In this document: positions 1-64,000 of the stretch, piece after piece | Layout: every line of letters begins with the position of its first letter | Position numbering within the stretch: the stretch's first letter is position 1 | Origin: Desulfurispirillum indicum S5 | Lineage (GTDB): Bacteria; Chrysiogenota; Chrysiogenetes; Chrysiogenales; Chrysiogenaceae | Assembly: GCF_000177635.2 (NCBI RefSeq) | Contig: NC_014836.1 | Coordinates: 2,712,001-2,776,000 of the forward strand | Reading direction: 5' to 3' | DNA: 64,000 nucleotides | Made by a program: the position numbers and the translations under genes | The notes under the pieces: generated by a model | What the model was told of the DNA's origin: nothing | What the model saw: only the letters and a program-made list of their open reading frames with translations | The model's database searches: none

Positions 1-459
1 CAGGGGCGACTGCTCCGCGTGCCCGTAGGGCGCCTGGACATCCTGACCATACCAGGCCTCCTTGAGGCGCCCTCCCAGCTCCATAATAGTGCCAAAGGGA
101 GGAAAGAGGCTGATGCTGCCAAAGACCAGCAGCCCGGTCAGGCCAAGGCTGACCAGCAGTTCCCCTTTGAGGCTGAAAGCCCGCGTAGCACGGTTGCGCA
201 GGTAGAAGAGCAGCACTTTCCAGTTATAGAGAATATGGAAAATCACGGCGACGACGAAGGCAAAAGAGGCAATGGTGTGCATGGCCTCCCAGCCGCCCTT
301 GTCAACACCCAGGAAATGCCACCCCGCCCAGCGGGCAACCCTGCCTTCCGGAATGACATAAAGCAGAAGCCCGCTGATGGTGAGAAGAATTGCGTTCAGA
401 GTAAGAAACAGGGAAACAAATCCGCGCACATGGAATGACCTGGTGGGTGCAACGCTCAT
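1..459 (-). CDS. DUF4405-like cytochrome b-type membrane protein, C-terminus beyond window
   Basis: The reading frame is open from an ATG at 459 to the left edge, so the protein is truncated (153 residues visible). It shows a hydrophobic segment at about residues 11-35, a second at about 63-80 and a third at about 103-120. Histidines near membrane segments (WHFLG, MHTIAS, FHILYNW) could be heme b ligands. The pattern of a helix, a WAGWHFLGVDKGGW-like loop and then an MHT..F helix is what I know from DUF4405 proteins, which resemble the membrane subunits of formate dehydrogenases and Ni-Fe hydrogenases. Function and redox partner are not visible here. The family call is from memory of the pattern and the missing C-terminus limits it. 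Confidence 0.65.
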   Translation of the reverse strand, partial: MSVAPTRSFHVRGFVSLFLTLNAILLTISGLLLYVIPEGRVARWAGWHFLGVDKGGWEAMHTIASFAFVVAVIFHILYNWKVLLFYLRNRATRAFSLKGELLVSLGLTGLLVFGSISLFPPFGTIMELGGRLKEAWYGQDVQAPYGHAEQSPL

Positions 460-581
460 GAAAAGCTCCAGTAAAGAAAATGTGTACCCCGATGGGCAAG
501 GGGGGGCCGCCACGTCACTCCACCGGCAGAAAAGATCTCTGCGTGTGGTGGAGTGAAAAGCGATGCCGGGAAAAACTCCAC

Positions 582-944
582 TTAGCGGCGGGGTCCACCA
601 CCGCCACTGGACTCGCTGTTGCCACGAGCACGATCGGCATTGCGGGCACCCAGAGCTGCACGTTCACTGCGTCGTTCTTTACGCAGGGCTTCGCGGCCGA
701 CAAAATTGTCGCAGTTGCCATCACCGTTCGCATCGACAAAATTTTCGCCGGCGTTGCGGCCAGCGCCGGTACCACGGGTGGGGCGGCTGTCCGCCACACC
801 ATCTCCCGTGGTGTCCACCCAGAAGGTGCCAGGGGCTGGACGGGTGTCAGTCTGGGCAGCAGCGGGCGCAATAAAAGTAAAGGCAGCAAGGGCAATAAAG
901 GCGATTGAGGCGGCAGTGCGCAAAGGGTTCATGTGCTTTTTCAT
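582..944 (-). CDS. Small secreted protein with two EF-hand-like Ca-binding loops
   Basis: 120 residues. The start at MKKHMNPLRTA is chosen because AAGGAG lies just upstream and a signal peptide follows, cleaved near APAAAQ. The mature part carries two Asp-rich loops, DTTGDGVADSRP and DANGDGNCDNF, resembling dockerin or EF-hand calcium loops. The C-terminal half is rich in Arg and Glu and then turns into Ser-Gly-Gly repeats. The second loop has the only mature cysteine. I do not recognise a named family; an extracytoplasmic Ca-binding role is inference. A longer frame upstream has no ribosome site and overlaps the folded leader at 957-1026, so it was not used. The gene appears to stand alone. 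Confidence 0.6.
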   Translation of the reverse strand: MKKHMNPLRTAASIAFIALAAFTFIAPAAAQTDTRPAPGTFWVDTTGDGVADSRPTRGTGAGRNAGENFVDANGDGNCDNFVGREALRKERRSERAALGARNADRARGNSESSGGGGPRR

Positions 945-956
945 GGTAAGCTCCTT

Positions 957-1026
957 GAAAAGTGTTTCCTCCATCTGGAGGGGTAAAGTTGCCAGCTCCC
1001 GTGTGCTGGCTCGGGAAACACTTTTC
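957..1026 (-). promoter_or_regulatory. Structured leader RNA directly before the ribosome site of the small secreted protein
   Basis: A perfect 13-bp inverted repeat (GAAAAGTGTTTCC at 957-969, its complement at 1014-1026) encloses two further hairpins: GCCAGC/GCTGGC at 991-1010 and CCTCC-AGAT-GGAGG (minus strand) next to the outer stem. Read on the minus strand this is a three-way junction whose 3' strand abuts the AAGGAG of the gene starting at 944. It matches no riboswitch class I can recall. A regulatory role is inference from position and fold. Confidence 0.5.
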
Positions 1027-1178
1027 ATGTGAGCAACTGGCGTGCCAACACGACAAAGCATTAATAGAAAATGCTTTACAATTCAGCAGAGGCAGGAAAA
1101 GGCGACAGATCCTGTCACGGCTCGACATTTTTGTCGAAAGGGTGGAGAAAGCAGCAGGCTTTTCAGGGTTCTGCCGAT

Positions 1179-1213
1179 AAAAAAATCCCCCCGGTGGCGC
1201 TGCACCCGGGGGG
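1179..1213 (-). terminator. Rho-independent terminator downstream of purD
   Basis: An 8-bp G/C stem (CCCCCCGG at 1187-1194 with CCGGGGGG at 1206-1213) is followed on the minus strand by a run of seven T (1179-1185). It lies about 180 bases past the purD stop, with a partial LR repeat between. The stretch from here to 1026 holds nothing I can recognise. Confidence 0.7.
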
Positions 1214-1388
1214 CCGCTTCCCAGCCACTTTTTGCGGGTAAAAAGTGGCAAAAGAAACTCGTATATATGGTGAGGATAACGTCAAGCGACGCCGTCTATG
1301 CAGAACCATTTCTGCCATTTCAATATGGCATCAGTGTCGACGCCGACAACCTGCCGCTTCGGGGGGGTGCGAAACTTCAGATATCCGT
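1206..1388 (+). repeat. Partial LR repeat (3' end only)
   Basis: Matches the right end of the LR element at 9590-9757 and 63345-63506. It has the GCCACTTTTT/AAAAAGTGGC hairpin, the GCAGAACCATTTCTGCCATT segment and the terminal GGTGCGAAACTT block. It lies immediately downstream of the purD stop codon. No coding potential is seen. Confidence 0.75.
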
Positions 1389-1389
1389 T

Positions 1390-2661
1390 TTATTTCTTTA
1401 GTCCCTTGGCGCCGATATCGCGGCGGAAGTAGGCGCCTTCCCAGTGAATACAGTCGGTGGCGGCGTAGGCGCGATCGATGGCCTGCTGCAGGGTATTGCC
1501 CTTGGCGGTCACTCCCAGCACGCGCCCTCCGCTGTTGACGATCTGGCCATCTTTTTCGGCGGTTCCCGCGTGGAAGACCATCACGTCTTCCACGGCGGCG
1601 GCACGATCAAGCCCGCTGATGGGAAAACCCCTGGTGTACTCGGCGGGATAGCCGCCACTGGCCATGACCACGCAGATGGTGGGGTCGTCATGCCACTCAA
1701 TGGTGGTCTCGTGCAGGCGGCCCTCCACGCAGGCCAGCATGATTTCCACAATATCGCTTTTCAGGCGCATGAGCACCGGCTGGGCTTCGGGGTCACCAAA
1801 GCGCACGTTGAACTCCAGCACCTGGATCCTGCCCTGGTCAATCATCAAGCCACCGTAGAGGATGCCTTTGAAGGGGCGACCTTCGCGGGCCATGCCGTCA
1901 ATCATGGGCTGCATGACCGTCCGCATGGCTTCCTGCTGCAGTTCGGGGGTCAGGATGGGGGCAGGGGAGTAGGCGCCCATGCCACCGGTATTGGGGCCGC
2001 GATCCCCTTCGTAGACCTGTTTGTGGTCCTGGGCAGGCACCATGGCCACAGCGGTTTTGCCATCACAGAAAGCCAGCAGGCTGGCCTCTTCGCCAGCCAG
2101 GAAATCCTCAATGACCACTTCGTCGCCACTGGTTCCGAACACCTTGTCTTCCATGATATGGGCGATGGCCTCCAGGGCCTCTTCAACGGTAAAGGCCACA
2201 GTAACGCCTTTGCCCGCCGCCAGGCCACTGGCCTTGACCACGATGGGAGCACCCTTTTCCTGAACATAGGCACGGGCGCTGGCAGCATCGGTGAAGGTGC
2301 GGTGCTGCGCGGTGGGAACGCCATACTTGTCCATGATCATCTTGCAGTAGGCTTTGGAGCCCTCCAGCTCGGCAGCACCCTGGGATGGACCGAAGGCCTT
2401 CAGGCCACAGGACTCAAAAAAGTCCACGATACCCAGAGTCAGGGGCAGTTCCGGGCCCACCACGGTAAGATCGATATGTGTATCCCTGGCGAAGCTTGCC
2501 AGACTGTGCAGATCGTCCACGGCAATATCCACGCACTGGGCGATGGTCGCAATACCAGGGTTTCCGGGCGCGCAGTAGATATTTTCCACACGGGGTGATT
2601 GGCTGATTTTCCAGACGAGGGCATGCTCACGCCCCCCGCCACCGACGACGAGGATATTCAT
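1390..2661 (-). CDS. purD: Phosphoribosylamine-glycine ligase (GAR synthetase)
   Basis: 423 residues, the usual length for bacterial PurD. The enzyme joins glycine to 5-phosphoribosylamine using ATP, the second step of de novo purine synthesis in the cytosol. Visible hallmarks are the N-terminal VVGGGGREHALVWK, the VVGPELPL motif, the ATP-grasp segment VVKASGLAAGKGV, the QDHKQVYEGDRGPNTGGMG block and the metal-binding FNVRFGDPEAQ. The start has an AAGGAAG ribosome site. It is 11 bases downstream of the GntR-family regulator on the same strand, so the two are probably cotranscribed. Other purine genes (purB, purN, purM) follow within 7 kb. Confidence 0.97.
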   Translation of the reverse strand: MNILVVGGGGREHALVWKISQSPRVENIYCAPGNPGIATIAQCVDIAVDDLHSLASFARDTHIDLTVVGPELPLTLGIVDFFESCGLKAFGPSQGAAELEGSKAYCKMIMDKYGVPTAQHRTFTDAASARAYVQEKGAPIVVKASGLAAGKGVTVAFTVEEALEAIAHIMEDKVFGTSGDEVVIEDFLAGEEASLLAFCDGKTAVAMVPAQDHKQVYEGDRGPNTGGMGAYSPAPILTPELQQEAMRTVMQPMIDGMAREGRPFKGILYGGLMIDQGRIQVLEFNVRFGDPEAQPVLMRLKSDIVEIMLACVEGRLHETTIEWHDDPTICVVMASGGYPAEYTRGFPISGLDRAAAVEDVMVFHAGTAEKDGQIVNSGGRVLGVTAKGNTLQQAIDRAYAATDCIHWEGAYFRRDIGAKGLKK

Positions 2662-2672
2662 ACAGGCTTCCT

Positions 2673-3326
2673 TTATGATTTTTTACTGAGCAGGAGTTTC
2701 TTGAGGCGTTCGCCACTCTGCAGAACGTGATTGTACACCAGATCCTCCACCAGCTTGGCATCTTTGGCCCCAAAGGCATCAATTATGCTCTGATGGTCAA
2801 GGACAGCGGCGTCAACCTTGTCAGTCATGGTCATGGCCAGGTTGCGGAAGCGGTCGAACTGCCGTGAAAGGCTGTAGAGAATGCGAATAAGCCGCTCGTT
2901 CTGACACTTGTTGATGAAAATGGCGTGAAAACTGTTGTTAATAAAAGAGTAATCGCGACTGACCACCTGCCCCTGCAGCTTTTCCAGCTCCGTGTTCTTG
3001 CGGGACATCACCGCGATATCCTCCGGGGTGATGTAGGGAGCGCTGAGATAGGCGGCCAGCCCCTCAAGCTTGGCGGCAATCAGGTAGAGATCGTCGACGT
3101 CCTTGGGGGTAATCTCGGTGACAATGGCTCCCTTGCGGGGAATGATTTTGATAAAACCCTCGCCTTCCAGTTGACGGAAAGCTTCGCGGATAGGTGTTCG
3201 GCTGATGCCGAAGCGCTCCGAGAGCTTGGGCTCCACCAGGCGTTCACCCGGCTTGAGCGTGCACAATATAATATCTTCACGAATGCTGTCAGCTATAGTA
3301 TCCTTGAGCGACTTTCCGTATTCCAT
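2673..3326 (-). CDS. GntR-family regulator, FadR/FCD subgroup
   Basis: 217 residues. The N-terminal winged helix-turn-helix (about 10-75) contains ERFGISRTPIREAFRQLEGEG, split here as ISRTPIREAFRQLEGEG, the typical GntR DNA-recognition region. The C-terminal helical domain (about 80-210) has the FCD pattern, with a D in SFINNSFH and later histidines in DHQSIIDAF and YNHVLQSG that usually bind a metal and a carboxylate ligand. FadR-subgroup regulators bind T.GT..AC.A palindromes. Such a site lies in the divergent purB promoter (3381-3388) and another upstream of acnB (12444-12455). A role sensing an organic acid and repressing purB and acnB is inference. It lies upstream of purD in one probable operon. 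Confidence 0.9.
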   Translation of the reverse strand: MEYGKSLKDTIADSIREDIILCTLKPGERLVEPKLSERFGISRTPIREAFRQLEGEGFIKIIPRKGAIVTEITPKDVDDLYLIAAKLEGLAAYLSAPYITPEDIAVMSRKNTELEKLQGQVVSRDYSFINNSFHAIFINKCQNERLIRILYSLSRQFDRFRNLAMTMTDKVDAAVLDHQSIIDAFGAKDAKLVEDLVYNHVLQSGERLKKLLLSKKS

Positions 3327-3371
3327 GGGTGCCCCCTGCCAAGAGAGTTATTCTTGCATAATCTAGCATGA

Positions 3372-3399
3372 TTGGCATACTGTATACAATCGCTAAGAT
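3372..3399 (+). promoter_or_regulatory. Putative purB promoter with a GntR operator in the spacer
   Basis: TTGGCA at 3372-3377 and TAAGAT at 3394-3399 are spaced 16 bases apart, as in a sigma-70 promoter. The palindrome TGTATACA (3381-3388, wider context ACTGTATACAAT) lies between them and fits the FadR-subgroup operator. Transcription would start about 90 bases before the purB ATG. The regulator gene starts divergently at 3326. Confidence 0.5.
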
Positions 3400-3496
3400 T
3401 CCCGGGCAGCCCTTCGACGGAAAACTTTTTTCACCCACGCCGGGGAAGATTCCGGCAATATCTGCTCCTTTTCCAACTCCATTCGAGGTTTTCTTC

Positions 3497-4930
3497 ATGC
3501 GCAACGATATCTATGTTTCGCCTTTTTCCCAACGCTATGCTTCCAAGGAAATGTCCTACCTCTTCAGCAATGATTTCAAATTCTCCACCTGGCGAAAACT
3601 GTGGGTAACCCTGGCACGCTGCCAGCGGGAACTGGGCCTGGATATCACCCAGGAGCAGATCGACCAGATGGAAGCCCATATTCACGATATCGACTATGAG
3701 CAGGCCGCCGCATTTGAAAAGAAACTGCGCCACGACGTCATGGCCCATGTGCACACCTTTGGCGAGCAGGTGCCCGAAGCCATGCCCATCATCCATCTGG
3801 GAGCCACCAGCGCCTACGTGGGAGACAACACCGATCTGATCCAGATGCGTGAAGCCCTGGAGCTGGTGCGCGCCAAGCTGGTCAATCTCATGCAGAACCT
3901 GGCCGACTTCGCCCTGAAACATAAAGATCTGCCCACCCTGGGATACACCCACTTCCAGCCAGCCCAGCTGACAACCGTCGGCAAGCGGGCGGCCCTGTGG
4001 CTGCAGGATCTGCTGCTGGACTTCCATGAAATCGAGCATCGCATCGACCAGCTGCACTTCCGCGGCGTCAAGGGAACCACCGGTACCCAGGCGTCATTCA
4101 TGGAACTCTTCAACGGCGACCACGCAAAAATCCGTCAACTCGACCAGATGGTCAGCCAGGCCATGGGCTTTGATAAGGTCCTCACCATCACCGGTCAGAC
4201 CTACAGCCGCAAACAGGATGCCCTGGTGCTGGGAAGCCTGGCGCAGCTGTCCAGCAGTGCCCACAAGATGGCCACCGACCTGCGCCTGCTGGCCAACCTC
4301 AAGGAAGTGGAAGAGCCCTTCGAAAAAGACCAGATCGGCTCATCGGCCATGGCCTACAAACGCAATCCCATGCGCAGCGAGCGAGTCTGCGCCCTGGCAC
4401 GCTTCGTCATGAGCAACGTGATGAATCCCCTGCAGACCCAGTCTGTCCAGTGGTTCGAGCGCACCCTGGACGACTCGGCCAACAAACGTCTGGCAACACC
4501 CGAAGCCTTCCTGGCCACCGACTCCCTGCTGGATATACTCATCAACATCACATCGGGCATGGTGGTCTACCCCAGGATGATCCACAAGCACCTCATGGCC
4601 GAACTGCCCTTTATTGCCACCGAAAACATCATGATGGCCGCCGTCAAGAAGGGCGGCAACCGCCAGGAAATTCACGAAATCATCCGCCAGCACTCCATCG
4701 CTGCCGGCAATCAAGTCAAGATGGAGGGCGGGGAAAATGACCTGCTGCAGCGCCTGGCCGACGACACGCGCTTTGACCTGAACCTGCAGGAGCTGCAGCA
4801 GACCCTGGAGCCTTCCCGCTATGTGGGCCGCGCGCCCCAGCAGACCGAAGAATTCATACGCGACGAAATCCAGCCCATCCTCAAACACTATGCCCACGTC
4901 CTCGGGGTATCAGTGGAACTGAAAGTATAG
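3497..4930 (+). CDS. purB: Adenylosuccinate lyase, metazoan-like type
   Basis: 477 residues from the ATG at MRNDIYVSPFSQRYAS. An upstream in-frame start at 3368 overlaps the promoter and was not used. The enzyme splits SAICAR and adenylosuccinate with release of fumarate in purine synthesis. Fumarase-superfamily signatures are GATSAYVGDNTDL, TLGYTHFQPAQLTTVGKR and the catalytic-loop signature SSAMAYKRNPMRSERV. The motifs RHDVMAHVHTFGEQVPEA and QSVQWFERTLDDSANKR resemble human ADSL much more than the E. coli or B. subtilis enzymes, as far as I can recall those sequences, and the length (human 484) agrees. It is followed after 9 bases by an outer-membrane protein gene. Confidence 0.95.
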   Translation: MRNDIYVSPFSQRYASKEMSYLFSNDFKFSTWRKLWVTLARCQRELGLDITQEQIDQMEAHIHDIDYEQAAAFEKKLRHDVMAHVHTFGEQVPEAMPIIHLGATSAYVGDNTDLIQMREALELVRAKLVNLMQNLADFALKHKDLPTLGYTHFQPAQLTTVGKRAALWLQDLLLDFHEIEHRIDQLHFRGVKGTTGTQASFMELFNGDHAKIRQLDQMVSQAMGFDKVLTITGQTYSRKQDALVLGSLAQLSSSAHKMATDLRLLANLKEVEEPFEKDQIGSSAMAYKRNPMRSERVCALARFVMSNVMNPLQTQSVQWFERTLDDSANKRLATPEAFLATDSLLDILINITSGMVVYPRMIHKHLMAELPFIATENIMMAAVKKGGNRQEIHEIIRQHSIAAGNQVKMEGGENDLLQRLADDTRFDLNLQELQQTLEPSRYVGRAPQQTEEFIRDEIQPILKHYAHVLGVSVELKV

Positions 4931-4939
4931 GAGAATGCA

Positions 4940-5518
4940 ATGAGCCCAATGGCACGAATCAAGCGCGGCATCTGCAGCGTGGCGCTGCTCTGCCTGTTCA
5001 GCGTACCCGCTCTGGCCGACTGGCTGGACATCAACATCAACGACGAAACCCTGTTCCTGGAATACAGTTACATGCCGTTCTATGAAAGCAACCTGCACAT
5101 GAGCTTCGGATACCTGTACTACTCCGAAAGCGATGGAGATGACGTGCACGCCGGCATGATCGGCATGTTCATCGCCGAGCGCCTGGCGGAAAACACCAGC
5201 GTCGCCATCGGCGGCAAGGCCTATGCCATCGACGCCCTGGGAGAAAAAGCCGTCTCCATCGCCCTGGGCGGCGCCGTGCGCCAGAACTTCCCCTTCGCGC
5301 CCCTGGCAGGCGTGGAGGCCTATGGGTACATGGCCCCCAAGGTAACCTCCTTTGGCAAAGCGGAACGCATGTTTGAAACTGGCGCGCGAGTCTTCTACGA
5401 AGTGCTGGTCAACGCTGATGTGTACCTGGGCTATCGCAACCTGCAGGTCAAGTACGACGGTGGCTCCATGGAAGAAGCGGAAGACGGGTTTCATATCGGC
5501 CTGAGAATGCGCTTCTGA
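4940..5518 (+). CDS. YfaZ-like outer-membrane protein
   Basis: 192 residues with a signal peptide (hydrophobic stretch LCLFSVPALA, cleavage after ALA). Alternating hydrophobic strands and a C-terminal FHIGLRMRF ending in Phe indicate a small outer-membrane beta-barrel. The overall pattern (YMPFYESNLHMSFGYLYYSE near the N-terminus, written in two parts YMPFYESN and LHMSFGYLYYSE) matches what I know of the YfaZ family, whose function is unknown. AGGAG precedes the ATG at 4940; a second ATG at 4949 is possible. It is 9 bases after purB and probably cotranscribed, but a functional link to purine synthesis is not obvious. Confidence 0.7.
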   Translation: MSPMARIKRGICSVALLCLFSVPALADWLDININDETLFLEYSYMPFYESNLHMSFGYLYYSESDGDDVHAGMIGMFIAERLAENTSVAIGGKAYAIDALGEKAVSIALGGAVRQNFPFAPLAGVEAYGYMAPKVTSFGKAERMFETGARVFYEVLVNADVYLGYRNLQVKYDGGSMEEAEDGFHIGLRMRF

Positions 5519-5529
5519 GCAAGGCCGCA

Positions 5530-5752
5530 AAACGCCCCCCATGCTGCCCTTTTCAGCAAACCTCTTGCCTGGAACTGGGGACCCACCCATCGTGGCGATT
5601 TGTTTACGGTTGCCGCCCTCGTGGCAAGGCAGAAGCAGTCAGCTCCCCCCTGAGCCCGTCCGGTGAGTGCGACGCCTGGCTGGCAAGACCCGAACGGGGC
5701 ACTCACAGGAAGTGAGTGCCCCGGCAGCACTGCAGGGAAGCAGGGAAAGTGA
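5530..5752 (-). repeat. Partial LR repeat with internal deletion
   Basis: This reverse-oriented copy of the LR element fills the gap between two converging genes (5519-5815). Recognisable blocks are the Cys-Gly-rich-looking GCCGCCCTCGTGGC segment and CCCCTGAGCCCGTCCGGTGA, plus the ACTCACAGGAAGTGAGTG hairpin. The piece that joins the GTGGC block to the CCCCTGAGC block in other copies is missing. No gene or clear terminator is seen in the gap. Confidence 0.7.
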
Positions 5753-5815
5753 AGTACTTACGCGCGGCAACCGACTGGCATTTAACGCCTCAGGCCCAAG
5801 CCAAGAGCTGAAAAA

Positions 5816-7120
5816 TCACCTGGGCTGATCCGCCCCATAGACAAGGAAATCTGGTTCTGCGTCCAGCCACTGCTGGGCGCATTGCTGTATCTGCTGGGCC
5901 GTGACGGCAAAGATACGCTCAGGATAGCTGGCATCGTGCTCGGCACCCAGCCCCATGGCAATATTCAGCAGTGCCGAAAATCCCTGATCGCCGATGGTTT
6001 CACGGCTGAGGGCATGATTTCCCACCAGGTAATTCTGAGCCCGCTGCAGCTCGCTCTCGCTGACCAGCTCGTCGCGAAGCTGACGAAAGTGGCGCTGCAT
6101 GGCATCCAGCGCATAGGCCGCGTTGTGGCGCGCCGTACCCATATAGGCATCGATGGAAGCGTTGACCATGGTGGTCCCCAAGCTGGCATTCACCGAATAG
6201 GCCAACCCTTCTCTCTCCCGCAGCTGGCTGAACATACGGCTTCCCATGCCACCACCCAGTATGGCGGTTCCCACCTGCAGGGGAGGAAAGCAGGGGTCAT
6301 CAGCTCCGGGGGCCCCATAGCGCAGGAAGATGTGGGCCTGCTGACCGGGCGCGTCGTGCCAGCGCTGCAGGGGCGAGGCCGTATCGAAGTGCACAAATGC
6401 CTTCAGGGCAGTCTCATCATCGGCGGGCAGGGCGCTGAGCTGACTGACGACCAATTCAATCAACGGCTGATCAAGGTCGCCGGCCAGCAGGAAGTACGCA
6501 CCACCAGAGCGGGCGATAACCCGGCGGTGGTAGTCGCGAACCTCGTCAATACTCAGGTTTGCGGTGGCTTCAGCATCGCCGGTGGCCGTGAAAGCCATGG
6601 GGGTACCGGCAAAGAGTTCGCGGCGAAAAAGCCAGGCGCCGTGACGGTGGGCGATGGCCTGCCGGTTGGCAATGGCCGCCATGGTCTGGTTGCGGATAAC
6701 TTCAAAGCGCTCCGGCGGCAGCAGTGGTTCGCGCTGCATGGAGACGAGGAAGGAGAGGGTGGTCGCCGCGTCATCACGGTGAACCGTAGCGCTGAGAGCT
6801 CCCAGGCGATTATAGCTCTGGGCACCGATGGAGCCACCGTTCTCCTCAATGGAGTGCAGCTGCTGCCGGGAGTAAGTGCGGGTGCCCTCACTGAGCAGGG
6901 CGTAGGTTATGGAAGCCAGGGAGTTGTCTTCGGATTGGGCCACGACGCCACCGGGCTGGTAGAAGCCCATGGAGACCAGCGGCAGGTTTGCGTCACGCAG
7001 CATCACCATGGTGATACCATTTTCCAGAGTGCGTATCTCGGCACCATTGCGCGCGGCGGCAGTACACACCAGCAGGACGCTCAGCAGCACCCCGGTCAGG
7101 ACACGCTGCCACGCCTTCAT
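5816..7120 (-). CDS. M16-family peptidase homologue lacking the HxxEH zinc motif
   Basis: 434 residues with an N-terminal signal peptide (VLLSVLLVCTAAA). Two M16 domains are visible: residues about 25-200, and about 210-430 containing SQLREREGLAYSVNASLG, the typical second-domain substrate-binding stretch. The first domain has ITYALLSEGT where active members have HFLEH, so the zinc site is absent. Non-catalytic M16 proteins of this kind normally pair with a catalytic one encoded next to them; no partner is in this window. The start ATG overlaps the purN stop by four bases (ATGA), so it is translated with purM-purN. It probably acts in the periplasm. Confidence 0.85.
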   Translation of the reverse strand: MKAWQRVLTGVLLSVLLVCTAAARNGAEIRTLENGITMVMLRDANLPLVSMGFYQPGGVVAQSEDNSLASITYALLSEGTRTYSRQQLHSIEENGGSIGAQSYNRLGALSATVHRDDAATTLSFLVSMQREPLLPPERFEVIRNQTMAAIANRQAIAHRHGAWLFRRELFAGTPMAFTATGDAEATANLSIDEVRDYHRRVIARSGGAYFLLAGDLDQPLIELVVSQLSALPADDETALKAFVHFDTASPLQRWHDAPGQQAHIFLRYGAPGADDPCFPPLQVGTAILGGGMGSRMFSQLREREGLAYSVNASLGTTMVNASIDAYMGTARHNAAYALDAMQRHFRQLRDELVSESELQRAQNYLVGNHALSRETIGDQGFSALLNIAMGLGAEHDASYPERIFAVTAQQIQQCAQQWLDAEPDFLVYGADQPR

Positions 7121-7725
7121 TTCAGCAACACCCGGCGGCCCTGAATTTCATACTTCCCCGCAACCACCAGGGCAATGGCTTCGCTGTAGGCCACATGCTC
7201 CTGCTCCAGAATACGACGGGAGAGAGCGGCAGCATCATCGGCAGGCAGCACGGGCACAACCTTCTGCACGATAATCGGCCCCGCATCCAGGTCGTTGGTC
7301 ACAAAGTGAACCGTGCAACCCGAATAGCGCACACCGTAGTCAAGGGCCTGCTGCTGGGCATCCAGCCCGATGAAGGAAGGCAGCAGGGAAGGGTGGATAT
7401 TGAGAATGCGCCGGGGAAAAGCATTGATAAAGCCTTCTCCCAGAATGCGCATGAATCCGGCCAGAATAATGAAGTCCACGTTGCGGGCCTGCAGACCATC
7501 GATCATGGCCTGCTCCCACTCCTGCTTGCTGGCGTACTGCCTGCGGGCGCAGACCATGGTGTCGATGCCCCGCCGGCGGGCCTCTTCCAGCCCAGGGGCA
7601 TCGGGCTTGTCGGAAAGCACCACATCAATATGGCACCCCTGGAGGGCACCGCTGGCAATCGTTTCGGCAATGGCCACAAAGTTGGAGCCACGCCCGGAGA
7701 GCATGACCGCCAGCTTCTTACTCAT
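7117..7725 (-). CDS. purN: Phosphoribosylglycinamide formyltransferase
   Basis: 202 residues from MSKKLAVMLSGRGSNF. The longer upstream frame lies inside purM and was not used. The enzyme transfers a formyl group from 10-formyl-tetrahydrofolate to GAR. Hallmarks are the phosphate-binding SGRGSNF, the folate-site FIILAGFMRIL, the catalytic block LNIHPSLLPSF (the Asn-His pair) and the Asp in DLDAGPII. The purM stop and the purN ATG overlap by eight bases. The M16 homologue follows with a four-base overlap. Confidence 0.96.
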   Translation of the reverse strand: MSKKLAVMLSGRGSNFVAIAETIASGALQGCHIDVVLSDKPDAPGLEEARRRGIDTMVCARRQYASKQEWEQAMIDGLQARNVDFIILAGFMRILGEGFINAFPRRILNIHPSLLPSFIGLDAQQQALDYGVRYSGCTVHFVTNDLDAGPIIVQKVVPVLPADDAAALSRRILEQEHVAYSEAIALVVAGKYEIQGRRVLLK

Positions 7726-8767
7726 AGCGCACCTGCTGGTTCCCATCCACGATGCGGCCAATGACAACCGGAGACTCACCCATGGCGTGAAGGCGATCCA
7801 TGGCAGCCGCTGCTTCGGCTTCACGAACCACAATCAGGAAACCACAGCCCAGATTGAAGGTGCGGGCCATCTCCTCGAAGGGCAGGTTCCCCATCTCCTG
7901 AAGAAGCTTGAATATGGGTTGGGTCGGAATGGCATCCCGCTGCAGCAGGGCATCAAGACCAGCCGGCAGGATGCGGGGAATATTTTCAGTCAGACCACCA
8001 CCGGTCACGTGCACCATACCCTGAACACTGACCTGCTCCAGCAGGCCCATGACAGTGGAGACATAGATGCGGGTAGGCTCCAGAAGCGTCTGCCCCAGGG
8101 GTTTTGCCAACTCAGCCGGATGCCAGTCCAGGGGCTTGTTGTGCACCTCGAAAAAGAGGCGCCGCACCAGACTGTAGCCGTTGGAGTGGATGCCGCTGGA
8201 GGGCAGGGCGATGATGGCATCACCGGTGCGAATACCGGAGCCATCAATAACGCGATCCTCATCCACCACGCCCACCACGAAACCAGCCAGATCATATTTG
8301 CCATCGGGGTAGAAACCGGGCATCTCTGCTGTCTCGCCACCGATCAGGGCCGCGCGGGACTGCCGGCAGCCCTCGGCAATACCGGCAATGATATCGGTGT
8401 TTTTTATGGAAGAGAGTTTGCCACAGGCCAGATAATCCAGGAAAAACAGGGGCTCGGCACCCTGCACCAGAATATCGTTGACGCACATGGCCACCAGGTC
8501 GATGCCCACCGTGTCGTGCTGATCCATCATGATGGCCACCTGCAGCTTGGTGCCCACGCCATCGGTGCCGGAAACCAGGCACGGCTTGCGATACTTCTGG
8601 ATATCCAGGCGGAACAGGGAACCAAAGCTGCCGAAATTATCCATGACACCGGGAGTAAAGGTGGATTTGACCATGGAGGCGATGTTGCGGACAAAAGCAT
8701 TGCCGGCGTCAACATCGACACCGGCATCTTTATAGGTAATCGTCTTGGAAGTGTTGTCGTTGCTCAT
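7718..8767 (-). CDS. purM: Phosphoribosylformylglycinamidine cyclo-ligase (AIR synthetase)
   Basis: 349 residues from MSNDNTSKTITYKDAG. The frame extends about 65 codons further upstream through a degenerate SPR repeat, which was rejected as coding. PurM closes the imidazole ring of AIR using ATP. Typical segments are YKDAGVDVDAGN, the GTDGVGTKLQVA nucleotide loop, the DIIAGIAEGCRQS block, GGETAEMPGFY and HVTGGGLTENIPR. First gene of the probable operon purM-purN-M16 homologue; the overlaps imply translational coupling. Confidence 0.97.
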   Translation of the reverse strand: MSNDNTSKTITYKDAGVDVDAGNAFVRNIASMVKSTFTPGVMDNFGSFGSLFRLDIQKYRKPCLVSGTDGVGTKLQVAIMMDQHDTVGIDLVAMCVNDILVQGAEPLFFLDYLACGKLSSIKNTDIIAGIAEGCRQSRAALIGGETAEMPGFYPDGKYDLAGFVVGVVDEDRVIDGSGIRTGDAIIALPSSGIHSNGYSLVRRLFFEVHNKPLDWHPAELAKPLGQTLLEPTRIYVSTVMGLLEQVSVQGMVHVTGGGLTENIPRILPAGLDALLQRDAIPTQPIFKLLQEMGNLPFEEMARTFNLGCGFLIVVREAEAAAAMDRLHAMGESPVVIGRIVDGNQQVRYE

Positions 8768-8839
8768 GGATAGAGATACCCTTCTGTTTTGTTTGGAATT
8801 ATAGCGATGCGGCAGGTGGGCGGATATTGCCGATCCTGC

Positions 8840-8962
8840 CGTTTCATAAAAAATGTCCAGGTGCAAGGCACCCGCAGAGCGTGGAATAAAGCGCACTCCC
8901 CGTACGCTGCTGCGACGGGTGATAGCGGACAACGCCGCAGATGGAGGTTTCCAGGAAACACT
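8840..8962 (+). repeat. Degenerate SPR foldback repeat
   Basis: Has the CCAGGTGCAAGG and CGCAGATGGAGG landmarks and the GTACG-centred middle of the SPR family, with worn ends. It lies directly upstream of purM. The rest of the gap to 9034 holds nothing I recognise. Confidence 0.55.
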
Positions 8963-9034
8963 TAGCACTCAACTTTCGCACCTTGTTATCTCGGGTTAAG
9001 GTGTTATTATTATGACGTTTATCGCATTGAGACC

Positions 9035-9757
9035 GTATTAATTTTGAATGCTTGACTTATCTGGCATTCCACTTTTCGTCTCCGGATATTGTCCTTTTTG
9101 ACCGCGCAAAAAGGACACAAAAACGCGCCCCCCGAACGCCCGTTTTTCCGGATCATTGGCTCGCCTGTTCTGGAGATCCGGCAGCAGGCTGCTCAAAGAG
9201 GCCCATCTGCTGCGTTGCCGGGCATCGCTCGTCACTGCGACGTACAGGGAGTACGCCTCCCTCCTCCCTTTGCCCGCGCCTTGCACCTGGGCCTCTTTGC
9301 GTTGCCTGACCCCTGCCTCCCTGCAGTGCTGCCGGACCACTCACTTCCTGTGAGTGTCCCGTTCGGGTCTTGCCAGCCAGGCATCGCACTCACCGGACGG
9401 GCTCAGGGGGGGCAGCCTGCTTCTGCCTTTCCCCCGTGTACTTTCCCAGCCAGGACGCGCCGACTGGAACGCTATGGACCCGCAGGGTTGACGCCACGAG
9501 GGCGGCAACCGCAAACCAAAAGCCACGGAAGGCGGTTGTTTGCGGTCCCCAGTTCCAGACAAGCGGACGGCTGAAAAGGACAGCACTGGGGGCCGCTTCC
9601 CGGCCACTTTTTGCGGGAAAAAAGTGGCAAAGAAAAAAAGAGAAAAAGGGTTTTGTGCGTTAAGCAAAGCAGTTTATGCAAAACCAAATGTCCCCTTCCA
9701 GCGTGGCATCGGAATCCATACCGACACCCAGCTGTTTCGGGGGTGCGAAACTTGAGT
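9035..9757 (+). repeat. LR repeat, fullest copy
   Basis: Non-coding element of about 720 bp. Near the left end is a hairpin GTCCTTTTT/AAAAAGGAC (9091-9116). Near the right end is another, GCCACTTTTT/AAAAAGTGGC (9603-9628). Within it lie an SPR-type foldback (9185-9308) and the segments ACTCACTTCCTGTGAGT and GCGGTTGTTTGCGGTCC. It ends in GGTGCGAAACTT. Homologous copies are at 62838-63506, 57365-57958 (inverted), 5530-5752 and 1206-1388. No open frame is conserved among the copies. Confidence 0.8.
9185..9308 (-). repeat. SPR foldback repeat inside LR
   Basis: 124 bp. The arms CAAAGAGGCCC and GGGCCTCTTTG pair, replacing the AAAAACCCCC-type arm of free-standing copies. Ends are CAGGCTGCTC and GCGTTGCCTG. 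Confidence 0.75.
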
Positions 9758-9787
9758 TAGCAGTTTGCAGAAAGACCTCAAACGACG

Positions 9788-9901
9788 CAGGCAATTGAAA
9801 AATGCTCAGGTGCAAGGCGCTCGCGAAGCGAGGAATGAGACATACTCCCCGGACGTTGCAATGACGAACGACGCCGCAGGTGAGGGTTTTTCAGCAGCCT
9901 G
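9788..9901 (+). repeat. SPR foldback repeat abutting a stop codon
   Basis: 114 bp from CAGGCAATTG to CAGCAGCCTG. Its last base touches the TGA of the receiver-domain gene (minus strand, 9902-9904). A foldback in this position could end or stabilise that transcript. Confidence 0.75.
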
Positions 9902-11059
9902 TCAGATGTCGTCGATTTTAATCTGCTTCAGGCGCTCCAGCTCTTCCTCCACCACCTGGCGGGCGATTTCAGGCAGCATGTCCTGGATCTGTTCGCTGAG
10001 GAGCTCGCGCAGGTGTTCACGCAGGTTATGACGCAGAAAGTCCTCGATGTAGCTGCGATCGACCACAAAGCGCAGCTCGCTGAAGTCGCCCTTAGGCTCG
10101 GGGAAATACACCTTGGGAGTGAAGGATTCGGGAATGGTCAGCTGCAGATCTGTCAGGCGCACGTGATGATCACCAGAGCCACGGGCCGCAGCGGGCTCAG
10201 GCCTGATCTCCTCGGGCTCTTCCACATTCAGATAGGGATTTTCGTCATCACTGTCCTGAGCGTCCTTCAGCGCATCCAGCGTTGCGTCAGCACTCAGGTC
10301 ATCCATATCGGCGAAGGCGTCGTCCAGGGGATCGGTTCCGCCTTCCTCAGGCAAAGCCACCGCGACATCGCCCATGGAATCAAGCACATCGTCCAGATTC
10401 TCCAGGTCGATATCGTCCATGGAGATCTCCTGATCCGCGCCAAAATTGTTGGACTTTTCCGAAACCTCATCATCTTCCGTTTCCAAAGCCTCTTCACCCA
10501 GCAGTTCATCCAGCGAGCCATCCTGGCTTTCCAGCAGACCCTCCAGCTCATGGGCGGTTTCGGAATCTATCTCCATATCCAGATTTTCAATATCCAGGTC
10601 TCCAGACGCCTCAGCGCTGTCCGGACGGAAAAGGTCGTTGATCTCCTTGGAAACCTCTTCATCCAGGGAGTTTGTTCCAATGCTGCTGAACAGGTCGTCA
10701 AAATCACTTGATGCGCCCGCGGCCGAAGTCACCAGCTCATCGTAGCACTGGATAAGTTCGTCGGGATCAAAGGGCTTCTTGATTTCGCGGCTGATGCCTT
10801 CAAGGCTCTCCACTTCACTGAACTCTCCGCGCAGAAGAACCACGGGGACGGTGCTGATACTTTGAATCAGAGCCTGCAGTTCATCCTGGTCGGCAACAAA
10901 ATCCGCGTCCAGAAAGACAATGCCAGGGTCCTTTTCTTCAACGGTCTCGGAAAGCCCTTTGGCGTTGTCGGCAAAGAGCACTTCATATTCTTCGCTAAAG
11001 GTCAGCTCGAAGAGCTTGCGCAGACTCGGACTTTGATCAGCAACAACTATCGGGCGCAT
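9902..11059 (-). CDS. Receiver-domain protein with acidic linker and conserved helical tail
   Basis: 385 residues. Residues 1-115 form a response-regulator receiver domain: the acidic Asp in VVADQS, phospho-acceptor Asp in IVFLDADF and the conserved Lys in IKKPFDP. The usual Thr/Ser position is Arg (VVLLRGEF). Residues about 118-290 are a very acidic, low-complexity linker rich in Asp, Glu, Leu and Ser. The last 60 residues are charged helices (HNLREHLRELLSEQIQDM, then VVEEELERLKQ). No DNA-binding domain is visible. The tail resembles the C-terminal helices of PopZ/DUF2497 polar-organiser proteins in pattern only. The start directly follows the dgt stop with no gap, so the two are cotranscribed. 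Confidence 0.6.
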   Translation of the reverse strand: MRPIVVADQSPSLRKLFELTFSEEYEVLFADNAKGLSETVEEKDPGIVFLDADFVADQDELQALIQSISTVPVVLLRGEFSEVESLEGISREIKKPFDPDELIQCYDELVTSAAGASSDFDDLFSSIGTNSLDEEVSKEINDLFRPDSAEASGDLDIENLDMEIDSETAHELEGLLESQDGSLDELLGEEALETEDDEVSEKSNNFGADQEISMDDIDLENLDDVLDSMGDVAVALPEEGGTDPLDDAFADMDDLSADATLDALKDAQDSDDENPYLNVEEPEEIRPEPAAARGSGDHHVRLTDLQLTIPESFTPKVYFPEPKGDFSELRFVVDRSYIEDFLRHNLREHLRELLSEQIQDMLPEIARQVVEEELERLKQIKIDDI

Positions 11060-12073
11060 CTACATTCCCCAGGGTTTTGGTAGAAAGATTTTGTGGTATT
11101 GGTCCAATAAGTAACGGTCAGTCATGCCGGCCAGATAATCACACACCTGACGCTGCGGCGAAGCGTCTGTCACGCTGTACTCAATGGAGTTTATATGGTT
11201 TTGATAGTATTCGTAAAGTTCTTTTATTATCTTGTAAGCCTTTTCGAATTCAACCTGAATGCTTGGATGCGGATAAACCGCATTGTACATAAAGGTTTTC
11301 AGCTCCTCCGTGGCCTCATTCACCTCGTCGCTCATGAGGATAGCGGCATAATCACTTTGCATGGTGGTGAAAATAATATCCTCCACCATGCGCTGAATAC
11401 GCTGGGAGTGGGTGCGCCCCAGAACCATCAGCGTCTGACGGGGAAGATCATCCTCATGGAGCAGCTCCGCCCGCAGAGCATCATCGATATCGTGGTTGAT
11501 ATAGGCAACAGCGTCGGAAATGCGCACCACCTGACCCTCCAGGGTCATGGGCAGATGAGCCTGACGCAGCTTTCCCTTGCCCTTGGAGTGCAGCAGAATG
11601 CCATCACGCACCTCGCGGGTCAGATTCAGGCCCGCTCCATGGTTTTCCAGCAGATCCACCACCCGCAGACTCTGATGCGCGTGGTGAAAGCCCTCTTCCA
11701 TGATATCCGCCAGCACCCGCTCACCAGCATGGCCCATGGGCGTATGGCCAAGATCGTGCCCCAGGGCAATGGCCTCGGTCAGATCTTCGTTGAGCCCCAG
11801 CGCACGGGTGATGGTACGGGCGATCTGGGAAACCTCCAGCGTATGGGTCAGGCGGGTACGGTAGTGGTCGTTGGAGGGAGCCATGAAGACCTGAGTCTTG
11901 TGCTTGAGACGCCGAAACGCCTTGCTGTGGAGAATGCGGTCGCGGTCGCGCTGGAAAACCGTGCGGTAGGAGCATTCTTCTATGGGGCGCACCCTGCCGA
12001 GACTCTCGGAACTGAGAGTCGCCCGGGGATGCAGTATGGATTTTTCCCGTTGTTCCAGTTGCTGACGTATCAT
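11060..12073 (-). CDS. dgt: dNTP triphosphohydrolase (dGTPase-like)
   Basis: 337 residues, in the range of the short bacterial dGTPase-like proteins rather than the 505-residue E. coli Dgt. It removes triphosphate from deoxynucleotides. HD-domain metal ligands are visible: RLTHTLEVSQIA (first His), GHDLGHTPMGHAGE (His-Asp) and the later Asp in RISDAVAYINHDIDDA. The N-terminal block FQRDRDRILHSKAFRRLKHK is split here as FQRDRDRILHSKAFRRLK and is family-typical. The stop abuts the ATG of the receiver protein. The upstream gap (12074-12521) holds an SPR repeat and the acnB promoter. Confidence 0.92.
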   Translation of the reverse strand: MIRQQLEQREKSILHPRATLSSESLGRVRPIEECSYRTVFQRDRDRILHSKAFRRLKHKTQVFMAPSNDHYRTRLTHTLEVSQIARTITRALGLNEDLTEAIALGHDLGHTPMGHAGERVLADIMEEGFHHAHQSLRVVDLLENHGAGLNLTREVRDGILLHSKGKGKLRQAHLPMTLEGQVVRISDAVAYINHDIDDALRAELLHEDDLPRQTLMVLGRTHSQRIQRMVEDIIFTTMQSDYAAILMSDEVNEATEELKTFMYNAVYPHPSIQVEFEKAYKIIKELYEYYQNHINSIEYSVTDASPQRQVCDYLAGMTDRYLLDQYHKIFLPKPWGM

Positions 12074-12126
12074 AAGACCATGAAGTAATCGGAATTGCCA
12101 TCCCTGTCAAGCCCGCACATCCTCAA

Positions 12127-12278
12127 ACAGCTTGCTGAAATACCTCACAACAAGCAGGCAATTGAAAAAACCACAGGTGCAAGGCGCCCGCAAAGCAAGG
12201 AGTGAAGCGTACTCCCTGTACGTTGCAGCGACGAGCGACAGCGGGTAACACCGCAGATGGGGGTTTTTCAGCAGCCTG
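12127..12278 (+). repeat. SPR foldback repeat with left extension
   Basis: Core 124 bp (12155-12278) from CAGGCAATTG to CAGCAGCCTG. The 20-base leader ACAGCTTGCTGAAATACCTC is shared with the copy at 27991. It lies between the divergent dgt and acnB genes. Confidence 0.75.
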
Positions 12279-12438
12279 CAAAGGGGACAAACGGGCGAAA
12301 AGACCCTTCCGCTCGCCTGTTCTCGTTCATCTGCGTCGGCCTCTTCCCCCTTCGCTGCGCTCTCGGGGCGCCACAAACCGTGAGCAGTAACGCCCCTGAA
12401 TGTGCATATTTTCACCAAAACAGCACCCAAAAAACCAC

Positions 12439-12468
12439 TTTCAATTGTATACAATGTTCTGCTAAAAT
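12439..12468 (+). promoter_or_regulatory. Putative acnB promoter with a GntR-type operator
   Basis: A perfect 12-bp palindrome ATTGTATACAAT (12444-12455) precedes an extended -10 element TGCTAAAAT (12460-12468). A weak -35 (TTTCAA, 12439-12444) is 18 bases upstream. The palindrome shares 11 of 12 bases with the site in the purB promoter. The FCD regulator at 2673-3326 is the obvious candidate binder. Confidence 0.55.
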
Positions 12469-12521
12469 GAAATCGTATTTTATTTTCAAGATTCACGTAA
12501 AACCTTCACAGGAGATTGTCA

Positions 12522-15065
12522 ATGATTGAAGCCTACCTCCAACACGAAAAGGAACGCAGTGCCCAGGGCATTCCTCCCAAACCGCTGACTCCCGAGCAGA
12601 CCGCCAGTGTCTGTGAAATGCTGCAGAACCCGCCTGCGGGCAAAGAAGAATTCCTGCTGGCGCTCCTGCGCGATCGCGTTTCCCCCGGTGTTGACCCTGC
12701 TGCCGAAGTAAAAGCCGATTTCCTGGCCAAAATCGCCAAAGGACAGGCCAGCTCTCCCGTCATATCCAAACAGGACGCCGTGAAAATGCTGGGCACCATG
12801 CTGGGTGGCTATAACCTCCAGTACCTGGTTGACCTGCTCCAGGACAGCAGCCTGGCCAATGAAGCCGCCGAAGCCCTCAAAGGCCTCGTGCTTATCTTTG
12901 ACAAGCTGGAAAGCATCAACAAGCTGGCCGCCTCCAACCCCGCTGCCAAGAGCGTGATGGAGTCCTGGGCCAACGCCGAGTGGTTCACCCGCAAACCTGA
13001 CTTCCCCGCCGAAATCAAAGTGAAAATCTTCCGCGTGGACGGCGAAATCAACACCGACGATTTCTCCCCCGCTTCCGAAGCCTGGAGCCGCCCCGACATC
13101 CCCCTGCACGCCCTGTGCATGGGGAACAAGCGCTTCCCCGGCGGCCTGGAGCAAATCGCCAAGATGCGCGCTGAAGGCTTCAGCGTGGCCTTCGTGGGCG
13201 ACGTCGTGGGCACCGGCTCTTCCCGTAAATCCGCCTGTAACTCCCTGCTGTGGCACATCGGCGAAGACATCCCCTTCGTCCCCAACAAGCGCCGCGGCGG
13301 CGTTATCATCGGCAACGCCATCGCGCCTATCTTCTTCAACACCGCCCAGGATTCCGGCGCCCTGCCCCTGCGCTGCGACGTTTCCAAACTGAAAATGGGT
13401 GATGTGGTTACCATCAATACCGTTGAAGGCACCATCAAGAACGAAGCCGGCGAAACCCTGAGCACCTTCAAGGTCAACCCCGGCACCCTGAAAGACGAAT
13501 ACCGCGCCGGTGGCCGCGTACCCCTGATCATTGGCCGCTCCCTCACCAACAGTGCCCGCAAGCTGCTGGGCCAGGGCGAAAGCGACCTGTTCATCCAGCC
13601 CGATAACCCCCAACCCAAAGCTGGCCAGGGCTATACCCAGGCTCAGAAAATCGTTGGCAAAGCCTGCGGCCTGCCCGGCGTACTGCCCGGAACCGCCTGC
13701 GAACCCAAAATGACCACCGTCGGCTCCCAGGACACCACCGGCATGATGACCGCCGACGAGCTGAAGGAACTGGCCTGCCTCAAATTCCAGGCCGACATGT
13801 ACATGCAGTCCTTCTGCCACACCTCCGCTTACCCCAAGCCAGCTGACGTGTCCATGCACAAGAACCTGCCAAACTTCGTGGCCGAGCGCGGCGGCGTAGC
13901 CCTGCGCCCCTCCGACGGAGTTATCCACTCCTGGCTCAACCGCCTGCTCATCCCCGACACCGTGGGAACCGGCGGTGACTCCCACACCCGCTTCCCCATC
14001 GGCATCTCCTTCCCCGCCGGTTCCGGCCTCATCGCCTTCGCCGGTGCCCTGGGCTTCATGCCCCTGGATATGCCCGAGTCCGTACTGGTGCGCTTCAAAG
14101 GCAAACTGCGCGAAGGCATCACCCTGCGCGACGTGGTCAACGCCATCCCCTACTACGCCATCAAGCAAGGCCTGCTGACCGTACCCAAAGCCGGCAAGAT
14201 CAACTGCTTCAACGGCCGCATCCTGGAAATGGAAGGCCTGCCTGAGCTGAGCGTAGAACAGGCCTTCGAACTGACCGACGCCGCCGCCGAGCGCTCCGCC
14301 GCCGCTGGCTGCATCAAGCTCTCCGAAGCAAGCGTTGTGGCCTACCTCAAGTCCAACATCGCCCTCATGGAGCAGATGATCAAAGACGGCTACCAGGATG
14401 CCAAGACCCTTGAGAAGCGCATCGCCGACGTCAAAGAGTGGCTGAAGAACCCCAGACTCATCGAAGCCGACTCCAACGCCGAATACGCCGAAATCATCGA
14501 AATCAACCTGGACGAAATGACCGAGCCCATCGTGGCCTGCCCCAACGACCCCGACGACGTGAAACTCCTCTCGGAAGTTGCCGGCACCAAAGTGGACGAC
14601 GTCTTCATCGGCTCCTGCATGACCAACATCGGCCACTTCCGCGCCGCCGCCAAAATCTTTGAGGGCGAGAAATTCAACCCCGGAGTGCGCACCTGGCTGA
14701 CCCCTCCCACCCGCATGGACTACAAGAAGCTCATGGCCGAAGCCACCTTCGCCAAGTTCAGCGCCATCGGAGCCCGCATCGAGCAGCCAGGCTGCTCCCT
14801 GTGCATGGGCAACCAGGCCCGCGTCCCCGACAAGGTGACCGTGTTCTCCACCTCCACCCGTAACTTCGACAACCGCCTCGGTGACGGCGCCCAGGTCTTC
14901 CTCGGCTCCGCCGAAGTTGCCGCCGTGATCGCCCTGACCGGTAAAATCCCCACTCCCCAGGAGTACCTGGACATCTACCGCCAGCGCGTCGCCCCCCACG
15001 CCGCAGACGTGTACAACTACCTGCAGTTCGACGAACTGCCCCAGGACATCGTCTCCCTGGTGTAA
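12522..15065 (+). CDS. acnB: Aconitate hydratase B
   Basis: 847 residues (E. coli AcnB is 865). The ATG at 12522 has AGGAG seven bases upstream; a TTG six bases earlier is less likely. It interconverts citrate and isocitrate in the TCA cycle using a 4Fe-4S cluster. AcnB domain order is visible: N-terminal HEAT-like helices (1-155), a swivel domain with RVDGEINTDDFSPASEAWSR and VGTGSSRKSACNS, then the catalytic core with GGDSHTRFPIGISF. Cluster cysteines are in FIGSCMTNIGHFR and the pair QPGCSLCMGNQ. Regulation by the palindrome in its promoter is inferred. A strong terminator follows. Confidence 0.98.
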   Translation: MIEAYLQHEKERSAQGIPPKPLTPEQTASVCEMLQNPPAGKEEFLLALLRDRVSPGVDPAAEVKADFLAKIAKGQASSPVISKQDAVKMLGTMLGGYNLQYLVDLLQDSSLANEAAEALKGLVLIFDKLESINKLAASNPAAKSVMESWANAEWFTRKPDFPAEIKVKIFRVDGEINTDDFSPASEAWSRPDIPLHALCMGNKRFPGGLEQIAKMRAEGFSVAFVGDVVGTGSSRKSACNSLLWHIGEDIPFVPNKRRGGVIIGNAIAPIFFNTAQDSGALPLRCDVSKLKMGDVVTINTVEGTIKNEAGETLSTFKVNPGTLKDEYRAGGRVPLIIGRSLTNSARKLLGQGESDLFIQPDNPQPKAGQGYTQAQKIVGKACGLPGVLPGTACEPKMTTVGSQDTTGMMTADELKELACLKFQADMYMQSFCHTSAYPKPADVSMHKNLPNFVAERGGVALRPSDGVIHSWLNRLLIPDTVGTGGDSHTRFPIGISFPAGSGLIAFAGALGFMPLDMPESVLVRFKGKLREGITLRDVVNAIPYYAIKQGLLTVPKAGKINCFNGRILEMEGLPELSVEQAFELTDAAAERSAAAGCIKLSEASVVAYLKSNIALMEQMIKDGYQDAKTLEKRIADVKEWLKNPRLIEADSNAEYAEIIEINLDEMTEPIVACPNDPDDVKLLSEVAGTKVDDVFIGSCMTNIGHFRAAAKIFEGEKFNPGVRTWLTPPTRMDYKKLMAEATFAKFSAIGARIEQPGCSLCMGNQARVPDKVTVFSTSTRNFDNRLGDGAQVFLGSAEVAAVIALTGKIPTPQEYLDIYRQRVAPHAADVYNYLQFDELPQDIVSLV

Positions 15066-15093
15066 ACCTGCATCAGGCAGACCCACCACAGAA

Positions 15094-15125
15094 AAAGCCC
15101 CCGCTTCCCAGGAAGCGGGGGCTTT
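15094..15125 (+). terminator. Rho-independent terminator between acnB and rfbB
   Basis: A 14-15 bp stem (AAAGCCCCCGCTTCC with its complement) around a tiny loop, flanked by A and T runs. It can serve both converging transcripts. Confidence 0.9.
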
Positions 15126-15144
15126 GTTATTCTTCAGGAACCCT

Positions 15145-16320
15145 TCAACCAGCGGGATGTCCAGGATAGTGACCATTAAGGACACGCTGCCACCACTTTC
15201 TGTTCTCAAGATACCAGCATACGGTTTTACGAATTCCTGATTCAAACGTCTCTTCTGGCCACCAGCCAAGCTCATTTTGAATTTTTCCAGCATCTATCGC
15301 ATAGCGCATATCATGTCCCGGCCGATCGGGCACATGGCGTATCAGATCCGCATATCGCCTTATATCACATTGACTTTCCCTCTGTGCTCCATCATTAATG
15401 GGGCACAACTCATCCAGAACCCTGCAGATGGTCTCCACAACATCGATGTTGCGTTTCTCTTCATTACCACCGATGTTATAGGTTTCGCCAATTTTCCCAG
15501 TGGTCGCCACCAGAATCAGCGCCCGTGCGTGATCCTCGACATACAACCAGTCGCGAATCTGGTTGCCCTTTCCATATACCGGCAAGGGCCTCCCAGCCAG
15601 TGCGTTCAGAATCATCAGAGGAATCAATTTTTCTGGAAACTGGCAAGGGCCATAATTATTAGAGCAATTTGTCACCAGCACAGGCAAGCCAAAAGTCCTG
15701 TGCCATGCTCTGACGAGATGGTCAGAACCAGCTTTGCTGGCAGAATACGGACTGCTGGGCTGATAGGGAGTCGATTCCGTGAACCGAGTCTGGAGAGTGG
15801 GTGATGGAGAATCGGGGCTGGCAGGAAGTGTTTCGCCATTACCAGCGTCATCATCCGGGTGAGGCAGGTCGCCATATACCTCATCCGTAGACACATGATG
15901 AAAGCGAAAACCTGCACTTCGTGACGGCTCCATTGCCTGCCAGTAAGCTCTCGCCTGCTCCAGCAGCACATAGGTTCCAATAATGTTAGTTTGCATAAAC
16001 TCGCCGGGAGAATCAATGGAACGATCAACATGGGATTCTGCGGCCAGATGCAACACGATATCCGGTTGATAACGACTGAAAATGTCCTTTATCGCCTTGG
16101 CATCAGCAATGTCGGCCTTCTCAAATGAGTACCGGTCACTGAAGCTCACCGACACCAAAGAGTCCAGATTCCCCGCATAAGTCAGTTTGTCAACATTGAC
16201 AACGCGATGAGCCGTGTGCTGAATCAAGTACCGTATCACCGCTGAGCCAATAAACCCTGCTCCACCAGTTACCAGAAAAGTCTTTATACTGTCGCCTGTA
16301 TTATGAAACCCTTCAGTCAC
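15145..16320 (-). CDS. rfbB: dTDP-glucose 4,6-dehydratase
   Basis: 391 residues, somewhat longer than the usual 340-360. Extended SDR fold with the NAD loop [35 protein letters not shown], the active-site STDEVYGDL and catalytic [12 protein letters not shown] (Tyr-Lys). The extra length sits in an insert of about 25 residues after VYGDL, rich in Asp, Pro and Ser. It makes dTDP-4-keto-6-deoxyglucose, step two of dTDP-rhamnose synthesis. Last gene of the minus-strand polysaccharide cluster; its start overlaps rfbD by eight bases. Confidence 0.95.
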
Positions 16321-17170
16321 AGCCCACCTTCAACCTGCTTATACAACGTTCAAGCGAATTGCGCCAATAGGGGATGGTAACACCGAATTCCGTCTTGATT
16401 TTTCTTTTGTTCAAAACACTATAGTGGGGGCGCTTTGCTGGAAGTGGGTATTCACTTGTTTCAATGGGCTCAATATCACACTTGATACCCGCCATGGCGG
16501 TTATGGCACAGGCAAAATCATACCAACTGCAGACACCTTCGTTGGCAAAGTGGAATACCCGCCCGCCCCCCACTGAAGAACATGAGAGCATACGAACCAG
16601 CATATCTGCCAGATCACCTGCATAAGTAGGGCTTCCCACCTGATCATCGACCACCCGCAGCTGCCCGCTGCGGCTAGCGTGTTGGAGAATGGTTTTCACG
16701 AAGTTCTTTCCTCGAGATGAGTACAACCAGCTGGTACGAACAATAGTACTACGATCATTTGCCGACATGACCGCCTCCTCACCAGCAAGCTTACTGGCTC
16801 CATACACTCCCAAGGGGTTTGGCACGTCACCTTCCACATAAGGAACCGTCTTGGTGCCGTCAAATACAAAATCCGTAGAGATATGAATAAAAGGAATCCC
16901 CAAGTCGCCTGATATGCGAGCAAGATGCGCCGCGCCTTTTTCGTTAATCCGAAAAGCGTTTTCACACTCACTTTCAGCCGCATCAACAGCGGTATATGCA
17001 GCACAATTCACAATACCGGCAATGGGATAAGTCCGGCAAAATCGCTCGACATCACCATAGGCCGTAACATCAAGGACCTCCCGACCCGCAGAGATACACG
17101 CTGGCCCCAGGCGTTCGCTGAGTTCCCCACCAAGCTGACCATGGCCACCGGTGACAAGAATCTTACTCAT
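16313..17170 (-). CDS. rfbD: dTDP-4-dehydrorhamnose reductase
   Basis: 285 residues, normal for RmlD. SDR-like fold with the N-terminal [39 protein letters not shown] and the catalytic [10 protein letters not shown]. It reduces dTDP-4-keto-rhamnose to dTDP-L-rhamnose with NAD(P)H. Overlaps of eight bases with both rfbC upstream and rfbB downstream show tight coupling. Confidence 0.95.
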
Positions 17171-17732
17171 ACAAATTTTCAGCAGGAAAGAGTTCAGCCT
17201 CTTTCAGGGATGGCTGATGCGAGTCCTTATCAGACAAAAGCAGCTGATCTGCCGGAAGCCTCCAGTCAATGCCAAGATGTGGATCATTATAGACTATTCC
17301 GCGATCACTTTTGCTGGAGTAATAATTATCGACTTTATACTGGACAACTGCGACTTCAGAGAGCACCACAAAACCGTGGGCAAAGCCACGCGGAATAAAG
17401 ATCTGACGTTTATTCTCCGCAGAAAGCTCCGTGCTCACGCAGGCTCCAAAGGTAGGGCTTTCCCGGCGAATATCGACAGCGACATCAAGCACACAGCCAG
17501 CCACGACACGCACCAGCTTGCTTTGAGCAAACGGCGGCAGCTGATAGTGCAGTCCTCGTAGTACTCCACAGCGCGAACACGACTCATTGTCCTGCACAAA
17601 TCCTACCTGAAAGCCAAGAGCCGCATGCAGGGCATCAAGGCGGAATGTTTCCATGAAATACCCGCGACTATCTTCCAATACTCTGGGTTCAAGCAGCAGG
17701 ACGTCAGCTATCTGTGTGGGCGTAATCTTCAT
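17163..17732 (-). CDS. rfbC: dTDP-4-dehydrorhamnose 3,5-epimerase
   Basis: 189 residues, normal for RmlC. Cupin fold with [11 protein letters not shown]-like start ([11 protein letters not shown]), [18 protein letters not shown] carrying the catalytic His, the conserved [14 protein letters not shown] strand and [15 protein letters not shown]. It epimerises carbons 3 and 5 of the keto-sugar. It overlaps rfbA by four bases and rfbD by eight bases. The order A-C-D-B on the minus strand gives a complete dTDP-rhamnose pathway. Confidence 0.95.
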
Positions 17733-18619
17733 CCCTTCAACCTTTCCCGCTCAGCAATCCGTAACAGATACTGACCATACTGGTTCTTTTCAAGAGGCTT
17801 TGCCAAATGCACTAACTGCTGTCTGTCAATGTAGCCCATCTCATAGGCTATCTCCTCAAGACACGCTACCTTCAGGCCCTGCCGCTTTTCAATGACCTCA
17901 ATGAAATTTCCCGCCTCAAGAAGACTCTCATGGGTTCCAGTGTCCAGCCAGGCATAGCCACGCCCCATAAGCTCAACCTTCAAGCGACCCTGCTTCAGGT
18001 AGTACTCGTTGATGGCTGTTATCTCAAGTTCTCCTCGTTCAGAGGGCTGAATCCGCCTGGCAACCTGCACCACATCATTGGTGTAGTAGTAAAGACCTAC
18101 AACAGCATAATGACTTTTAGGAAACTCCGGCTTTTCTTCAATGCTTACGGCGTCCAGATTCCGGTCAAACTCCACCACTCCATAGCGCTGGGGATTACTC
18201 ACCTGATAGCCAAATATCACTGATCTGCGCTCCTGTTCGACTATTCTCACGCTTCTGCGCAGCACCTCAGATAAACCATGTCCATAAAAAAGATTATCCC
18301 CAAGCACCAGACACACATCGGAGCCTCCGATAAACTCCTCACCAATGAGAAATGCCTGAGCCAATCCATCGGGGCTTGGCTGGACGGCATAGCTGAAGCG
18401 CATGCCAAGTTCCGTTCCATCCCCGAGCACATTCTGAAAAGTGGCCTGATCCTGGGGCGTTGTAATAATAAGAACTTCACGGAGCCCGGAAAGCATCAGC
18501 ACCGAAAGGGGATAGTAAATCATCGGTTTGTCGTAAACCGGGATCAGCTGCTTGGAAACTCCTTTGGTTATAGGATACATACGTGTACCGGAGCCCCCGG
18601 CAAGAACAATAGCCTTCAT
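17729..18619 (-). CDS. rfbA: Glucose-1-phosphate thymidylyltransferase
   Basis: 296 residues, normal for RmlA. Nucleotidyltransferase signature [19 protein letters not shown] at the N-terminus, [27 protein letters not shown] with the metal Asp, and [19 protein letters not shown] (EEKP motif). It makes dTDP-glucose from glucose-1-phosphate and dTTP. First of the four rhamnose genes, 71 bases after manC. Confidence 0.96.
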
Positions 18620-18690
18620 CGTTGAAACCTTTCACCACTTGTCAGCTGGAGGGCTGTAAAAATATTTGGCAGAGGTATATGTGTTGCCAC

Positions 18691-20085
18691 TCAAGAGCTC
18701 TCAGACGGGGCAACAGTACGCTCGAAATCATCGTCAAGCCGCACGATGTCATCTTCACCGATATATTCTCCCACCTGAGCCTCAATAAGCACCACCGGAA
18801 TCCTGCCCTCATTTGAAAGACGATGGATCTCACCCATTTTAATGTAGGTTGATTCATTGGGCCTCACCAGGCGAACTTCATCACCCACAGTAACGGTTGC
18901 TGTCCCGGAGACAACGATCCAGTGCTCGTTCCGATGGAAATGTTTCTGTAAACTCAATCTCTTGCCGGGCTTGACTTCAATTTTTTTAATTTTGTAACCA
19001 CGAGCTTCTTCCAGCACGGTAAAGGTCCCCCAGGGACGGTGACCTGTCAGGTGGATATTGTGCAGCCCATTGCCCTGGGCCCTGAGCCTGTCGACAATCT
19101 GACTCACTTTCTGAGATGAGGACTTCCGTGATACCAGCAAAGCGTCACCAGTATCGACAATAATCAGGTTCTCAACATCAATCGTGGCTATTTTTCTTTC
19201 GCGGCCATAAATAAAATTGTTTCTTGAACCAACACTTATGTGACAATCATTAAGGGTGTTACCATGCTCATCTTTTGGCAACTCATCATGCAGCGCCGCA
19301 AAATTCCCCACATCGCTCCAACCCATAGCAGCGGATACCATTCTGACACGGTCAGATTTTTCCAGCACCGCGCAATCAATGCTGTCATCGGGGATATCAA
19401 GCATATCCTCATGCCTGATCCGCATGATTTCACCGTGAATTCCATTCTTAAAAGCCTTCACACAGGCATCATGGATTTTAGGTGAATGGCTGCGCAACTC
19501 GTCTAGGAACACGCCAGCCTTGAAGAGGAATATCCCGGAATTCCAATAGTAGCTTCCTTTTTCCAGATACTCCTCAGCAGTGGCCAGGTCAGGCTTCTCG
19601 TGAAAAGCCTTTACTGTGAAGCCCTCTCCTGACTCAATATACCCAAAACCCGTTTCGGCATAGGTCGGCTGAACACCGAAAGTCACCAGATAGCCATTCC
19701 GGGCAAGCTCCTGTCCCTTGTCAAGAACCTGCTGATAGTGGCGCTGATCCTTGACAAGGTGATCGGAGGGAGTAACCAGAACCAGCTCATCCGCAGCCAG
19801 GGCCAGACATGCCAATGCAATAGCTGGAGCCGTGTTCCGTCCGACAGGCTCCAGCACATAGCTTCCCGAAGTCTGATCAAGTTCATGAAGCTGATCGACA
19901 GCCAGAAAGTACTGTTCCGCATTGGAAACGATACACTGTCGGTCACATAGCGCGGCATTGCGACTCACGGTTAACTGAAAAAGCGACCGCTCGCCAAACA
20001 ACTTTACAAACTGTTTCGGCATCAAAGCCCGGCTGACAGGCCACAGCCTGGTACCTGATCCACCACATAAAATCACATTCACCAT
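18691..20085 (-). CDS. manC: Mannose-1-phosphate guanylyltransferase / mannose-6-phosphate isomerase
   Basis: 464 residues, the length of the bifunctional type II enzyme. The N-terminal part has the GDP-mannose pyrophosphorylase loop CGGSGTRLWPVSRALMPKQ and the TPSDHLVKD and FHEKPD motifs. The C-terminal cupin part (about 350-460) has HRPWGTFTVLEE, KRLSLQKHFHRNEHWIVVSG and the metal-binding histidines of the isomerase. It supplies GDP-mannose, so the polysaccharide probably contains mannose or a GDP-mannose-derived sugar (for example fucose or perosamine) besides rhamnose. Confidence 0.95.
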   Translation of the reverse strand: MVNVILCGGSGTRLWPVSRALMPKQFVKLFGERSLFQLTVSRNAALCDRQCIVSNAEQYFLAVDQLHELDQTSGSYVLEPVGRNTAPAIALACLALAADELVLVTPSDHLVKDQRHYQQVLDKGQELARNGYLVTFGVQPTYAETGFGYIESGEGFTVKAFHEKPDLATAEEYLEKGSYYWNSGIFLFKAGVFLDELRSHSPKIHDACVKAFKNGIHGEIMRIRHEDMLDIPDDSIDCAVLEKSDRVRMVSAAMGWSDVGNFAALHDELPKDEHGNTLNDCHISVGSRNNFIYGRERKIATIDVENLIIVDTGDALLVSRKSSSQKVSQIVDRLRAQGNGLHNIHLTGHRPWGTFTVLEEARGYKIKKIEVKPGKRLSLQKHFHRNEHWIVVSGTATVTVGDEVRLVRPNESTYIKMGEIHRLSNEGRIPVVLIEAQVGEYIGEDDIVRLDDDFERTVAPSESS

Positions 20086-20159
20086 ATTTTGCCTCGCTCC
20101 TGTTCAGGGTAGCAGCATGTAATGTCCCATGCAGCTTACCACACCGACGGGAAGATAAA

Positions 20160-21224
20160 CTATTCACGCTCAACGCGAAAGGAGATCGGCCTGCGCAGAG
20201 CAGTCATACCGATGGCCAGCAAAACCTTCACCATGTAATATCCTCCCTGAAAGCCGTTGATTGAAGATATTCCCCCTTGGCGCTCGCGCATCTGCACCTC
20301 AACTTCGCTTATGGTAAACCCGTTTTTTCCCATGAGGATCACGGCTTCCGGCTCGGGATAATCCTCTGGATAGTAGCTCGCAAGAAAGCGAATCGCCTCG
20401 CGGCTGTAAGCTCTGAACCCAGAAGTGTTATCCATTATCTTCTGACCTATCAGTAAGGAGTTGACCCGCTGAAAAAAACGAATGCCAATGCGACGCAGAA
20501 AAGTTGAACGGTAACCATCATGGGGAGCCAGAAAACGCGAGCCAATCACCATATCGCTCCCCTGGTGGAGTGCTTTGAGCAGCGCAGGGATCTCCTGAGC
20601 CACATGCTGTCCATCCCCATCAAACTGTACCGCATAGCGGTAATTATGGTGTTGGGCAAACTTAAACCCAGTCTGCACCGCCCCGCCAATACCAAGATTC
20701 TTCTGCAGATCAATCACCACAGCACAGCCAGTTTCCCTGGCAATGCGTGAAGTATCATCAAGGGAGCCGTCATTGATAACCACAATATCGACATGAAGGC
20801 TTTCCTGCTGAAGATCGCGAAGAACTCCGGCAATACTGTTTTCCTCATTCAATGCGGGGACAATAATCAGAGTATCTGCCTGCGGCTCATGGCGACCAGC
20901 CACGTGCAGTGCCAAAGCTTGTATCATTTCCTTATTCTGCTCTGAAATCCGGGTAATCACCACCGTCAGGTGAATCAGCAGCAAAAAAGTAAACCCTGTT
21001 GTCATGAGAATAAGAACACTTGGAGGATAAGCAATCCCGAACAGAGCGCCAAGCCTGTCAATTGCAAAACGATCAAGGGAAAGATAGAGTAGAAAAATAC
21101 TCATGACGAACCAGAGGAGTGAATATTCCTCCTTCATGCGCCTGTTCTTAACGAGACTGAAGATAAAGAAAAAAATAAACAGGCTGAAGGCAATAGCCAC
21201 CAATTGTATACGGTCGAAAACCAT
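20160..21224 (-). CDS. Fusion of DUF2304 membrane domain and dolichol-phosphate-mannose-synthase-like glycosyltransferase (GT2)
   Basis: 354 residues from the ATG that overlaps the preceding stop by one base (TGATG). Residues 1-115 contain three hydrophobic segments and the KNRRMKEEYSLLW motif typical of DUF2304. Residues about 118-345 are a GT2 domain with IIVPALNEENSIAG, VVINDGSLDDTS, QFDGDGQH (the DxD-like metal site) and GSRFLAP. In most genomes DUF2304 is a separate small gene next to such a transferase; here it is fused at the N-terminus. The likely role is sugar transfer to a lipid carrier at the inner membrane. The substrate is unknown. Confidence 0.85.
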   Translation of the reverse strand: MVFDRIQLVAIAFSLFIFFFIFSLVKNRRMKEEYSLLWFVMSIFLLYLSLDRFAIDRLGALFGIAYPPSVLILMTTGFTFLLLIHLTVVITRISEQNKEMIQALALHVAGRHEPQADTLIIVPALNEENSIAGVLRDLQQESLHVDIVVINDGSLDDTSRIARETGCAVVIDLQKNLGIGGAVQTGFKFAQHHNYRYAVQFDGDGQHVAQEIPALLKALHQGSDMVIGSRFLAPHDGYRSTFLRRIGIRFFQRVNSLLIGQKIMDNTSGFRAYSREAIRFLASYYPEDYPEPEAVILMGKNGFTISEVEVQMRERQGGISSINGFQGGYYMVKVLLAIGMTALRRPISFRVERE

Positions 21225-22294
21225 CAATCCCCCCCCGTCGGCGTCACCTGATCCAGCAACTCACGGAAGCTCAGGTGATAGCGCTGCAACAATGCAGACA
21301 GAGCCTGTGATGTCACTTTACGCCTCCGCATGATATATCGCCTTTTCCTCAGCATTCCCGGACTTCCCGCTAAAGCCTCGCCGGCTCCCTGCAGTGTCGC
21401 CAGAATCATTGGCCACGCTGAACCCTGCTGCAAAGCTTCAGCGCCTGTACCCTGCTTTCGGCGAATACTGCGCCATTGCTCAAACCAGCGAACCGTCGTC
21501 GTAACCGGCAACGCGATAACAAATCGCAGGGGAAAGGTTTTCAACACCATCCAAAAGTGATTTCGCTCCACAAGGCGCACTTTAAAGGAAGAGAGGCGGC
21601 CCGCTGTCTGTGAATATTTATGGTAAACAACAGCCTCAGTCGCCAACACAGCATCCCAACCTGCCAGACGACCACGTAAACCCAGGTCGGTATCCTCTGC
21701 ATAGGCAAAAAAGTCATCATCAAAATAACCCGTCTCATCCAGCATCGCCCTTTTGTATAGGGCTGCACAGGCACTGGGAAGCAAAATTTCCTCAACCTCC
21801 TCCAGCCGAAGTGACGACCAGCGCCGATTGCGGAAGCTCCCTCTGGACATGCCGTCAGAACAGATCTTCAAGCCCAGTGAATCAATCACGTCCGAATCAT
21901 CAAAGCCACAGATACGACAGCCCACCATACCCGCCTGCGGATAGCGATCGGCCACATCTACCAGTGTCTCCAGCCAGTCAGGCGCAACCCGGGTATCATT
22001 GTTCAACGTGACAATATATTCGCCACACGCTTGCTCAATACCGCGATTATTGCCGGTCGCAAAGCCCATATTCTCAGCGAGGTTCACCAGCCTCACCTGG
22101 GGAAAACTGGCAGCAACATATGCTGCAGAACCATCATGCGAGCCATTATCTACCAGGATTACCTCATAGCCCGCCATAGTCTGCTGAAACAGACTCCCCA
22201 GGCAGGCCTCCAGGTGATGGCGACCATTCCAGTTCACAATAACAACCGAGACTCTCACACTTCCACCGGTATCAGGAGCCCCACGGATCAGCAT
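21224..22294 (-). CDS. GT2 glycosyltransferase, rhamnosyltransferase-like
   Basis: 356 residues. GT2 motifs are VVIVNWNGRHHLEACLGSL, ILVDNGSHDGSA, NMGFATGNNRGIEQA, the metal site LNNDTRV and the late AEDTDLGLRGRLAG. This arrangement is common in WbbL-type rhamnosyltransferases, which agrees with the dTDP-rhamnose genes downstream. A GTG start at 22258, giving MRVSVVIVNWNG, is an alternative. The ATG at 22294 overlaps the previous gene. The acceptor is unknown. Confidence 0.85.
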   Translation of the reverse strand: MLIRGAPDTGGSVRVSVVIVNWNGRHHLEACLGSLFQQTMAGYEVILVDNGSHDGSAAYVAASFPQVRLVNLAENMGFATGNNRGIEQACGEYIVTLNNDTRVAPDWLETLVDVADRYPQAGMVGCRICGFDDSDVIDSLGLKICSDGMSRGSFRNRRWSSLRLEEVEEILLPSACAALYKRAMLDETGYFDDDFFAYAEDTDLGLRGRLAGWDAVLATEAVVYHKYSQTAGRLSSFKVRLVERNHFWMVLKTFPLRFVIALPVTTTVRWFEQWRSIRRKQGTGAEALQQGSAWPMILATLQGAGEALAGSPGMLRKRRYIMRRRKVTSQALSALLQRYHLSFRELLDQVTPTGGD

Positions 22295-23223
22295 AAGACC
22301 AGCCAGCCAATATTCCGAATCATTCCACTGTATCGAAAACCATAATGGAAAATATGTATCCGCCTTTTCAGCATACCCTGTTGCTCCATGGTAATAAAAG
22401 CCTCCAGCATAGCCCGGTCGGGTTCCGGCAACAACACCTGAAAGCGTTCGTAAAAAGCTTTGGCCTGCTTTCGATTACGAGAGAGCACCTCACGAACGCG
22501 CGCCAGCGAACATACCTGTCGCAGCAGGTATAAAGCACTCCCGCTGCTGGCACCAACCTGGTTCCCACCATGCTGACGATATAAAAGCATCGGCTTTGGC
22601 ACATAAGCAATTCCGCCGAAGCAGGAAGCCACCAGGCCCACCCAGTGATCGTGCATAAGTGCCGCATCAGCAATTGGCAAAGCCATTTTGCACAACCTGC
22701 GATTCATCATTGCCGTGCAACCTGTCACTACATTCTGCACCAGCAGGCGAGGCAACCGCGCCCCGTGCAGAGGATCAATCCGCTGATAGCGATGCCCCGA
22801 TGCCGCAAGCTCCTGTAATCCACGATCTACAATTACCATATCCGTATGAACCAGCAGCGGTTTCTCTTCCCCGCACACCGCTTCCAGCTCCTGCATTTTC
22901 TCCAGCGAACAGGTAATTTTCTCCGGTAACCAGACATCATCCTGGTCACAGAACATAACGTAGTCGGCACTGCTGTATTCCATCAGCACCGCAAAATTTC
23001 CACAGGGGCCGAGATTACGGCTCTGTCGCGGTAGTAACACCATCCGATTCCCATGCTCCCGTGAAAACGCTTCGAGAATCCCCAGGGTCGCGTCAGTTGA
23101 GCCGTCATCACGGACAATCAAACGCCAATCTGCGAAACTTTGTTTTAAAATACTCCCTAACAGCTCTGGCAGATGCTCAGCGCCATTGTACGTAGCCAGG
23201 AGAATATCAACCGTTCTCGTCAT
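22288..23223 (-). CDS. GT2 glycosyltransferase
   Basis: 311 residues from MTRTVDILLATYNGAEHL. The upstream frame runs through the previous gene and was not used. Motifs: ILLATYNGAEHLPELLGSIL, IVRDDGSTDATL, MFCDQDDVWLPEK (the metal site, typical of alpha-L-rhamnosyltransferase-type GT2) and LMHDHWVG. It overlaps the preceding gene by 17 bases and the next by seven, so it is translated within the operon. The probable role is adding one sugar of the O-antigen or exopolysaccharide repeat. Confidence 0.88.
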   Translation of the reverse strand: MTRTVDILLATYNGAEHLPELLGSILKQSFADWRLIVRDDGSTDATLGILEAFSREHGNRMVLLPRQSRNLGPCGNFAVLMEYSSADYVMFCDQDDVWLPEKITCSLEKMQELEAVCGEEKPLLVHTDMVIVDRGLQELAASGHRYQRIDPLHGARLPRLLVQNVVTGCTAMMNRRLCKMALPIADAALMHDHWVGLVASCFGGIAYVPKPMLLYRQHGGNQVGASSGSALYLLRQVCSLARVREVLSRNRKQAKAFYERFQVLLPEPDRAMLEAFITMEQQGMLKRRIHIFHYGFRYSGMIRNIGWLVLC

Positions 23224-24394
23224 GCAGAACCGCCTCCACAATTGCCCGCAAGCGGGCATTAAATTGCTCCTGCCCCCACTGCGCAGCCCGCTGCCTCCCT
23301 TTTTCCGACAATTCAGCGCACAGAGCATCATCAGTCCACAGGCGCCTTATGCAACAGGCAATCTCTTCGCTGGAGTCGGGGTGAAAGTGCAAGGCAGCAC
23401 CACCAGCCTGCTCCGGCATCGCGTAAATTCCCGATATAGCCACCGGGCACCCCACCGCGAAAGCCTCCAGTGGAGGAATGTTGGTTGGCCCGTAATACGT
23501 AGGCATCACCAGTGCACGCGCCCGGCGATAGAGCTCCGGCATATCTTCATCGGGGACATAGCCGAGGAAAATCACATCATCGCCCAAACCCAGCCCCTGC
23601 ACCTGTCTGACAACCGCCTCGTAAGCATTCTGCCGCCCCCCTGAAAGCACCAGTTTCAGATCCGGTAACTGCTTTTTAAGCTCGGCAACTGCCTCTATCA
23701 GGTGTTTATGGTTTTTATGCCACCAGAATTGCGCTGGATAAAAAAGGAATTTTTTCGGTAAAGAAGGATACGTCGAGTCAAAATCATCACGCACCACAGT
23801 GGAATGCATATAACGAGGGGCAATAAAAGGCAGGGCATGAACCCGTTGGGCAGGGGTGCCATAGGACTGCATCATTTGCTCGCGGCCCAGCTGGGAGTCA
23901 ACGAGTATCCCTTTTGACCACCGACTGTTACAAGAGTTGATCCGCTCACGATTCCAGGAGGCCCATCCCGAGGAAGACTCTGGAAAGCGCTTTTCATAGC
24001 GATACATCAGATCGTGAATACTGACCAGTGAGGGCACCGGATACTGATAGCTGCGCAGATCATAAGACGGGAAGATCCACAGATCACACTTTTCCCGTAA
24101 CAATGCCCTGGCAATCGGGTGAAACAGAGGAGTCAGCCTGCGCCATAATCCCATAGGCAAACCGGCAACTGTCCAGAACAGCCCGAGAGCGCGGGCGACC
24201 GTTCCACGCTCAATCCTGAGCACCTGCATATCTCTGTTGTGCAGGTAGGGCAACCAGCGATCAGAAGTGTAGCCAACTACCACCGAAAACTGTTCACATG
24301 GTAAAGAAGCAAGCGCATCAAGCATCGTCTGATTATACTGAAAAGTTCCGCCGAAATGCGGCTCCGCCTCCAGATACAGTCCAACTTTTCTCAT
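23207..24394 (-). CDS. GT4-type glycosyltransferase
   Basis: 395 residues from MRKVGLYLEAEPHFGGTF. GT-B fold with an N-terminal domain containing GGTFQYNQ and SLVSIHDLMYRYEKRFPE. The C-terminal donor domain has FLFYPAQFWWHKNHKHL, LVLSGG, VIFLGYVPDEDMPELYRRA and the E-x7-E stretch MPTYYGPTNIPPLEAFAVG. This matches mannosyltransferase-like GT4 enzymes of O-antigen clusters. GDP-mannose from manC is a plausible donor; this is inference. Start overlaps the methyltransferase stop by four bases. Confidence 0.88.
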   Translation of the reverse strand: MRKVGLYLEAEPHFGGTFQYNQTMLDALASLPCEQFSVVVGYTSDRWLPYLHNRDMQVLRIERGTVARALGLFWTVAGLPMGLWRRLTPLFHPIARALLREKCDLWIFPSYDLRSYQYPVPSLVSIHDLMYRYEKRFPESSSGWASWNRERINSCNSRWSKGILVDSQLGREQMMQSYGTPAQRVHALPFIAPRYMHSTVVRDDFDSTYPSLPKKFLFYPAQFWWHKNHKHLIEAVAELKKQLPDLKLVLSGGRQNAYEAVVRQVQGLGLGDDVIFLGYVPDEDMPELYRRARALVMPTYYGPTNIPPLEAFAVGCPVAISGIYAMPEQAGGAALHFHPDSSEEIACCIRRLWTDDALCAELSEKGRQRAAQWGQEQFNARLRAIVEAVLHDENG

Positions 24395-25182
24395 GAAACC
24401 ACCTGACGGACATCTCGGTCGATCTGCCGGGCCACAAAGCAAACTCCCCAGGTATCAAATCCTGGCTGTCGTGCTGTCATCCATTCTGCAGATTCAACAA
24501 GCGTCATGCCTGCCTCTTGCAAGAACATTTCCACTTCTGGCTGAAACAGATAACGCATACGGTGAGTTTCCTGCAACTCTTCCACCGCATTACTGCCTTT
24601 GTCGCGCACAAATACCTGATAGTGGGTTTCGACCAGGTTGGTAGTGGCAAACATGACCGGTTCAACAACGCGCGTGACCGCAATTTCGTTATCTTCGACT
24701 CGCTTTACTCGCACCTCAGGTCGATCCGTGAGCACAGCCGGGCCATACCAGCAGTCAAAAAGAAAAAGTCCTCCCGGTGCCAGGTGAGACCGGGCCGTCA
24801 TAAAAGCTGCTTTTAAGTCCGCATTGGAGGTCTGGTAACTCATCACATGAAACAGGGAAACCACTGCATCAAAGGTTTGCTCAAGCCGGATAGTTCTGAT
24901 ATCACCACAATAGAGCGAGACACGATCTACGCAATCCCCAAGTGCTCTCTCCTTTTCTGCAACCGTCAGCATTTCCTGGGACCTGTCAACCCCAGCCACC
25001 AAATAACCTGACTTGGCCAGCAACATCGCATGCCGGCCAGTGCCACAGCCAAGATCCAGTACGCTCGCCGCTCCGGGACGATATCTCTGAATCAAACCAT
25101 CAACATAAGCAGCTTCTGCAGCATAATCCTTGTCGCGATAGAAGAGATTGTAATACCGTGAATATGCACCAAAAACATTCAT
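24391..25182 (-). CDS. SAM-dependent methyltransferase
   Basis: 263 residues. Class I Rossmann-type methyltransferase: SAM-binding VLDLGCGTGRHAMLLAKSG, the acidic VAGVDRSQEML, and FDAVVSLFHVMSY. The closest family pattern is that of the small-molecule and sugar methyltransferases in polysaccharide clusters. Four-base overlaps with the aminotransferase upstream and the GT4 downstream tie it to the operon. A role in O- or N-methylating a sugar of the repeat unit is inferred from context. Confidence 0.85.
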   Translation of the reverse strand: MNVFGAYSRYYNLFYRDKDYAAEAAYVDGLIQRYRPGAASVLDLGCGTGRHAMLLAKSGYLVAGVDRSQEMLTVAEKERALGDCVDRVSLYCGDIRTIRLEQTFDAVVSLFHVMSYQTSNADLKAAFMTARSHLAPGGLFLFDCWYGPAVLTDRPEVRVKRVEDNEIAVTRVVEPVMFATTNLVETHYQVFVRDKGSNAVEELQETHRMRYLFQPEVEMFLQEAGMTLVESAEWMTARQPGFDTWGVCFVARQIDRDVRQVVS

Positions 25183-26315
25183 ATCGCCCTCGTTGGCTGG
25201 TAATTGTCAGCGGAAAAAAGCTCTTTGACTGCAGTAACCACCATCTCCATCTGCGCTTTCTGTAAAGCCATACCACTGGGAATGTAAAAACCGCGCCGGG
25301 CAAGACGCTCGGCAACCGGGTAGCGCTCCCCGCCGAACAGCCCCATATTTCTGAATACCGGCTGCTCATGCATGGGCCAGAAGAAAGGGCGAGTGGCAAT
25401 CTGCCGACTCCCCAGGCGCGCCATAGCCTCCGATGCTTCAAAAGGCACAGAATCATGCAGAACCGCGCCAAAGACCCAGAAGATATTCTCGGCATAGTTC
25501 GTTGACAGCGGCATCATCTCAAGGCAGTCAAGATCCGACAGTAATCGACTATACAAATTGCCCATCTGACGCTTGCGAGCGACAAATTCATCGAGGCGTT
25601 CCAGCTGAGCCACCCCCAGGGCAGCCTGTAGATTACTCATACGGAAGTTATAGCCAAGCTCCTCATGGATAAAGCGCCTGGAACTAAAACAGAGATTGCG
25701 TAAAGAGCGGCAACGCGCAGCCAATCCTTCATCGTTCGTCAACACCATCCCACCCTCGCCGGTGGTGATATGCTTATTGGGATAAAAACTGAACGTGCTG
25801 ATATCACCGAAACTCCCGCAAGGCTGTCCCCGGAAAGTCTGACCAAGCATCTGGGATGCATCTTCAATAACAAGAAGGCCATGCTTGCGAGCAACCCTGG
25901 CAATAGCATCCATATCTACCGGCAAACCATAGATATGCACTACCATGACTGCCCGGGTTTTTGGTGTAATACGACCCTCAAGCTGGTTCACATCCATGTT
26001 CCAGGTTTTAGAATCGCTATCCACAAGCACCGGAACACAACCACGGCGAATAACCGCCGCCGCACAGGAGATGATCGTGAACGTCGGCATAAGCACCTCA
26101 TCTCCCGGCTGCAGGCCAAGACCAGCAATGGCAAGCTCCAGGGCAGCCGTACCATTGCACACCGCGATACCATGCCGACGCTCCACCCGGCCAGCCAATT
26201 CGCGCTCAAAACGCTCAACAAACGGCCCTTCCGATGAAATCCAGCCACTGTCAATACACTCAGTGACATAGCGACGCTCATTTCCATCCAACAAAGGCTC
26301 ATTGACAGGGATCAT
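25179..26315 (-). CDS. DegT/DnrJ/EryC1-family sugar aminotransferase
   Basis: 378 residues, normal for the family. PLP fold-type I: NEPLLDGNERRYVTECIDSG start, CNGTAALELAIAGLGLQPGD, IEDASQMLGQTFRG, and the PLP lysine region STFSFYPNKHITTGEGGM. These enzymes transaminate a nucleotide-linked keto-sugar such as dTDP- or GDP-4-keto-6-deoxysugar, as in perosamine synthase. With manC in the cluster, GDP-perosamine is possible, but no GDP-mannose dehydratase is present here. The radical SAM enzyme lies 60 bases upstream. Confidence 0.9.
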   Translation of the reverse strand: MIPVNEPLLDGNERRYVTECIDSGWISSEGPFVERFERELAGRVERRHGIAVCNGTAALELAIAGLGLQPGDEVLMPTFTIISCAAAVIRRGCVPVLVDSDSKTWNMDVNQLEGRITPKTRAVMVVHIYGLPVDMDAIARVARKHGLLVIEDASQMLGQTFRGQPCGSFGDISTFSFYPNKHITTGEGGMVLTNDEGLAARCRSLRNLCFSSRRFIHEELGYNFRMSNLQAALGVAQLERLDEFVARKRQMGNLYSRLLSDLDCLEMMPLSTNYAENIFWVFGAVLHDSVPFEASEAMARLGSRQIATRPFFWPMHEQPVFRNMGLFGGERYPVAERLARRGFYIPSGMALQKAQMEMVVTAVKELFSADNYQPTRAI

Positions 26316-26375
26316 TGCCAGCTCCTTTCATATTGAGCTCACCCGGCACTATGGCCTCATCTCTCAACCTGTCTG

Positions 26376-27899
26376 TCAGCGGACCATTCCCCTTGACTTC
26401 TGATAGTGATCCTGCTCAGCGCAATAGGGCTGCTGCTCAGGCATAATACCGAACTTCCAATCCTGATACAGTTTTTCAAGGGCAAGATTGTAATTGTTAT
26501 GCGACGGCACACAATAGGCACAGGTATTCTTGGAAAGAGCCCTACGCTGAGACAGACTTTCACCCCACAGGTGCTGAAACTGGGCACCCAAGGAGACAAG
26601 CGAACCAAATTCAGACAGCTGCCCGAGAATATCCTGACGAGCCCGCCGATACTGAGAACCTGGATTCGCAGCATCGGAGCACGGATACAGTTCGCCGTAG
26701 GGGCCAACAGTCAACATTCTTCCTCGGATGGAAACCCAGCAGCGCGGTACCCGAGCCGGAGCAACCTCCCGTTGCTCCGGCTTTTGCAGGAGATTATCAT
26801 CGATAACCACATCCAGAGGGCGAAAAACTCCCTGCTGCACCTTTTCAAGCAACCCCCCCAGGGATTCACGATAGCTTTGCTCAGCCTGATACACGGGTTT
26901 GTCGCCATAGCAGGTTTCAATCTCCTTGATATCGCAAAAATCCAGGCCAGTTTCACGGGCTCGCAGCAAAAACCCTTCCACATTGGAGACGAAGCGCGAC
27001 ACCAGGCAACTTGCTCCAATTCGCACCGCACTGCCTGTTCGCTGCTTGGCACTGACTACCTGGGCTATATTCTGCCACAGAGACTCAAAAAGCCCAGCAT
27101 TGCGCCCTTTGTACTGCGACCACTCCGCCGCCGTCGCCGCATCAATGCTGAAACGCACTTTATTCAGATTTTCGGCCAGCACACGATGCTCCTTCGCTCC
27201 CCACTCTGCCGGAAAGATACCATTGGTATACAGGGAGATTTCTGCATCGGGAGCAATACTGCGCAGATGTTCCATGGCAGGTACCGTTAACCCGGACAAG
27301 GAAGGCTCACCACCGCCACCAAAACTGAAACTCCTCACCCCCATATCCACAAAAAGCTGCTGCAGCAAGTGCAAGCGTTCACTGGTCAACGCCTCGCCTG
27401 ACTGTTTATAGCCTATGAAGTGCCATGTCCCACTTTCATCGGGACGACAATTCGGGCATGCCTTGCAACGCAGATTACATACCAGGGCAGGATGGAATTC
27501 CACATGACAGGGCAAGCAGACATCACCAGCAAACAAAGTGCCCAGCATGGTGCGGTTGTCAGGAAGGAGCTCACGCCGTAAAAAGCTGACACGACGGCGC
27601 AGGGGGGAGTCAAAGGTCAGAGCATCTTGAATCGACCGTGATTCCCTGATAACAGCGTAAATTTCAATCAACTCCTGGCAGCCCAAACCAAACAGCTTTG
27701 CAATATCTTCGCTGGGCAAAGTTGGATCGATAAAAAGCGTCTCGGCAACACTGAGCGCCAGGCGCGACTGGGCAGTATCAGCAAGAGCCGTTGAGCCATG
27801 CCGTAAACGCAACGCCGTTGCCAGTTCTTCGCCAAACCCCGCCATCGACATGTCAGGTGGAATTTTTTCAACAGCGGGGCAGAGTACATCCTTTTTCAT
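26376..27899 (-). CDS. Radical SAM enzyme with SPASM-like C-terminus
   Basis: 507 residues. An N-terminal helical region of about 130 residues precedes the radical SAM core: FHPALVCNLRCKACPNC holds the CxxxCxxC cluster motif, followed by FSFGGGGEPSLSG. C-terminal cysteines in RCWVSIRGRML, LYPCSDAANPG and CAYCVP suggest a second iron-sulfur site as in SPASM proteins. An unusual CLPCH precedes the core. It stands next to a DegT-type aminotransferase, the pairing seen in the desosamine pathway (DesI/DesII, where DesII is a radical SAM deaminase), so sugar deamination or dehydration is one option. The true reaction is unknown. Confidence 0.75.
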   Translation of the reverse strand: MKKDVLCPAVEKIPPDMSMAGFGEELATALRLRHGSTALADTAQSRLALSVAETLFIDPTLPSEDIAKLFGLGCQELIEIYAVIRESRSIQDALTFDSPLRRRVSFLRRELLPDNRTMLGTLFAGDVCLPCHVEFHPALVCNLRCKACPNCRPDESGTWHFIGYKQSGEALTSERLHLLQQLFVDMGVRSFSFGGGGEPSLSGLTVPAMEHLRSIAPDAEISLYTNGIFPAEWGAKEHRVLAENLNKVRFSIDAATAAEWSQYKGRNAGLFESLWQNIAQVVSAKQRTGSAVRIGASCLVSRFVSNVEGFLLRARETGLDFCDIKEIETCYGDKPVYQAEQSYRESLGGLLEKVQQGVFRPLDVVIDDNLLQKPEQREVAPARVPRCWVSIRGRMLTVGPYGELYPCSDAANPGSQYRRARQDILGQLSEFGSLVSLGAQFQHLWGESLSQRRALSKNTCAYCVPSHNNYNLALEKLYQDWKFGIMPEQQPYCAEQDHYQKSRGMVR

Positions 27900-27990
27900 A
27901 AGCTTCTTTAAACCTTTACAAGTACTTCACTGAACCGGAAACTCCCGGCTTCACAATTTCACTGGTATCCGAACTGACAATTGGGATTTA

Positions 27991-28139
27991 ACAGCTTGCT
28001 GAAATACCTCAAATCATGCAGGCAAGTGAAAAACCATCAGGTGCAAGGCGCCCACAGAGCCAGGCGCGAAGCGTACTTCCCGTACGTTGCAGCAACGAGC
28101 GGCAGCGGACAACACCGCAGATGGCGGCCCAGAAGCCTG
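27991..28139 (+). repeat. SPR foldback repeat with left extension
   Basis: Core 28019-28139 with the ACAGCTTGCTGAAATACCTC leader shared with the 12127 copy. Its right end is altered to CCAGAAGCCTG. It fills the 300-base gap between the flippase and radical SAM genes and interrupts an otherwise gene-dense operon. Nothing else is seen in that gap. Confidence 0.7.
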
Positions 28140-28200
28140 GTTAATACAAAACACATTTCCTACACTCCATGATTCCCCGCGAGATTTGAGTTGCCAACAG

Positions 28201-29553
28201 CTACCAGAAACGAGGATTCACCAGTGCACTGCTGAGCATTCGCCCCGTCGGACGCAACTGTCGAAACAAGAAGCAGGAACCATGGGCCGCAAACCAGTAA
28301 GCCACCAGGGACGCAACCGCGGCTCCTATTCCCCCATAAATTGGAATCAGCCACAGATTCAATGCAATATTCAACAGGCAGCCTAATACCACCGTCACCA
28401 AATACATTCGTGTCCAGTTCATCACCGTCAGAAATGAGCTGCGCGCCATCTCCAGGCTGACAAAAACATTTGACCAGATCAATACCCCAAGCATCACACC
28501 AGCCTGTCCATAGGCTTCTCCAAATAAAAATGGCACCAGCCATTGCGCCACAAACACCACCGGAAGCGCAAGCGCATAGGAAGAAAACACCATCAAACGG
28601 TAGAGCTTTTGCAATCTCTCATAAAAAAGCTCCTCGCTGATTCCCTTTGCCTCCACAATTGCCGGGTACACCGACCAGTAAATCGCCGCCGGAATAAAAT
28701 ACCAGACCTCCGATAAGCGTACCGCCACCGAGTAAATTCCGACAGCCTCATTACCAGCCAGCTCCCCAAGTAAAATCTGATCAATGCGCAAATAGATCAT
28801 GATTACCACAGCCGACAACATCAAAGGCCAACTGTCCCGCAGCATCTTTGCAGCAGCCTGATAGCGCCAACGCCAGAGTGACAAGCGCTCGGCCTTCGAA
28901 AGATATACTGCTATCAGACCAAACGCCCCCAGGATCACTTCCAGCAGCGTAACCCATGCAAAAGCAATCAGAGGTAATTCCATAAGAATCATGCCGACCT
29001 TGACCAGTGCACAGAGAAAAAACGCGCTGCCTTTGGCCATTACCATATATTTTGCCTGAACCTGTGAGTGAAACCAGAACTCAATAATAAAAAAACCATG
29101 GAACAACGAACCAGCCGCCACAATACCCACCAGCCAGTGGCTGAGCGTATCCTCCGGGCGCAGCAACACAATAACCACCATCGCCACCATAAAACTGATC
29201 GCCCCACTCACCATCCTCAGACCAAAAGCCGTACCCAGGATTTCATATCTCTTTTCAGGTGCGCGCACCACATCACGCACCACAATATCATCCATACCAA
29301 GCCCCGCGATGGCCGTAAACAACGCAGTAAAGGCAAGAGCATAGCTGAACAGGCCAAACTGCTCCGGTCCAAGATAACGAGCCAGCCAGATACCGACAAG
29401 CAGGCCAACACCCATACGCAGAATCTGATCACCAAACTGCCAGGCCGTGTTGCCCACAACATTCTGCAAATAGACCTGACCTTCTACCCTTCTGCGAATA
29501 CACAAAGGAAGATATTTGAGCCACGGCTGGTTTATCAGTGGTGAAGATGCCAT
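28201..29553 (-). CDS. Wzx-type polysaccharide flippase
   Basis: 450 residues from MASSPLINQPWLKYL. A GTG eight codons upstream is an alternative start. About 12 hydrophobic segments are spread evenly over the protein. Family-typical pieces are NTAWQFGDQILRMGVGLLVG, WLARYLGPEQFGLFSYALAF and GLGMDDIVVRDVVR near the N-terminus, as in the RfbX/Wzx group of the MOP superfamily. It would move undecaprenyl-linked repeat units across the inner membrane. No Wzy polymerase or Wzz was recognised nearby, though the large membrane protein upstream could act at this stage. Confidence 0.88.
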   Translation of the reverse strand: MASSPLINQPWLKYLPLCIRRRVEGQVYLQNVVGNTAWQFGDQILRMGVGLLVGIWLARYLGPEQFGLFSYALAFTALFTAIAGLGMDDIVVRDVVRAPEKRYEILGTAFGLRMVSGAISFMVAMVVIVLLRPEDTLSHWLVGIVAAGSLFHGFFIIEFWFHSQVQAKYMVMAKGSAFFLCALVKVGMILMELPLIAFAWVTLLEVILGAFGLIAVYLSKAERLSLWRWRYQAAAKMLRDSWPLMLSAVVIMIYLRIDQILLGELAGNEAVGIYSVAVRLSEVWYFIPAAIYWSVYPAIVEAKGISEELFYERLQKLYRLMVFSSYALALPVVFVAQWLVPFLFGEAYGQAGVMLGVLIWSNVFVSLEMARSSFLTVMNWTRMYLVTVVLGCLLNIALNLWLIPIYGGIGAAVASLVAYWFAAHGSCFLFRQLRPTGRMLSSALVNPRFW

Positions 29554-29596
29554 AAAAAAGGCTCTACCTTTCTGCACATTGTGTTATGAGGTATCT

Positions 29597-31558
29597 TTAT
29601 TGCCGACCTGTGGAGGGCAGGCGCCCCAGCAGACTCTGGGCAAGGGCTGGATCAAGGCGTTGCAAACGCTGCTGGAGAGTATACGCACCCTGCACATCAC
29701 CCAGCTCAAGATATATCAAAGCCCCGTTGTAAAGCGATCCAGCATGAGCCGGATTTAACCGTGAAGCCGACATGAACGCCTGCAAGGCTTCTCGCAACTC
29801 TCCTTTGCGATGCAGCACCAGCCCCAGATTGAAATAAACCATTGGATCGGGAGCAAGGGAAACAGAGCGCCGGTAGTGTCTAACCGCCTCATCAAGCTGG
29901 CCCAGCCGATCATGGGACAAAGCAAGGTTAAAAAGCATAGTGGGGTCATTTGGCTCCAAAGCAACCCCTTTGCGCAAGAAACTGTTTGCCTCGTGGAAAT
30001 TCCCCTGGGCGTTGTAAAGGGTGCCAATATTGTTATACAGCCGGTAATGCCAGGGATTCAGCCTGATACCCTCAAGGAGTATATCGATGCCCATCTTATA
30101 TTGAAGCTCAGCAGCGTAAGCACGCGACAAATTAATGTGAATTGGCACATAGCGAGGATTGATTTCCAGTGCACGTTCATACAGTAAACGAGCCTCGCCC
30201 ACTCTGCCCTCTGCCATATAGAGATTTCCCAGATCAACATATATCCTCTCATTGCTCGGTGCACGCTGCAGGTTATCTTCATAAAATGCAACAGGATCAT
30301 TCCAAAGACTGTTACGCTGCCACGTCAGAACCGACAGTACCGTCACCAGAGTCAATAACACCGCCACAGCATAGCTCCTGGGAATGCGCTGTATTGCAGC
30401 CATAACCACCAGGACAAAGCCAAACATGGAAATATACAGACGATGCTCAAAGACCGGATCAAGAGGAATAATGCTGGACTCAACCACCAGCCCCAGAAAA
30501 AACCAGAGGATACCAACGCAGATGAGGGGTTCGCGACGACGCAACAAAACAGCAGCAACCAGCAAAGCAAGAATACCCAGCAATCCCAAGCCATTGTGCA
30601 ATGTGAATATGGACTGCACTATGGCGACATCATACTCAAGGGCCTGACCATAGGGAAGGAAGAGCAGTCGAATATACAGAAAAATCACGGAAAACTGTGT
30701 AACCAGATACGTCAGAGGAGAGTTATTTTGCAAGTGCGATAGATCGGGCATCCCCCCCACACCATCAATACCCTCCCCTGCCACCAGTGGCACCAGAAGC
30801 ATTTTCACCCCCAGCCACAGGGGAACCAATGCGAAAGGCGCAACCAGGAACAGTAACCGACGCCACGACACAGGATGACGCTCCTGTATAAAAAAGCGAT
30901 CCAGCAAAATCAGGGCCAGTGGAAGCACCGCCGTATTCTGCTTGGTAAGCACCGCCAGGGCACCACTGAGCAATGCCATGACATAGAGCACCCATCGATT
31001 ACGTGCCCCTTCTTTCGATTCCCGGAAAAGCAGAAAAAGATACACCGCCAGAAAGAAAAAAAGTCCCGCAAGACACGACATACGCTGAACAATATAGGTT
31101 ACAGCCTGCGTTTGCAGAGGATGTGCCAGAAAAATCAAAGCACCACCAAAGACAAAAAGAGGAAGCTGACGAAAGACCCGCTTCAAAATACCAAAAACCA
31201 GGCAGGCGGTAAGCAGGTGAATAGTGATATTTACCAGATGATACCCGGTGACCTGCGTAGAGCCAAAAGCGTAATTCAGCGCAAACGTCAACTCGGCAAA
31301 CCCACGCGCACCATGAAAAACATTTGTTAAAGCTTCCGGCAAAGATCGGATAGCGGGATTTTCGACAATGTTCACTAAATCGTCCAGATACCACGGCACC
31401 TGGAGCGTATGCCCATAAAGCATTGCTCCTACAGTACAGAGAACACCAAGCGCCATCAGATCCCAACGCCACCTACTCCATTCACTCTTCTTTGCCGCCT
31501 GGACTGGAATATTCTTACGCTTATGCACAGCGCTTTTGCGCACCTTTCGTGGCTTCAC
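29597..31558 (-). CDS. TMTC-like GT-C membrane glycosyltransferase with C-terminal TPR repeats
   Basis: About 653 residues from a GTG preceded by AGGAGG. The frame is open 59 codons further but that part is low-complexity and uncertain. After a basic N-terminus, a membrane domain of about 10-11 helices (about 30-420) starts with the motif VPWYLDDLVNIVENPAI, an Asp-Asp pair like the catalytic site of GT-C enzymes. Residues about 440-640 contain five or six TPR units (for example DLGNLYMAEGRVGEARLLYE). This order is that of eukaryotic TMTC O-mannosyltransferases and of bacterial homologues. It could glycosylate proteins or polymerise glycan; which one is not visible. Confidence 0.7.
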   Translation of the reverse strand: MKPRKVRKSAVHKRKNIPVQAAKKSEWSRWRWDLMALGVLCTVGAMLYGHTLQVPWYLDDLVNIVENPAIRSLPEALTNVFHGARGFAELTFALNYAFGSTQVTGYHLVNITIHLLTACLVFGILKRVFRQLPLFVFGGALIFLAHPLQTQAVTYIVQRMSCLAGLFFFLAVYLFLLFRESKEGARNRWVLYVMALLSGALAVLTKQNTAVLPLALILLDRFFIQERHPVSWRRLLFLVAPFALVPLWLGVKMLLVPLVAGEGIDGVGGMPDLSHLQNNSPLTYLVTQFSVIFLYIRLLFLPYGQALEYDVAIVQSIFTLHNGLGLLGILALLVAAVLLRRREPLICVGILWFFLGLVVESSIIPLDPVFEHRLYISMFGFVLVVMAAIQRIPRSYAVAVLLTLVTVLSVLTWQRNSLWNDPVAFYEDNLQRAPSNERIYVDLGNLYMAEGRVGEARLLYERALEINPRYVPIHINLSRAYAAELQYKMGIDILLEGIRLNPWHYRLYNNIGTLYNAQGNFHEANSFLRKGVALEPNDPTMLFNLALSHDRLGQLDEAVRHYRRSVSLAPDPMVYFNLGLVLHRKGELREALQAFMSASRLNPAHAGSLYNGALIYLELGDVQGAYTLQQRLQRLDPALAQSLLGRLPSTGRQ

Positions 31559-31871
31559 TTCATCTCCCTTTCCCTCCTGCCTTACCTTAGCCTTACGCCC
31601 AAGCGCAAACAGAAAAACAGTATAACAACAAAACGCAGACCCCGAGTAACAGTGCGGCGATCTGTTTTCTGTCCGCCTGCCATCAGAATCTGCGTTTCGC
31701 CAGAACATCCTGTACGCACTTGCATGCAAATGCATACAGCATATCCCGCTGTCACTCTCACATATGGATTTTCATGTACACCAAACCAAGGGCTAACGCC
31801 GCAACCAGAAAGCACTGCCACAAGGTCAAAAGAGTCTGTTTCATCAGTTGAGTCCACATATCAGAGCAAAA

Positions 31872-31909
31872 CTCCCCCGCCATGCAATGGAGAAAACACA
31901 GCGGGGGAG
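31872..31909 (-). terminator. Rho-independent terminator after the triheme cytochrome gene
   Basis: A 9-bp G/C stem (CTCCCCCGC with GCGGGGGAG) around a 20-base loop, followed on the minus strand by TTTTGC. It lies 17 bases past the stop. The 31736-31870 stretch upstream of the glycosyltransferase shows nothing else. Confidence 0.65.
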
Positions 31910-31925
31910 AACAGGCATAATACAT

Positions 31926-32303
31926 TTACTTTGGAATAGTGAACGTGTGCCCCTGAACCCGCTTCATGTCCCAATTGGTCCAGTAGGGGCCGGGGATTCC
32001 ACCTTGATTATGGCAGCCAACACAGGCAGGAGCCGTTCCCAGAGCCTCCAGGCTTCCCCCCAGCAGACTCTCGCCAGCTGAAGCAGCCGCGGCCAGGTTA
32101 TCCGTCGCATGGCAGCTGGTGCAGGCACGCAGCGCACCGTGCATGGGGTTTTGCATATCCTGCAGACCCTGCACCTGAACGCCATGGACATTCCCCATAG
32201 CTGCACCAGCCAGCTCACCCTTGTGGCAAGTGCTACAGTTCATGGCAGCAACAGAAGCCACCGCCATCAGAACCACCAGTAACGACAAAATCAGATTTCT
32301 CAT
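31926..32303 (-). CDS. Small periplasmic triheme c-type cytochrome
   Basis: 125 residues from MRNLILSLLVV, with AAGGAG eight bases upstream. A signal peptide ends near ASVAA. Three CxxCH heme-binding motifs are present: CSTCH, CTSCH and CVGCH. Additional histidines (NVHGVQ, NPMHGAL, QGHTF) can act as distal ligands. It resembles small c7/c3-type electron carriers of metal- and sulfur-reducing bacteria. It may shuttle electrons to the porin-cytochrome proteins encoded 2 kb upstream, but direct repeats and another gene lie between, so cotranscription is unlikely. Confidence 0.85.
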   Translation of the reverse strand: MRNLILSLLVVLMAVASVAAMNCSTCHKGELAGAAMGNVHGVQVQGLQDMQNPMHGALRACTSCHATDNLAAAASAGESLLGGSLEALGTAPACVGCHNQGGIPGPYWTNWDMKRVQGHTFTIPK

Positions 32304-32407
32304 ACTCAACTCTCCTTATCGGTAATCTCCCTGAAGAAAACAGAAGACAGGGCTCGCATCAAGCAAAACCTGACTCCCAGCTTCTTCACAGGAACAAAAC
32401 TCTCACA

Positions 32408-32877
32408 CAAAGCCCTCAAAGACACCAGAAAAGGCAATTCCTCTCGCCCGCTCGCTGCGCTCACTGGGGACACCAAGTGCGCAAAGGAAAAGGCAGCGAA
32501 AGCTTCAGTTTTTCTGTCCCTGCGTTCTCATCGCCTCCGCGAGGGATATCCTTCAACTGGGGTTTGCATTCATTCGCGTCCATTCGCGGTTAAAAATTCC
32601 CTACTTTTTGTGAGCTAAGATTTTTTGCCACCCGCTGCGCTTGACGGAACAGCCGACGGGAAAGGCAGACAAAAAAGAAACGGTTTACCGCGTGATGAGT
32701 TACTTTTTTGCCTCTGTCTGCTGCTCCTGTCCTGCCTTTGCCTGTGGCAAAAACGCTTCAGTTTTCTGCGAAAATCAGCGAAATCTGGAAACAAAACCTT
32801 CTCCGCAGATTGCACAGATTTACGCAGATGAAAACCATGAAACTGGGATCATAGGGACAGGAAACAAAGCCACTACG
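32408..32877 (+). repeat. Direct repeat DR1 (about 470 bp)
   Basis: Nearly identical to 33383-33854, with an offset of 973-975 bases. It contains CTCTCGCCCG-TCGCTGCG, a TGCGTTCTCA-CGCCTCCGCGAG block and a CGCAGATTGCACAGATTTAC block. These are common ectopic repeat words in such genomes. Short frames in it are not believed coding. It covers the gap 32304-32948. Confidence 0.85.
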
Positions 32878-32948
32878 TACGCTCAATTCATACTTCCCGC
32901 TATTTTCTACCCTCTATACCCTATTCCCCGTTCTCCAGCCCCTATTCC

Positions 32949-33293
32949 CTACCCATGCGCCCGATGAACTTCCGTATCGGCGCGGTGAGCGGAGAGGTCG
33001 GCGGCAACGCCATCAATTTTTCTGCTGAGTTTGGTATCAACTTCGTCGATGCGCTTGCTGAGCTTGGTATCAACTTCGTGAATCTGTTTGCTGAGTTTGG
33101 TATCAAAGGTGTCAAGCTTGTCATTAAGAGCGAGGATTTTGGTGTCCACTTGTTTAAAGCGGTTATCCATCTTCTCTTCCATCTCAGTAAATTTGCGTTC
33201 CATTTTCTGGTCAAGGGATGCAATTCCTTCAGCCGTCAGTTGGAATTGACCCCTTATCTCTTCAAGTAAAATTTCAAAATGCTCTTTTTGCAT
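32949..33293 (-). CDS. Small hendecad-repeat coiled-coil protein
   Basis: 114 residues, no cysteine, no signal peptide or membrane segment. After an N-terminal MQKEHFEILLEEIRGQFQL helix, almost the whole protein is predicted coiled coil. Three tandem 11-residue units FDTKLSKQIHE, VDTKLSKRIDE and VDTKLSRKIDG are obvious, the periodicity of a right-handed coil. The C-terminus LSAHRADTEVHRAHG is a tail I have seen on small coiled-coil proteins of unknown function in Desulfuromonas-like genomes. It is flanked on both sides by the 470-bp direct repeats DR1 and DR2. Function unknown. Confidence 0.6.
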   Translation of the reverse strand: MQKEHFEILLEEIRGQFQLTAEGIASLDQKMERKFTEMEEKMDNRFKQVDTKILALNDKLDTFDTKLSKQIHEVDTKLSKRIDEVDTKLSRKIDGVAADLSAHRADTEVHRAHG

Positions 33294-33382
33294 AACTCAC
33301 CTCCACAGAGAGAAGATACCTCAAGCAGGGTGAAATGAAAAGATCAGTACGCATTAGATTTAAACTGACTGGCAATCTCAGG

Positions 33383-33854
33383 CAAAGCTCTCAAAGATAC
33401 CAAAAAACAATTCCTCTCGCCCGTTCGCTGCGCTCACTGGGGACACCAAGTGCGCAAAGGAAAAGGCAGCGAAAGCTTCAGTTTTTCTGTCCCTGCGTTC
33501 TCAGCGCCTCCGCGAGAGATATCCTTCAACTGGGGTTTGCATTCATTCGCGTCCATTCGCGGTTAAAAATTCCCTACTTTTTGTGAGCTAAGATTTTTTG
33601 CCACCCGCTGCGCTTGACGGAACAGCCGACGGGAAAGGCAGACAAAGACGAAACGGTTTACCGTGTGAAGAGTTACGCTTTTTTTGCCTCTGTCTGCTGC
33701 TCCTGTCCTGCCTTTGCCTGTGGCAAAAACGCTTCGGTTTTCTGCGAAAATCAGCGAAATCTGGAAACAAAACCTTCTCCGCAGATTGCACAGATTTACG
33801 CAGATGAAAACCATGGAAGTGGAGTCATAAGAGTTAGGAAATAAAGCAACTACG
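33383..33854 (+). repeat. Direct repeat DR2 (about 470 bp)
   Basis: Second copy of DR1 on the other side of the coiled-coil gene. Differences are scattered single bases and small indels. It covers most of the 33294-33936 gap; the remainder up to 33936 is a TACCCACTAC-type low-complexity tract. Confidence 0.85.
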
Positions 33855-33936
33855 CCCTCATTCATTCTCTACCCACTACTTTCTACTTTCCATCTACTAC
33901 CCACTACTTGCTACGGACTACTCACTGACGAGCTGC

Positions 33937-34032
33937 TCAATACCCCACATAGGTAGTCAAAGCCATGACCGTGGCGGCAAAGGCGGTAACGATAATGGAA
34001 GCGGCGACGATAAAACGCAGGGTGAGATTCAT
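33937..34032 (-). CDS. 31-residue single-helix membrane protein
   Basis: MNLTLRFIVAASIIVTAFA followed by ATVMALTTYVGY: one transmembrane helix with a short N-terminus. AAGGAG lies six bases before the ATG. It follows the terminator of the porin-cytochrome operon by about 90 bases, so it is either expressed by read-through or from its own promoter. I recognise no family. Small single-helix subunits accompany many respiratory complexes, so a link to the cytochromes is possible but is inference. Confidence 0.5.
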   Translation of the reverse strand: MNLTLRFIVAASIIVTAFAATVMALTTYVGY

Positions 34033-34113
34033 GTTATTCTCCTTGCGATTTTTGGTTTTGGATATTCCGGGCAATGCAGATGCACTCTGCACTCCCCGGA
34101 AAACCCAGTGAAA

Positions 34114-34143
34114 GAAAAAACCGGGGGGAGGAACTCCCCCCGG
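34114..34143 (-). terminator. Rho-independent terminator of the porin-cytochrome operon
   Basis: A 10-bp stem CCGGGGGGAG/CTCCCCCCGG (34121-34143) with a 3-base loop, followed on the minus strand by seven T bases interrupted once. It lies about 15 bases after the stop of the 15-heme cytochrome. Confidence 0.92.
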
Positions 34144-34158
34144 AAAATCAATCAACCT

Positions 34159-36792
34159 TTACGGGCAAACAAGCGCATCCAGTGTGGCAATGCGGTCATC
34201 TCCAAGGCCATAGAGGAGTGTACCGTTATCACTTCCCTGGTGATCAACAATAGGCTTATCAGTCGCCTTGACAGGAATGCCCTTGTCAACTGCTTCATCA
34301 AGCAGCGCACACAGATACTGGTCGCCCAGATCCTCAAGGGCGTCAAACATCAGCTGACGGGCAAACATGCTGTTGTGAGCCCAGCCGGCTTTGTCGTCAT
34401 ACATGACGTTTTTCCAGGCTGCTGCTGCTTTGGCAAGTTGTGCTGATTGCATCTCAGAGCCTGCCGTACGCGCCGTAATACGGCTCTTCAGAGTAGCAGC
34501 ATCCTCGCCCGGTGATTCAGCCAGAATAGCTGCAAAGAGCGTGTCGCCAAAGACCTTCGTACGAGCACGCAGTACGTTGAAGCTTCTCCAGTAGTTATTT
34601 TGGGTTTCATCATCGACGTAATGGCAGCTATTGCAAAGGTTGGTCTGCAGGCCACCTTCCCTTGGCTCGAAGGTACCCTTACTGTCACCGTTAAACGGAG
34701 TGTGAATGTCGTGGCAGTACGTACAGTCATTGGTGTGGTTCGCACGGCCTGAGGCTCCACGGGTATACTCAGTGGCATCCTTGTACAGAACGTACATGCC
34801 GGACTCCGCACCAACGGTAGTGGCAAAACTTGGGCTGTAGTGCAGATAGTTCACATCGTAAACCCGCTTGGAGGTCTCCCATGCATCTCCAGCACCTGAG
34901 CGACCTTTGTGACACTCGAAGCAGACACCGTTGTTGCCATCAACAACAACTGCGGCGCTGGTATCGGCGAGATCCACACCACTGTTGAACGTGAAGGCAA
35001 ATTCAGCAGGCATGGTACGCACTGTCACCAGGTTCGGTGCATTATCAGTGGAATTAGTACCGGCTGGTGTCAGGTCGTGACAGGTCATGCAGCCCAAAGT
35101 GTTCCAGCGGGGTTCACCAAGAGCCTCTACAGTAGCCCCGTAGGTCATTCTGGTGAAGTCACGCCCAGTGTGACAGGGAGTACAGCTGGCGCTGGACTGA
35201 TTACGGGAAAATGCATCAGCAATGTAATTCAGGTGTGTTTTACCCATGCCCTGGGCATAGGCCACGACATTGTTGCGAGTATTGTCACTGTAGTCTGTCC
35301 AAGTGGGATTGTCGACTGTAGTCGAACCGCCCTGAGCCAACATTTTGCTGGCAGCGTGGGGGTCGTGACAGATGGTACAGGCGTTGCGATCGCCAGGGTT
35401 AATATTGTAACCGGTAATGTAGACATTGCCATCTTCATCTTCGCTGCCGGCAACATAGGGCACATCGTTCGCCTCTGCGCTGCTCTTTGGAACCCAGCCA
35501 GCAAAGTGAGTGTCAGTGAACATGCGTCCGTAACCACTGGTCCAGTCGTGATAGAAGTTTTTGTTGAATTCAAGGGTAGAGCCATCTTCTTTCATAAGAC
35601 CAGCTACAGTGTAGTCCTGACTCAGCTCATACTCAATCATCCCTCTGCTGCTGTAGCCAGCAGAAGCGTTCCAGGTTGCATCCAGATTCACCATGTGGCA
35701 GGCAGCACAGAGATTGAACTCTGCGGAATATACCATGCGGTCCTCACCATCAACTTCACTTCCTGCAGCTGCAGGGAAGTTGGCAACATTAGCTGAAGAA
35801 GCAAGAATGTCACCCATACCACGCAGGCCGGTACTATGTGGATCGTGGCAGGTTGCGCAGGTCTTTTTCTGAACGCCTTCAAGTGTAGAAGAACCAACAC
35901 CTAAGTCAAAAATCTCAGGGAAGGTGTCTTCATTGTACGCAGCCTTCAGGTCAGCATCGCTGGTAAAGCGATCCATGGCAAGCAGTGCAACACCACCCTG
36001 GTGACTGTGACATGCGCTACAGTCACCGGCACGAGCACCCTGATTGGCGTGACGGCTACTGTAAAACCGCTCAGCTATCTCGTTTGAAATAGGGTTGTTT
36101 TGCATGTGTCGTTCGCGAACACTCAAGTCAGTGTGGCAGTAAACACATGCACTTGCAGGCTGCATGGTATTATTCCAGTAAGCCAGTCCATCAGCATCAG
36201 TAAACTCACGAACCTCACTCTTGATGGGGTTGTGGCAAGTCGCGCAGCCAACAGAGTGCACGTCACCTGGAAGTGAGCTTACTACCAGACCAAGACTTTC
36301 TTCGGCAAAGCCTTCGCTGGTATGGCAAGCACGACAACTGGCACTGGTGCGCCCAGTAGTCTTCATAGTGAGGTCTTCTGGCCCTTTGTAGTTATGGGCA
36401 GCAGTCAGGTACTTGCCGACTTCATCCTCGTGACACGAAATACAGCGTGACAGATCAGGATTTGGATAGGGCATTGGGCCCACACCATGGTGATACTGTC
36501 CACCACCGTGACAATCCTGGCAGCTGTGTTTGGCCATAAGCAGGGTATCGCCACCGGTCAGCTCACCAGCAAAAGCACTAAAGAAATAGAAGTTATTGTG
36601 GTGAGACGTGGGGTTCGTGTGGCAGGTGGTGCAGGAGCTATCCGATACCCTGTCAGCATCCTCGACATTCTGGCCTGGGCTACCGGGCTCCGGTTTCGTG
36701 TTCACACTGCTGCCACTGTCGCTGCCGCAACCAGCCATCATGACGGCCGCCGCTAACAGGGCGAAAAGATACAATGTCCATTTACTCTTCAT
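34159..36792 (-). CDS. Outer-surface lipoprotein multiheme cytochrome c, 15 CxxCH motifs
   Basis: 877 residues. The N-terminal signal ends in the lipobox VMMAGC, so the protein is a lipoprotein, probably on the outer membrane. I count 15 CxxCH heme motifs from CTTCH (about residue 54) to CNSCH (about residue 735). The last 130 residues have no heme. Many free histidines can be distal ligands. It is the last of three genes on the minus strand: beta-barrel, decaheme cytochrome, this lipoprotein. That combination is the porin-cytochrome conduit used for extracellular electron transfer (Geobacter OmbB-OmaB-OmcB, Shewanella MtrBAC). By analogy it would be the cell-surface terminal reductase. The electron acceptor is unknown. 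Confidence 0.9.
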   Translation of the reverse strand: MKSKWTLYLFALLAAAVMMAGCGSDSGSSVNTKPEPGSPGQNVEDADRVSDSSCTTCHTNPTSHHNNFYFFSAFAGELTGGDTLLMAKHSCQDCHGGGQYHHGVGPMPYPNPDLSRCISCHEDEVGKYLTAAHNYKGPEDLTMKTTGRTSASCRACHTSEGFAEESLGLVVSSLPGDVHSVGCATCHNPIKSEVREFTDADGLAYWNNTMQPASACVYCHTDLSVRERHMQNNPISNEIAERFYSSRHANQGARAGDCSACHSHQGGVALLAMDRFTSDADLKAAYNEDTFPEIFDLGVGSSTLEGVQKKTCATCHDPHSTGLRGMGDILASSANVANFPAAAGSEVDGEDRMVYSAEFNLCAACHMVNLDATWNASAGYSSRGMIEYELSQDYTVAGLMKEDGSTLEFNKNFYHDWTSGYGRMFTDTHFAGWVPKSSAEANDVPYVAGSEDEDGNVYITGYNINPGDRNACTICHDPHAASKMLAQGGSTTVDNPTWTDYSDNTRNNVVAYAQGMGKTHLNYIADAFSRNQSSASCTPCHTGRDFTRMTYGATVEALGEPRWNTLGCMTCHDLTPAGTNSTDNAPNLVTVRTMPAEFAFTFNSGVDLADTSAAVVVDGNNGVCFECHKGRSGAGDAWETSKRVYDVNYLHYSPSFATTVGAESGMYVLYKDATEYTRGASGRANHTNDCTYCHDIHTPFNGDSKGTFEPREGGLQTNLCNSCHYVDDETQNNYWRSFNVLRARTKVFGDTLFAAILAESPGEDAATLKSRITARTAGSEMQSAQLAKAAAAWKNVMYDDKAGWAHNSMFARQLMFDALEDLGDQYLCALLDEAVDKGIPVKATDKPIVDHQGSDNGTLLYGLGDDRIATLDALVCP

Positions 36793-36890
36793 GTTTCTCT
36801 CCTTGCATTAGACATATTGGTTTTCAAAAAAGTACTTCTGCTGTAGTGCTGGGCCACCTCCCGTTATGGAGTTGCATATGTCGTATATCT

Positions 36891-37781
36891 TCAGTGACAC
36901 TTGGCGCAGGTTGCTCCGCCAGTGGCACTTTCAAGACGTCCGCCCTTCCAGTCCTTGGGGTGAGGGTTCACACCGAGGCCGGTTTTGGCACTGTGGCACT
37001 TGATGCAGGTATTGCCGGTGGGGTGACAAGCCTGACAGGTAGTCAGATTTTTGCGGGCTTCGATACCGTGGCCGCGAGCCCATTTATGGGTGGGCAATAC
37101 GGAGTCTACGTGACATGTCTGGCACTGGGTTTCATTAAACTGCTCGTGAGCCACACCGGACGGGCTTGTCAGCAGGGAGCTGAATCCGCGGCGGTGAGAC
37201 TCAAGGGCCAGCTCGTTGCGGTTAAAGTCATTATGACAGTCAACACAGAAGCGAGGTTCCGTATGACAGCTGGCGCACAGGCGCTGGTCGGTGCGGGCCG
37301 CCAGGGGGTGGGTGACGTGGAAATCGCTGCTGTGCACGTTGTGCAGGCTGCCGCCGAAGGGGCCGAATTCACTGTCTTTGCCACTGGGAGTGTGGCAATC
37401 GTAGCAAGTGGTTGCCCTCGGGTTGCGATCCTTGCGAGCTTTGTCGGTGAATTCCTGGTGGCAGGCCATGCAGTCCATCACCTCGGCTTTAGCCATGGGG
37501 CCGTGGTTCAGGGCCCAGGCGGGGCCGTGGGTCTTTTTGCCGGGGTAGGTGACGAAATTCATGAAGTCGTTGCCGTGACAGCTGACGCAGGTGGCTGGTT
37601 CAGGGCTGAGGTTCTGGAGCCCTTCACCATGGCAGGTGGCGCAGTCCATGCCACCCATGTAGGCGACGTGACGATCGTGGTTGAAGGTCATGGCGCTGTA
37701 CTGTGCAACGGCAACGGAGAGCCCCCCCAGTGCAAGACATGCAGCTAGCATGAATGCGATGTAGGTAATGCGGTTTTTCAT
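36891..37781 (-). CDS. Periplasmic decaheme c-type cytochrome (conduit component)
   Basis: 296 residues with a signal peptide (LAACLALGGLSVAVA, cleaved before QYSAM). Ten CxxCH motifs are present: CATCH, CVSCH, CMACH, CYDCH, CASCH, CVDCH, CQTCH, CQACH, CIKCH and a final CAKCH at the very C-terminus. Heme number and density (one per 30 residues) match MtrA/DmsE-type decahemes and Geobacter OmaB-like proteins that sit inside an outer-membrane barrel. The start is 18 bases after the stop of the barrel gene, and the 15-heme lipoprotein begins 98 bases downstream. Role by analogy: wire across the outer membrane. Confidence 0.9.
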   Translation of the reverse strand: MKNRITYIAFMLAACLALGGLSVAVAQYSAMTFNHDRHVAYMGGMDCATCHGEGLQNLSPEPATCVSCHGNDFMNFVTYPGKKTHGPAWALNHGPMAKAEVMDCMACHQEFTDKARKDRNPRATTCYDCHTPSGKDSEFGPFGGSLHNVHSSDFHVTHPLAARTDQRLCASCHTEPRFCVDCHNDFNRNELALESHRRGFSSLLTSPSGVAHEQFNETQCQTCHVDSVLPTHKWARGHGIEARKNLTTCQACHPTGNTCIKCHSAKTGLGVNPHPKDWKGGRLESATGGATCAKCH

Positions 37782-37799
37782 GGGTTGTGCTCCTTGTGC

Positions 37800-39035
37800 C
37801 TAGAAATGGTAGTTAAAGCGAATGCGGCCATAGTAGTACTCGTCCCAGCGATCGCTCTGAATGCGCTCAATGCGAGCTTCAAGTGACGCCGCACGACTGA
37901 GAAAAGCGGTGACATCGGCCCAGATACGGTGGGTAGTCTCCTCGTACATGCCGGTCAGGCTTGTCTCGCTGCCGTCATAGACCTGCAGGCTGCGCTCGAA
38001 CACGTCGATGCTGGCGCCACCGCCCACTTGATACTGGTGGTTCAGCAGGTAGCTTCCGCGGGCACGCACTCCGAAGAGATCCTGACCTTCATCATGTTGA
38101 CGCAGTACGCCGGAGAAAGAGCCGGAGAAACGCTCCATGCGAACCTGCTCTATGCCTGCCTCAATGACATTGGCATTGGAGACTTCTTCGTACATTTCAT
38201 GTGTCAGGCGGCCAAAGGCGAACATGCCGGGACCAAGGCGGTAGGTAAGTTGAGCCATGACCTCTTCATATTCGGAAACAGCGAATACAGAATAGATGGA
38301 TGTGGCGGAAAAAACCGGCTTGGAGGAGAGGTACTCGGTCCTCACCTGCCAGTCTTCGTTCTGGTAGTAGTTGGCTCCAACGCGCAGATAGCTCATGGTA
38401 TCGGCCAGGTAGTTAAACTGGTAGTCACCGTAAACTTCCACGGTATTATTGTGATCGTAGTACGCGTCTGCGCCCAGAAGTTTGTGGCTGGTATCGCCAG
38501 CATCACGCTTCTCCAGATAGGCAAAGTTCATCTTCAGGTTATTATCGAAAAAGCGACCACCTACTTTACCGCCAAACATGAGGTCCTTTTCATGATAACC
38601 CTCGTAATACTGGGCATCTCCGCCCCCAAAAAGGCTGAAGGTATAAAAGCTACCGTCGTCATAGTTCATGTTGACGCCATCCATAATAGATGAGCCAGCG
38701 GGGTTGAAGATGAACTGACGCCCGACGCGCAGGTCGATGGCGTCATTGATGCCGCGCTTTTCGGCGTAAGCATAGTAAAAGCGATTATCAGCATCGACTT
38801 CATCATTGAGGTCGGTACCCAGTCGCCCGTAGAAACGAAAGTCAATACCCGTGTCATGAATGTTGCGGGCATTCAGCATCAGATACTGATAAGCCGGAAG
38901 GGCACTATTGCCATCGGGGTCATCGTACCACTCCAGCATAGTACTCGACCTGCCCGTCACGGTTGTCGCCATTGCCGCGCCAGCGCTCAGCAAGGCAACC
39001 AGTGCGGCAGCCCAAAAACGTTGCCGAAACTCCAT
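37800..39035 (-). CDS. Outer-membrane beta-barrel of a porin-cytochrome conduit
   Basis: 411 residues from MEFRQRFWAAAL, with AGGAGG just upstream; a longer frame was rejected. A signal peptide ends near AAMATT. The remainder alternates polar and aromatic residues in many short strands (for example DLRVGRQFIFNP, YLRVGANYY) and ends RIRFNYHF, with the terminal Phe typical of barrel proteins. No CxxC pair like that of MtrB is seen. At 411 residues it is nearer to the Geobacter conduit porins than to the about 700-residue MtrB. First gene of the operon with the decaheme and 15-heme cytochromes; it would form the sheath for the decaheme protein. Confidence 0.85.
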   Translation of the reverse strand: MEFRQRFWAAALVALLSAGAAMATTVTGRSSTMLEWYDDPDGNSALPAYQYLMLNARNIHDTGIDFRFYGRLGTDLNDEVDADNRFYYAYAEKRGINDAIDLRVGRQFIFNPAGSSIMDGVNMNYDDGSFYTFSLFGGGDAQYYEGYHEKDLMFGGKVGGRFFDNNLKMNFAYLEKRDAGDTSHKLLGADAYYDHNNTVEVYGDYQFNYLADTMSYLRVGANYYQNEDWQVRTEYLSSKPVFSATSIYSVFAVSEYEEVMAQLTYRLGPGMFAFGRLTHEMYEEVSNANVIEAGIEQVRMERFSGSFSGVLRQHDEGQDLFGVRARGSYLLNHQYQVGGGASIDVFERSLQVYDGSETSLTGMYEETTHRIWADVTAFLSRAASLEARIERIQSDRWDEYYYGRIRFNYHF

Positions 39036-39618
39036 AGATCCTCCTTCTCCTTCAATGTAAAAAGATAGACTTCGTGAATGCAATCACAACTTCAGGATAA
39101 ACCCAAAGCAATCAGACCGGCGCACGCCCTAACCGCTTCACGGCAGGTGGTGTCCGGTGAAAACACTAGTAAGAGTGCAGCAGAAAAGAAAGCCCAGGCA
39201 GCCTCTGTTTTTCATGTCTGGCTGCCGTGATCACGGAATCTCTCTCCTTCCCATGACCATTGAAACGGCGTTCGACTTCCCACTTACTGTAATGAGATAG
39301 CTCCTGGGGGTAATCTGAATCTAGTGAATTCTTGTTCACAGAAATGCAACAAAGGGGGAATTGAGGCTAAACGAGGGGCAAAACAGCTGCAAGTAAAAGA
39401 GTAACAGTTCCGGTTATTTTTCTGCCACCAGAAAAAAAATTTTCGGATACGGAAGTGACAGTAGCATATGGCGTAATTGCCATTTTAAAACAGCAGCAAG
39501 AATACCGAGCAACCTCTATGGCCAGCACAACTCCTGAACGACAGAAATTTTTAATCCGCAGAGTGGGGGCTGGAGAATAGCCAACATCTTCCCCATTCCC
39601 AACCCCTAATCCCCCAGG
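39036..39618. other. Upstream region of the porin-cytochrome operon, no gene recognised
   Basis: The 580-base stretch holds one clear foldback, GGCAGCC/GGCTGCC at 39197-39226. On the minus strand it is followed by a T-rich GGGCTTTCTTTTC, so it could be a leader attenuator of the operon. I found no sigma-54 consensus and no known c-di-GMP riboswitch core. A 90-residue minus frame at 39367-39639 has no ribosome site or known motif and is not called. Confidence 0.4.
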
Positions 39619-39664
39619 CACAGAAAGACTTGCCTTCAAAATCCCCTGAACCTATACTCGCACC

Positions 39665-40791
39665 ATGGGTGACGACAAAATCAACAATCCACATGATACC
39701 TTTGTACAGGCAATACTGGAGCATGAGAATGTGGCGCTGGATCTGCTGCAGCACGAGATGCCAGCACACATTGCTGAAGCGTTGGATTTTTCCACCCTGC
39801 AGCGGCTGGAGACCACATACGTCAGTGATGATCTGAGAAAAACCTACAGCGACCGGGTATTTCTGGCAAATTTCAAAAACAGCGACAAGCAGGCCTATGC
39901 CTACAAACTGACTGGACGCAAACAGCCTGCTTAAATACTCTCTATCGACAGGCAAATGAAAAATCCCCCAGGTGCAAGGCGCTCGCAGAGCAAGGAACGA
40001 GGCGTACATAGAGTACGTTGCAATGACGAGCGACAGCGAGCAACACAGCAGATGGGGGTTTTTCAGCAGCCTGTAAGAGTTATTCCGACGACTGGTGCAA
40101 TCTACAACTGCTCAAGTACATGAGCGCCCAGTGGCAAAAGTACCTTCGGGAGAACCCCCAGGCAATGAGACTGCCGCCCATCATACCCCTGGTGCTGTAT
40201 CATGGCGAGGGGCAGTGGCGCCGCAAAGAGATTGTGGATTTGCTGGATGTGAATGATCCCGAGTCCATGGCTCCCTACACCCCGGTCTTCGGTTATGTAC
40301 TGTGGGATGTATCGCAGATGGATCAGCAAAGGCAGGTATATCGGCCCGATACAAGCGCGTTTTTGATGATCCTGCACCATGGACGCAAGCAAAGCCTCAT
40401 GGACGTCTTGCCTACCATTATGGTGCTCATTGACAAAGCCGCCTATGACAAGCCTACAACCCTGGAATTGATTTACCAGTTTTTGACCTATGCCATAAGT
40501 GTGAACAACGACTTGGATGAACAAACGATACAACGCTCACTGGACAAAGTACATGAGCACAAGGAGGTTGTCATGACCACAATCACGAAAGAATGGGAGG
40601 CCAGGGGAGTTCAAAGGGGAAGGCAAGAGGGAAGAACCGAACTCCTGTACGCTCTGATAGAGCGCCGATTCGGCTCTGTGCCGCCAGAAGTGCATGATCG
40701 CATCACCCAGGCAACCGAAGAAGAACTCTCCCACTATGCCATAAACGTACTTGATGCAGGCTCAGCCCACGAAGTGGTGGAGATACGCTGA
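39665..40791 (+). pseudogene. Rpn/PD-(D/E)XK transposase-like nuclease gene, broken by an SPR repeat
   Basis: Homologous to the intact copy at 48388-49371. The first 78 codons (to SDKQAY) match, then the frame leaves the family and stops at 39934. Homology resumes at 40079 (SYSDDW) and runs to the stop at 40791. Between them lie about 50 foreign bases and one SPR element (39949-40073), and 24 bases encoding YMLLEHK and neighbours, part of the nuclease active site, are gone. A frame starting at MSAQWQKYL (40120) is still open and could express the C-terminal 223 residues. Matching flanks start about 45 bases before the ATG and end just after the stop. Rpn proteins are linked to RecA-independent recombination. 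Confidence 0.85.
39949..40073 (+). repeat. SPR foldback repeat inserted in the Rpn gene
   Basis: 125 bp from CAGGCAAATG to CAGCAGCCTG, with arms TGAAAAATCCCCC and GGGGGTTTTTCA. The paralogue at 48388-49371 shows the state without it. Confidence 0.88.
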
Positions 40792-40982
40792 AGCCCGTTA
40801 TTGCCTTTATCTGGGTAAATCCGCGAAATCTGTGGACTATCTTATTTTCTCTCCCTCTGCGTCCTCAGCGTTCTCCGCGTTCTCCGCGCGAGACATTCTT
40901 TATTTTCTGACTTTTATCCCGTCAAAGAGAACAGCCTGAAAGACAAATCTCTCGCCCGTTCGCTGTACTCACTAGTGTCTCG

Positions 40983-41615
40983 TCACTCTTCAAGTGTCGG
41001 ATAAAGCCTCGATAGCCTTATCCTCGCATCATCGGTTCTGAATTGCCAGTTTATCTTTGCCCGAAGGTTGTTTCTGTTGGCCTGCCAAGCGTTGACCTCT
41101 TCCCTGAGCTTTTCGATGCTATCTATTCTGCGGTTCAGGCATTGTCGGCTTAAAACACTGAGTTCAATTTCAGCCACATTTAGCCAGCTGCCATGCTTTG
41201 GTGTATATACAAACTTGAACCGATCAAGGAGCTCTTTTGCCTTTGCGGGCTCAAAGGCCTTATACAAGGCTCCGGCTTCGTGAGTGCTCAGGTTATCCAT
41301 CACAAGCGTTATGAGCTCAGCATGGCAGTAGTGCTTCGCAATTTTCTCAAGAAACTGCGCCCAGTCCCGCTTGGTCCTCCTGGAGGTTACACTCACAAGC
41401 CGCTTGCCGCAAAGCGGCTCGCTGGCTATGAATATATTGCTGACTCCGCAACGGCGATATTCATAGTCATAACGCTCAGGCTGTCCCGGTGAAGCTGGAA
41501 TCGGCTTGCGTGTTTCGGCAATGAGCTGCTTGGGCGACTCATCCATGCAGACCACAGGACGCAAGGGGTCATAAGGCCGTTTGTAAACATCCAGGATCTT
41601 TTCCATGTTGGCCAC
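40983..41615 (-). CDS. IS630 transposase, DDE domain (second frame)
   Basis: The called ATG gives 210 residues, but homologous sequence continues upstream in this frame to an A-run at 41677-41683 (KNELKPWKQKAWVIPPQ, the usual IS630 middle). Catalytic acids: Asp in VVCMDESPK, Asp in ITLVMDNLSTHE and Glu in LNVAEIELSVLS. It lacks the DNA-binding part, which is in the other frame. It is probably made only as a frameshift fusion with the first frame. Confidence 0.88.
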   Translation of the reverse strand: MANMEKILDVYKRPYDPLRPVVCMDESPKQLIAETRKPIPASPGQPERYDYEYRRCGVSNIFIASEPLCGKRLVSVTSRRTKRDWAQFLEKIAKHYCHAELITLVMDNLSTHEAGALYKAFEPAKAKELLDRFKFVYTPKHGSWLNVAEIELSVLSRQCLNRRIDSIEKLREEVNAWQANRNNLRAKINWQFRTDDARIRLSRLYPTLEE

Positions 41616-42153
41616 GAATGACCCACTGTTTTGCGGAGGAATTACCCATGCCTTTTGTTTCCACGGCTTGAGTTCGTTTTTTTAAAATGCGGCGCACCGA
41701 TTCATGGGAAATGCTTTCAATGTAGTTGAGCTCCACGGCTTTATCGGCCAATAAACGCAATGTCCACCTCGAAAAGCCTTCTGGAGGCTCACTGCAGCTG
41801 AGTGCAATCAAATGAGCTTCGAGCTCACCATCTGCCTTGCGCTTATACTCTCTTTCTGGTTTACGTTTCCCAAGCGACTTCTCAAAACCCTCCTCGACAA
41901 ATCGCCTCTTTACCCGGTCGATCTTGCGCATACTGATATTCAGCACGCGGGCTATATCTTCGTTCTTCACTCTATTTTGCTGGTGGGCTCCTTCGTCTAC
42001 ATCGAGAAGTATCAGGGCGTTGATTACCTTTTGAGACTCATGCTTGCCCTTACTGGTGATCGAAAGAAGCTCTTCGCGCTCTTCTTTGGTCAAGGTCACA
42101 ATGTACTTCTTCATGGCAAACCCTCCACGTTGTACGTGAAGAAAATTCATCAC
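41569..42153 (-). CDS. IS630 transposase, helix-turn-helix domain (first frame)
   Basis: 194 residues, of which the last 37 or so after RRILKK are out of frame with the family. The N-terminal two-thirds are a winged or homeo-like helix-turn-helix (RVLNISMRKIDRVKRRFVEE) followed by SRWTLRLLADKAVEL and SHESVRRILKK. At the seven-A run the family frame switches by +1 (equivalently one A too many) into the DDE frame. The element is either decoded by slippage on the A-run or inactivated by a one-base insertion. Confidence 0.85.
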   Translation of the reverse strand: MMNFLHVQRGGFAMKKYIVTLTKEEREELLSITSKGKHESQKVINALILLDVDEGAHQQNRVKNEDIARVLNISMRKIDRVKRRFVEEGFEKSLGKRKPEREYKRKADGELEAHLIALSCSEPPEGFSRWTLRLLADKAVELNYIESISHESVRRILKKRTQAVETKGMGNSSAKQWVIRGQHGKDPGCLQTAL

Positions 42154-42321
42154 ACCACATGCGATAATTCAATATTGACGTGACACTAGGCAAGCTGCTC
42201 ACCGGCGCCTGCGGATTTGCCAGGCGCATTCCTGTAGTGTTTCCGTGCGGAGAGTGGTATTCTGTAGCGAGTTATGCCGAATTTTACGTTTTGAAGTAGT
42301 CATGCGTTTTGCGGAGGTTGC

Positions 42322-45234
42322 ATGAGGCGGCACTTCACGATCACCCAGCGTATCCTGCTGACCACCATGGGTGGGTTCCTTTTGGCTGGTACGGCTTTGG
42401 TGGTGTATATCTATATCACGCTTCCCGGCAGTATCGGCCAGCTCCTGATTGACGAGCAGCAGGCCAAGGCGCAGCGCATTGTCAGCCATATTGAAAACGA
42501 GCTGCAGATGCGTCAGCGGGCTCTGGAGAGGCTGGCGCCGCGCCTGCTGGATGGCGAGCTCCTGAAAAGCCCGCAGCAGATCACACAGGTACTGGAAAAC
42601 CTGGTGATGGACACGATGGAATTCAACGGTGGTATCGCCATCTTCAACGCCCAGGGCATCGGCGTGGGTGAGTATCCCCGCGCTTCCGGGCGCATTGGCC
42701 TGGATATTTCCGACCGGGAGCATATGCGCCTGGCCCGCTCCACAAAAAAACCTGTCATTACCCGCCCCCTGCTCAGCCGCAGCCTGGGGGTTCCTTCTTT
42801 TTTCATCAATGTGCCTCTTCTGTCGGCCACGGGCGAGGTGGTGGGGTTTGCCGTGGGGGTCACGATTCTGGGGACGGACAACTTCCTGATCAAGATTGGC
42901 GATGATCACCAGAGCCACTCCGGGAACTTTTTTATCCTCGACCCCGCAAACAAGCTGATCGTCACTTCCTCACTCTTCAACCTGGCCATGCGGCCGCTGC
43001 CGGAGCCGGGAGTTCACCCTGTGATGGATCGCGTCCTGGAGGGTGTGCCGGCGGGTTTTGCCCCCGGTCTGGATGGCAGCGACCGGCTTTTTGCCAGCGC
43101 CACCATCCCCCAGCTGGGGTGGGTGGTGATTCAAACGCTGCCCAAGGATCTTGTGCATTCACCGGTAAATCGTCTGGTGGTGCAGGTGCTGATCTTCTCT
43201 TTTTTGATTCTTATCGCGGCCTGGACGCTGCTGGCTGCTGTGGTAGCCCGTCTGTTGCTTCCCCTTGGGCTGGCGGCCAGCTCCATTGACGCCATGGTGG
43301 ATAATCGCGCTGCCTTCACCCCACTGCCCATAGCCGGAAATGACGAGATCGGGCAGCTGGTGCAGGCCTTCAATCGTCTGCTGCTGTCCCGCGACGAACA
43401 GCGGCAGCGCCTTTTTCTGGCGACTTCCGGTGTGGGGATCGGTATCTGGGATTATGATATGTCCGCAGGCACAATGACCTGGGATGAGCAGATGTTCGCT
43501 CTCTATGGCGCTACTCCCGGCGAAGAGGCAGATGCCCAGCGGATATGGGAATCCCGTGTGCACCCCGATGACCTGGAGTCTGTAAACCAGTTGCTGCACT
43601 CCGCGCTGCAGGGGGAGAGTTTCTTCAGCGCGGAATTCCGCATTGTACTGCCCGATGGGAATATCCGCTGGATAAAAGCCAACGCGGTGGTGCTGCGCGC
43701 TGATGGTGACGGGGGCGAGCCGCTGCGCGTGATCGGCACCAACTGGGACATCAGCGAGCAAAAGCGGGTGGAGCTGATGAAGAGCCAGTTCGTCTCCACG
43801 GTCAGCCATGAGCTGCGCACTCCTCTGACTTCCATCAATGGCTCCCTGGGGCTGATTGCCGGTGGTGCCGTGGGAGAACTGCCGTCCCAGGCCAGGCAGC
43901 TGGTGGATATCGCCTACAAGAACAGTCAGCGCCTGGGATACCTGATTAACGACCTGCTGGACATGGAGAAAATTGCCGCTGGCAAGATGCGCTTCGACAT
44001 GATCCTGCAGGAACTGATGCCCATTGTGGAGCAGGCTATGGAGGCCAATGAGGCCTATGGCAGGCAGTTCAATGTGACCTTTGCTCTGGTGGAGCGCGAC
44101 GATTCCATGCTGGTGCGAGTCGATGCCCAGCGTCTGATGCAGGTGCTTTCCAACCTGCTTTCCAACGCGGCCAAATTCTCCGCGTCCGCTGAACGGGTGG
44201 AAATCGCGGTCATGGCTCAGAATAATCAGGTGCGGGTGGAAGTGCGCGACCAGGGGCCGGGAATCTCCCCGGAGCTTCAGGCACGTCTCTTTACCAAGTT
44301 TACCCAGGCGGACTCCTCGGATACCCGCCAGAAGGGGGGGACCGGCCTGGGCCTGGCCATCGCCAAAGAGCTGGTGGAGCGCATGGGCGGCACCATTGGC
44401 GTCCACTCGGAAGTGGGCAGGGGTTCGGTGTTCTTCTTTGAACTTCCCGCCGTGCACCGCGACGAACTGTGCGGCCTGCCTCCTGTTCCTGCAGTGGCTG
44501 ACGGGCGGCCCCGCGTCCTGGTGGTGGAAGACGATCCCGACGTGGCCCACTTGCTGGCCACTCTGCTGCAGCACCATGGCTACCATGCCGACATCGCCAC
44601 GACGGGGGCGGCGGCGGTTGCCATGGTGGAACAGGTGCCCTATGATGCCATGACGCTGGATCTGCGCCTGCCCGACCGCAACGGTATTTCCATTATTCGT
44701 CAGCTGCGCACCCACTCCACCACCGCCCATATTCCCATTGTGGTGGTGGCGGGGAATATCGAGGAAGGGCAACTGGCTCTCAATGGTGGCTTCAACGCCA
44801 TCGACTGGCTGCAAAAACCCATTGATCAGCAGACGTTACTGGAGTGCATACACCGTGCCACGGGCGGCTCCGGCAATAAGCCACTGGTGCTGCATATTGA
44901 GGATGACGAGGATACCCGCCACATCATTTCCCTGCTGGGCCAGGAAGTGGCCACTTTCCATGCCGCCTCCACCAAGCAGCAGGCCCGGCAGAAGCTGGAG
45001 CAGAATACCTATGACGTGGTGATTCTGGATATCGGCCTGCCCGATGGGTCGGGCTGGGATCTGCTGCCACTGATCAAGCAGCAGAACAGGATTCCGCAGA
45101 TCATTGTGCTGTCCGGCCATGAACTGACTTCCGAACAGGCCTCCCAGGTGGATCAGGCTCTGCTGAAGGCCCCCACATCAGTCCAGGAACTGATTGCAAT
45201 GCTCAATACGGTCAAGCAAGGAGAGAGGGAATGA
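42322..45234 (+). CDS. Hybrid sensor histidine kinase (Cache-HAMP-PAS-HisKA-HATPase-REC-REC)
   Basis: 970 residues. A membrane helix (about 10-32), an extracytoplasmic Cache-like sensor (about 40-280) and a second helix (about 290-315) are followed by a HAMP-like segment. Next comes a PAS domain with the VHPDDLESVNQ motif (about 370-485). The kinase core has FVSTVSHELRTPLTSINGS (phospho-His), the N-box LSNLLSNAAKFS and GTGLGLAIAKELVERMGG. Two receiver domains follow, each with an intact Asp (MTLDLRLPD and VILDIGLPDGSG). A GGAGG ribosome site precedes the start. The next gene overlaps by four bases. The signal is unknown. Confidence 0.93.
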   Translation: MRRHFTITQRILLTTMGGFLLAGTALVVYIYITLPGSIGQLLIDEQQAKAQRIVSHIENELQMRQRALERLAPRLLDGELLKSPQQITQVLENLVMDTMEFNGGIAIFNAQGIGVGEYPRASGRIGLDISDREHMRLARSTKKPVITRPLLSRSLGVPSFFINVPLLSATGEVVGFAVGVTILGTDNFLIKIGDDHQSHSGNFFILDPANKLIVTSSLFNLAMRPLPEPGVHPVMDRVLEGVPAGFAPGLDGSDRLFASATIPQLGWVVIQTLPKDLVHSPVNRLVVQVLIFSFLILIAAWTLLAAVVARLLLPLGLAASSIDAMVDNRAAFTPLPIAGNDEIGQLVQAFNRLLLSRDEQRQRLFLATSGVGIGIWDYDMSAGTMTWDEQMFALYGATPGEEADAQRIWESRVHPDDLESVNQLLHSALQGESFFSAEFRIVLPDGNIRWIKANAVVLRADGDGGEPLRVIGTNWDISEQKRVELMKSQFVSTVSHELRTPLTSINGSLGLIAGGAVGELPSQARQLVDIAYKNSQRLGYLINDLLDMEKIAAGKMRFDMILQELMPIVEQAMEANEAYGRQFNVTFALVERDDSMLVRVDAQRLMQVLSNLLSNAAKFSASAERVEIAVMAQNNQVRVEVRDQGPGISPELQARLFTKFTQADSSDTRQKGGTGLGLAIAKELVERMGGTIGVHSEVGRGSVFFFELPAVHRDELCGLPPVPAVADGRPRVLVVEDDPDVAHLLATLLQHHGYHADIATTGAAAVAMVEQVPYDAMTLDLRLPDRNGISIIRQLRTHSTTAHIPIVVVAGNIEEGQLALNGGFNAIDWLQKPIDQQTLLECIHRATGGSGNKPLVLHIEDDEDTRHIISLLGQEVATFHAASTKQQARQKLEQNTYDVVILDIGLPDGSGWDLLPLIKQQNRIPQIIVLSGHELTSEQASQVDQALLKAPTSVQELIAMLNTVKQGERE

Positions 45235-45617
45235 CACTTGAACGCATCCTGTACGCAGAAGACGAACCGGATATTCAGGCAGTTGCCAGGGTGGCTCTGG
45301 AAATGGTGGGCGGCTTCACCGTGCGCATCTGCTCTTCGGGGCAGGAAGCTCTGGAAACAGCTCCCGGCTTTGCGCCCCAGTTGATACTGCTGGACGTGAT
45401 GATGCCTGGCATGGATGGCCCCACCACACTGCAGAATCTGCGGAGAATACCTGCCTTTACCACGACACCCGTGATCTTTATGACCGCCAAGGTGCAGCCT
45501 GCTGAGGTAGCACACTACACCTCCCTGGGTGCCATTGGCGTCATTCCCAAACCCTTTGACCCCATGGCCCTCGCGGGCCAGATACGCGCGCTGTGGCAGG
45601 AGGTGACCAATGGCTAG
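45231..45617 (+). CDS. Single-domain response regulator
   Basis: 128 residues, a stand-alone receiver of the CheY kind: acidic pair in LYAEDEPD, phospho-acceptor Asp in LILLDVMMPGMDG, Thr in VIFMTAKV and Lys in GVIPKPFDPM. No output domain. It overlaps the histidine kinase by four bases and the next gene by eight, so the proteins are made together. Probably the shuttle between the hybrid kinase and the Hpt domains of the two downstream proteins. Confidence 0.93.
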   Translation: MTLERILYAEDEPDIQAVARVALEMVGGFTVRICSSGQEALETAPGFAPQLILLDVMMPGMDGPTTLQNLRRIPAFTTTPVIFMTAKVQPAEVAHYTSLGAIGVIPKPFDPMALAGQIRALWQEVTNG

Positions 45618-47265
45618 TCAGGAAGAGATTGCCGCCAGGCTCAGGGAGCTGCAGGATCAGTATATAAGCCGCCTGAGCAATGAACTGGAAACGCTCAGTG
45701 AGCTGGTGGAAAATATCCTCTCCCATGACATGGCACCCACCCTGCAGCTGCTTCATCAGAAACTGCACAAGCTGGCCGGATCAGCGGGAACCTTCGGATT
45801 CTCCACCCTGGGCCAGCAGGTGCGCAAGCTGGAAATCCAGACCCAACTCTGGCTGGCAAATCTGCCTGCCGAGCTGCCTGCGGACTGGAATGACTTTGCC
45901 GCGCAGGTGGTCAATCTGCGTCAGTGTCTTTCCAGCAAACTCCCCGACCCCGCAGAGGATACCACTCAGTTTCAGCCTATGCAGGAAGCTGCCATGGAGG
46001 TGCCCCGCCACCACGAAGCCTCCATCTACATCGTGGACAGTAACCAGGAGCGCGCAGAGGAGCTGGCCTTTACCCTGCGCCACTTCGGCTACAGCACCTC
46101 CCGCTTTACCAGCATCACCCAGGGTGGCCTGGCCCTGCGTCAGAAACGCCCACAGGTGGTGATCATCGAAGTTGAGGCCCTGGAAAAAGAGGGAACCGGC
46201 TCCCTGATGGCCTTTGCCAATACCCCCATGGTCTTCACCGCCGCGCGGGACGATTTTGACACGCGCATTCAGGTGGCACGGGTGGGTGGCCAGGGATTCT
46301 TCCTCCATCCCGTGGATATTCCCAAATTGGTGGATCGTCTCTACCAGCTGCTGCGCACCCGCAACGACAAGCCCTACCGGGTGCTGATTGTGGACGACGA
46401 CCTGGAGCTGGCCGAGCACTTCAAACTGACCCTGCAGGGGGCGGGCATGGAGGTGTACCTGCTGGAGGAGCCCTCCCACATTCTGACCACGGTGCAGCAG
46501 CAGCGGCCCGAGATTATCCTGATGGATCTGAATATGCCCGGCTACAGCGGCATGGAACTGGCCCGCCTGCTGCGCCTGCAGGACGACTGGCTCCACACGC
46601 CTATCGTGTATGTCTCCGCCGAAACCGATCTGAAAAAGCAGATGAACGCCGTGGGCTTTGCCGGGGACGACTTCCTGGTCAAACCCCTCTCCAACGAGCA
46701 GCTGGTGGCTGCCGTTACCGTGCGCGTGGCACGGGCGCGCATGCTCAGCGAACTGATGGCCCGCGACAGCCTGACAGGCCTCTTTAACCACTCCCGCATC
46801 AAGGAGCAGCTGGTGATTGAGCTGGCCCGCGCCAAGCGCAGTGGCAAACCCCTGAGCGTAGCCATGCTGGATATGGACAAATTCAAAACCGTCAACGACA
46901 CCTATGGCCATGGCGTGGGTGACCGGGTCATCAAAACCCTGGCACACCTGCTGCAGCAGCGGGCGCGCCAGTCAGACACCGTGGGACGCTATGGTGGCGA
47001 GGAGTTTGCCGCCATCCTGCCCGACTGCGACCGGGATGCCGCCTGGAAGATTGTGGACGATATCCGCCAGCGCTTCGGCCAGGTTTCCTTTGTTTCAGGC
47101 GGTCGCGAATTTCACGTCACCCTCAGCGCCGGAATTGCCGCTTCCAGCCATTACGATGACAGCGAAACCCTGCTGGTGGCCGCAGACGAAGCCCTCTACC
47201 ACGCCAAGCACACCGGGCGCAACCGGGTCTGCATGGCCCCGGTGGAAAGCACGGAGGCTCCCTGA
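45610..47265 (+). CDS. Hpt - pseudo-receiver - receiver - GGDEF diguanylate cyclase
   Basis: 551 residues. Residues about 1-115 form an Hpt domain with LHKLAGSAGTFGF (phospho-His). Residues about 135-250 are a receiver-like domain in which the phospho-Asp is Glu (VVIIEVEALE) and the conserved Lys is His. Residues about 257-375 are a normal receiver (IILMDLNMPGYSG). The C-terminal GGDEF domain has DSLTGLFNH, DMDKFKTVND and the active GRYGGEEF, with an RxxD inhibitory site five residues before it (RQSD). It makes c-di-GMP from GTP, controlled by the phosphorelay. It overlaps both neighbours. Confidence 0.93.
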   Translation: MASQEEIAARLRELQDQYISRLSNELETLSELVENILSHDMAPTLQLLHQKLHKLAGSAGTFGFSTLGQQVRKLEIQTQLWLANLPAELPADWNDFAAQVVNLRQCLSSKLPDPAEDTTQFQPMQEAAMEVPRHHEASIYIVDSNQERAEELAFTLRHFGYSTSRFTSITQGGLALRQKRPQVVIIEVEALEKEGTGSLMAFANTPMVFTAARDDFDTRIQVARVGGQGFFLHPVDIPKLVDRLYQLLRTRNDKPYRVLIVDDDLELAEHFKLTLQGAGMEVYLLEEPSHILTTVQQQRPEIILMDLNMPGYSGMELARLLRLQDDWLHTPIVYVSAETDLKKQMNAVGFAGDDFLVKPLSNEQLVAAVTVRVARARMLSELMARDSLTGLFNHSRIKEQLVIELARAKRSGKPLSVAMLDMDKFKTVNDTYGHGVGDRVIKTLAHLLQQRARQSDTVGRYGGEEFAAILPDCDRDAAWKIVDDIRQRFGQVSFVSGGREFHVTLSAGIAASSHYDDSETLLVAADEALYHAKHTGRNRVCMAPVESTEAP

Positions 47266-48044
47266 TGGAGGGAATGGAGCAATTCCAGGCCATGCTCAGA
47301 CAACTGAAACAGGCTTTTCTGGAAGAAGTTCCCGAGAGGCTGGTTCGCATGGAGAACCTGCTGCTGGATATGGAGAAAGCCCCCCACGACACCCGGCTGC
47401 ACGAAGAGCTCTTTCGTCACGTTCACAGCCTCAAAGGGTCCGGCGGCACCCACGGCATAACTCCCATGAGCACCGCCTGCCATCAATGGGAGAGTTTTCT
47501 GCAGGAAAGCACGAAAACAGACAGCGAAACCTTTACCGATGTTGGTCTGAAATACCTGGACATCCTGTCGTGCATCGTCCGGTGCGCCCGCCAGGAAAAA
47601 CCCGACTACAGCCAGTGCGAACAGCAGCTGGAAGCCCTGCACGCGCGCAACCTGGGCCAGCGACGCTCCATCCTGATTGCCGAATCGTCACGCCTGATGT
47701 GCAGCCAGTTCCACAAAATCCTGGCACCCCTGAACCTGCAGATAACCACCGTGGACAGCGGCGTTGCGGCCCTGGAAAGACTTGCCCACAGCGCTTTTCA
47801 CCTGGCCATCCTGGGAGGCGAACTGCGGGAGCTGAACGCCCACGCCGTCATCGCAGCCCTGCGCCTGAGCGCCAGCCGCAACAGCCAGATTCCCGTCATC
47901 CTCGTAACCAGCAGCGAAAAACACGTGCCACCCGCCATCCGGATTGACCACATCCTGAAACGGGACCAGCATCTGCCGGAAAACCTGGCAAAACTGGTGC
48001 CGACGGTACTTGGGGAAAGCGGCGAAAGTCTGCCCAAGGGATAG
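47265..48044 (+). CDS. Hpt domain fused to a pseudo-receiver
   Basis: 259 residues. The Hpt domain (about 10-115) has FRHVHSLKGSGGTHG with the phospho-His. The receiver-like part (about 130-250) keeps the Thr (VILVTSSE) and Lys (ILKRDQ) but the phospho-acceptor position is Gly (LAILGGELREL), so it cannot be phosphorylated there. Its start overlaps the stop of the cyclase gene by one base (TGATG). Fourth and last gene of the phosphorelay operon. A role as phosphate store or decoy is inference. Confidence 0.85.
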   Translation: MEGMEQFQAMLRQLKQAFLEEVPERLVRMENLLLDMEKAPHDTRLHEELFRHVHSLKGSGGTHGITPMSTACHQWESFLQESTKTDSETFTDVGLKYLDILSCIVRCARQEKPDYSQCEQQLEALHARNLGQRRSILIAESSRLMCSQFHKILAPLNLQITTVDSGVAALERLAHSAFHLAILGGELRELNAHAVIAALRLSASRNSQIPVILVTSSEKHVPPAIRIDHILKRDQHLPENLAKLVPTVLGESGESLPKG

Positions 48045-48221
48045 AGAGCGGCCAGAAACAGGAAGAACACTCTCCCGCAGGGCCGCAGAGAAGCGGCAAA
48101 GGGAAACTCCTCACCGCAAATGAAAGCGAATAAACACAAATGGGATCACTCAAGCAGAACAGCCATTTTCTCGCAGAGCCGCAAAGAACGCAGGGAAAGA
48201 GAATGCCGAAGAGCAGGTCAA

Positions 48222-48335
48222 ATGCATGAAAATCAGCTGGGCGATATAATTATTTCCACCGCAATCGACTTACACCAAGGCCTGGGCCTGGACTACTGGA
48301 AAGCGTTTACGAAACTATTCTTTCGCGCTTGCTCG
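48222..48335 (+). pseudogene. Remnant of a GxxExxY-family gene
   Basis: A short frame reading MHENQLGDIIISTAIDLHQG (then LGLDYW) matches the N-terminus of GxxExxY proteins, small PD-(D/E)XK-like proteins whose genes often sit among CGCAGAG-type repeats. After about 35 residues the match is lost, and the repeated words CCGCAGAG and CGCAAAGAACGCAG lie just upstream (48075-48205). The frame then runs into the end of the Rpn unit. The gap 48045-48387 holds nothing else. Confidence 0.55.
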
Positions 48336-48387
48336 CGGAAAGGCTATTCCCCGAGCCCCGAGTCCCAACCCCCAGCAGCAAGGGGCT

Positions 48388-49371
48388 TCAGCGTATCTCC
48401 ACCACTTCGTGGGCTGAGCCTGCATCAAGTACGTTTATGGCATAACGGGAGAGTTCTTCTTCGGTTGCGTGGGTGATGCGATCATGTACTTCTGGCGGCA
48501 CGGAACCAAATCGGCGCTCTATCAGAGCGTACAGGAGTTCGGATCTTCCTTTGAGTATCCCTCTGGCTTCTCCTCTGGCTTCTCCTCTGGCCTCCCATTC
48601 TTTCGTGATTGTGGTCATGACAACCTCCTTGTGCTCATGTACTTTGTCCAGTGAGCGTTGTATCGTTTGTTCATCCAAGTCGTTGTTCACATTTATGGCG
48701 TAGGTCAAAAACTGGTAAATCAATTCCAGGGTTGTAGGCTTGTCATAGGCGGCTTTGTCAATGAGCACCATAATGGTGGGCAAGACTTCCATGAGGCTTT
48801 GCTTGCGTCCATGGTGCAGGATCATCAAAAACGCGCTTGTATCGGGCCGATATACCTGCCTTTGCTGATCCATCCGGGATACATCCCACAGTACATAATC
48901 GAAGACCGGGGTGTAGGGAGCCATGGACTCGGGATCATTCACATCCAGCAGATCCACAATCTCTTTGCGGCGCCACTGCCCCTCGCCATGATACAGCACC
49001 AGGGGTATGATGGGCGGCAGTCTCGTTGCCTGGGGATTCTCCCGGAGGTACTTTTGCCACTGGGCGCTCATGTACTTGAGCAGTTGCAGGCTGCACCAGT
49101 CGTCGGAATAACTTTTGTGCTCAAGCAGCATGTAGATATAGGCCTGCTTGTCGCTGTTTTTGAAATTTGCCAGAAATACCCGGTCGCTATAGGTTTTTCT
49201 CAGATCATCACTGACGTATGTGGTCTCCAGCCGCTGCAGGGTGGAAAAATCCAACGCTTCAGCAATGTGTGCTGGCATCTCGTGTTGCAGTAGATCCAGC
49301 GCCACATTCTCGTGCTCCAGTATTGCCTGTACAAAGGTATCGTGTGGATTGTTGATTTTTTCGTCACCCAT
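48388..49371 (-). CDS. Rpn-family recombination-promoting nuclease/putative transposase, intact copy
   Basis: 327 residues. N-terminal PD-(D/E)XK nuclease domain: HDTFVQAILEHENVALDLL, the Asp in TYSDRVFLANF and the Glu-x-Lys in YMLLEHKSYSDDW, followed by MSAQWQKYLRENP and PIIPLVLYHGEGQW. The C-terminal part (about 270-327) has the RRFGSVPPEVHDRI pattern seen in DUF4351-type tails. Between them is a 12-base tandem repeat encoding EARG units, whose number differs from the broken copy at 39665-40791. It is an isolated gene flanked by CGCTGAG-type repeats, consistent with a mobile unit. Confidence 0.88.
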   Translation of the reverse strand: MGDEKINNPHDTFVQAILEHENVALDLLQHEMPAHIAEALDFSTLQRLETTYVSDDLRKTYSDRVFLANFKNSDKQAYIYMLLEHKSYSDDWCSLQLLKYMSAQWQKYLRENPQATRLPPIIPLVLYHGEGQWRRKEIVDLLDVNDPESMAPYTPVFDYVLWDVSRMDQQRQVYRPDTSAFLMILHHGRKQSLMEVLPTIMVLIDKAAYDKPTTLELIYQFLTYAINVNNDLDEQTIQRSLDKVHEHKEVVMTTITKEWEARGEARGEARGILKGRSELLYALIERRFGSVPPEVHDRITHATEEELSRYAINVLDAGSAHEVVEIR

Positions 49372-49602
49372 GGTGCGAGTATAGGTTCAGGGGATTTTGA
49401 AGGCAAGTCTTTCTGTCACTCGCGGAACCGCTGAGGGCGCTGAGAAAAAACAGAGGCTTTCTCAGCCTTTCCCTTGCGTCTTGAGTGAGCGCAGCGATCG
49501 GGCCACAAAACATGTCCTTTTTCCTTGACTGCCGCTCCTGGTACCTTTAAGAGCTTTGTGTAAGGGTGTATGATTTGAGCGATAACCGTAAGGAGAAAGA
49601 GT

Positions 49603-51057
49603 ATGGAAGACCTGCGCGTTCTTTTTGTCTCCAGCGAAGTTGAGCCCTTTGTCAAATCCGGCGGTCTGGCCGATGTCAGCTCTGCCCTGCCCCGCGCCCT
49701 GAAAAAGCGGGGTGTGGATATACGTATCATTCTTCCCCTCTACGGAAAAATCGACCGTCAGCGCTATAATATTCAGCCCTGCCTGCCTTCACTGTGCGTG
49801 CACATGGGCGACCGTGAGGAGTGGTTTGCCCTGCACCACACCAAACGCGATGGTGTGGATATCTACTTTGTGGAGTGCGAGAAGTACTTTGGCCGCGCGG
49901 AGCTCTACCACACCCGCGAAGGGGAGTATCAGGACAATCCCCGGCGCTTTGCCTTTTTCAGCCGCGCCGCGCTGCAGGTGGCCCATGATCTGTGCTTTTC
50001 GCCCGGGATTATTCACTGCAACGACTGGCAGACCAGTCTGATTCCCGCCTTTCTCAAACTGGACCACGATCCCTTTTTCCAGCATACCAAAACCCTGCTG
50101 ACCATCCACAATATAGGCTATCAGGGCATCTTTACACCAGATGTACTGACCTACGCCCGCATCAACCGTCAGCATTTTCACGCCGGAACCTTTGAGTCCT
50201 TCGGCGCCATGAACTTCCTCAAGGGCGGTATCGTCTTCGCCGACGCCGTCACCACTGTCAGCCCCACGTACCGTCACGAAATCTGCGGACCCATTGGCTC
50301 CGGGGGCCTGCACGACGTGCTGCGCGCCAAGGGGGACAATCTGGTGGGCATCCTCAACGGCGTGGACTACAGCGCCTGGTGCCCCGCCACCGATCCTCAT
50401 ATTCCCAAGCGCTACAACGTGCGCAGCCTGCACTTCAAACGGGACAACAAAGCCGCTCTGCAGGAGCGCATGGGCCTGGAAAAGCGCCATGACCTGCCGC
50501 TGTTTGGTTTCGTGGGCCGCTTTGCCCATCAGAAGGGGCTGGATCTGCTGCAGGGGGCCATCGAAGCCGCCGTAGTCAACATGCATTGCCAGATGGTCGT
50601 GGTTGGCAGTGGGGAGCAGGAGTATGAACGATTCTTCGGCGAACTGCCCCAACACTATCCCGGCCGCATCGGCTCCTACATAGGCTACAGCGAAGAGCTG
50701 GCTCACCTGGTGGAAGCCGGGGCCGACTTCTTCCTCATGCCCTCACGTTACGAGCCCTGCGGACTGAATCAGATGTACAGCCTGGCCTATGGCACCCTGC
50801 CCGTGGTGCGCGCCACTGGCGGACTGGAAGACACGGTGGAAAATTACGATGAACTCACCGGCAAAGGCACCGGCTTCAAGTTCCACGACATGACCATCAG
50901 CGCCCTCTACAACACCATTGGCTGGGCCATCAGCACCTGGTACGACCGCCCCCAGCACATTGAAGCCATGCGCCAGCGCGCCATGAAACGGGACTTCAGC
51001 TGGGACAAACCGGCGCGCCAGTACCGGGAGCTGTACGGGAAGCTGGCGGGGGAGTGA
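49603..51057 (+). CDS. glgA: Glycogen synthase (ADP-glucose type)
   Basis: 484 residues, normal for bacterial GlgA. GT5 family: N-terminal VEPFVKSGGLADVSSALP (the ADP-glucose-binding KxGGL), HCNDWQTSLIPA, LTIHNIGYQGIF, the second-domain FVGRFAHQKGLDLL and the C-terminal MPSRYEPCGLNQMYSLAYG. It extends alpha-1,4-glucan chains in the cytosol. AAGGAGAAAG precedes the ATG. No other glycogen gene is in the window. A Fic-protein gene follows after about 100 bases. Confidence 0.97.
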   Translation: MEDLRVLFVSSEVEPFVKSGGLADVSSALPRALKKRGVDIRIILPLYGKIDRQRYNIQPCLPSLCVHMGDREEWFALHHTKRDGVDIYFVECEKYFGRAELYHTREGEYQDNPRRFAFFSRAALQVAHDLCFSPGIIHCNDWQTSLIPAFLKLDHDPFFQHTKTLLTIHNIGYQGIFTPDVLTYARINRQHFHAGTFESFGAMNFLKGGIVFADAVTTVSPTYRHEICGPIGSGGLHDVLRAKGDNLVGILNGVDYSAWCPATDPHIPKRYNVRSLHFKRDNKAALQERMGLEKRHDLPLFGFVGRFAHQKGLDLLQGAIEAAVVNMHCQMVVVGSGEQEYERFFGELPQHYPGRIGSYIGYSEELAHLVEAGADFFLMPSRYEPCGLNQMYSLAYGTLPVVRATGGLEDTVENYDELTGKGTGFKFHDMTISALYNTIGWAISTWYDRPQHIEAMRQRAMKRDFSWDKPARQYRELYGKLAGE

Positions 51058-51157
51058 GGGAAGCTGTGGCAGAATACACCGGCGCATCTGGAAAATCCGC
51101 GCGACTTTGCTTGAATACATCACATAGCGCCTGATGTGTGGGCGGAGTCAATACGTT

Positions 51158-52180
51158 ATGGACAAGAAATACCACCCCCCATTCACCATAACTCCATCCA
51201 TACTGAACCTCGTGGCCCGCATCAGTGAGCTGATTGGGGGCCTGGACGCCCGGTTGGATCACGAGAGCGCCCTGCGCCTTCGGCGCATCAATCGCATTCG
51301 CACCATTCAGGGGTCGCTGGCCATTGAAGGCAATACGCTCAGTGAAGAGCAGATAACCGCGATTCTGGATGGCAAGCACGTTGTGGCACCGCCGAAGGAT
51401 GTTCAGGAGGCGCGCAATGCTTTGGCGGCCTATGACTGCCTGGAAAGCTGGTCTGCCCATTCGGAGAGTGATCTGCTGGCTGCCCATGACAGGTTAATGG
51501 CCGGGCTGATTGATGAAGTGGGGATGTACCGCCGCAGTGGTGTTGGGGTGATGGCTGATGGTGAGGTAATCCATATGGCTCCACCCGCCGGTCGCGTACC
51601 TATTCTGATGTCAGAGCTGCTGCAATGGCTTGCGAATACCGATGTTCACCCCCTGATTGCCAGCAGTGTCTTCCACTACGAGTTCGAGTTTATTCACCCC
51701 TTTGCCGATGGCAATGGCCGCATGGGTCGGCTGTGGCAAACGCTCATACTTTTTCGCTGGAACCCGCTCTTTGCGGATGTTCCCGTGGAAAACCTGGTCC
51801 ATGCCCACCAGTCCGAGTACTACACGGCGCTGCAGGAAAGTACGCGTCAAACAGACTCGGCTCCCTTTATTGAATTCATGCTGCGCATGATTATCAGCGC
51901 CTTGCAAGGGATCACCCCCCAAGTCACCCCCCAAGTCACCCCCCAAGTCAGGGAGCTTCTGCGCGCACTCAAAGGAGAAATGGGCCGTGAAGCGCTGCAG
52001 GCAGCGCTGGAATTGCATGATCGCAAGTCTTTCCGCGAGCGGTATCTCAGGCCCGCTCTGGCAGTCGGATTGATTGCAATGACGCTTCCTGATAAACCCA
52101 ACAGCCGTCTGCAGCAGTATCGCCTGACGGACAAAGGACGAAAATACCTTGCCGCACTCCAGCAAAAGGACACGCCATGA
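51158..52180 (+). CDS. Fic-domain protein with N-terminal inhibitory helix and C-terminal winged helix
   Basis: 340 residues from MDKKYHPPFTITPSI. An in-frame ATG 24 bases earlier lacks a ribosome site. The Fic core has HPFADGNGRMGR, the catalytic motif for AMP transfer from ATP to target proteins. The segment SLAIEGN fits the (S/T)xxxE(G/N) inhibitory motif placed before the core, as in class II Fic proteins. A TPQV-TPQV-TPQV linker, coded by a 12-base tandem repeat at 51916-51951, leads to a C-terminal winged-helix region ending LTDKGRKYL. No antitoxin gene is adjacent. Such proteins may modify their own or another target; the target is unknown. Confidence 0.9.
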   Translation: MDKKYHPPFTITPSILNLVARISELIGGLDARLDHESALRLRRINRIRTIQGSLAIEGNTLSEEQITAILDGKHVVAPPKDVQEARNALAAYDCLESWSAHSESDLLAAHDRLMAGLIDEVGMYRRSGVGVMADGEVIHMAPPAGRVPILMSELLQWLANTDVHPLIASSVFHYEFEFIHPFADGNGRMGRLWQTLILFRWNPLFADVPVENLVHAHQSEYYTALQESTRQTDSAPFIEFMLRMIISALQGITPQVTPQVTPQVRELLRALKGEMGREALQAALELHDRKSFRERYLRPALAVGLIAMTLPDKPNSRLQQYRLTDKGRKYLAALQQKDTP

Positions 52181-52354
52181 AATTCACGGCATGGAGCGCG
52201 CGGGCAGCGGTGGCTGGCAGCGTTGCACCCTCTTTCCAAGGGAGGCGCGCACAGGCTCAGCCATGAGTCTGTGAAATATTTCTCCCGCCCCCCCCTTTTT
52301 CCACACTTTTTTTTCTTACCCTGATCTTCATTAACCTGTAATGGAGGTCATCCC

Positions 52355-53146
52355 ATGGGTGAACACAAACTCAAACGGCGTCATTTCGTCAAAGGATTGG
52401 GTGCCTGGACACTGGCGGCCGGAGCGGCGGCTCAGGCCCAGGCCATCTCCCTGCGCAATCCCGGTCGTGACCAGGAGGACCCGCGCTACGTGGGGCAGAC
52501 GGGGAAGCGTTTCGGCATGGTCATCGACCTGCGCAAATGCGTGGGCTGCCAGGCGTGCAGCGGTGCCTGCAAGGTCGAAAACAAAACCCCCAAAGGCCAT
52601 TTTCGTACCTGGGTTTCCGAGTACGAGCGTGGCGAGTACCCGGCGGTACACAAGGTCTTTTTACCCCAGCTGTGCAATCACTGCGCTGAGCCTTCCTGTG
52701 TCAGGGTCTGCCCTACCGGTGCCACTTTTTCCCGCGAGGACGGGGTCGTCATGGTGGACGACAAGGTGTGCTGGGGATGCGGATACTGCATCAATGCCTG
52801 TCCCTATGACAAGCGCTACTTTCATCCCGCTGCCAAAACCGTCGACAAGTGCACCCTGTGCGCCCACCGCATGGACAAGGGTCTGCTGCCTGCCTGCGTG
52901 GAGAGCTGTGTCGGGGGAGCCCGCATCAGTGGCGATCTCAATGACAAGAATTCCGAGATTTCCCGTCTGCTGGGTGCCTACTCTGTCTCCGTCCTCAAAC
53001 CTTCCCAGGGCAATCGCCCCCAGGTGTACTACATCGGCCTGGATGGATCGGTGCAGAATGCTCCCGTGGGTACGCTGAATCTCGATGACCTGGCCCGCCA
53101 GCGCGACGGATTGCCCCGTCGTGAGTGGCAGACGACGTACAAGTGA
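52355..53146 (+). CDS. ttrB: TtrB-type iron-sulfur subunit of a molybdenum oxyanion reductase
   Basis: 263 residues. A Tat-type signal (KRRHFVKGLGAWTLAAGA) sends it to the outer face of the inner membrane. Four cysteine clusters bind 4Fe-4S centres: CVGCQACSGACKVEN, CNHCAEPSCVRVCPTGA, CWGCGYCINACPYD, and CTLCAHRM with CVESCVGGA. It transfers electrons from the membrane subunit to the catalytic one. B-C-A gene order and the sequence type match tetrathionate reductase TtrBCA. Selenate reductase SrdBCA of Bacillus is of the same type and order, so the symbol is a family label, not proof of substrate. Confidence 0.88.
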   Translation: MGEHKLKRRHFVKGLGAWTLAAGAAAQAQAISLRNPGRDQEDPRYVGQTGKRFGMVIDLRKCVGCQACSGACKVENKTPKGHFRTWVSEYERGEYPAVHKVFLPQLCNHCAEPSCVRVCPTGATFSREDGVVMVDDKVCWGCGYCINACPYDKRYFHPAAKTVDKCTLCAHRMDKGLLPACVESCVGGARISGDLNDKNSEISRLLGAYSVSVLKPSQGNRPQVYYIGLDGSVQNAPVGTLNLDDLARQRDGLPRREWQTTYK

Positions 53147-53154
53147 GGTGAACC

Positions 53155-54342
53155 ATGGATTTTCTGCAATCGCTGACCACCATAGCGTCCATCACTCCCA
53201 ATCGCCCCTGGGGGCTGGATGTTCCCAACTACTTCTGGTTTACGGGCAGCAGCGCGGCGGCCTTTATCATCTCCAGCTTTGCCCATGTTTTCGGCATGCG
53301 CAAATACAAGCCCATTGCGGGATTCTCCCTGCTGCTGGCGTTTGTGCTGCTGGCGGCGGCGCCCTTCAACCTCATCGACGACCTGCGCCAGCCGGGCCGT
53401 ATCCTCAACTTCTTCGCCTACGGCTGGGAGAATTTCCTCACTTCGCCCATGAAGTGGGGGGTGCTGCTGTTGCTGGCGTATCCGCTGCTGATTCTCTTCG
53501 AGGCTCTGGTGCTCTACCGTCCCTTCTTTGTCCGCCAGGCCGAGTCGGCCCGCAGCGCCTTTGCCGGTCGCTGGTTCCGCATGATGGCCCTGGGGAATAT
53601 GCGCACCGATGAAGCGTCCCTGGCCCGCGATGAAAGACGCGGCCTCATTCTGGGTATCATCGGTATCCCTCTGGCCCTCAGCGTCCACGGTTACACGGGC
53701 TACATCCTGGGTGTGGTGCACGCCAACCCGCTGTGGAGCACTCCCCTCATGCCCATTCTCTTCCTGGCCTCGGCCATGGTTTCCGGCACTGGTCTGCTCA
53801 TCATTCTGCTGCCTCTGGTGCAGAAATTCTTCACCCCCATGGGCCGCGTCGATGGCGACATGATGCGCGAGCTGGCGCGTCTGCTGGGCTGGTTTATCAT
53901 CATCGACCTGGTGATCCGCTTTTTCTGGCTCACCTTCGCCATGCCCTTTGCCGGTGAGGAGCGCTTTGTGCTGCAGGCCTTCTTCCAGCATCACTTCTTC
54001 GATGTCGTGTACATCGAATACCTGCTCTGCCTGTTCGTCCCCCTGGCCATCGCCTTCAGCCCCCTGGCAAGGCGCACGGGCTGGGTCTTTGCCGCCGGCC
54101 TCATCGCCGCTGTCGGCGTGTGGCTCTTTCGCTGGAATACGGTTATCGGTGGCCAGACCATTGGCCGCACGGCCACGGGTTTTCTGGAGTACAGCCCCCA
54201 CTGGTTCGGCCAGGGCAGCATAACTGCCGTCATGGCCAACTGGGGTGTTTTTATCGCCCTGCTCGCCCTGGTGATGGTGCTCTTCCCCTGGGACAAGGAG
54301 ATGGCGGTACACTATAAAGGAGGAAGTCATGGAGAAAAATAG
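53155..54342 (+). CDS. ttrC: TtrC-type NrfD/PsrC membrane subunit
   Basis: 395 residues with about nine or ten hydrophobic helices. The N-terminal GLDVPNYFWFTGSSAAAF and the downstream LNFFAYGWENFLTSPMKWG are typical of the TtrC branch of the NrfD superfamily. It oxidises quinol at the membrane and passes electrons to TtrB. The gene lies eight bases after ttrB and overlaps ttrA by 14 bases. Confidence 0.87.
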   Translation: MDFLQSLTTIASITPNRPWGLDVPNYFWFTGSSAAAFIISSFAHVFGMRKYKPIAGFSLLLAFVLLAAAPFNLIDDLRQPGRILNFFAYGWENFLTSPMKWGVLLLLAYPLLILFEALVLYRPFFVRQAESARSAFAGRWFRMMALGNMRTDEASLARDERRGLILGIIGIPLALSVHGYTGYILGVVHANPLWSTPLMPILFLASAMVSGTGLLIILLPLVQKFFTPMGRVDGDMMRELARLLGWFIIIDLVIRFFWLTFAMPFAGEERFVLQAFFQHHFFDVVYIEYLLCLFVPLAIAFSPLARRTGWVFAAGLIAAVGVWLFRWNTVIGGQTIGRTATGFLEYSPHWFGQGSITAVMANWGVFIALLALVMVLFPWDKEMAVHYKGGSHGEK

Positions 54343-57300
54343 ACGTCAATTTCTGCTGGGCACTGCCGCGGTGGCGGGCCTGGGCGCGGTGGCCGGCTAC
54401 AGCGAAACCCTCAGTTCCGTGGTGACCCTTGGCGACAAGGGCGAGCGCATGGCCGACCCGGTCTATGGTCAGGCGGAAGAGCCGGAATTCACCATAGACA
54501 GCGACGGCAAGGCGCAGCCCAACCCCCGCTATCGTGTGGCTGCTTCGGTGTGTAATGGCTGTACGACCCACTGTGGCGTGCGGGTGAAAATAGACCGCGA
54601 GACCAATCAGGTGGTGCGCGTCAGCGGCAACCCCTACAACCTGCTTTCCAGCGATCCATGGCTGCCCTACCAGACGCCCCTTGGCGAGAGCTTCACCCGC
54701 ACTTCCGGCTTTCAGGAGCAGGGGAATGCCAACCGCTCCACTGCCTGCGCGCGGGGCAATATGGTCTTTGACAAGCTCAATGACCCCTTCCGGGTACTGC
54801 GCCCTCTCAAGCGGGTGGGCAAGCGCGGAGAAGACAAGTGGGAGCCCATCAGCGTCGAACAGCTGATGCGGGAAATCGTGGAGGGGGGAGACCTCTTTGG
54901 CGAAGGGCATGTGGATGGCCTGCGCGCTCTTCGCGATATCGAAACGCCCATCGACGCGGGAAATCCGGAGATGGGGCCCAAAGCAAACCAGCTGGCCATT
55001 TTCGGTACCGGCGATGAGGGGCGTCAGGCCTTTATCGTTCAGCGCTTTGCCCAGTCCTTCGGCACTCCAAACTTCTTTGGGCACACTTCCATCTGCGGTC
55101 TGTCCATGCGCGCCGGCGAGGCGGCTTTTCTTTCCGGACTGGGGGCTGATCCCCACCTGAAGCCCGATTTTGAAGAGTGCGAATTTCTGCTGACTATCGG
55201 CACGTCGCCTGCCCAGGCAGGCAATCCGTTCAAGCGCCAGGCCAAGCTTCTGGCCCGCGCCCGCAGCGACAAGAATCTGAAGTATGTGGTGGTGGGGCCC
55301 ATGCTCACCAACTGCGACAGCATTGCCTGCGGTGAGCGCTCACGGTGGCTGCCCATCAAGCCCGGCGAGGATCTGGCCCTGGTCATGGGGATGATTCGCT
55401 GGATTGTGGAGAACGATCGCCACAACGCCCACTACCTCGGCATTCCCTCCCAGCAGGCCATGCAGGCGGCAGGGGAACCAAGCTTTACCAATGCCTCCCA
55501 CCTTGTGGTACAGAGTGGTGAGCGCCAGGGGCATATTCTGAAAGACGGCGATGATGCCCTGGTGATAGATGAACGCGATGGGGCTCTCAAAAAGGCTTCC
55601 GAAGTTCTGCAGGCCCGCCTGGAAGTTGACGGCGAAGTGCAGTGGCAGGGCCACCGCTATCAGGTGAAAAGCGCCTTCACTCTCATGAAGGAAGCGGCCC
55701 AGGAGCATACTCTGGAAGAGTATTCGCGCTTCTGCGGTGTGCCGGTGAACGATATTATCGACCTGGCCCGCGAATTCACCAGCCATGGTCGCAAAGCGGC
55801 CATCGACTGCCACGGTGGCACCATGCACACCACTGGTTACTACACCACCTACGCCATCATGATGCTGGGCGCGCTCATCGGAAACCTCAACTACCGTGGT
55901 GGCATGAGTGTGGGCGGCGGCAAGTTCCGCGATTTCAATGGCGCGGCCTACAACCTGGTCGGCTATGCCGGCAAGGTGCAGCCTCGCGGCTACCGCGCCG
56001 ACCGCGCCCGTCGTGCCTACGAAAACACCAAGGAGTACCGCGATCGCGTGGCTGCGGGTCAGAACCCCTATCCGGCGCGGGATACCTGGTATCCCTTTGC
56101 CCGTGCCCTGGAGTCGGAGGTGATCGTCTCCAGCATCAAGGAGTACCCCTACAAGCTCAAGGCCCTCATCAGCTGGAATGCCAACTTCATCTATGGCCAG
56201 TCGGGTATTGAGCACCTGCTGGACGACCTGAAAGATCCCCAGCGCAGCATTCCCCTGATCATCGCCATTGATCCCTTTATCAATGAATCGAGCCGCTATG
56301 CCGACTATATTATTCCCGACGCGGTGCTCTATGAAACCTGGGGGGTCGTGCGCCCCTGGAATGGTTACCTGACCCGCGCCAACAACTTCCGCTACCCGGT
56401 GCTCCCCGCGCCCCAGGAGCGCTTTGCCAATGGCGAACCCATCACCATGGACAGTTTTGTGATTGAGCTTGGCAAGTACATGGGACTGCCGGGCTTTGGT
56501 CCAGGCGCCATCAATGGCACCGATGGGAAGAAGTACGCCATGGATCGTCCAGAAGACTTCTACCTGCGCGCTTTCGAAAACGTGGCCCTGGATGGGCAAC
56601 CTGTGCCTGACATCAGTGACGAGGAAATCAGGCTGGCAGGGCTCGAGGGGTATGTTGACACCCTGAAGCGCGTCAACGGCGAGAACTGGCGCAAGGTGGC
56701 CTACTGCATGGCGCGGGGCGGGCGCTACGACGGCAAGGAGCGCGCCTATAACGGAGCCGTGCTCGGCCAGACCTACAAACAGCCCATCAGTGTCTATAGC
56801 GAACAGGTGGGCAACCACCGCAACAGCCTCACGGGAGAAAAATTCAGCGGCGTCCCCCGCTACTTCCCCCAGAGCTATACCGATGGCACCCCCCTGAGCA
56901 GCAGCTTCGACCCACAGAAGTTTTCGCTGCGCGCCTTCAGCTATAAGTCCAGCGTACTCTCCCAGGCAGTGGCCGCCAGCGACGCCATCACTCAGCTGCG
57001 GTACACCACCTATGTGGATCTCAACCCCGCCACCGCCAGAAAACTTGGCCTGCAGCACGGCGACGAGGTTGAAGTGCAATCTCCCGCTGCCGCTATCCGT
57101 GGTCTGTTGCGCCTGCGCCAGGGAGTGCATCCCGAAGCCGTGGCCATTGAACACGGAGCCGGCAGGGAGGGAGAAGGCGCCATCACCCTGACAGTTGGCG
57201 GACAGACCCTCAAGGGACGCATCAACCGCAAGAGTGGCCTGAATATCAACAAGCTTGGCCTGACCGACCAGAGCCGTGACGGCGTGGCAACCCTGGCCGA

Positions 57301-57358
57301 TATCGTGGTGGGCTCCAACGCTCGCCAGGCCATCCCGGTACGAGTGAGCAGGGTATAG
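54329..57358 (+). CDS. ttrA: TtrA-type molybdopterin catalytic subunit (tetrathionate/selenate/arsenate reductase group)
   Basis: 1009 residues (Salmonella TtrA is 1020). Tat signal NRRQFLLGTAAVAG. The 4Fe-4S site is CNGCTTHCGVRVKID with a later Cys in STACARGN. TSICGLSMRAG contains the likely molybdenum Cys ligand. The C-terminal molydopterin-dinucleotide domain starts near TYVDLNPATARKLGLQHGDE. This DMSO-reductase-family branch contains TtrA, ArrA and SrdA. Substrate could be tetrathionate, selenate or a related oxyanion and cannot be fixed from sequence. A partial LR repeat begins about seven bases after the stop. A two-component system follows. Confidence 0.88.
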   Translation: MEKNRRQFLLGTAAVAGLGAVAGYSETLSSVVTLGDKGERMADPVYGQAEEPEFTIDSDGKAQPNPRYRVAASVCNGCTTHCGVRVKIDRETNQVVRVSGNPYNLLSSDPWLPYQTPLGESFTRTSGFQEQGNANRSTACARGNMVFDKLNDPFRVLRPLKRVGKRGEDKWEPISVEQLMREIVEGGDLFGEGHVDGLRALRDIETPIDAGNPEMGPKANQLAIFGTGDEGRQAFIVQRFAQSFGTPNFFGHTSICGLSMRAGEAAFLSGLGADPHLKPDFEECEFLLTIGTSPAQAGNPFKRQAKLLARARSDKNLKYVVVGPMLTNCDSIACGERSRWLPIKPGEDLALVMGMIRWIVENDRHNAHYLGIPSQQAMQAAGEPSFTNASHLVVQSGERQGHILKDGDDALVIDERDGALKKASEVLQARLEVDGEVQWQGHRYQVKSAFTLMKEAAQEHTLEEYSRFCGVPVNDIIDLAREFTSHGRKAAIDCHGGTMHTTGYYTTYAIMMLGALIGNLNYRGGMSVGGGKFRDFNGAAYNLVGYAGKVQPRGYRADRARRAYENTKEYRDRVAAGQNPYPARDTWYPFARALESEVIVSSIKEYPYKLKALISWNANFIYGQSGIEHLLDDLKDPQRSIPLIIAIDPFINESSRYADYIIPDAVLYETWGVVRPWNGYLTRANNFRYPVLPAPQERFANGEPITMDSFVIELGKYMGLPGFGPGAINGTDGKKYAMDRPEDFYLRAFENVALDGQPVPDISDEEIRLAGLEGYVDTLKRVNGENWRKVAYCMARGGRYDGKERAYNGAVLGQTYKQPISVYSEQVGNHRNSLTGEKFSGVPRYFPQSYTDGTPLSSSFDPQKFSLRAFSYKSSVLSQAVAASDAITQLRYTTYVDLNPATARKLGLQHGDEVEVQSPAAAIRGLLRLRQGVHPEAVAIEHGAGREGEGAITLTVGGQTLKGRINRKSGLNINKLGLTDQSRDGVATLADIVVGSNARQAIPVRVSRV

Positions 57359-57364
57359 TATAGT

Positions 57365-57958
57365 TCCCAGCCTATGCCATGCTGGAATGGCAGAATGATT
57401 CTGCACAGACGGCATTGCTTAACATTACCCTCACCTTGTTTATGAGTTTCTTTTGCCACTTTTGACTCGCCAAAAGTGGCGCAAAAGCGACCCCCAGTGC
57501 TGTCCTTATCAGCCATCCGCTTGCCTGGAACTGTGGACCGCAAACAACCGCCCTCCGTGGCTTTTGGTTTGCGGTTGCCGCCCTCGTGGCGTCAACCCTG
57601 TGGGTCCATAGCGTTCCAGTCGGCGCGTCCTGGCTGGGCCAGCACACGGGGGAGAGGCAGAGGAAAGCCGTTCCCCCCTGAGCCCGTCCGGTGAGTGCGA
57701 CGCCTGGCTGGTAAGACCCGAACGGGACACCTGCAGGAAGCAGGTGGTCCGGCAGCACTGCAGGGACGCAGTGGTCAGGCAACGCAAAGAGGCCCAGGTG
57801 CAAGGCGCGGGCGAAGAGAGGAGTGAGGCGTACTCCCTGTACGTCGCAGTGACGAGCGATGCCCTGCAACGCAGCAGATGGGCCTCTTTGAGCAGCCTGC
57901 TGCCGGATCTCCAGAACAGGCGAGCAATGAGCCGGATAAACGGGCGTTCGGGGGGAGG
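57365..57958 (-). repeat. LR repeat, inverted, truncated at both ends
   Basis: Reverse-oriented LR copy, beginning just after the ttrA stop. It keeps the GCCACTTTT/AAAAGTGGC hairpin and an internal SPR (57776-57899, arms CAAAGAGGCCC/GGGCCTCTTTG). It lacks both the GGTGCGAAACTT end and the GTCCTTTTT hairpin. It fills the 57359-58029 gap; the last 70 bases would carry the promoter of the response regulator. Confidence 0.8.
57776..57899 (+). repeat. SPR foldback repeat inside LR
   Basis: 124 bp, from CAGGCAACGC to AGCAGCCTG, same arm variant as the SPR at 9185-9308. Confidence 0.75.
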
Positions 57959-58029
57959 GGGGAAGACTTCAGTTATTCAAAAGCTTTTTCCTTCCTGCCG
58001 GTTTTCCATTATGCTCAGGGGTGCATGTT

Positions 58030-58767
58030 ATGAAGTACTTCATCGAGGATGCCCCTGTGCCAATGAGCATTTCCGCCCGTGAGGTTCTGCGCAGCCAGCT
58101 GCTCCTGTTTGCCGAGGACGATGACCAGACCCGCCAGATGTTTCTGCCGTATTTTTCTGCCATCTTTCAGAGGGTGCTTGAGGCACAGAACGGCATTGAG
58201 GCTCTGGAAATGTACCAGATTCACCAGCCACCCGTGATGGTGGTGGATATTGATATGCCCTACCTGAGCGGCCTTGAACTGATCAAAAAACTGCGGCGCG
58301 AAAATGCAAACTGCCGCATTATCATCACCAGCGCCTACACGGATCAACGTTACCTGCTGGACGCGGTGGAGCTTGACATCAGCCGCTATCTGGTGAAACC
58401 CATATTCAAAAATGACCTGGATACGGCCCTGGAGAAGGTTGCCCGCGAAATTGCCGGTGAGCTGGGGAAGGCCATCGGTTTTGGCGATGGCTGGCAGTAT
58501 GATCCCGCCACCCGCTGCCTGTCCCTTCAGGGCACGATTATCGACCTGACACCCCTGGAGCGGCAGCTTCTGCATCTGCTGATTACCAACAGCCACCGGG
58601 TGGTGGAATACGCGGAAATCGAGAACCGGGTATGGTGTGACCGCGACATGACCCACGACGCGCTGAAAAGTGTCGTTCGGGAGTTGCGGCGCAAGGTGGG
58701 GCGATCCTGCATCCTGAATGTTTCGGGGACGGGTTACCGCTTTTGCGATAACGGAGGAACGTCATGA
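58030..58767 (+). CDS. OmpR-type response regulator
   Basis: 245 residues from the ATG at MKYFIEDAPVPM; a GTG at 58021 or the ATG of MSISAREV are alternatives. The receiver domain (about 20-140) has FAEDDDQTR, the Asp in VMVVDIDMPYLSG and Lys in YLVKPIFKND. The C-terminal DNA-binding winged helix (about 155-243) has IDLTPLERQLLHLLI and ending SGTGYRFCDN. The next gene, a histidine kinase, overlaps by four bases. It lies downstream of ttrBCA and may control it. Known TtrR is a LuxR/FixJ-type regulator, so this would be a different control protein. Confidence 0.9.
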   Translation: MKYFIEDAPVPMSISAREVLRSQLLLFAEDDDQTRQMFLPYFSAIFQRVLEAQNGIEALEMYQIHQPPVMVVDIDMPYLSGLELIKKLRRENANCRIIITSAYTDQRYLLDAVELDISRYLVKPIFKNDLDTALEKVAREIAGELGKAIGFGDGWQYDPATRCLSLQGTIIDLTPLERQLLHLLITNSHRVVEYAEIENRVWCDRDMTHDALKSVVRELRRKVGRSCILNVSGTGYRFCDNGGTS

Positions 58768-60320
58768 CCAAAGCGCTGTCAACACGCCAGACTCTGGTGC
58801 TTCTGGTGGCTGGCATGGCACTGCTGGCAGGAACAGGCTCCATGGCCTGGGTGATGATGGACCCCTGCCCATTTCTGCTCAGCTCCTCTGTCATTCGTCT
58901 GATGGCCTGCCTGATCGCGGTGGCTATCTATCTTCGCTGGCGCGACTGGCGCATCCTGCCCCTGGCTCTCATGTTCTTCCTGATGGCCTTGCGCCAGATG
59001 TTCACACTCCTGAGCAGCACCTACGGCATTGACGAGCCCTGGCTGGTGCAGACCCTGGTGGAAGGGCCGGGCTTTGTGGTTACGGTGCTGGCTTTGCTGG
59101 GGGTGCTCTACCTGTGGCGGGTCTTTGCCAATCAGGCCAGGGCCGAAGCGGCGGAAGCCGAGGCTGCTCACAGGCGCCGCCAGATCCATCAGATTCTCGA
59201 CTCCCAACCTTCCCTGGTTGCCCTGGCCGACAGTTCCACGGTGCTGAGCGCCAATCGCAGTCTGCTGGATTTCATGGGGAGCGACTCCCTGGAAGCACTG
59301 GGGACTTCGGTGCAGTGGCTGCGGGATCTGTTTGAAAAGGGGGGAGCGCTGGAGCCGGGACAGAGCTGGGGCGACTTTTTAATCCCGTTTCGTCAGAAAG
59401 ATATTGCCGAAGTGCGTTTGCACCTGGCGGAGAAGGACGGACAGCCACGGGTTTTCCTGGCCCGCCTCTGCCCCTTTGCCGACTCCACAGAGGAGATTAT
59501 TGTCACCCTCTTTGATATTACCGCCCTGGAAGCCTATCAGCGTGAGCTGGAACAGCGCCACACGGAGCAGCGCCATATGCTGGTTCAGCAGTCCCGACTG
59601 GCGGCGCTGGGAGAGATGACGGGTGTCATTGCCCACCAGTGGAAGCAGCCCTTGAACACCATCAACTGGCAGGTGCAGATGCTGCAGGAGCAGGTCGCGG
59701 AGCTGGACAATCCCCGCACCGCCGCGGCCAGCCAGTCGCTGCAGTCCATCCTGGGCCAGCTGGACTTTATGAACCGCACCATCACCAATTTCCGCAACTT
59801 CTTTCATCCCCAGGCGCAAGCCACCCGTTTCAACGTCTGCCAGGCGGTGAATCAGGTCATGGAGCTGCTGCAGGTGGAATTCCGCAAACACCATATCCAC
59901 TTTGACCTGCAATGCGACGTGGAGGGACTCAATGTGTGGGGCCGCATGAATGAGTTTCAGCAGGCTGTCCTGAATATCGTGGTCAACAGCCGGGATGCCA
60001 TCACGGCTCTGCGACGCAAACGCATTGAGGCCGATGGCGCCAAGGCGGGCAGGTTTGATGGAGTGATCCGGATTACCTGCCGGCACCCTGATGAGATGCT
60101 GGAAATGACCATCACCGATAACGGCGGCGGCGTCAGCGCCGAGATACTGCCCCGTGTTTTCGAACGCTTTGTCAGCGCCAGACAGGATGAGGATGGAAGC
60201 GGCATCGGTCTGTATGTCGCAAAGATTATCATTGAGGAGCATATGGGCGGCTCCATCTGCCTGGAAAATGGAGAAACCGGCGCGGTGGTAAGCCTCCGGA
60301 TTCCCGTCAGCCAGAACTGA
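58764..60320 (+). CDS. Membrane-bound PAS histidine kinase
   Basis: 518 residues. Four hydrophobic segments (about 10-30, 38-55, 63-85, 95-118) without a large periplasmic loop are followed by a short coiled coil and a PAS domain (about 138-265). The kinase has LAALGEMTGVIAHQWKQPLN, the His-Gln-Trp type of phospho-His box, NIVVNSRDAITAL (N-box) and GSGIGLYVAKIIIEEHMGG. Partner of the OmpR-type regulator by overlap. The membrane-embedded sensor suggests that it senses a membrane or redox signal, perhaps the same acceptor as TtrBCA; this is inference. Confidence 0.9.
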   Translation: MTKALSTRQTLVLLVAGMALLAGTGSMAWVMMDPCPFLLSSSVIRLMACLIAVAIYLRWRDWRILPLALMFFLMALRQMFTLLSSTYGIDEPWLVQTLVEGPGFVVTVLALLGVLYLWRVFANQARAEAAEAEAAHRRRQIHQILDSQPSLVALADSSTVLSANRSLLDFMGSDSLEALGTSVQWLRDLFEKGGALEPGQSWGDFLIPFRQKDIAEVRLHLAEKDGQPRVFLARLCPFADSTEEIIVTLFDITALEAYQRELEQRHTEQRHMLVQQSRLAALGEMTGVIAHQWKQPLNTINWQVQMLQEQVAELDNPRTAAASQSLQSILGQLDFMNRTITNFRNFFHPQAQATRFNVCQAVNQVMELLQVEFRKHHIHFDLQCDVEGLNVWGRMNEFQQAVLNIVVNSRDAITALRRKRIEADGAKAGRFDGVIRITCRHPDEMLEMTITDNGGGVSAEILPRVFERFVSARQDEDGSGIGLYVAKIIIEEHMGGSICLENGETGAVVSLRIPVSQN

Positions 60321-60330
60321 CGGGAATCCG
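60297..60330. terminator. Hairpin between converging kinase and chemoreceptor genes
   Basis: A perfect 14-bp inverted repeat CGGATTCCCGTCAG/CTGACGGGAATCCG with a 6-base loop spans the stop codon of the kinase gene. It has only short T/A tails, so it may end both transcripts weakly. Confidence 0.6.
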
Positions 60331-60341
60331 GAATTTCTCCA

Positions 60342-61622
60342 CTATGGCTTCACCGAGACCAGTCCGCGAGAAGCGGTTTTTCCGTCAAAAAAGCTGACCA
60401 GATCGACCAGTTCCCCAGCTTCATTCAAGAGCCGCAGAGCCACCTGGGCCACTTTTTCATTGGCATTGCGGGTACTGTCCCAGGTCTGCTCATGGGTCTG
60501 GATGGTGTGCATGATCTCCTGGGTCATGCCGGCCATGCTGAGGATTTCCTGCTCCATGGAGCCAATAGTGGCGGTGGTCTCCCGGGCTTCCTGGGAGATG
60601 ACCACAGTGTGTTCGCGGCTCTGGGTAGCCTGCTCAATGGCGTCGGCGCAGCGCAGGCGCATTTCGCTGGAGAGAGTGTCGATCTCCTTGGCGGTCATCA
60701 TGGTCATTTCGGCCAGTTTGCGCACTTCGTCTGCCACCACCGAGAAGCTTCTGCCGTTTTCTCCGGCCCGTGCCGCTTCAATGGCGGCGTTGAGAGCCAG
60801 CAGGTTGGTCTGGTCGGCAACTTCGTGAATGGAGCGGATAAAGTTGCCGATCCGGTTGGAACTGTCTTCAAGCTTTGCCATCAGATGGGTCAGACGGTCC
60901 AGTGACTGGGTAATGGTACCCATGCGCTCAATGGTATCGCGTACCTGGGCGGCTCCGCGCAGGGTAATGTCTTTCATCTGCTGAGCTTCCTGCTCCGCAT
61001 TGTGCAGCTTTGCGCTGATATGCTCCATCAGCTTCACCAGGCTCTCGTTACTGTTGAAGAGTTCCTGACTGGAGCCATCCAGCTCACGGGCACTGGTGCT
61101 GATGATATCGGTGGACTGGCGCACTTTGCCAGTTACATCCCGCAGGCTGCTCAACAGCCGATCCACGGCATTGCCCAGCACATCACGGGGGCCGCGGGAC
61201 AGCGCTTCCTGCTCCAGGTTACCCTCGCTGGCCTGCTCCAGGGTTCTCGCCTTGGCGTCCAGGTCCGCCAGAAAGCGGTTAAAGGCGCTGGCCACATCGC
61301 CTATCTCGGTTCCCCGTTCAACTTCCACCCGCTGGGTCAGATCACCGCTGCCGGCAATGCTGGTGACGGTGGAAATGGTATCCACCCAGCTCATGCGCGC
61401 GCCATGCTCACTGACGTTCAGGCCCACCTCTTCATCTTCAGGGGAGGCCCGCACCATGCCCGTTTCCAGCAAAGTGAACCCTGCCTGCATGATAAACACC
61501 AGCGCTGTGGCAATCAGGATCCACAGCATATCTATATTCGCCTGGGTCACCAGATCTTCCGGCACTCCCCACGCACTCCCCGTAAACGCAAGCACACCCA
61601 TGACAACTGGTACGACTTTCAC
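60342..61622 (-). CDS. Chemoreceptor-like signalling protein carrying remnants of an ammonium transporter
   Basis: 426 residues from a GTG with GGGAG upstream. Residues 1-20 are a signal-like stretch. Residues 28-59 ([19 protein letters not shown], then LLETGMVRA) are the first membrane helix of an Amt/MEP ammonium transporter. Directly after it [15 protein letters not shown] matches the cytoplasmic tail of Amt proteins. The roughly 350 residues between, which form the channel, are absent. A HAMP-like segment and the chemoreceptor hairpin follow, with [20 protein letters not shown] and [13 protein letters not shown]. No ligand domain remains. It may signal by dimerising on the single helix or be non-functional; the intact frame suggests it is still made. 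Confidence 0.85.
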
Positions 61623-61739
61623 GCGCTCCCTCTTCTCCGAGGCAGAGCAAGCAGCCAGCGCACATCGTCCACCCCATGGAAATTGATCTATCTCACCTTA
61701 TAGACATGACTTACCAGATAATGTCAACAGGAAAATACT

Positions 61740-61800
61740 GTGTAGGAAATATGACAAGCGTAAATATGACAGGAAGTTAGGCGAAATGACACCCTGATTC
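61740..61800. promoter_or_regulatory. Repeated AAATATGACA words upstream of the glyoxalase II gene
   Basis: AAATATGACA occurs twice, about 17 bases apart, followed by GAAATGACA. The spacing of direct repeats suggests a transcription-factor site. The rest of 61623-61987, including an open frame without motifs before the ATG at 61988, shows nothing recognisable. Confidence 0.3.
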
Positions 61801-61987
61801 CAGAGACTTGCCTCGCCTAACGTATTTCAAAAGAAACAACTATCCGGTTGGAATTGCAGACAGCGCGAAAAGGCAGTACATTGCCGCAAGCAAAGGCGTC
61901 CTGAAAAAAATTCACAATGTCATAAAGCTAACACAAGCTTTCTCGGCAACTTACACAGGACTTCCCCGCCGAAAAAGGAGCGTACCC

Positions 61988-62767
61988 ATGAAAATTATCC
62001 CCATTCCCTGCGCCCAGGACAACTACGCCTACCTGATTCTCTGCGAGGAGACCGGAGAGTCAGCAGTGGTGGATCCATGCCAGTTCGCTCCCGTCGATCG
62101 CGTCATCAGGCATCATGATATCCGCCCCACGGCCCTGCTGTGCACCCACCACCACGCCGACCATGTGGGTGGTGTGGAGGAGCTGCTGCAGGCGTATCCC
62201 GGCCTGCGGGTGTGGGCTCACACTTCAGACCGTGGGCGCATCCCCGGTCAGAACGGCTTCGCCAATGACGGTGATACCCTCACCGTCGGCAAGATCCCGG
62301 GGCGTGTCCTCCATACCCCCGGCCACACCAGGGGAAGTGTGGTGTATCACTTTGATGGCGCCGCCTTTACGGGGGACTCCCTGTTCAGCGCGGGCTGTGG
62401 GCGACTCTTCGAGGGCAGTGCAGAGCAGATGTACCACTCACTGAACGTCAGGCTGGCCAGCCTGACGGATGATGTGGCCATCTACTTCGGCCACGAATAC
62501 ACCGAAAGCAACCTGCGCTTTGCCCGCCATGTTGAGCCATCCAACCCGGCGCTGCTTGGCTACCACGACGAAGTACAGGCCCTGCGCCGCATGGGCAAAG
62601 CCACCACGCCTTCCACCATGGGGCAGGAGCGACTGATAAACCCCTTCCTGCGCTGTCATACCGAAGACGTTCAGGATTACGCGCGGCGCTTTCTGGGTGA
62701 AGTGGACCAGGATCTGGACCCCGCAGAGGTATTCGGCATACTGCGTGGGCACAAAGACCGCTTTTAA
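61988..62767 (+). CDS. gloB: Hydroxyacylglutathione hydrolase (glyoxalase II)
   Basis: 259 residues from MKIIPIPCAQDNYAYL, the typical start of GloB; an extended upstream frame was not used. Metallo-beta-lactamase fold with CTHHHADHVGG (the THxHxDH metal motif), HTPGHTRGSVVYH, FTGDSLFSAGCGRLFEG and YFGHEYTESNLRFA. The C-terminal substrate domain ends GILRGHKDRF. It hydrolyses S-lactoylglutathione, the second step of methylglyoxal detoxification in the cytosol. No glyoxalase I is in the window. An LR repeat follows. Confidence 0.95.
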   Translation: MKIIPIPCAQDNYAYLILCEETGESAVVDPCQFAPVDRVIRHHDIRPTALLCTHHHADHVGGVEELLQAYPGLRVWAHTSDRGRIPGQNGFANDGDTLTVGKIPGRVLHTPGHTRGSVVYHFDGAAFTGDSLFSAGCGRLFEGSAEQMYHSLNVRLASLTDDVAIYFGHEYTESNLRFARHVEPSNPALLGYHDEVQALRRMGKATTPSTMGQERLINPFLRCHTEDVQDYARRFLGEVDQDLDPAEVFGILRGHKDRF

Positions 62768-62837
62768 TAACTGAGGTTTCGCATCCTTGCCGCCTTGGCT
62801 TCAGGCATTACTGTTCTGATGTTTGCACGCGAAAATA

Positions 62838-63506
62838 GTATTGATTTTGCATGCTTGACTCATCTGGTATTTCTCTTTTCGTTTGTGGATATTGTCCTTT
62901 TTGACCGCGCAAAAAGGACGCAAAAACGCGCCCCCCGAACGCCCGTTTTTTCCGGCTCGTTTGCTCGCCTGTTCTGGAGATCCGGCAGCAGGCTGCTCAA
63001 AGAGGCCCATCTGCTGCGTTGCCGGGCACACGGGGGAACTGTCTGCTTCTGCCTCTCCCCCGTGTGCTGGTCCAGCCAGGGCGCGCCGACTGTCAGGCTG
63101 CTGAAAAGCCCTCATCTGCGGCGTTGCTCACAAGTGCTCGTCGCTGCGACGTACAGGAAGTACGCCTCACTCCTCACCTTGCTTGCGCCTTGCACCTGAG
63201 AACTTTTCAATTGCCTGCATAACGCTATGGACCCGCAGGGTTGCCGCCATGACGGCGGCAACCGCAAACCTAAAGCCACGGAGGGCGGTTGTTTGCGGTC
63301 CCCAGTTCCAGGCAAGCGGGCGGCTGAAAAGGACAGCACTGGGGGGCGCTTCCCAGCCACTTTTGGCGACCCAAAAGTGGCAAAAGAAACTCATAAACAG
63401 GGTGAGGGCAATGTTAAGCGACGCAGTCTGTGCAGAACCATTTCTGCCATTAGAACATAGCATCAGGGTCAGCGCAGACAATCGCCGCGGGGTGCGAAAG
63501 TTCAGT
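62838..63506 (+). repeat. LR repeat with internal deletion and an inserted SPR
   Basis: Starts like the 9035 copy and has both end hairpins (62894-62919 and 63356-63381). The internal LR-type SPR is cut off after GTTGCCGGGCA, and the following 150 bases of the 9035 copy are missing. An extra, free-standing type SPR sits at 63094-63217. It covers the whole gap between gloB and pcm. No gene is seen. Confidence 0.8.
63094..63217 (-). repeat. SPR foldback repeat inserted into LR
   Basis: 124 bp from CAGGCTGCTG to AATTGCCTG. Other LR copies read GCCGACTGGAACGC at this point; here the element replaces the GG between GACT and AACGC, with two and three extra bases. This defines the ends of the element. 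Confidence 0.85.
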
Positions 63507-63514
63507 AAGAAGTG

Positions 63515-64000
63515 TTACAAAAGAGGTACAAAGGCGAAGCCGGGGTGCTCCCAGGACTGCAGAACGCCGTCTTCACCCTTGTGGAGATGCCAGATGGAGC
63601 CCGCCACCGGGATCACCAGGTTCCCGTTACAGGCCAGCTGCGGCAGAAGCTGCTGTATGGCTTTCTGACTGGCAGCGCCAGCGGAGACGAGAATGCGGTC
63701 GAACACCTGCCCCGGCTGCCCCAGCTCTCCGGGGGTTGCCTTGTCAATGGCTGCCTGGGGAAAATCCCACAGGCTCAGATTCTGCTGTCCCAGCTCCACC
63801 AATGCGTCAATCAGCTCCAATCCCTGCACGAAACCCTCGGCACCCACCACATGGGCCAGCAGAGCGGTGGTCCAGCCTGACCCCGAACCAATATCCAGCA
63901 CGCGATTGCCCGGCTGAGGCTGCAACCGTTCCAGCATGAAGGCCACGGTCCAGGGCTGGGAGATGGTCTGGCCATGACCGATGGGCAGGGGGTGATCCTC
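63515..64000 (-). CDS. pcm: Protein-L-isoaspartate O-methyltransferase, N-terminus beyond window
   Basis: 162 residues are visible; the frame is open to the right edge, so the first part is missing. Motifs: PIGHGQTISQPW (the family signature), VAFMLERLQPQPG, the SAM-binding VLDIGSGSGWTTALLA and the post-motif FDRILVSAGA. The enzyme methylates damaged isoaspartyl residues to start their repair. The C-terminus is complete with a TAA stop eight bases from the LR repeat. Confidence 0.93.
   Translation of the reverse strand, partial: EDHPLPIGHGQTISQPWTVAFMLERLQPQPGNRVLDIGSGSGWTTALLAHVVGAEGFVQGLELIDALVELGQQNLSLWDFPQAAIDKATPGELGQPGQVFDRILVSAGAASQKAIQQLLPQLACNGNLVIPVAGSIWHLHKGEDGVLQSWEHPGFAFVPLL

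Follow-up and report, generated by a model that had tools for sequence, protein, structure and literature searches.

A chemoreceptor-like gene of Desulfurispirillum indicum S5 that probably lost its ammonium transporter channel through an in-frame deletion

A gene on the minus strand at 60342-61622 of the 64,000-nucleotide stretch of Desulfurispirillum indicum S5 DNA analysed here (the window; NC_014836.1, positions 2,712,001 to 2,776,000) raises the question of how a chemoreceptor came to carry the two ends of an ammonium transporter (Amt) with nothing of the channel between them. A preliminary description, made from the letters alone, had proposed that an Amt-like N-terminal helix is joined directly to the Amt cytoplasmic tail, that HAMP and chemoreceptor domains follow, and that a frame-preserving deletion in a full-length transporter-sensor produced this arrangement. 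The comparisons set out below uphold that description in its several parts, and make it probable that a single in-frame deletion from a full-length Amt-HAMP-MCP ancestor gave rise to a one-helix member of receptor arrays that does not sense ammonium.

The gene has a GTG start and encodes a protein of 426 amino acids, in the order signal or leader peptide, Amt helix 1, acidic Amt cytoplasmic tail, HAMP and MCP signalling domain; it is identified as a truncated Amt-HAMP-MCP gene by its open reading frame, its Pfam HAMP and MCPsignal matches and its placement within the Amt-HAMP-MCP clade. All of the following features lie on the minus strand. The putative signal peptide (residues 1-19, 61566..61622) is delimited by a hydropathy peak at residues 3-21 and by alignment, with cleavage predicted at SAWG|VP, a plausible signal peptidase I site. 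A hydrophobic leader also aligns in L012 and L033, two of the full-length proteins described below, and in most of the others, and the leader of Escherichia coli AmtB is cleaved (PMC10433425). Amt transmembrane helix 1 (residues 30-59, 61446..61535) is followed by the Amt cytoplasmic tail motif (residues 60-75, 61398..61445) and by a HAMP region (residues 76-133, 61224..61397), within which the Pfam match covers residues 88-121 (PF00672, E 2e-8, 34.9 bits against a cut-off of 25). An AlphaFold model, run without an alignment and used for helix limits only, places helices at residues 73-91 and 94-133 with low confidence (mean pLDDT 62.9). The MCP signalling domain (Pfam match 213-394, 60441..60986) is matched by PF00015 with E 5.4e-35 (121 bits against a cut-off of 34.6), so that both downstream domains stand above their Pfam cut-offs. 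With an intact hairpin tip, and with HAMP linking membrane to signalling domain, the protein has the features by which MCPs are recognised; in calling it a receptor, we infer its role. GC content by codon position resembles that of neighbouring genes, and a scan for consensus promoters and terminators gave nothing above chance.

The Amt remnant is short, and general profiles recover it weakly. Positions 1-28 of PF00909 match weakly (E 4.9e-4, 19.4 bits, below the curated cut-off of 23.2), and positions 1-29 of TIGR00836 match with E 4.7e-6. A dedicated profile built from 11 full-length Amt-HAMP-MCP proteins, with the window protein left out and E values scaled to a 2,619-protein proteome, matches both helix 1 (E 1.0e-17) and residues 59-78 of the tail (E 6.5e-10), and in a whole-Amt profile the matched positions 30 and 371 adjoin, with zero residues between. 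Judged by these profile matches, the similarity to Amt is not due to chance, and the direct joining of helix to tail stands as first described. Amt proteins have 11 helices, an external N-terminus and an internal C-terminus (PMC10433425), and form trimers (PMC10433425, PMC5764959). The window protein lacks helices 2-11, and falls outside the Amt/Mep/Rh family as defined by 11 helices, a channel and two pore histidines.

Full-length Amt-HAMP-MCP proteins of 744-766 amino acids were located by a contig scan and by searches of sampled genomes (L012, L033, L009/L015, L034, L035, L037, L039-L042), in keeping with the earlier expectation that complete Amt-signalling fusions exist. L012 comes from a metagenome-assembled genome labelled Epsilonproteobacteria, L009/L015 from a genome (G007) of the same phylum as D. 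indicum, and the remainder from Campylobacterota; a partial protein, L013, is labelled Desulfovibrio. The full-length proteins match PF00909 nearly end to end (E 1e-116 or better), keep the two pore histidines, and are colinear with the window protein on either side of the gap, including the leader before helix 1. The family is sporadic, G007 being the only one of about 50 same-phylum genomes to carry it among the matches listed, and no match was found in the two other genera of the family to which D. indicum belongs. None of these relatives has the short architecture, contrary to the case in which all relatives would be short, and no second short form was present among the matches listed for about 1,500 sampled genomes, searched with either the whole short protein or residues 1-146 as query. 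The short form is thus known from one genome. An early candidate for a second short form was set aside: L038, a 434-residue open frame, begins inside the Amt core and represents a frame-broken full-length gene in a draft genome. L036 is a plain MCP with no Amt parts, and matches on Vibrio plasmids turned out to be full-length Amt-HAMP-histidine kinase proteins. Phages gave no match, and IMG/VR contained no relative.

The direction of change was read from a maximum-likelihood tree built on the tail-HAMP-MCP portion and comprising the window protein, ten full-length members and plain MCPs. The tree places the window protein within the Amt-HAMP-MCP clade, set apart from plain MCPs with support 100/99, and pairs it with L012 (93/90); the protein therefore shares descent with the fusions while lacking their complete Amt sensor domain, and its nesting implies that the full-length form is the ancestral state, as the preliminary description had supposed. 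L012 is the sister of the window protein, not the ancestor itself, and the two are 47% identical over the shared part.

Alignment with L012 shows that residues 57-401 of that protein, exactly 345 residues or 1,035 bp, are missing from the window protein; the missing stretch comprises Amt helices 2-11 and the channel, and the frame is kept across it. The deletion can be placed between 61446 and 61445 or inside a shared 6 bp, and the junction itself, GTGCGGGCC (61446..61454, minus strand), was defined by comparison with the L012 borders. These are GTGCGGGCG on the left (ATG GTG CGG GCG|AAA) and CTGCGGGTG on the right (GCG CTG CGG GTG|AGT), and they share TGCGGG in the same codon phase, in agreement with a short repeat at the junction. 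Such a shared run occurs in 10 of 1,225 nearby in-phase border pairs (0.8%), which suggests, on these sequence grounds, a deletion between short TGCGGG-like repeats. The fit falls short of proof: conservation of the arginine codon at each border is explained at the protein level, and the junction alanine (GCC) is the left border residue rather than the conserved valine of the right border, so that a clean exchange at the repeat would call for either a mismatch or one additional change.

The proposed course of events would begin with a full-length Amt-HAMP-MCP receptor that sensed ammonium, from which, on the evidence of alignment and tree, a single in-frame loss of about 1,035 bp, with TGCGGG-like repeats as its probable end points, would have taken out helices 2-11. 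Helix 1, running from outside to inside, would thereby be fused straight to the cytoplasmic Amt tail, and because ten helices, an even number, were lost from an 11-helix protein with N-terminus out and C-terminus in, HAMP and the signalling hairpin should remain cytoplasmic. By analogy with known families, the product is predicted to have one helix, a cytoplasmic signalling half and no ammonium channel; it would be a membrane-anchored receptor devoid of an ammonium site or a periplasmic sensor domain. Most Amt trimer contacts presumably fall in the missing part, and removal of the trimeric core may leave the coiled coil free to form an ordinary receptor dimer. The short protein would then be produced, be dimeric like normal receptors, most likely join receptor arrays, and set or tune CheA activity while blind to ammonium. 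An ordinary Amt is encoded elsewhere in D. indicum (genome 98407-99543), so that the deletion did not leave the host without any Amt, and as the searches give about 27 further MCP-like places in its genome, the altered receptor would be one of many.

The main rival to this reading is that the gene was broken recently and is being lost, its open frame persisting for lack of time and its product being useless or unstable. This is the less expected outcome but a serious one. No input domain is left; the short form appears in no second genome among the matches listed; and helix 1 keeps 26 of the 30 L012 residues despite the loss of its Amt packing partners, as a recent event would leave it. At 0.81, the tip branch of the window protein also exceeds the 0.52 of its sister L012, which slightly favours relaxed constraint. 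The gene nevertheless runs through 426 codons with no stop or frameshift, the deletion preserves both frame and topology, the receptor tip has been left intact, and no excess of change is seen at conserved sites. Among 40 signalling-half columns that are invariant in ten relatives, the window protein departs at two, one of which is the junction residue, and other members depart at 0-6 such conserved columns. Identity to L012 is 87% in helix 1, 88% in the tail, 67% in HAMP and 41% in the MCP domain, compared with 80, 69, 55 and 39% between L012 and L033, both of which are full-length. The aligned sequences therefore give no sign of decay in the signalling half, although a recent event would look alike.

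Conservation of helix 1, tail and HAMP might also be expected if the remnant had acquired a new input, the helix-1/tail/HAMP unit now sensing a membrane or cytoplasmic cue (pH, temperature, proton-motive force) or a partner protein. Sensing by way of HAMP, of the membrane part or of cytoplasmic parts has precedent among chemoreceptors, which lends this idea some plausibility. It is unlikely, however, since no domain has been added, the locus offers no convincing partner gene, and the conservation equals that of the full-length relatives, with nothing pointing to a new use. Restriction to one genome would equally be seen if the gap were an assembly error or had arisen in laboratory culture, where short-repeat deletions are common. 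Against an assembly error, the genome (2,928,377 bases; PMC3368425) is finished, having been sequenced with 454 (108x) and Illumina (222x) using paired libraries and gap closure, and repeats of 6 bp would not be long enough to make an assembly collapse; an artefact of either kind is very improbable. The converse proposal, that the short architecture came first and insertion of an Amt core later gave the full-length forms, is scarcely credible, in that nothing was found in its favour, helix 1 and the tail represent both ends of a whole Amt, the same tail-HAMP block occurs in Amt fusions with kinase and GGDEF outputs, and the tree, in which the window protein is a nested tip of the full-length clade, already refutes it unless many unsampled short forms sit at its base.

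Derivation by deletion from a full-length Amt-HAMP-MCP receptor, the preferred reading, places the protein between known systems. It shares with the full-length fusions (L012, L033, L009 and others) a clade and the order leader, helix 1, tail, HAMP, MCP, at up to 47% identity over the shared part; those proteins retain the whole Amt, whereas the window protein is 345 residues shorter. Amt fusions to signalling modules are already known, as in Ks-Amt5, the ammonium sensor histidine kinase of Kuenenia stuttgartiensis, which likewise has an Amt part fused via the Amt tail to a cytoplasmic signalling module (PMC5764959); Ks-Amt5, however, has a full Amt trimer, senses ammonium and has a kinase output, in contrast to the channel-less window protein with its MCP output. 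Classical transmembrane MCPs resemble it in having a membrane anchor, HAMP and a helical hairpin with a conserved tip, but usually have two helices flanking a periplasmic ligand-binding domain, in place of which the window protein has one Amt-derived helix and no such domain. Within the open-access literature, the coverage of which is incomplete, no description of Amt-MCP fusions or their truncation was found, and a search on receptors lacking a ligand-binding domain, with most subscription journals outside coverage, returned no relevant paper.

A more tentative idea, held with somewhat less than even confidence, is that deletion of a transporter core could in one step make a functional one-helix chemoreceptor, and that the combination of even-numbered helix loss with in-phase repeats would offer a general route from transporter-fused sensors to ligand-free array members. 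Sensors fused to Amt combine a trimeric sensor with an output that is dimeric, and the case would show how a single step can remodel them while topology is preserved. As a natural sensor-deletion experiment, it allows the forms before and after to be compared residue by residue, and the short and full-length pair could be used to test receptor assembly and signalling once a trimeric transporter sensor has become one anchor helix.

Several observations concern the family and the locus more broadly. The Amt tail-HAMP block RVxxEDExxGLNxxEHGA couples Amt to at least four outputs, namely MCP (L012), histidine kinase (L028, Vibrio L057), GGDEF (L016) and PAS-GGDEF-EAL-like modules (L053, L056), and looks like a shared adaptor. 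In the window, 54329-60320 encodes a molybdopterin oxidoreductase, with a leader starting MEKNRRQFLLG, then a response regulator and a PAS histidine kinase, the gene for the latter being convergent with the truncated receptor gene and ending 22 bp from its 3' end. The block formed by regulator, kinase, truncated receptor gene and a glyoxalase II-like gene is flanked by inverted copies (57394-57927 and 62961-63442) of an intergenic, modular repeat some 530 bp long. About 40 copies occur across the genome, with 66 matching places and 87-95% identity, and the stretch 381-506 is missing from many of them.
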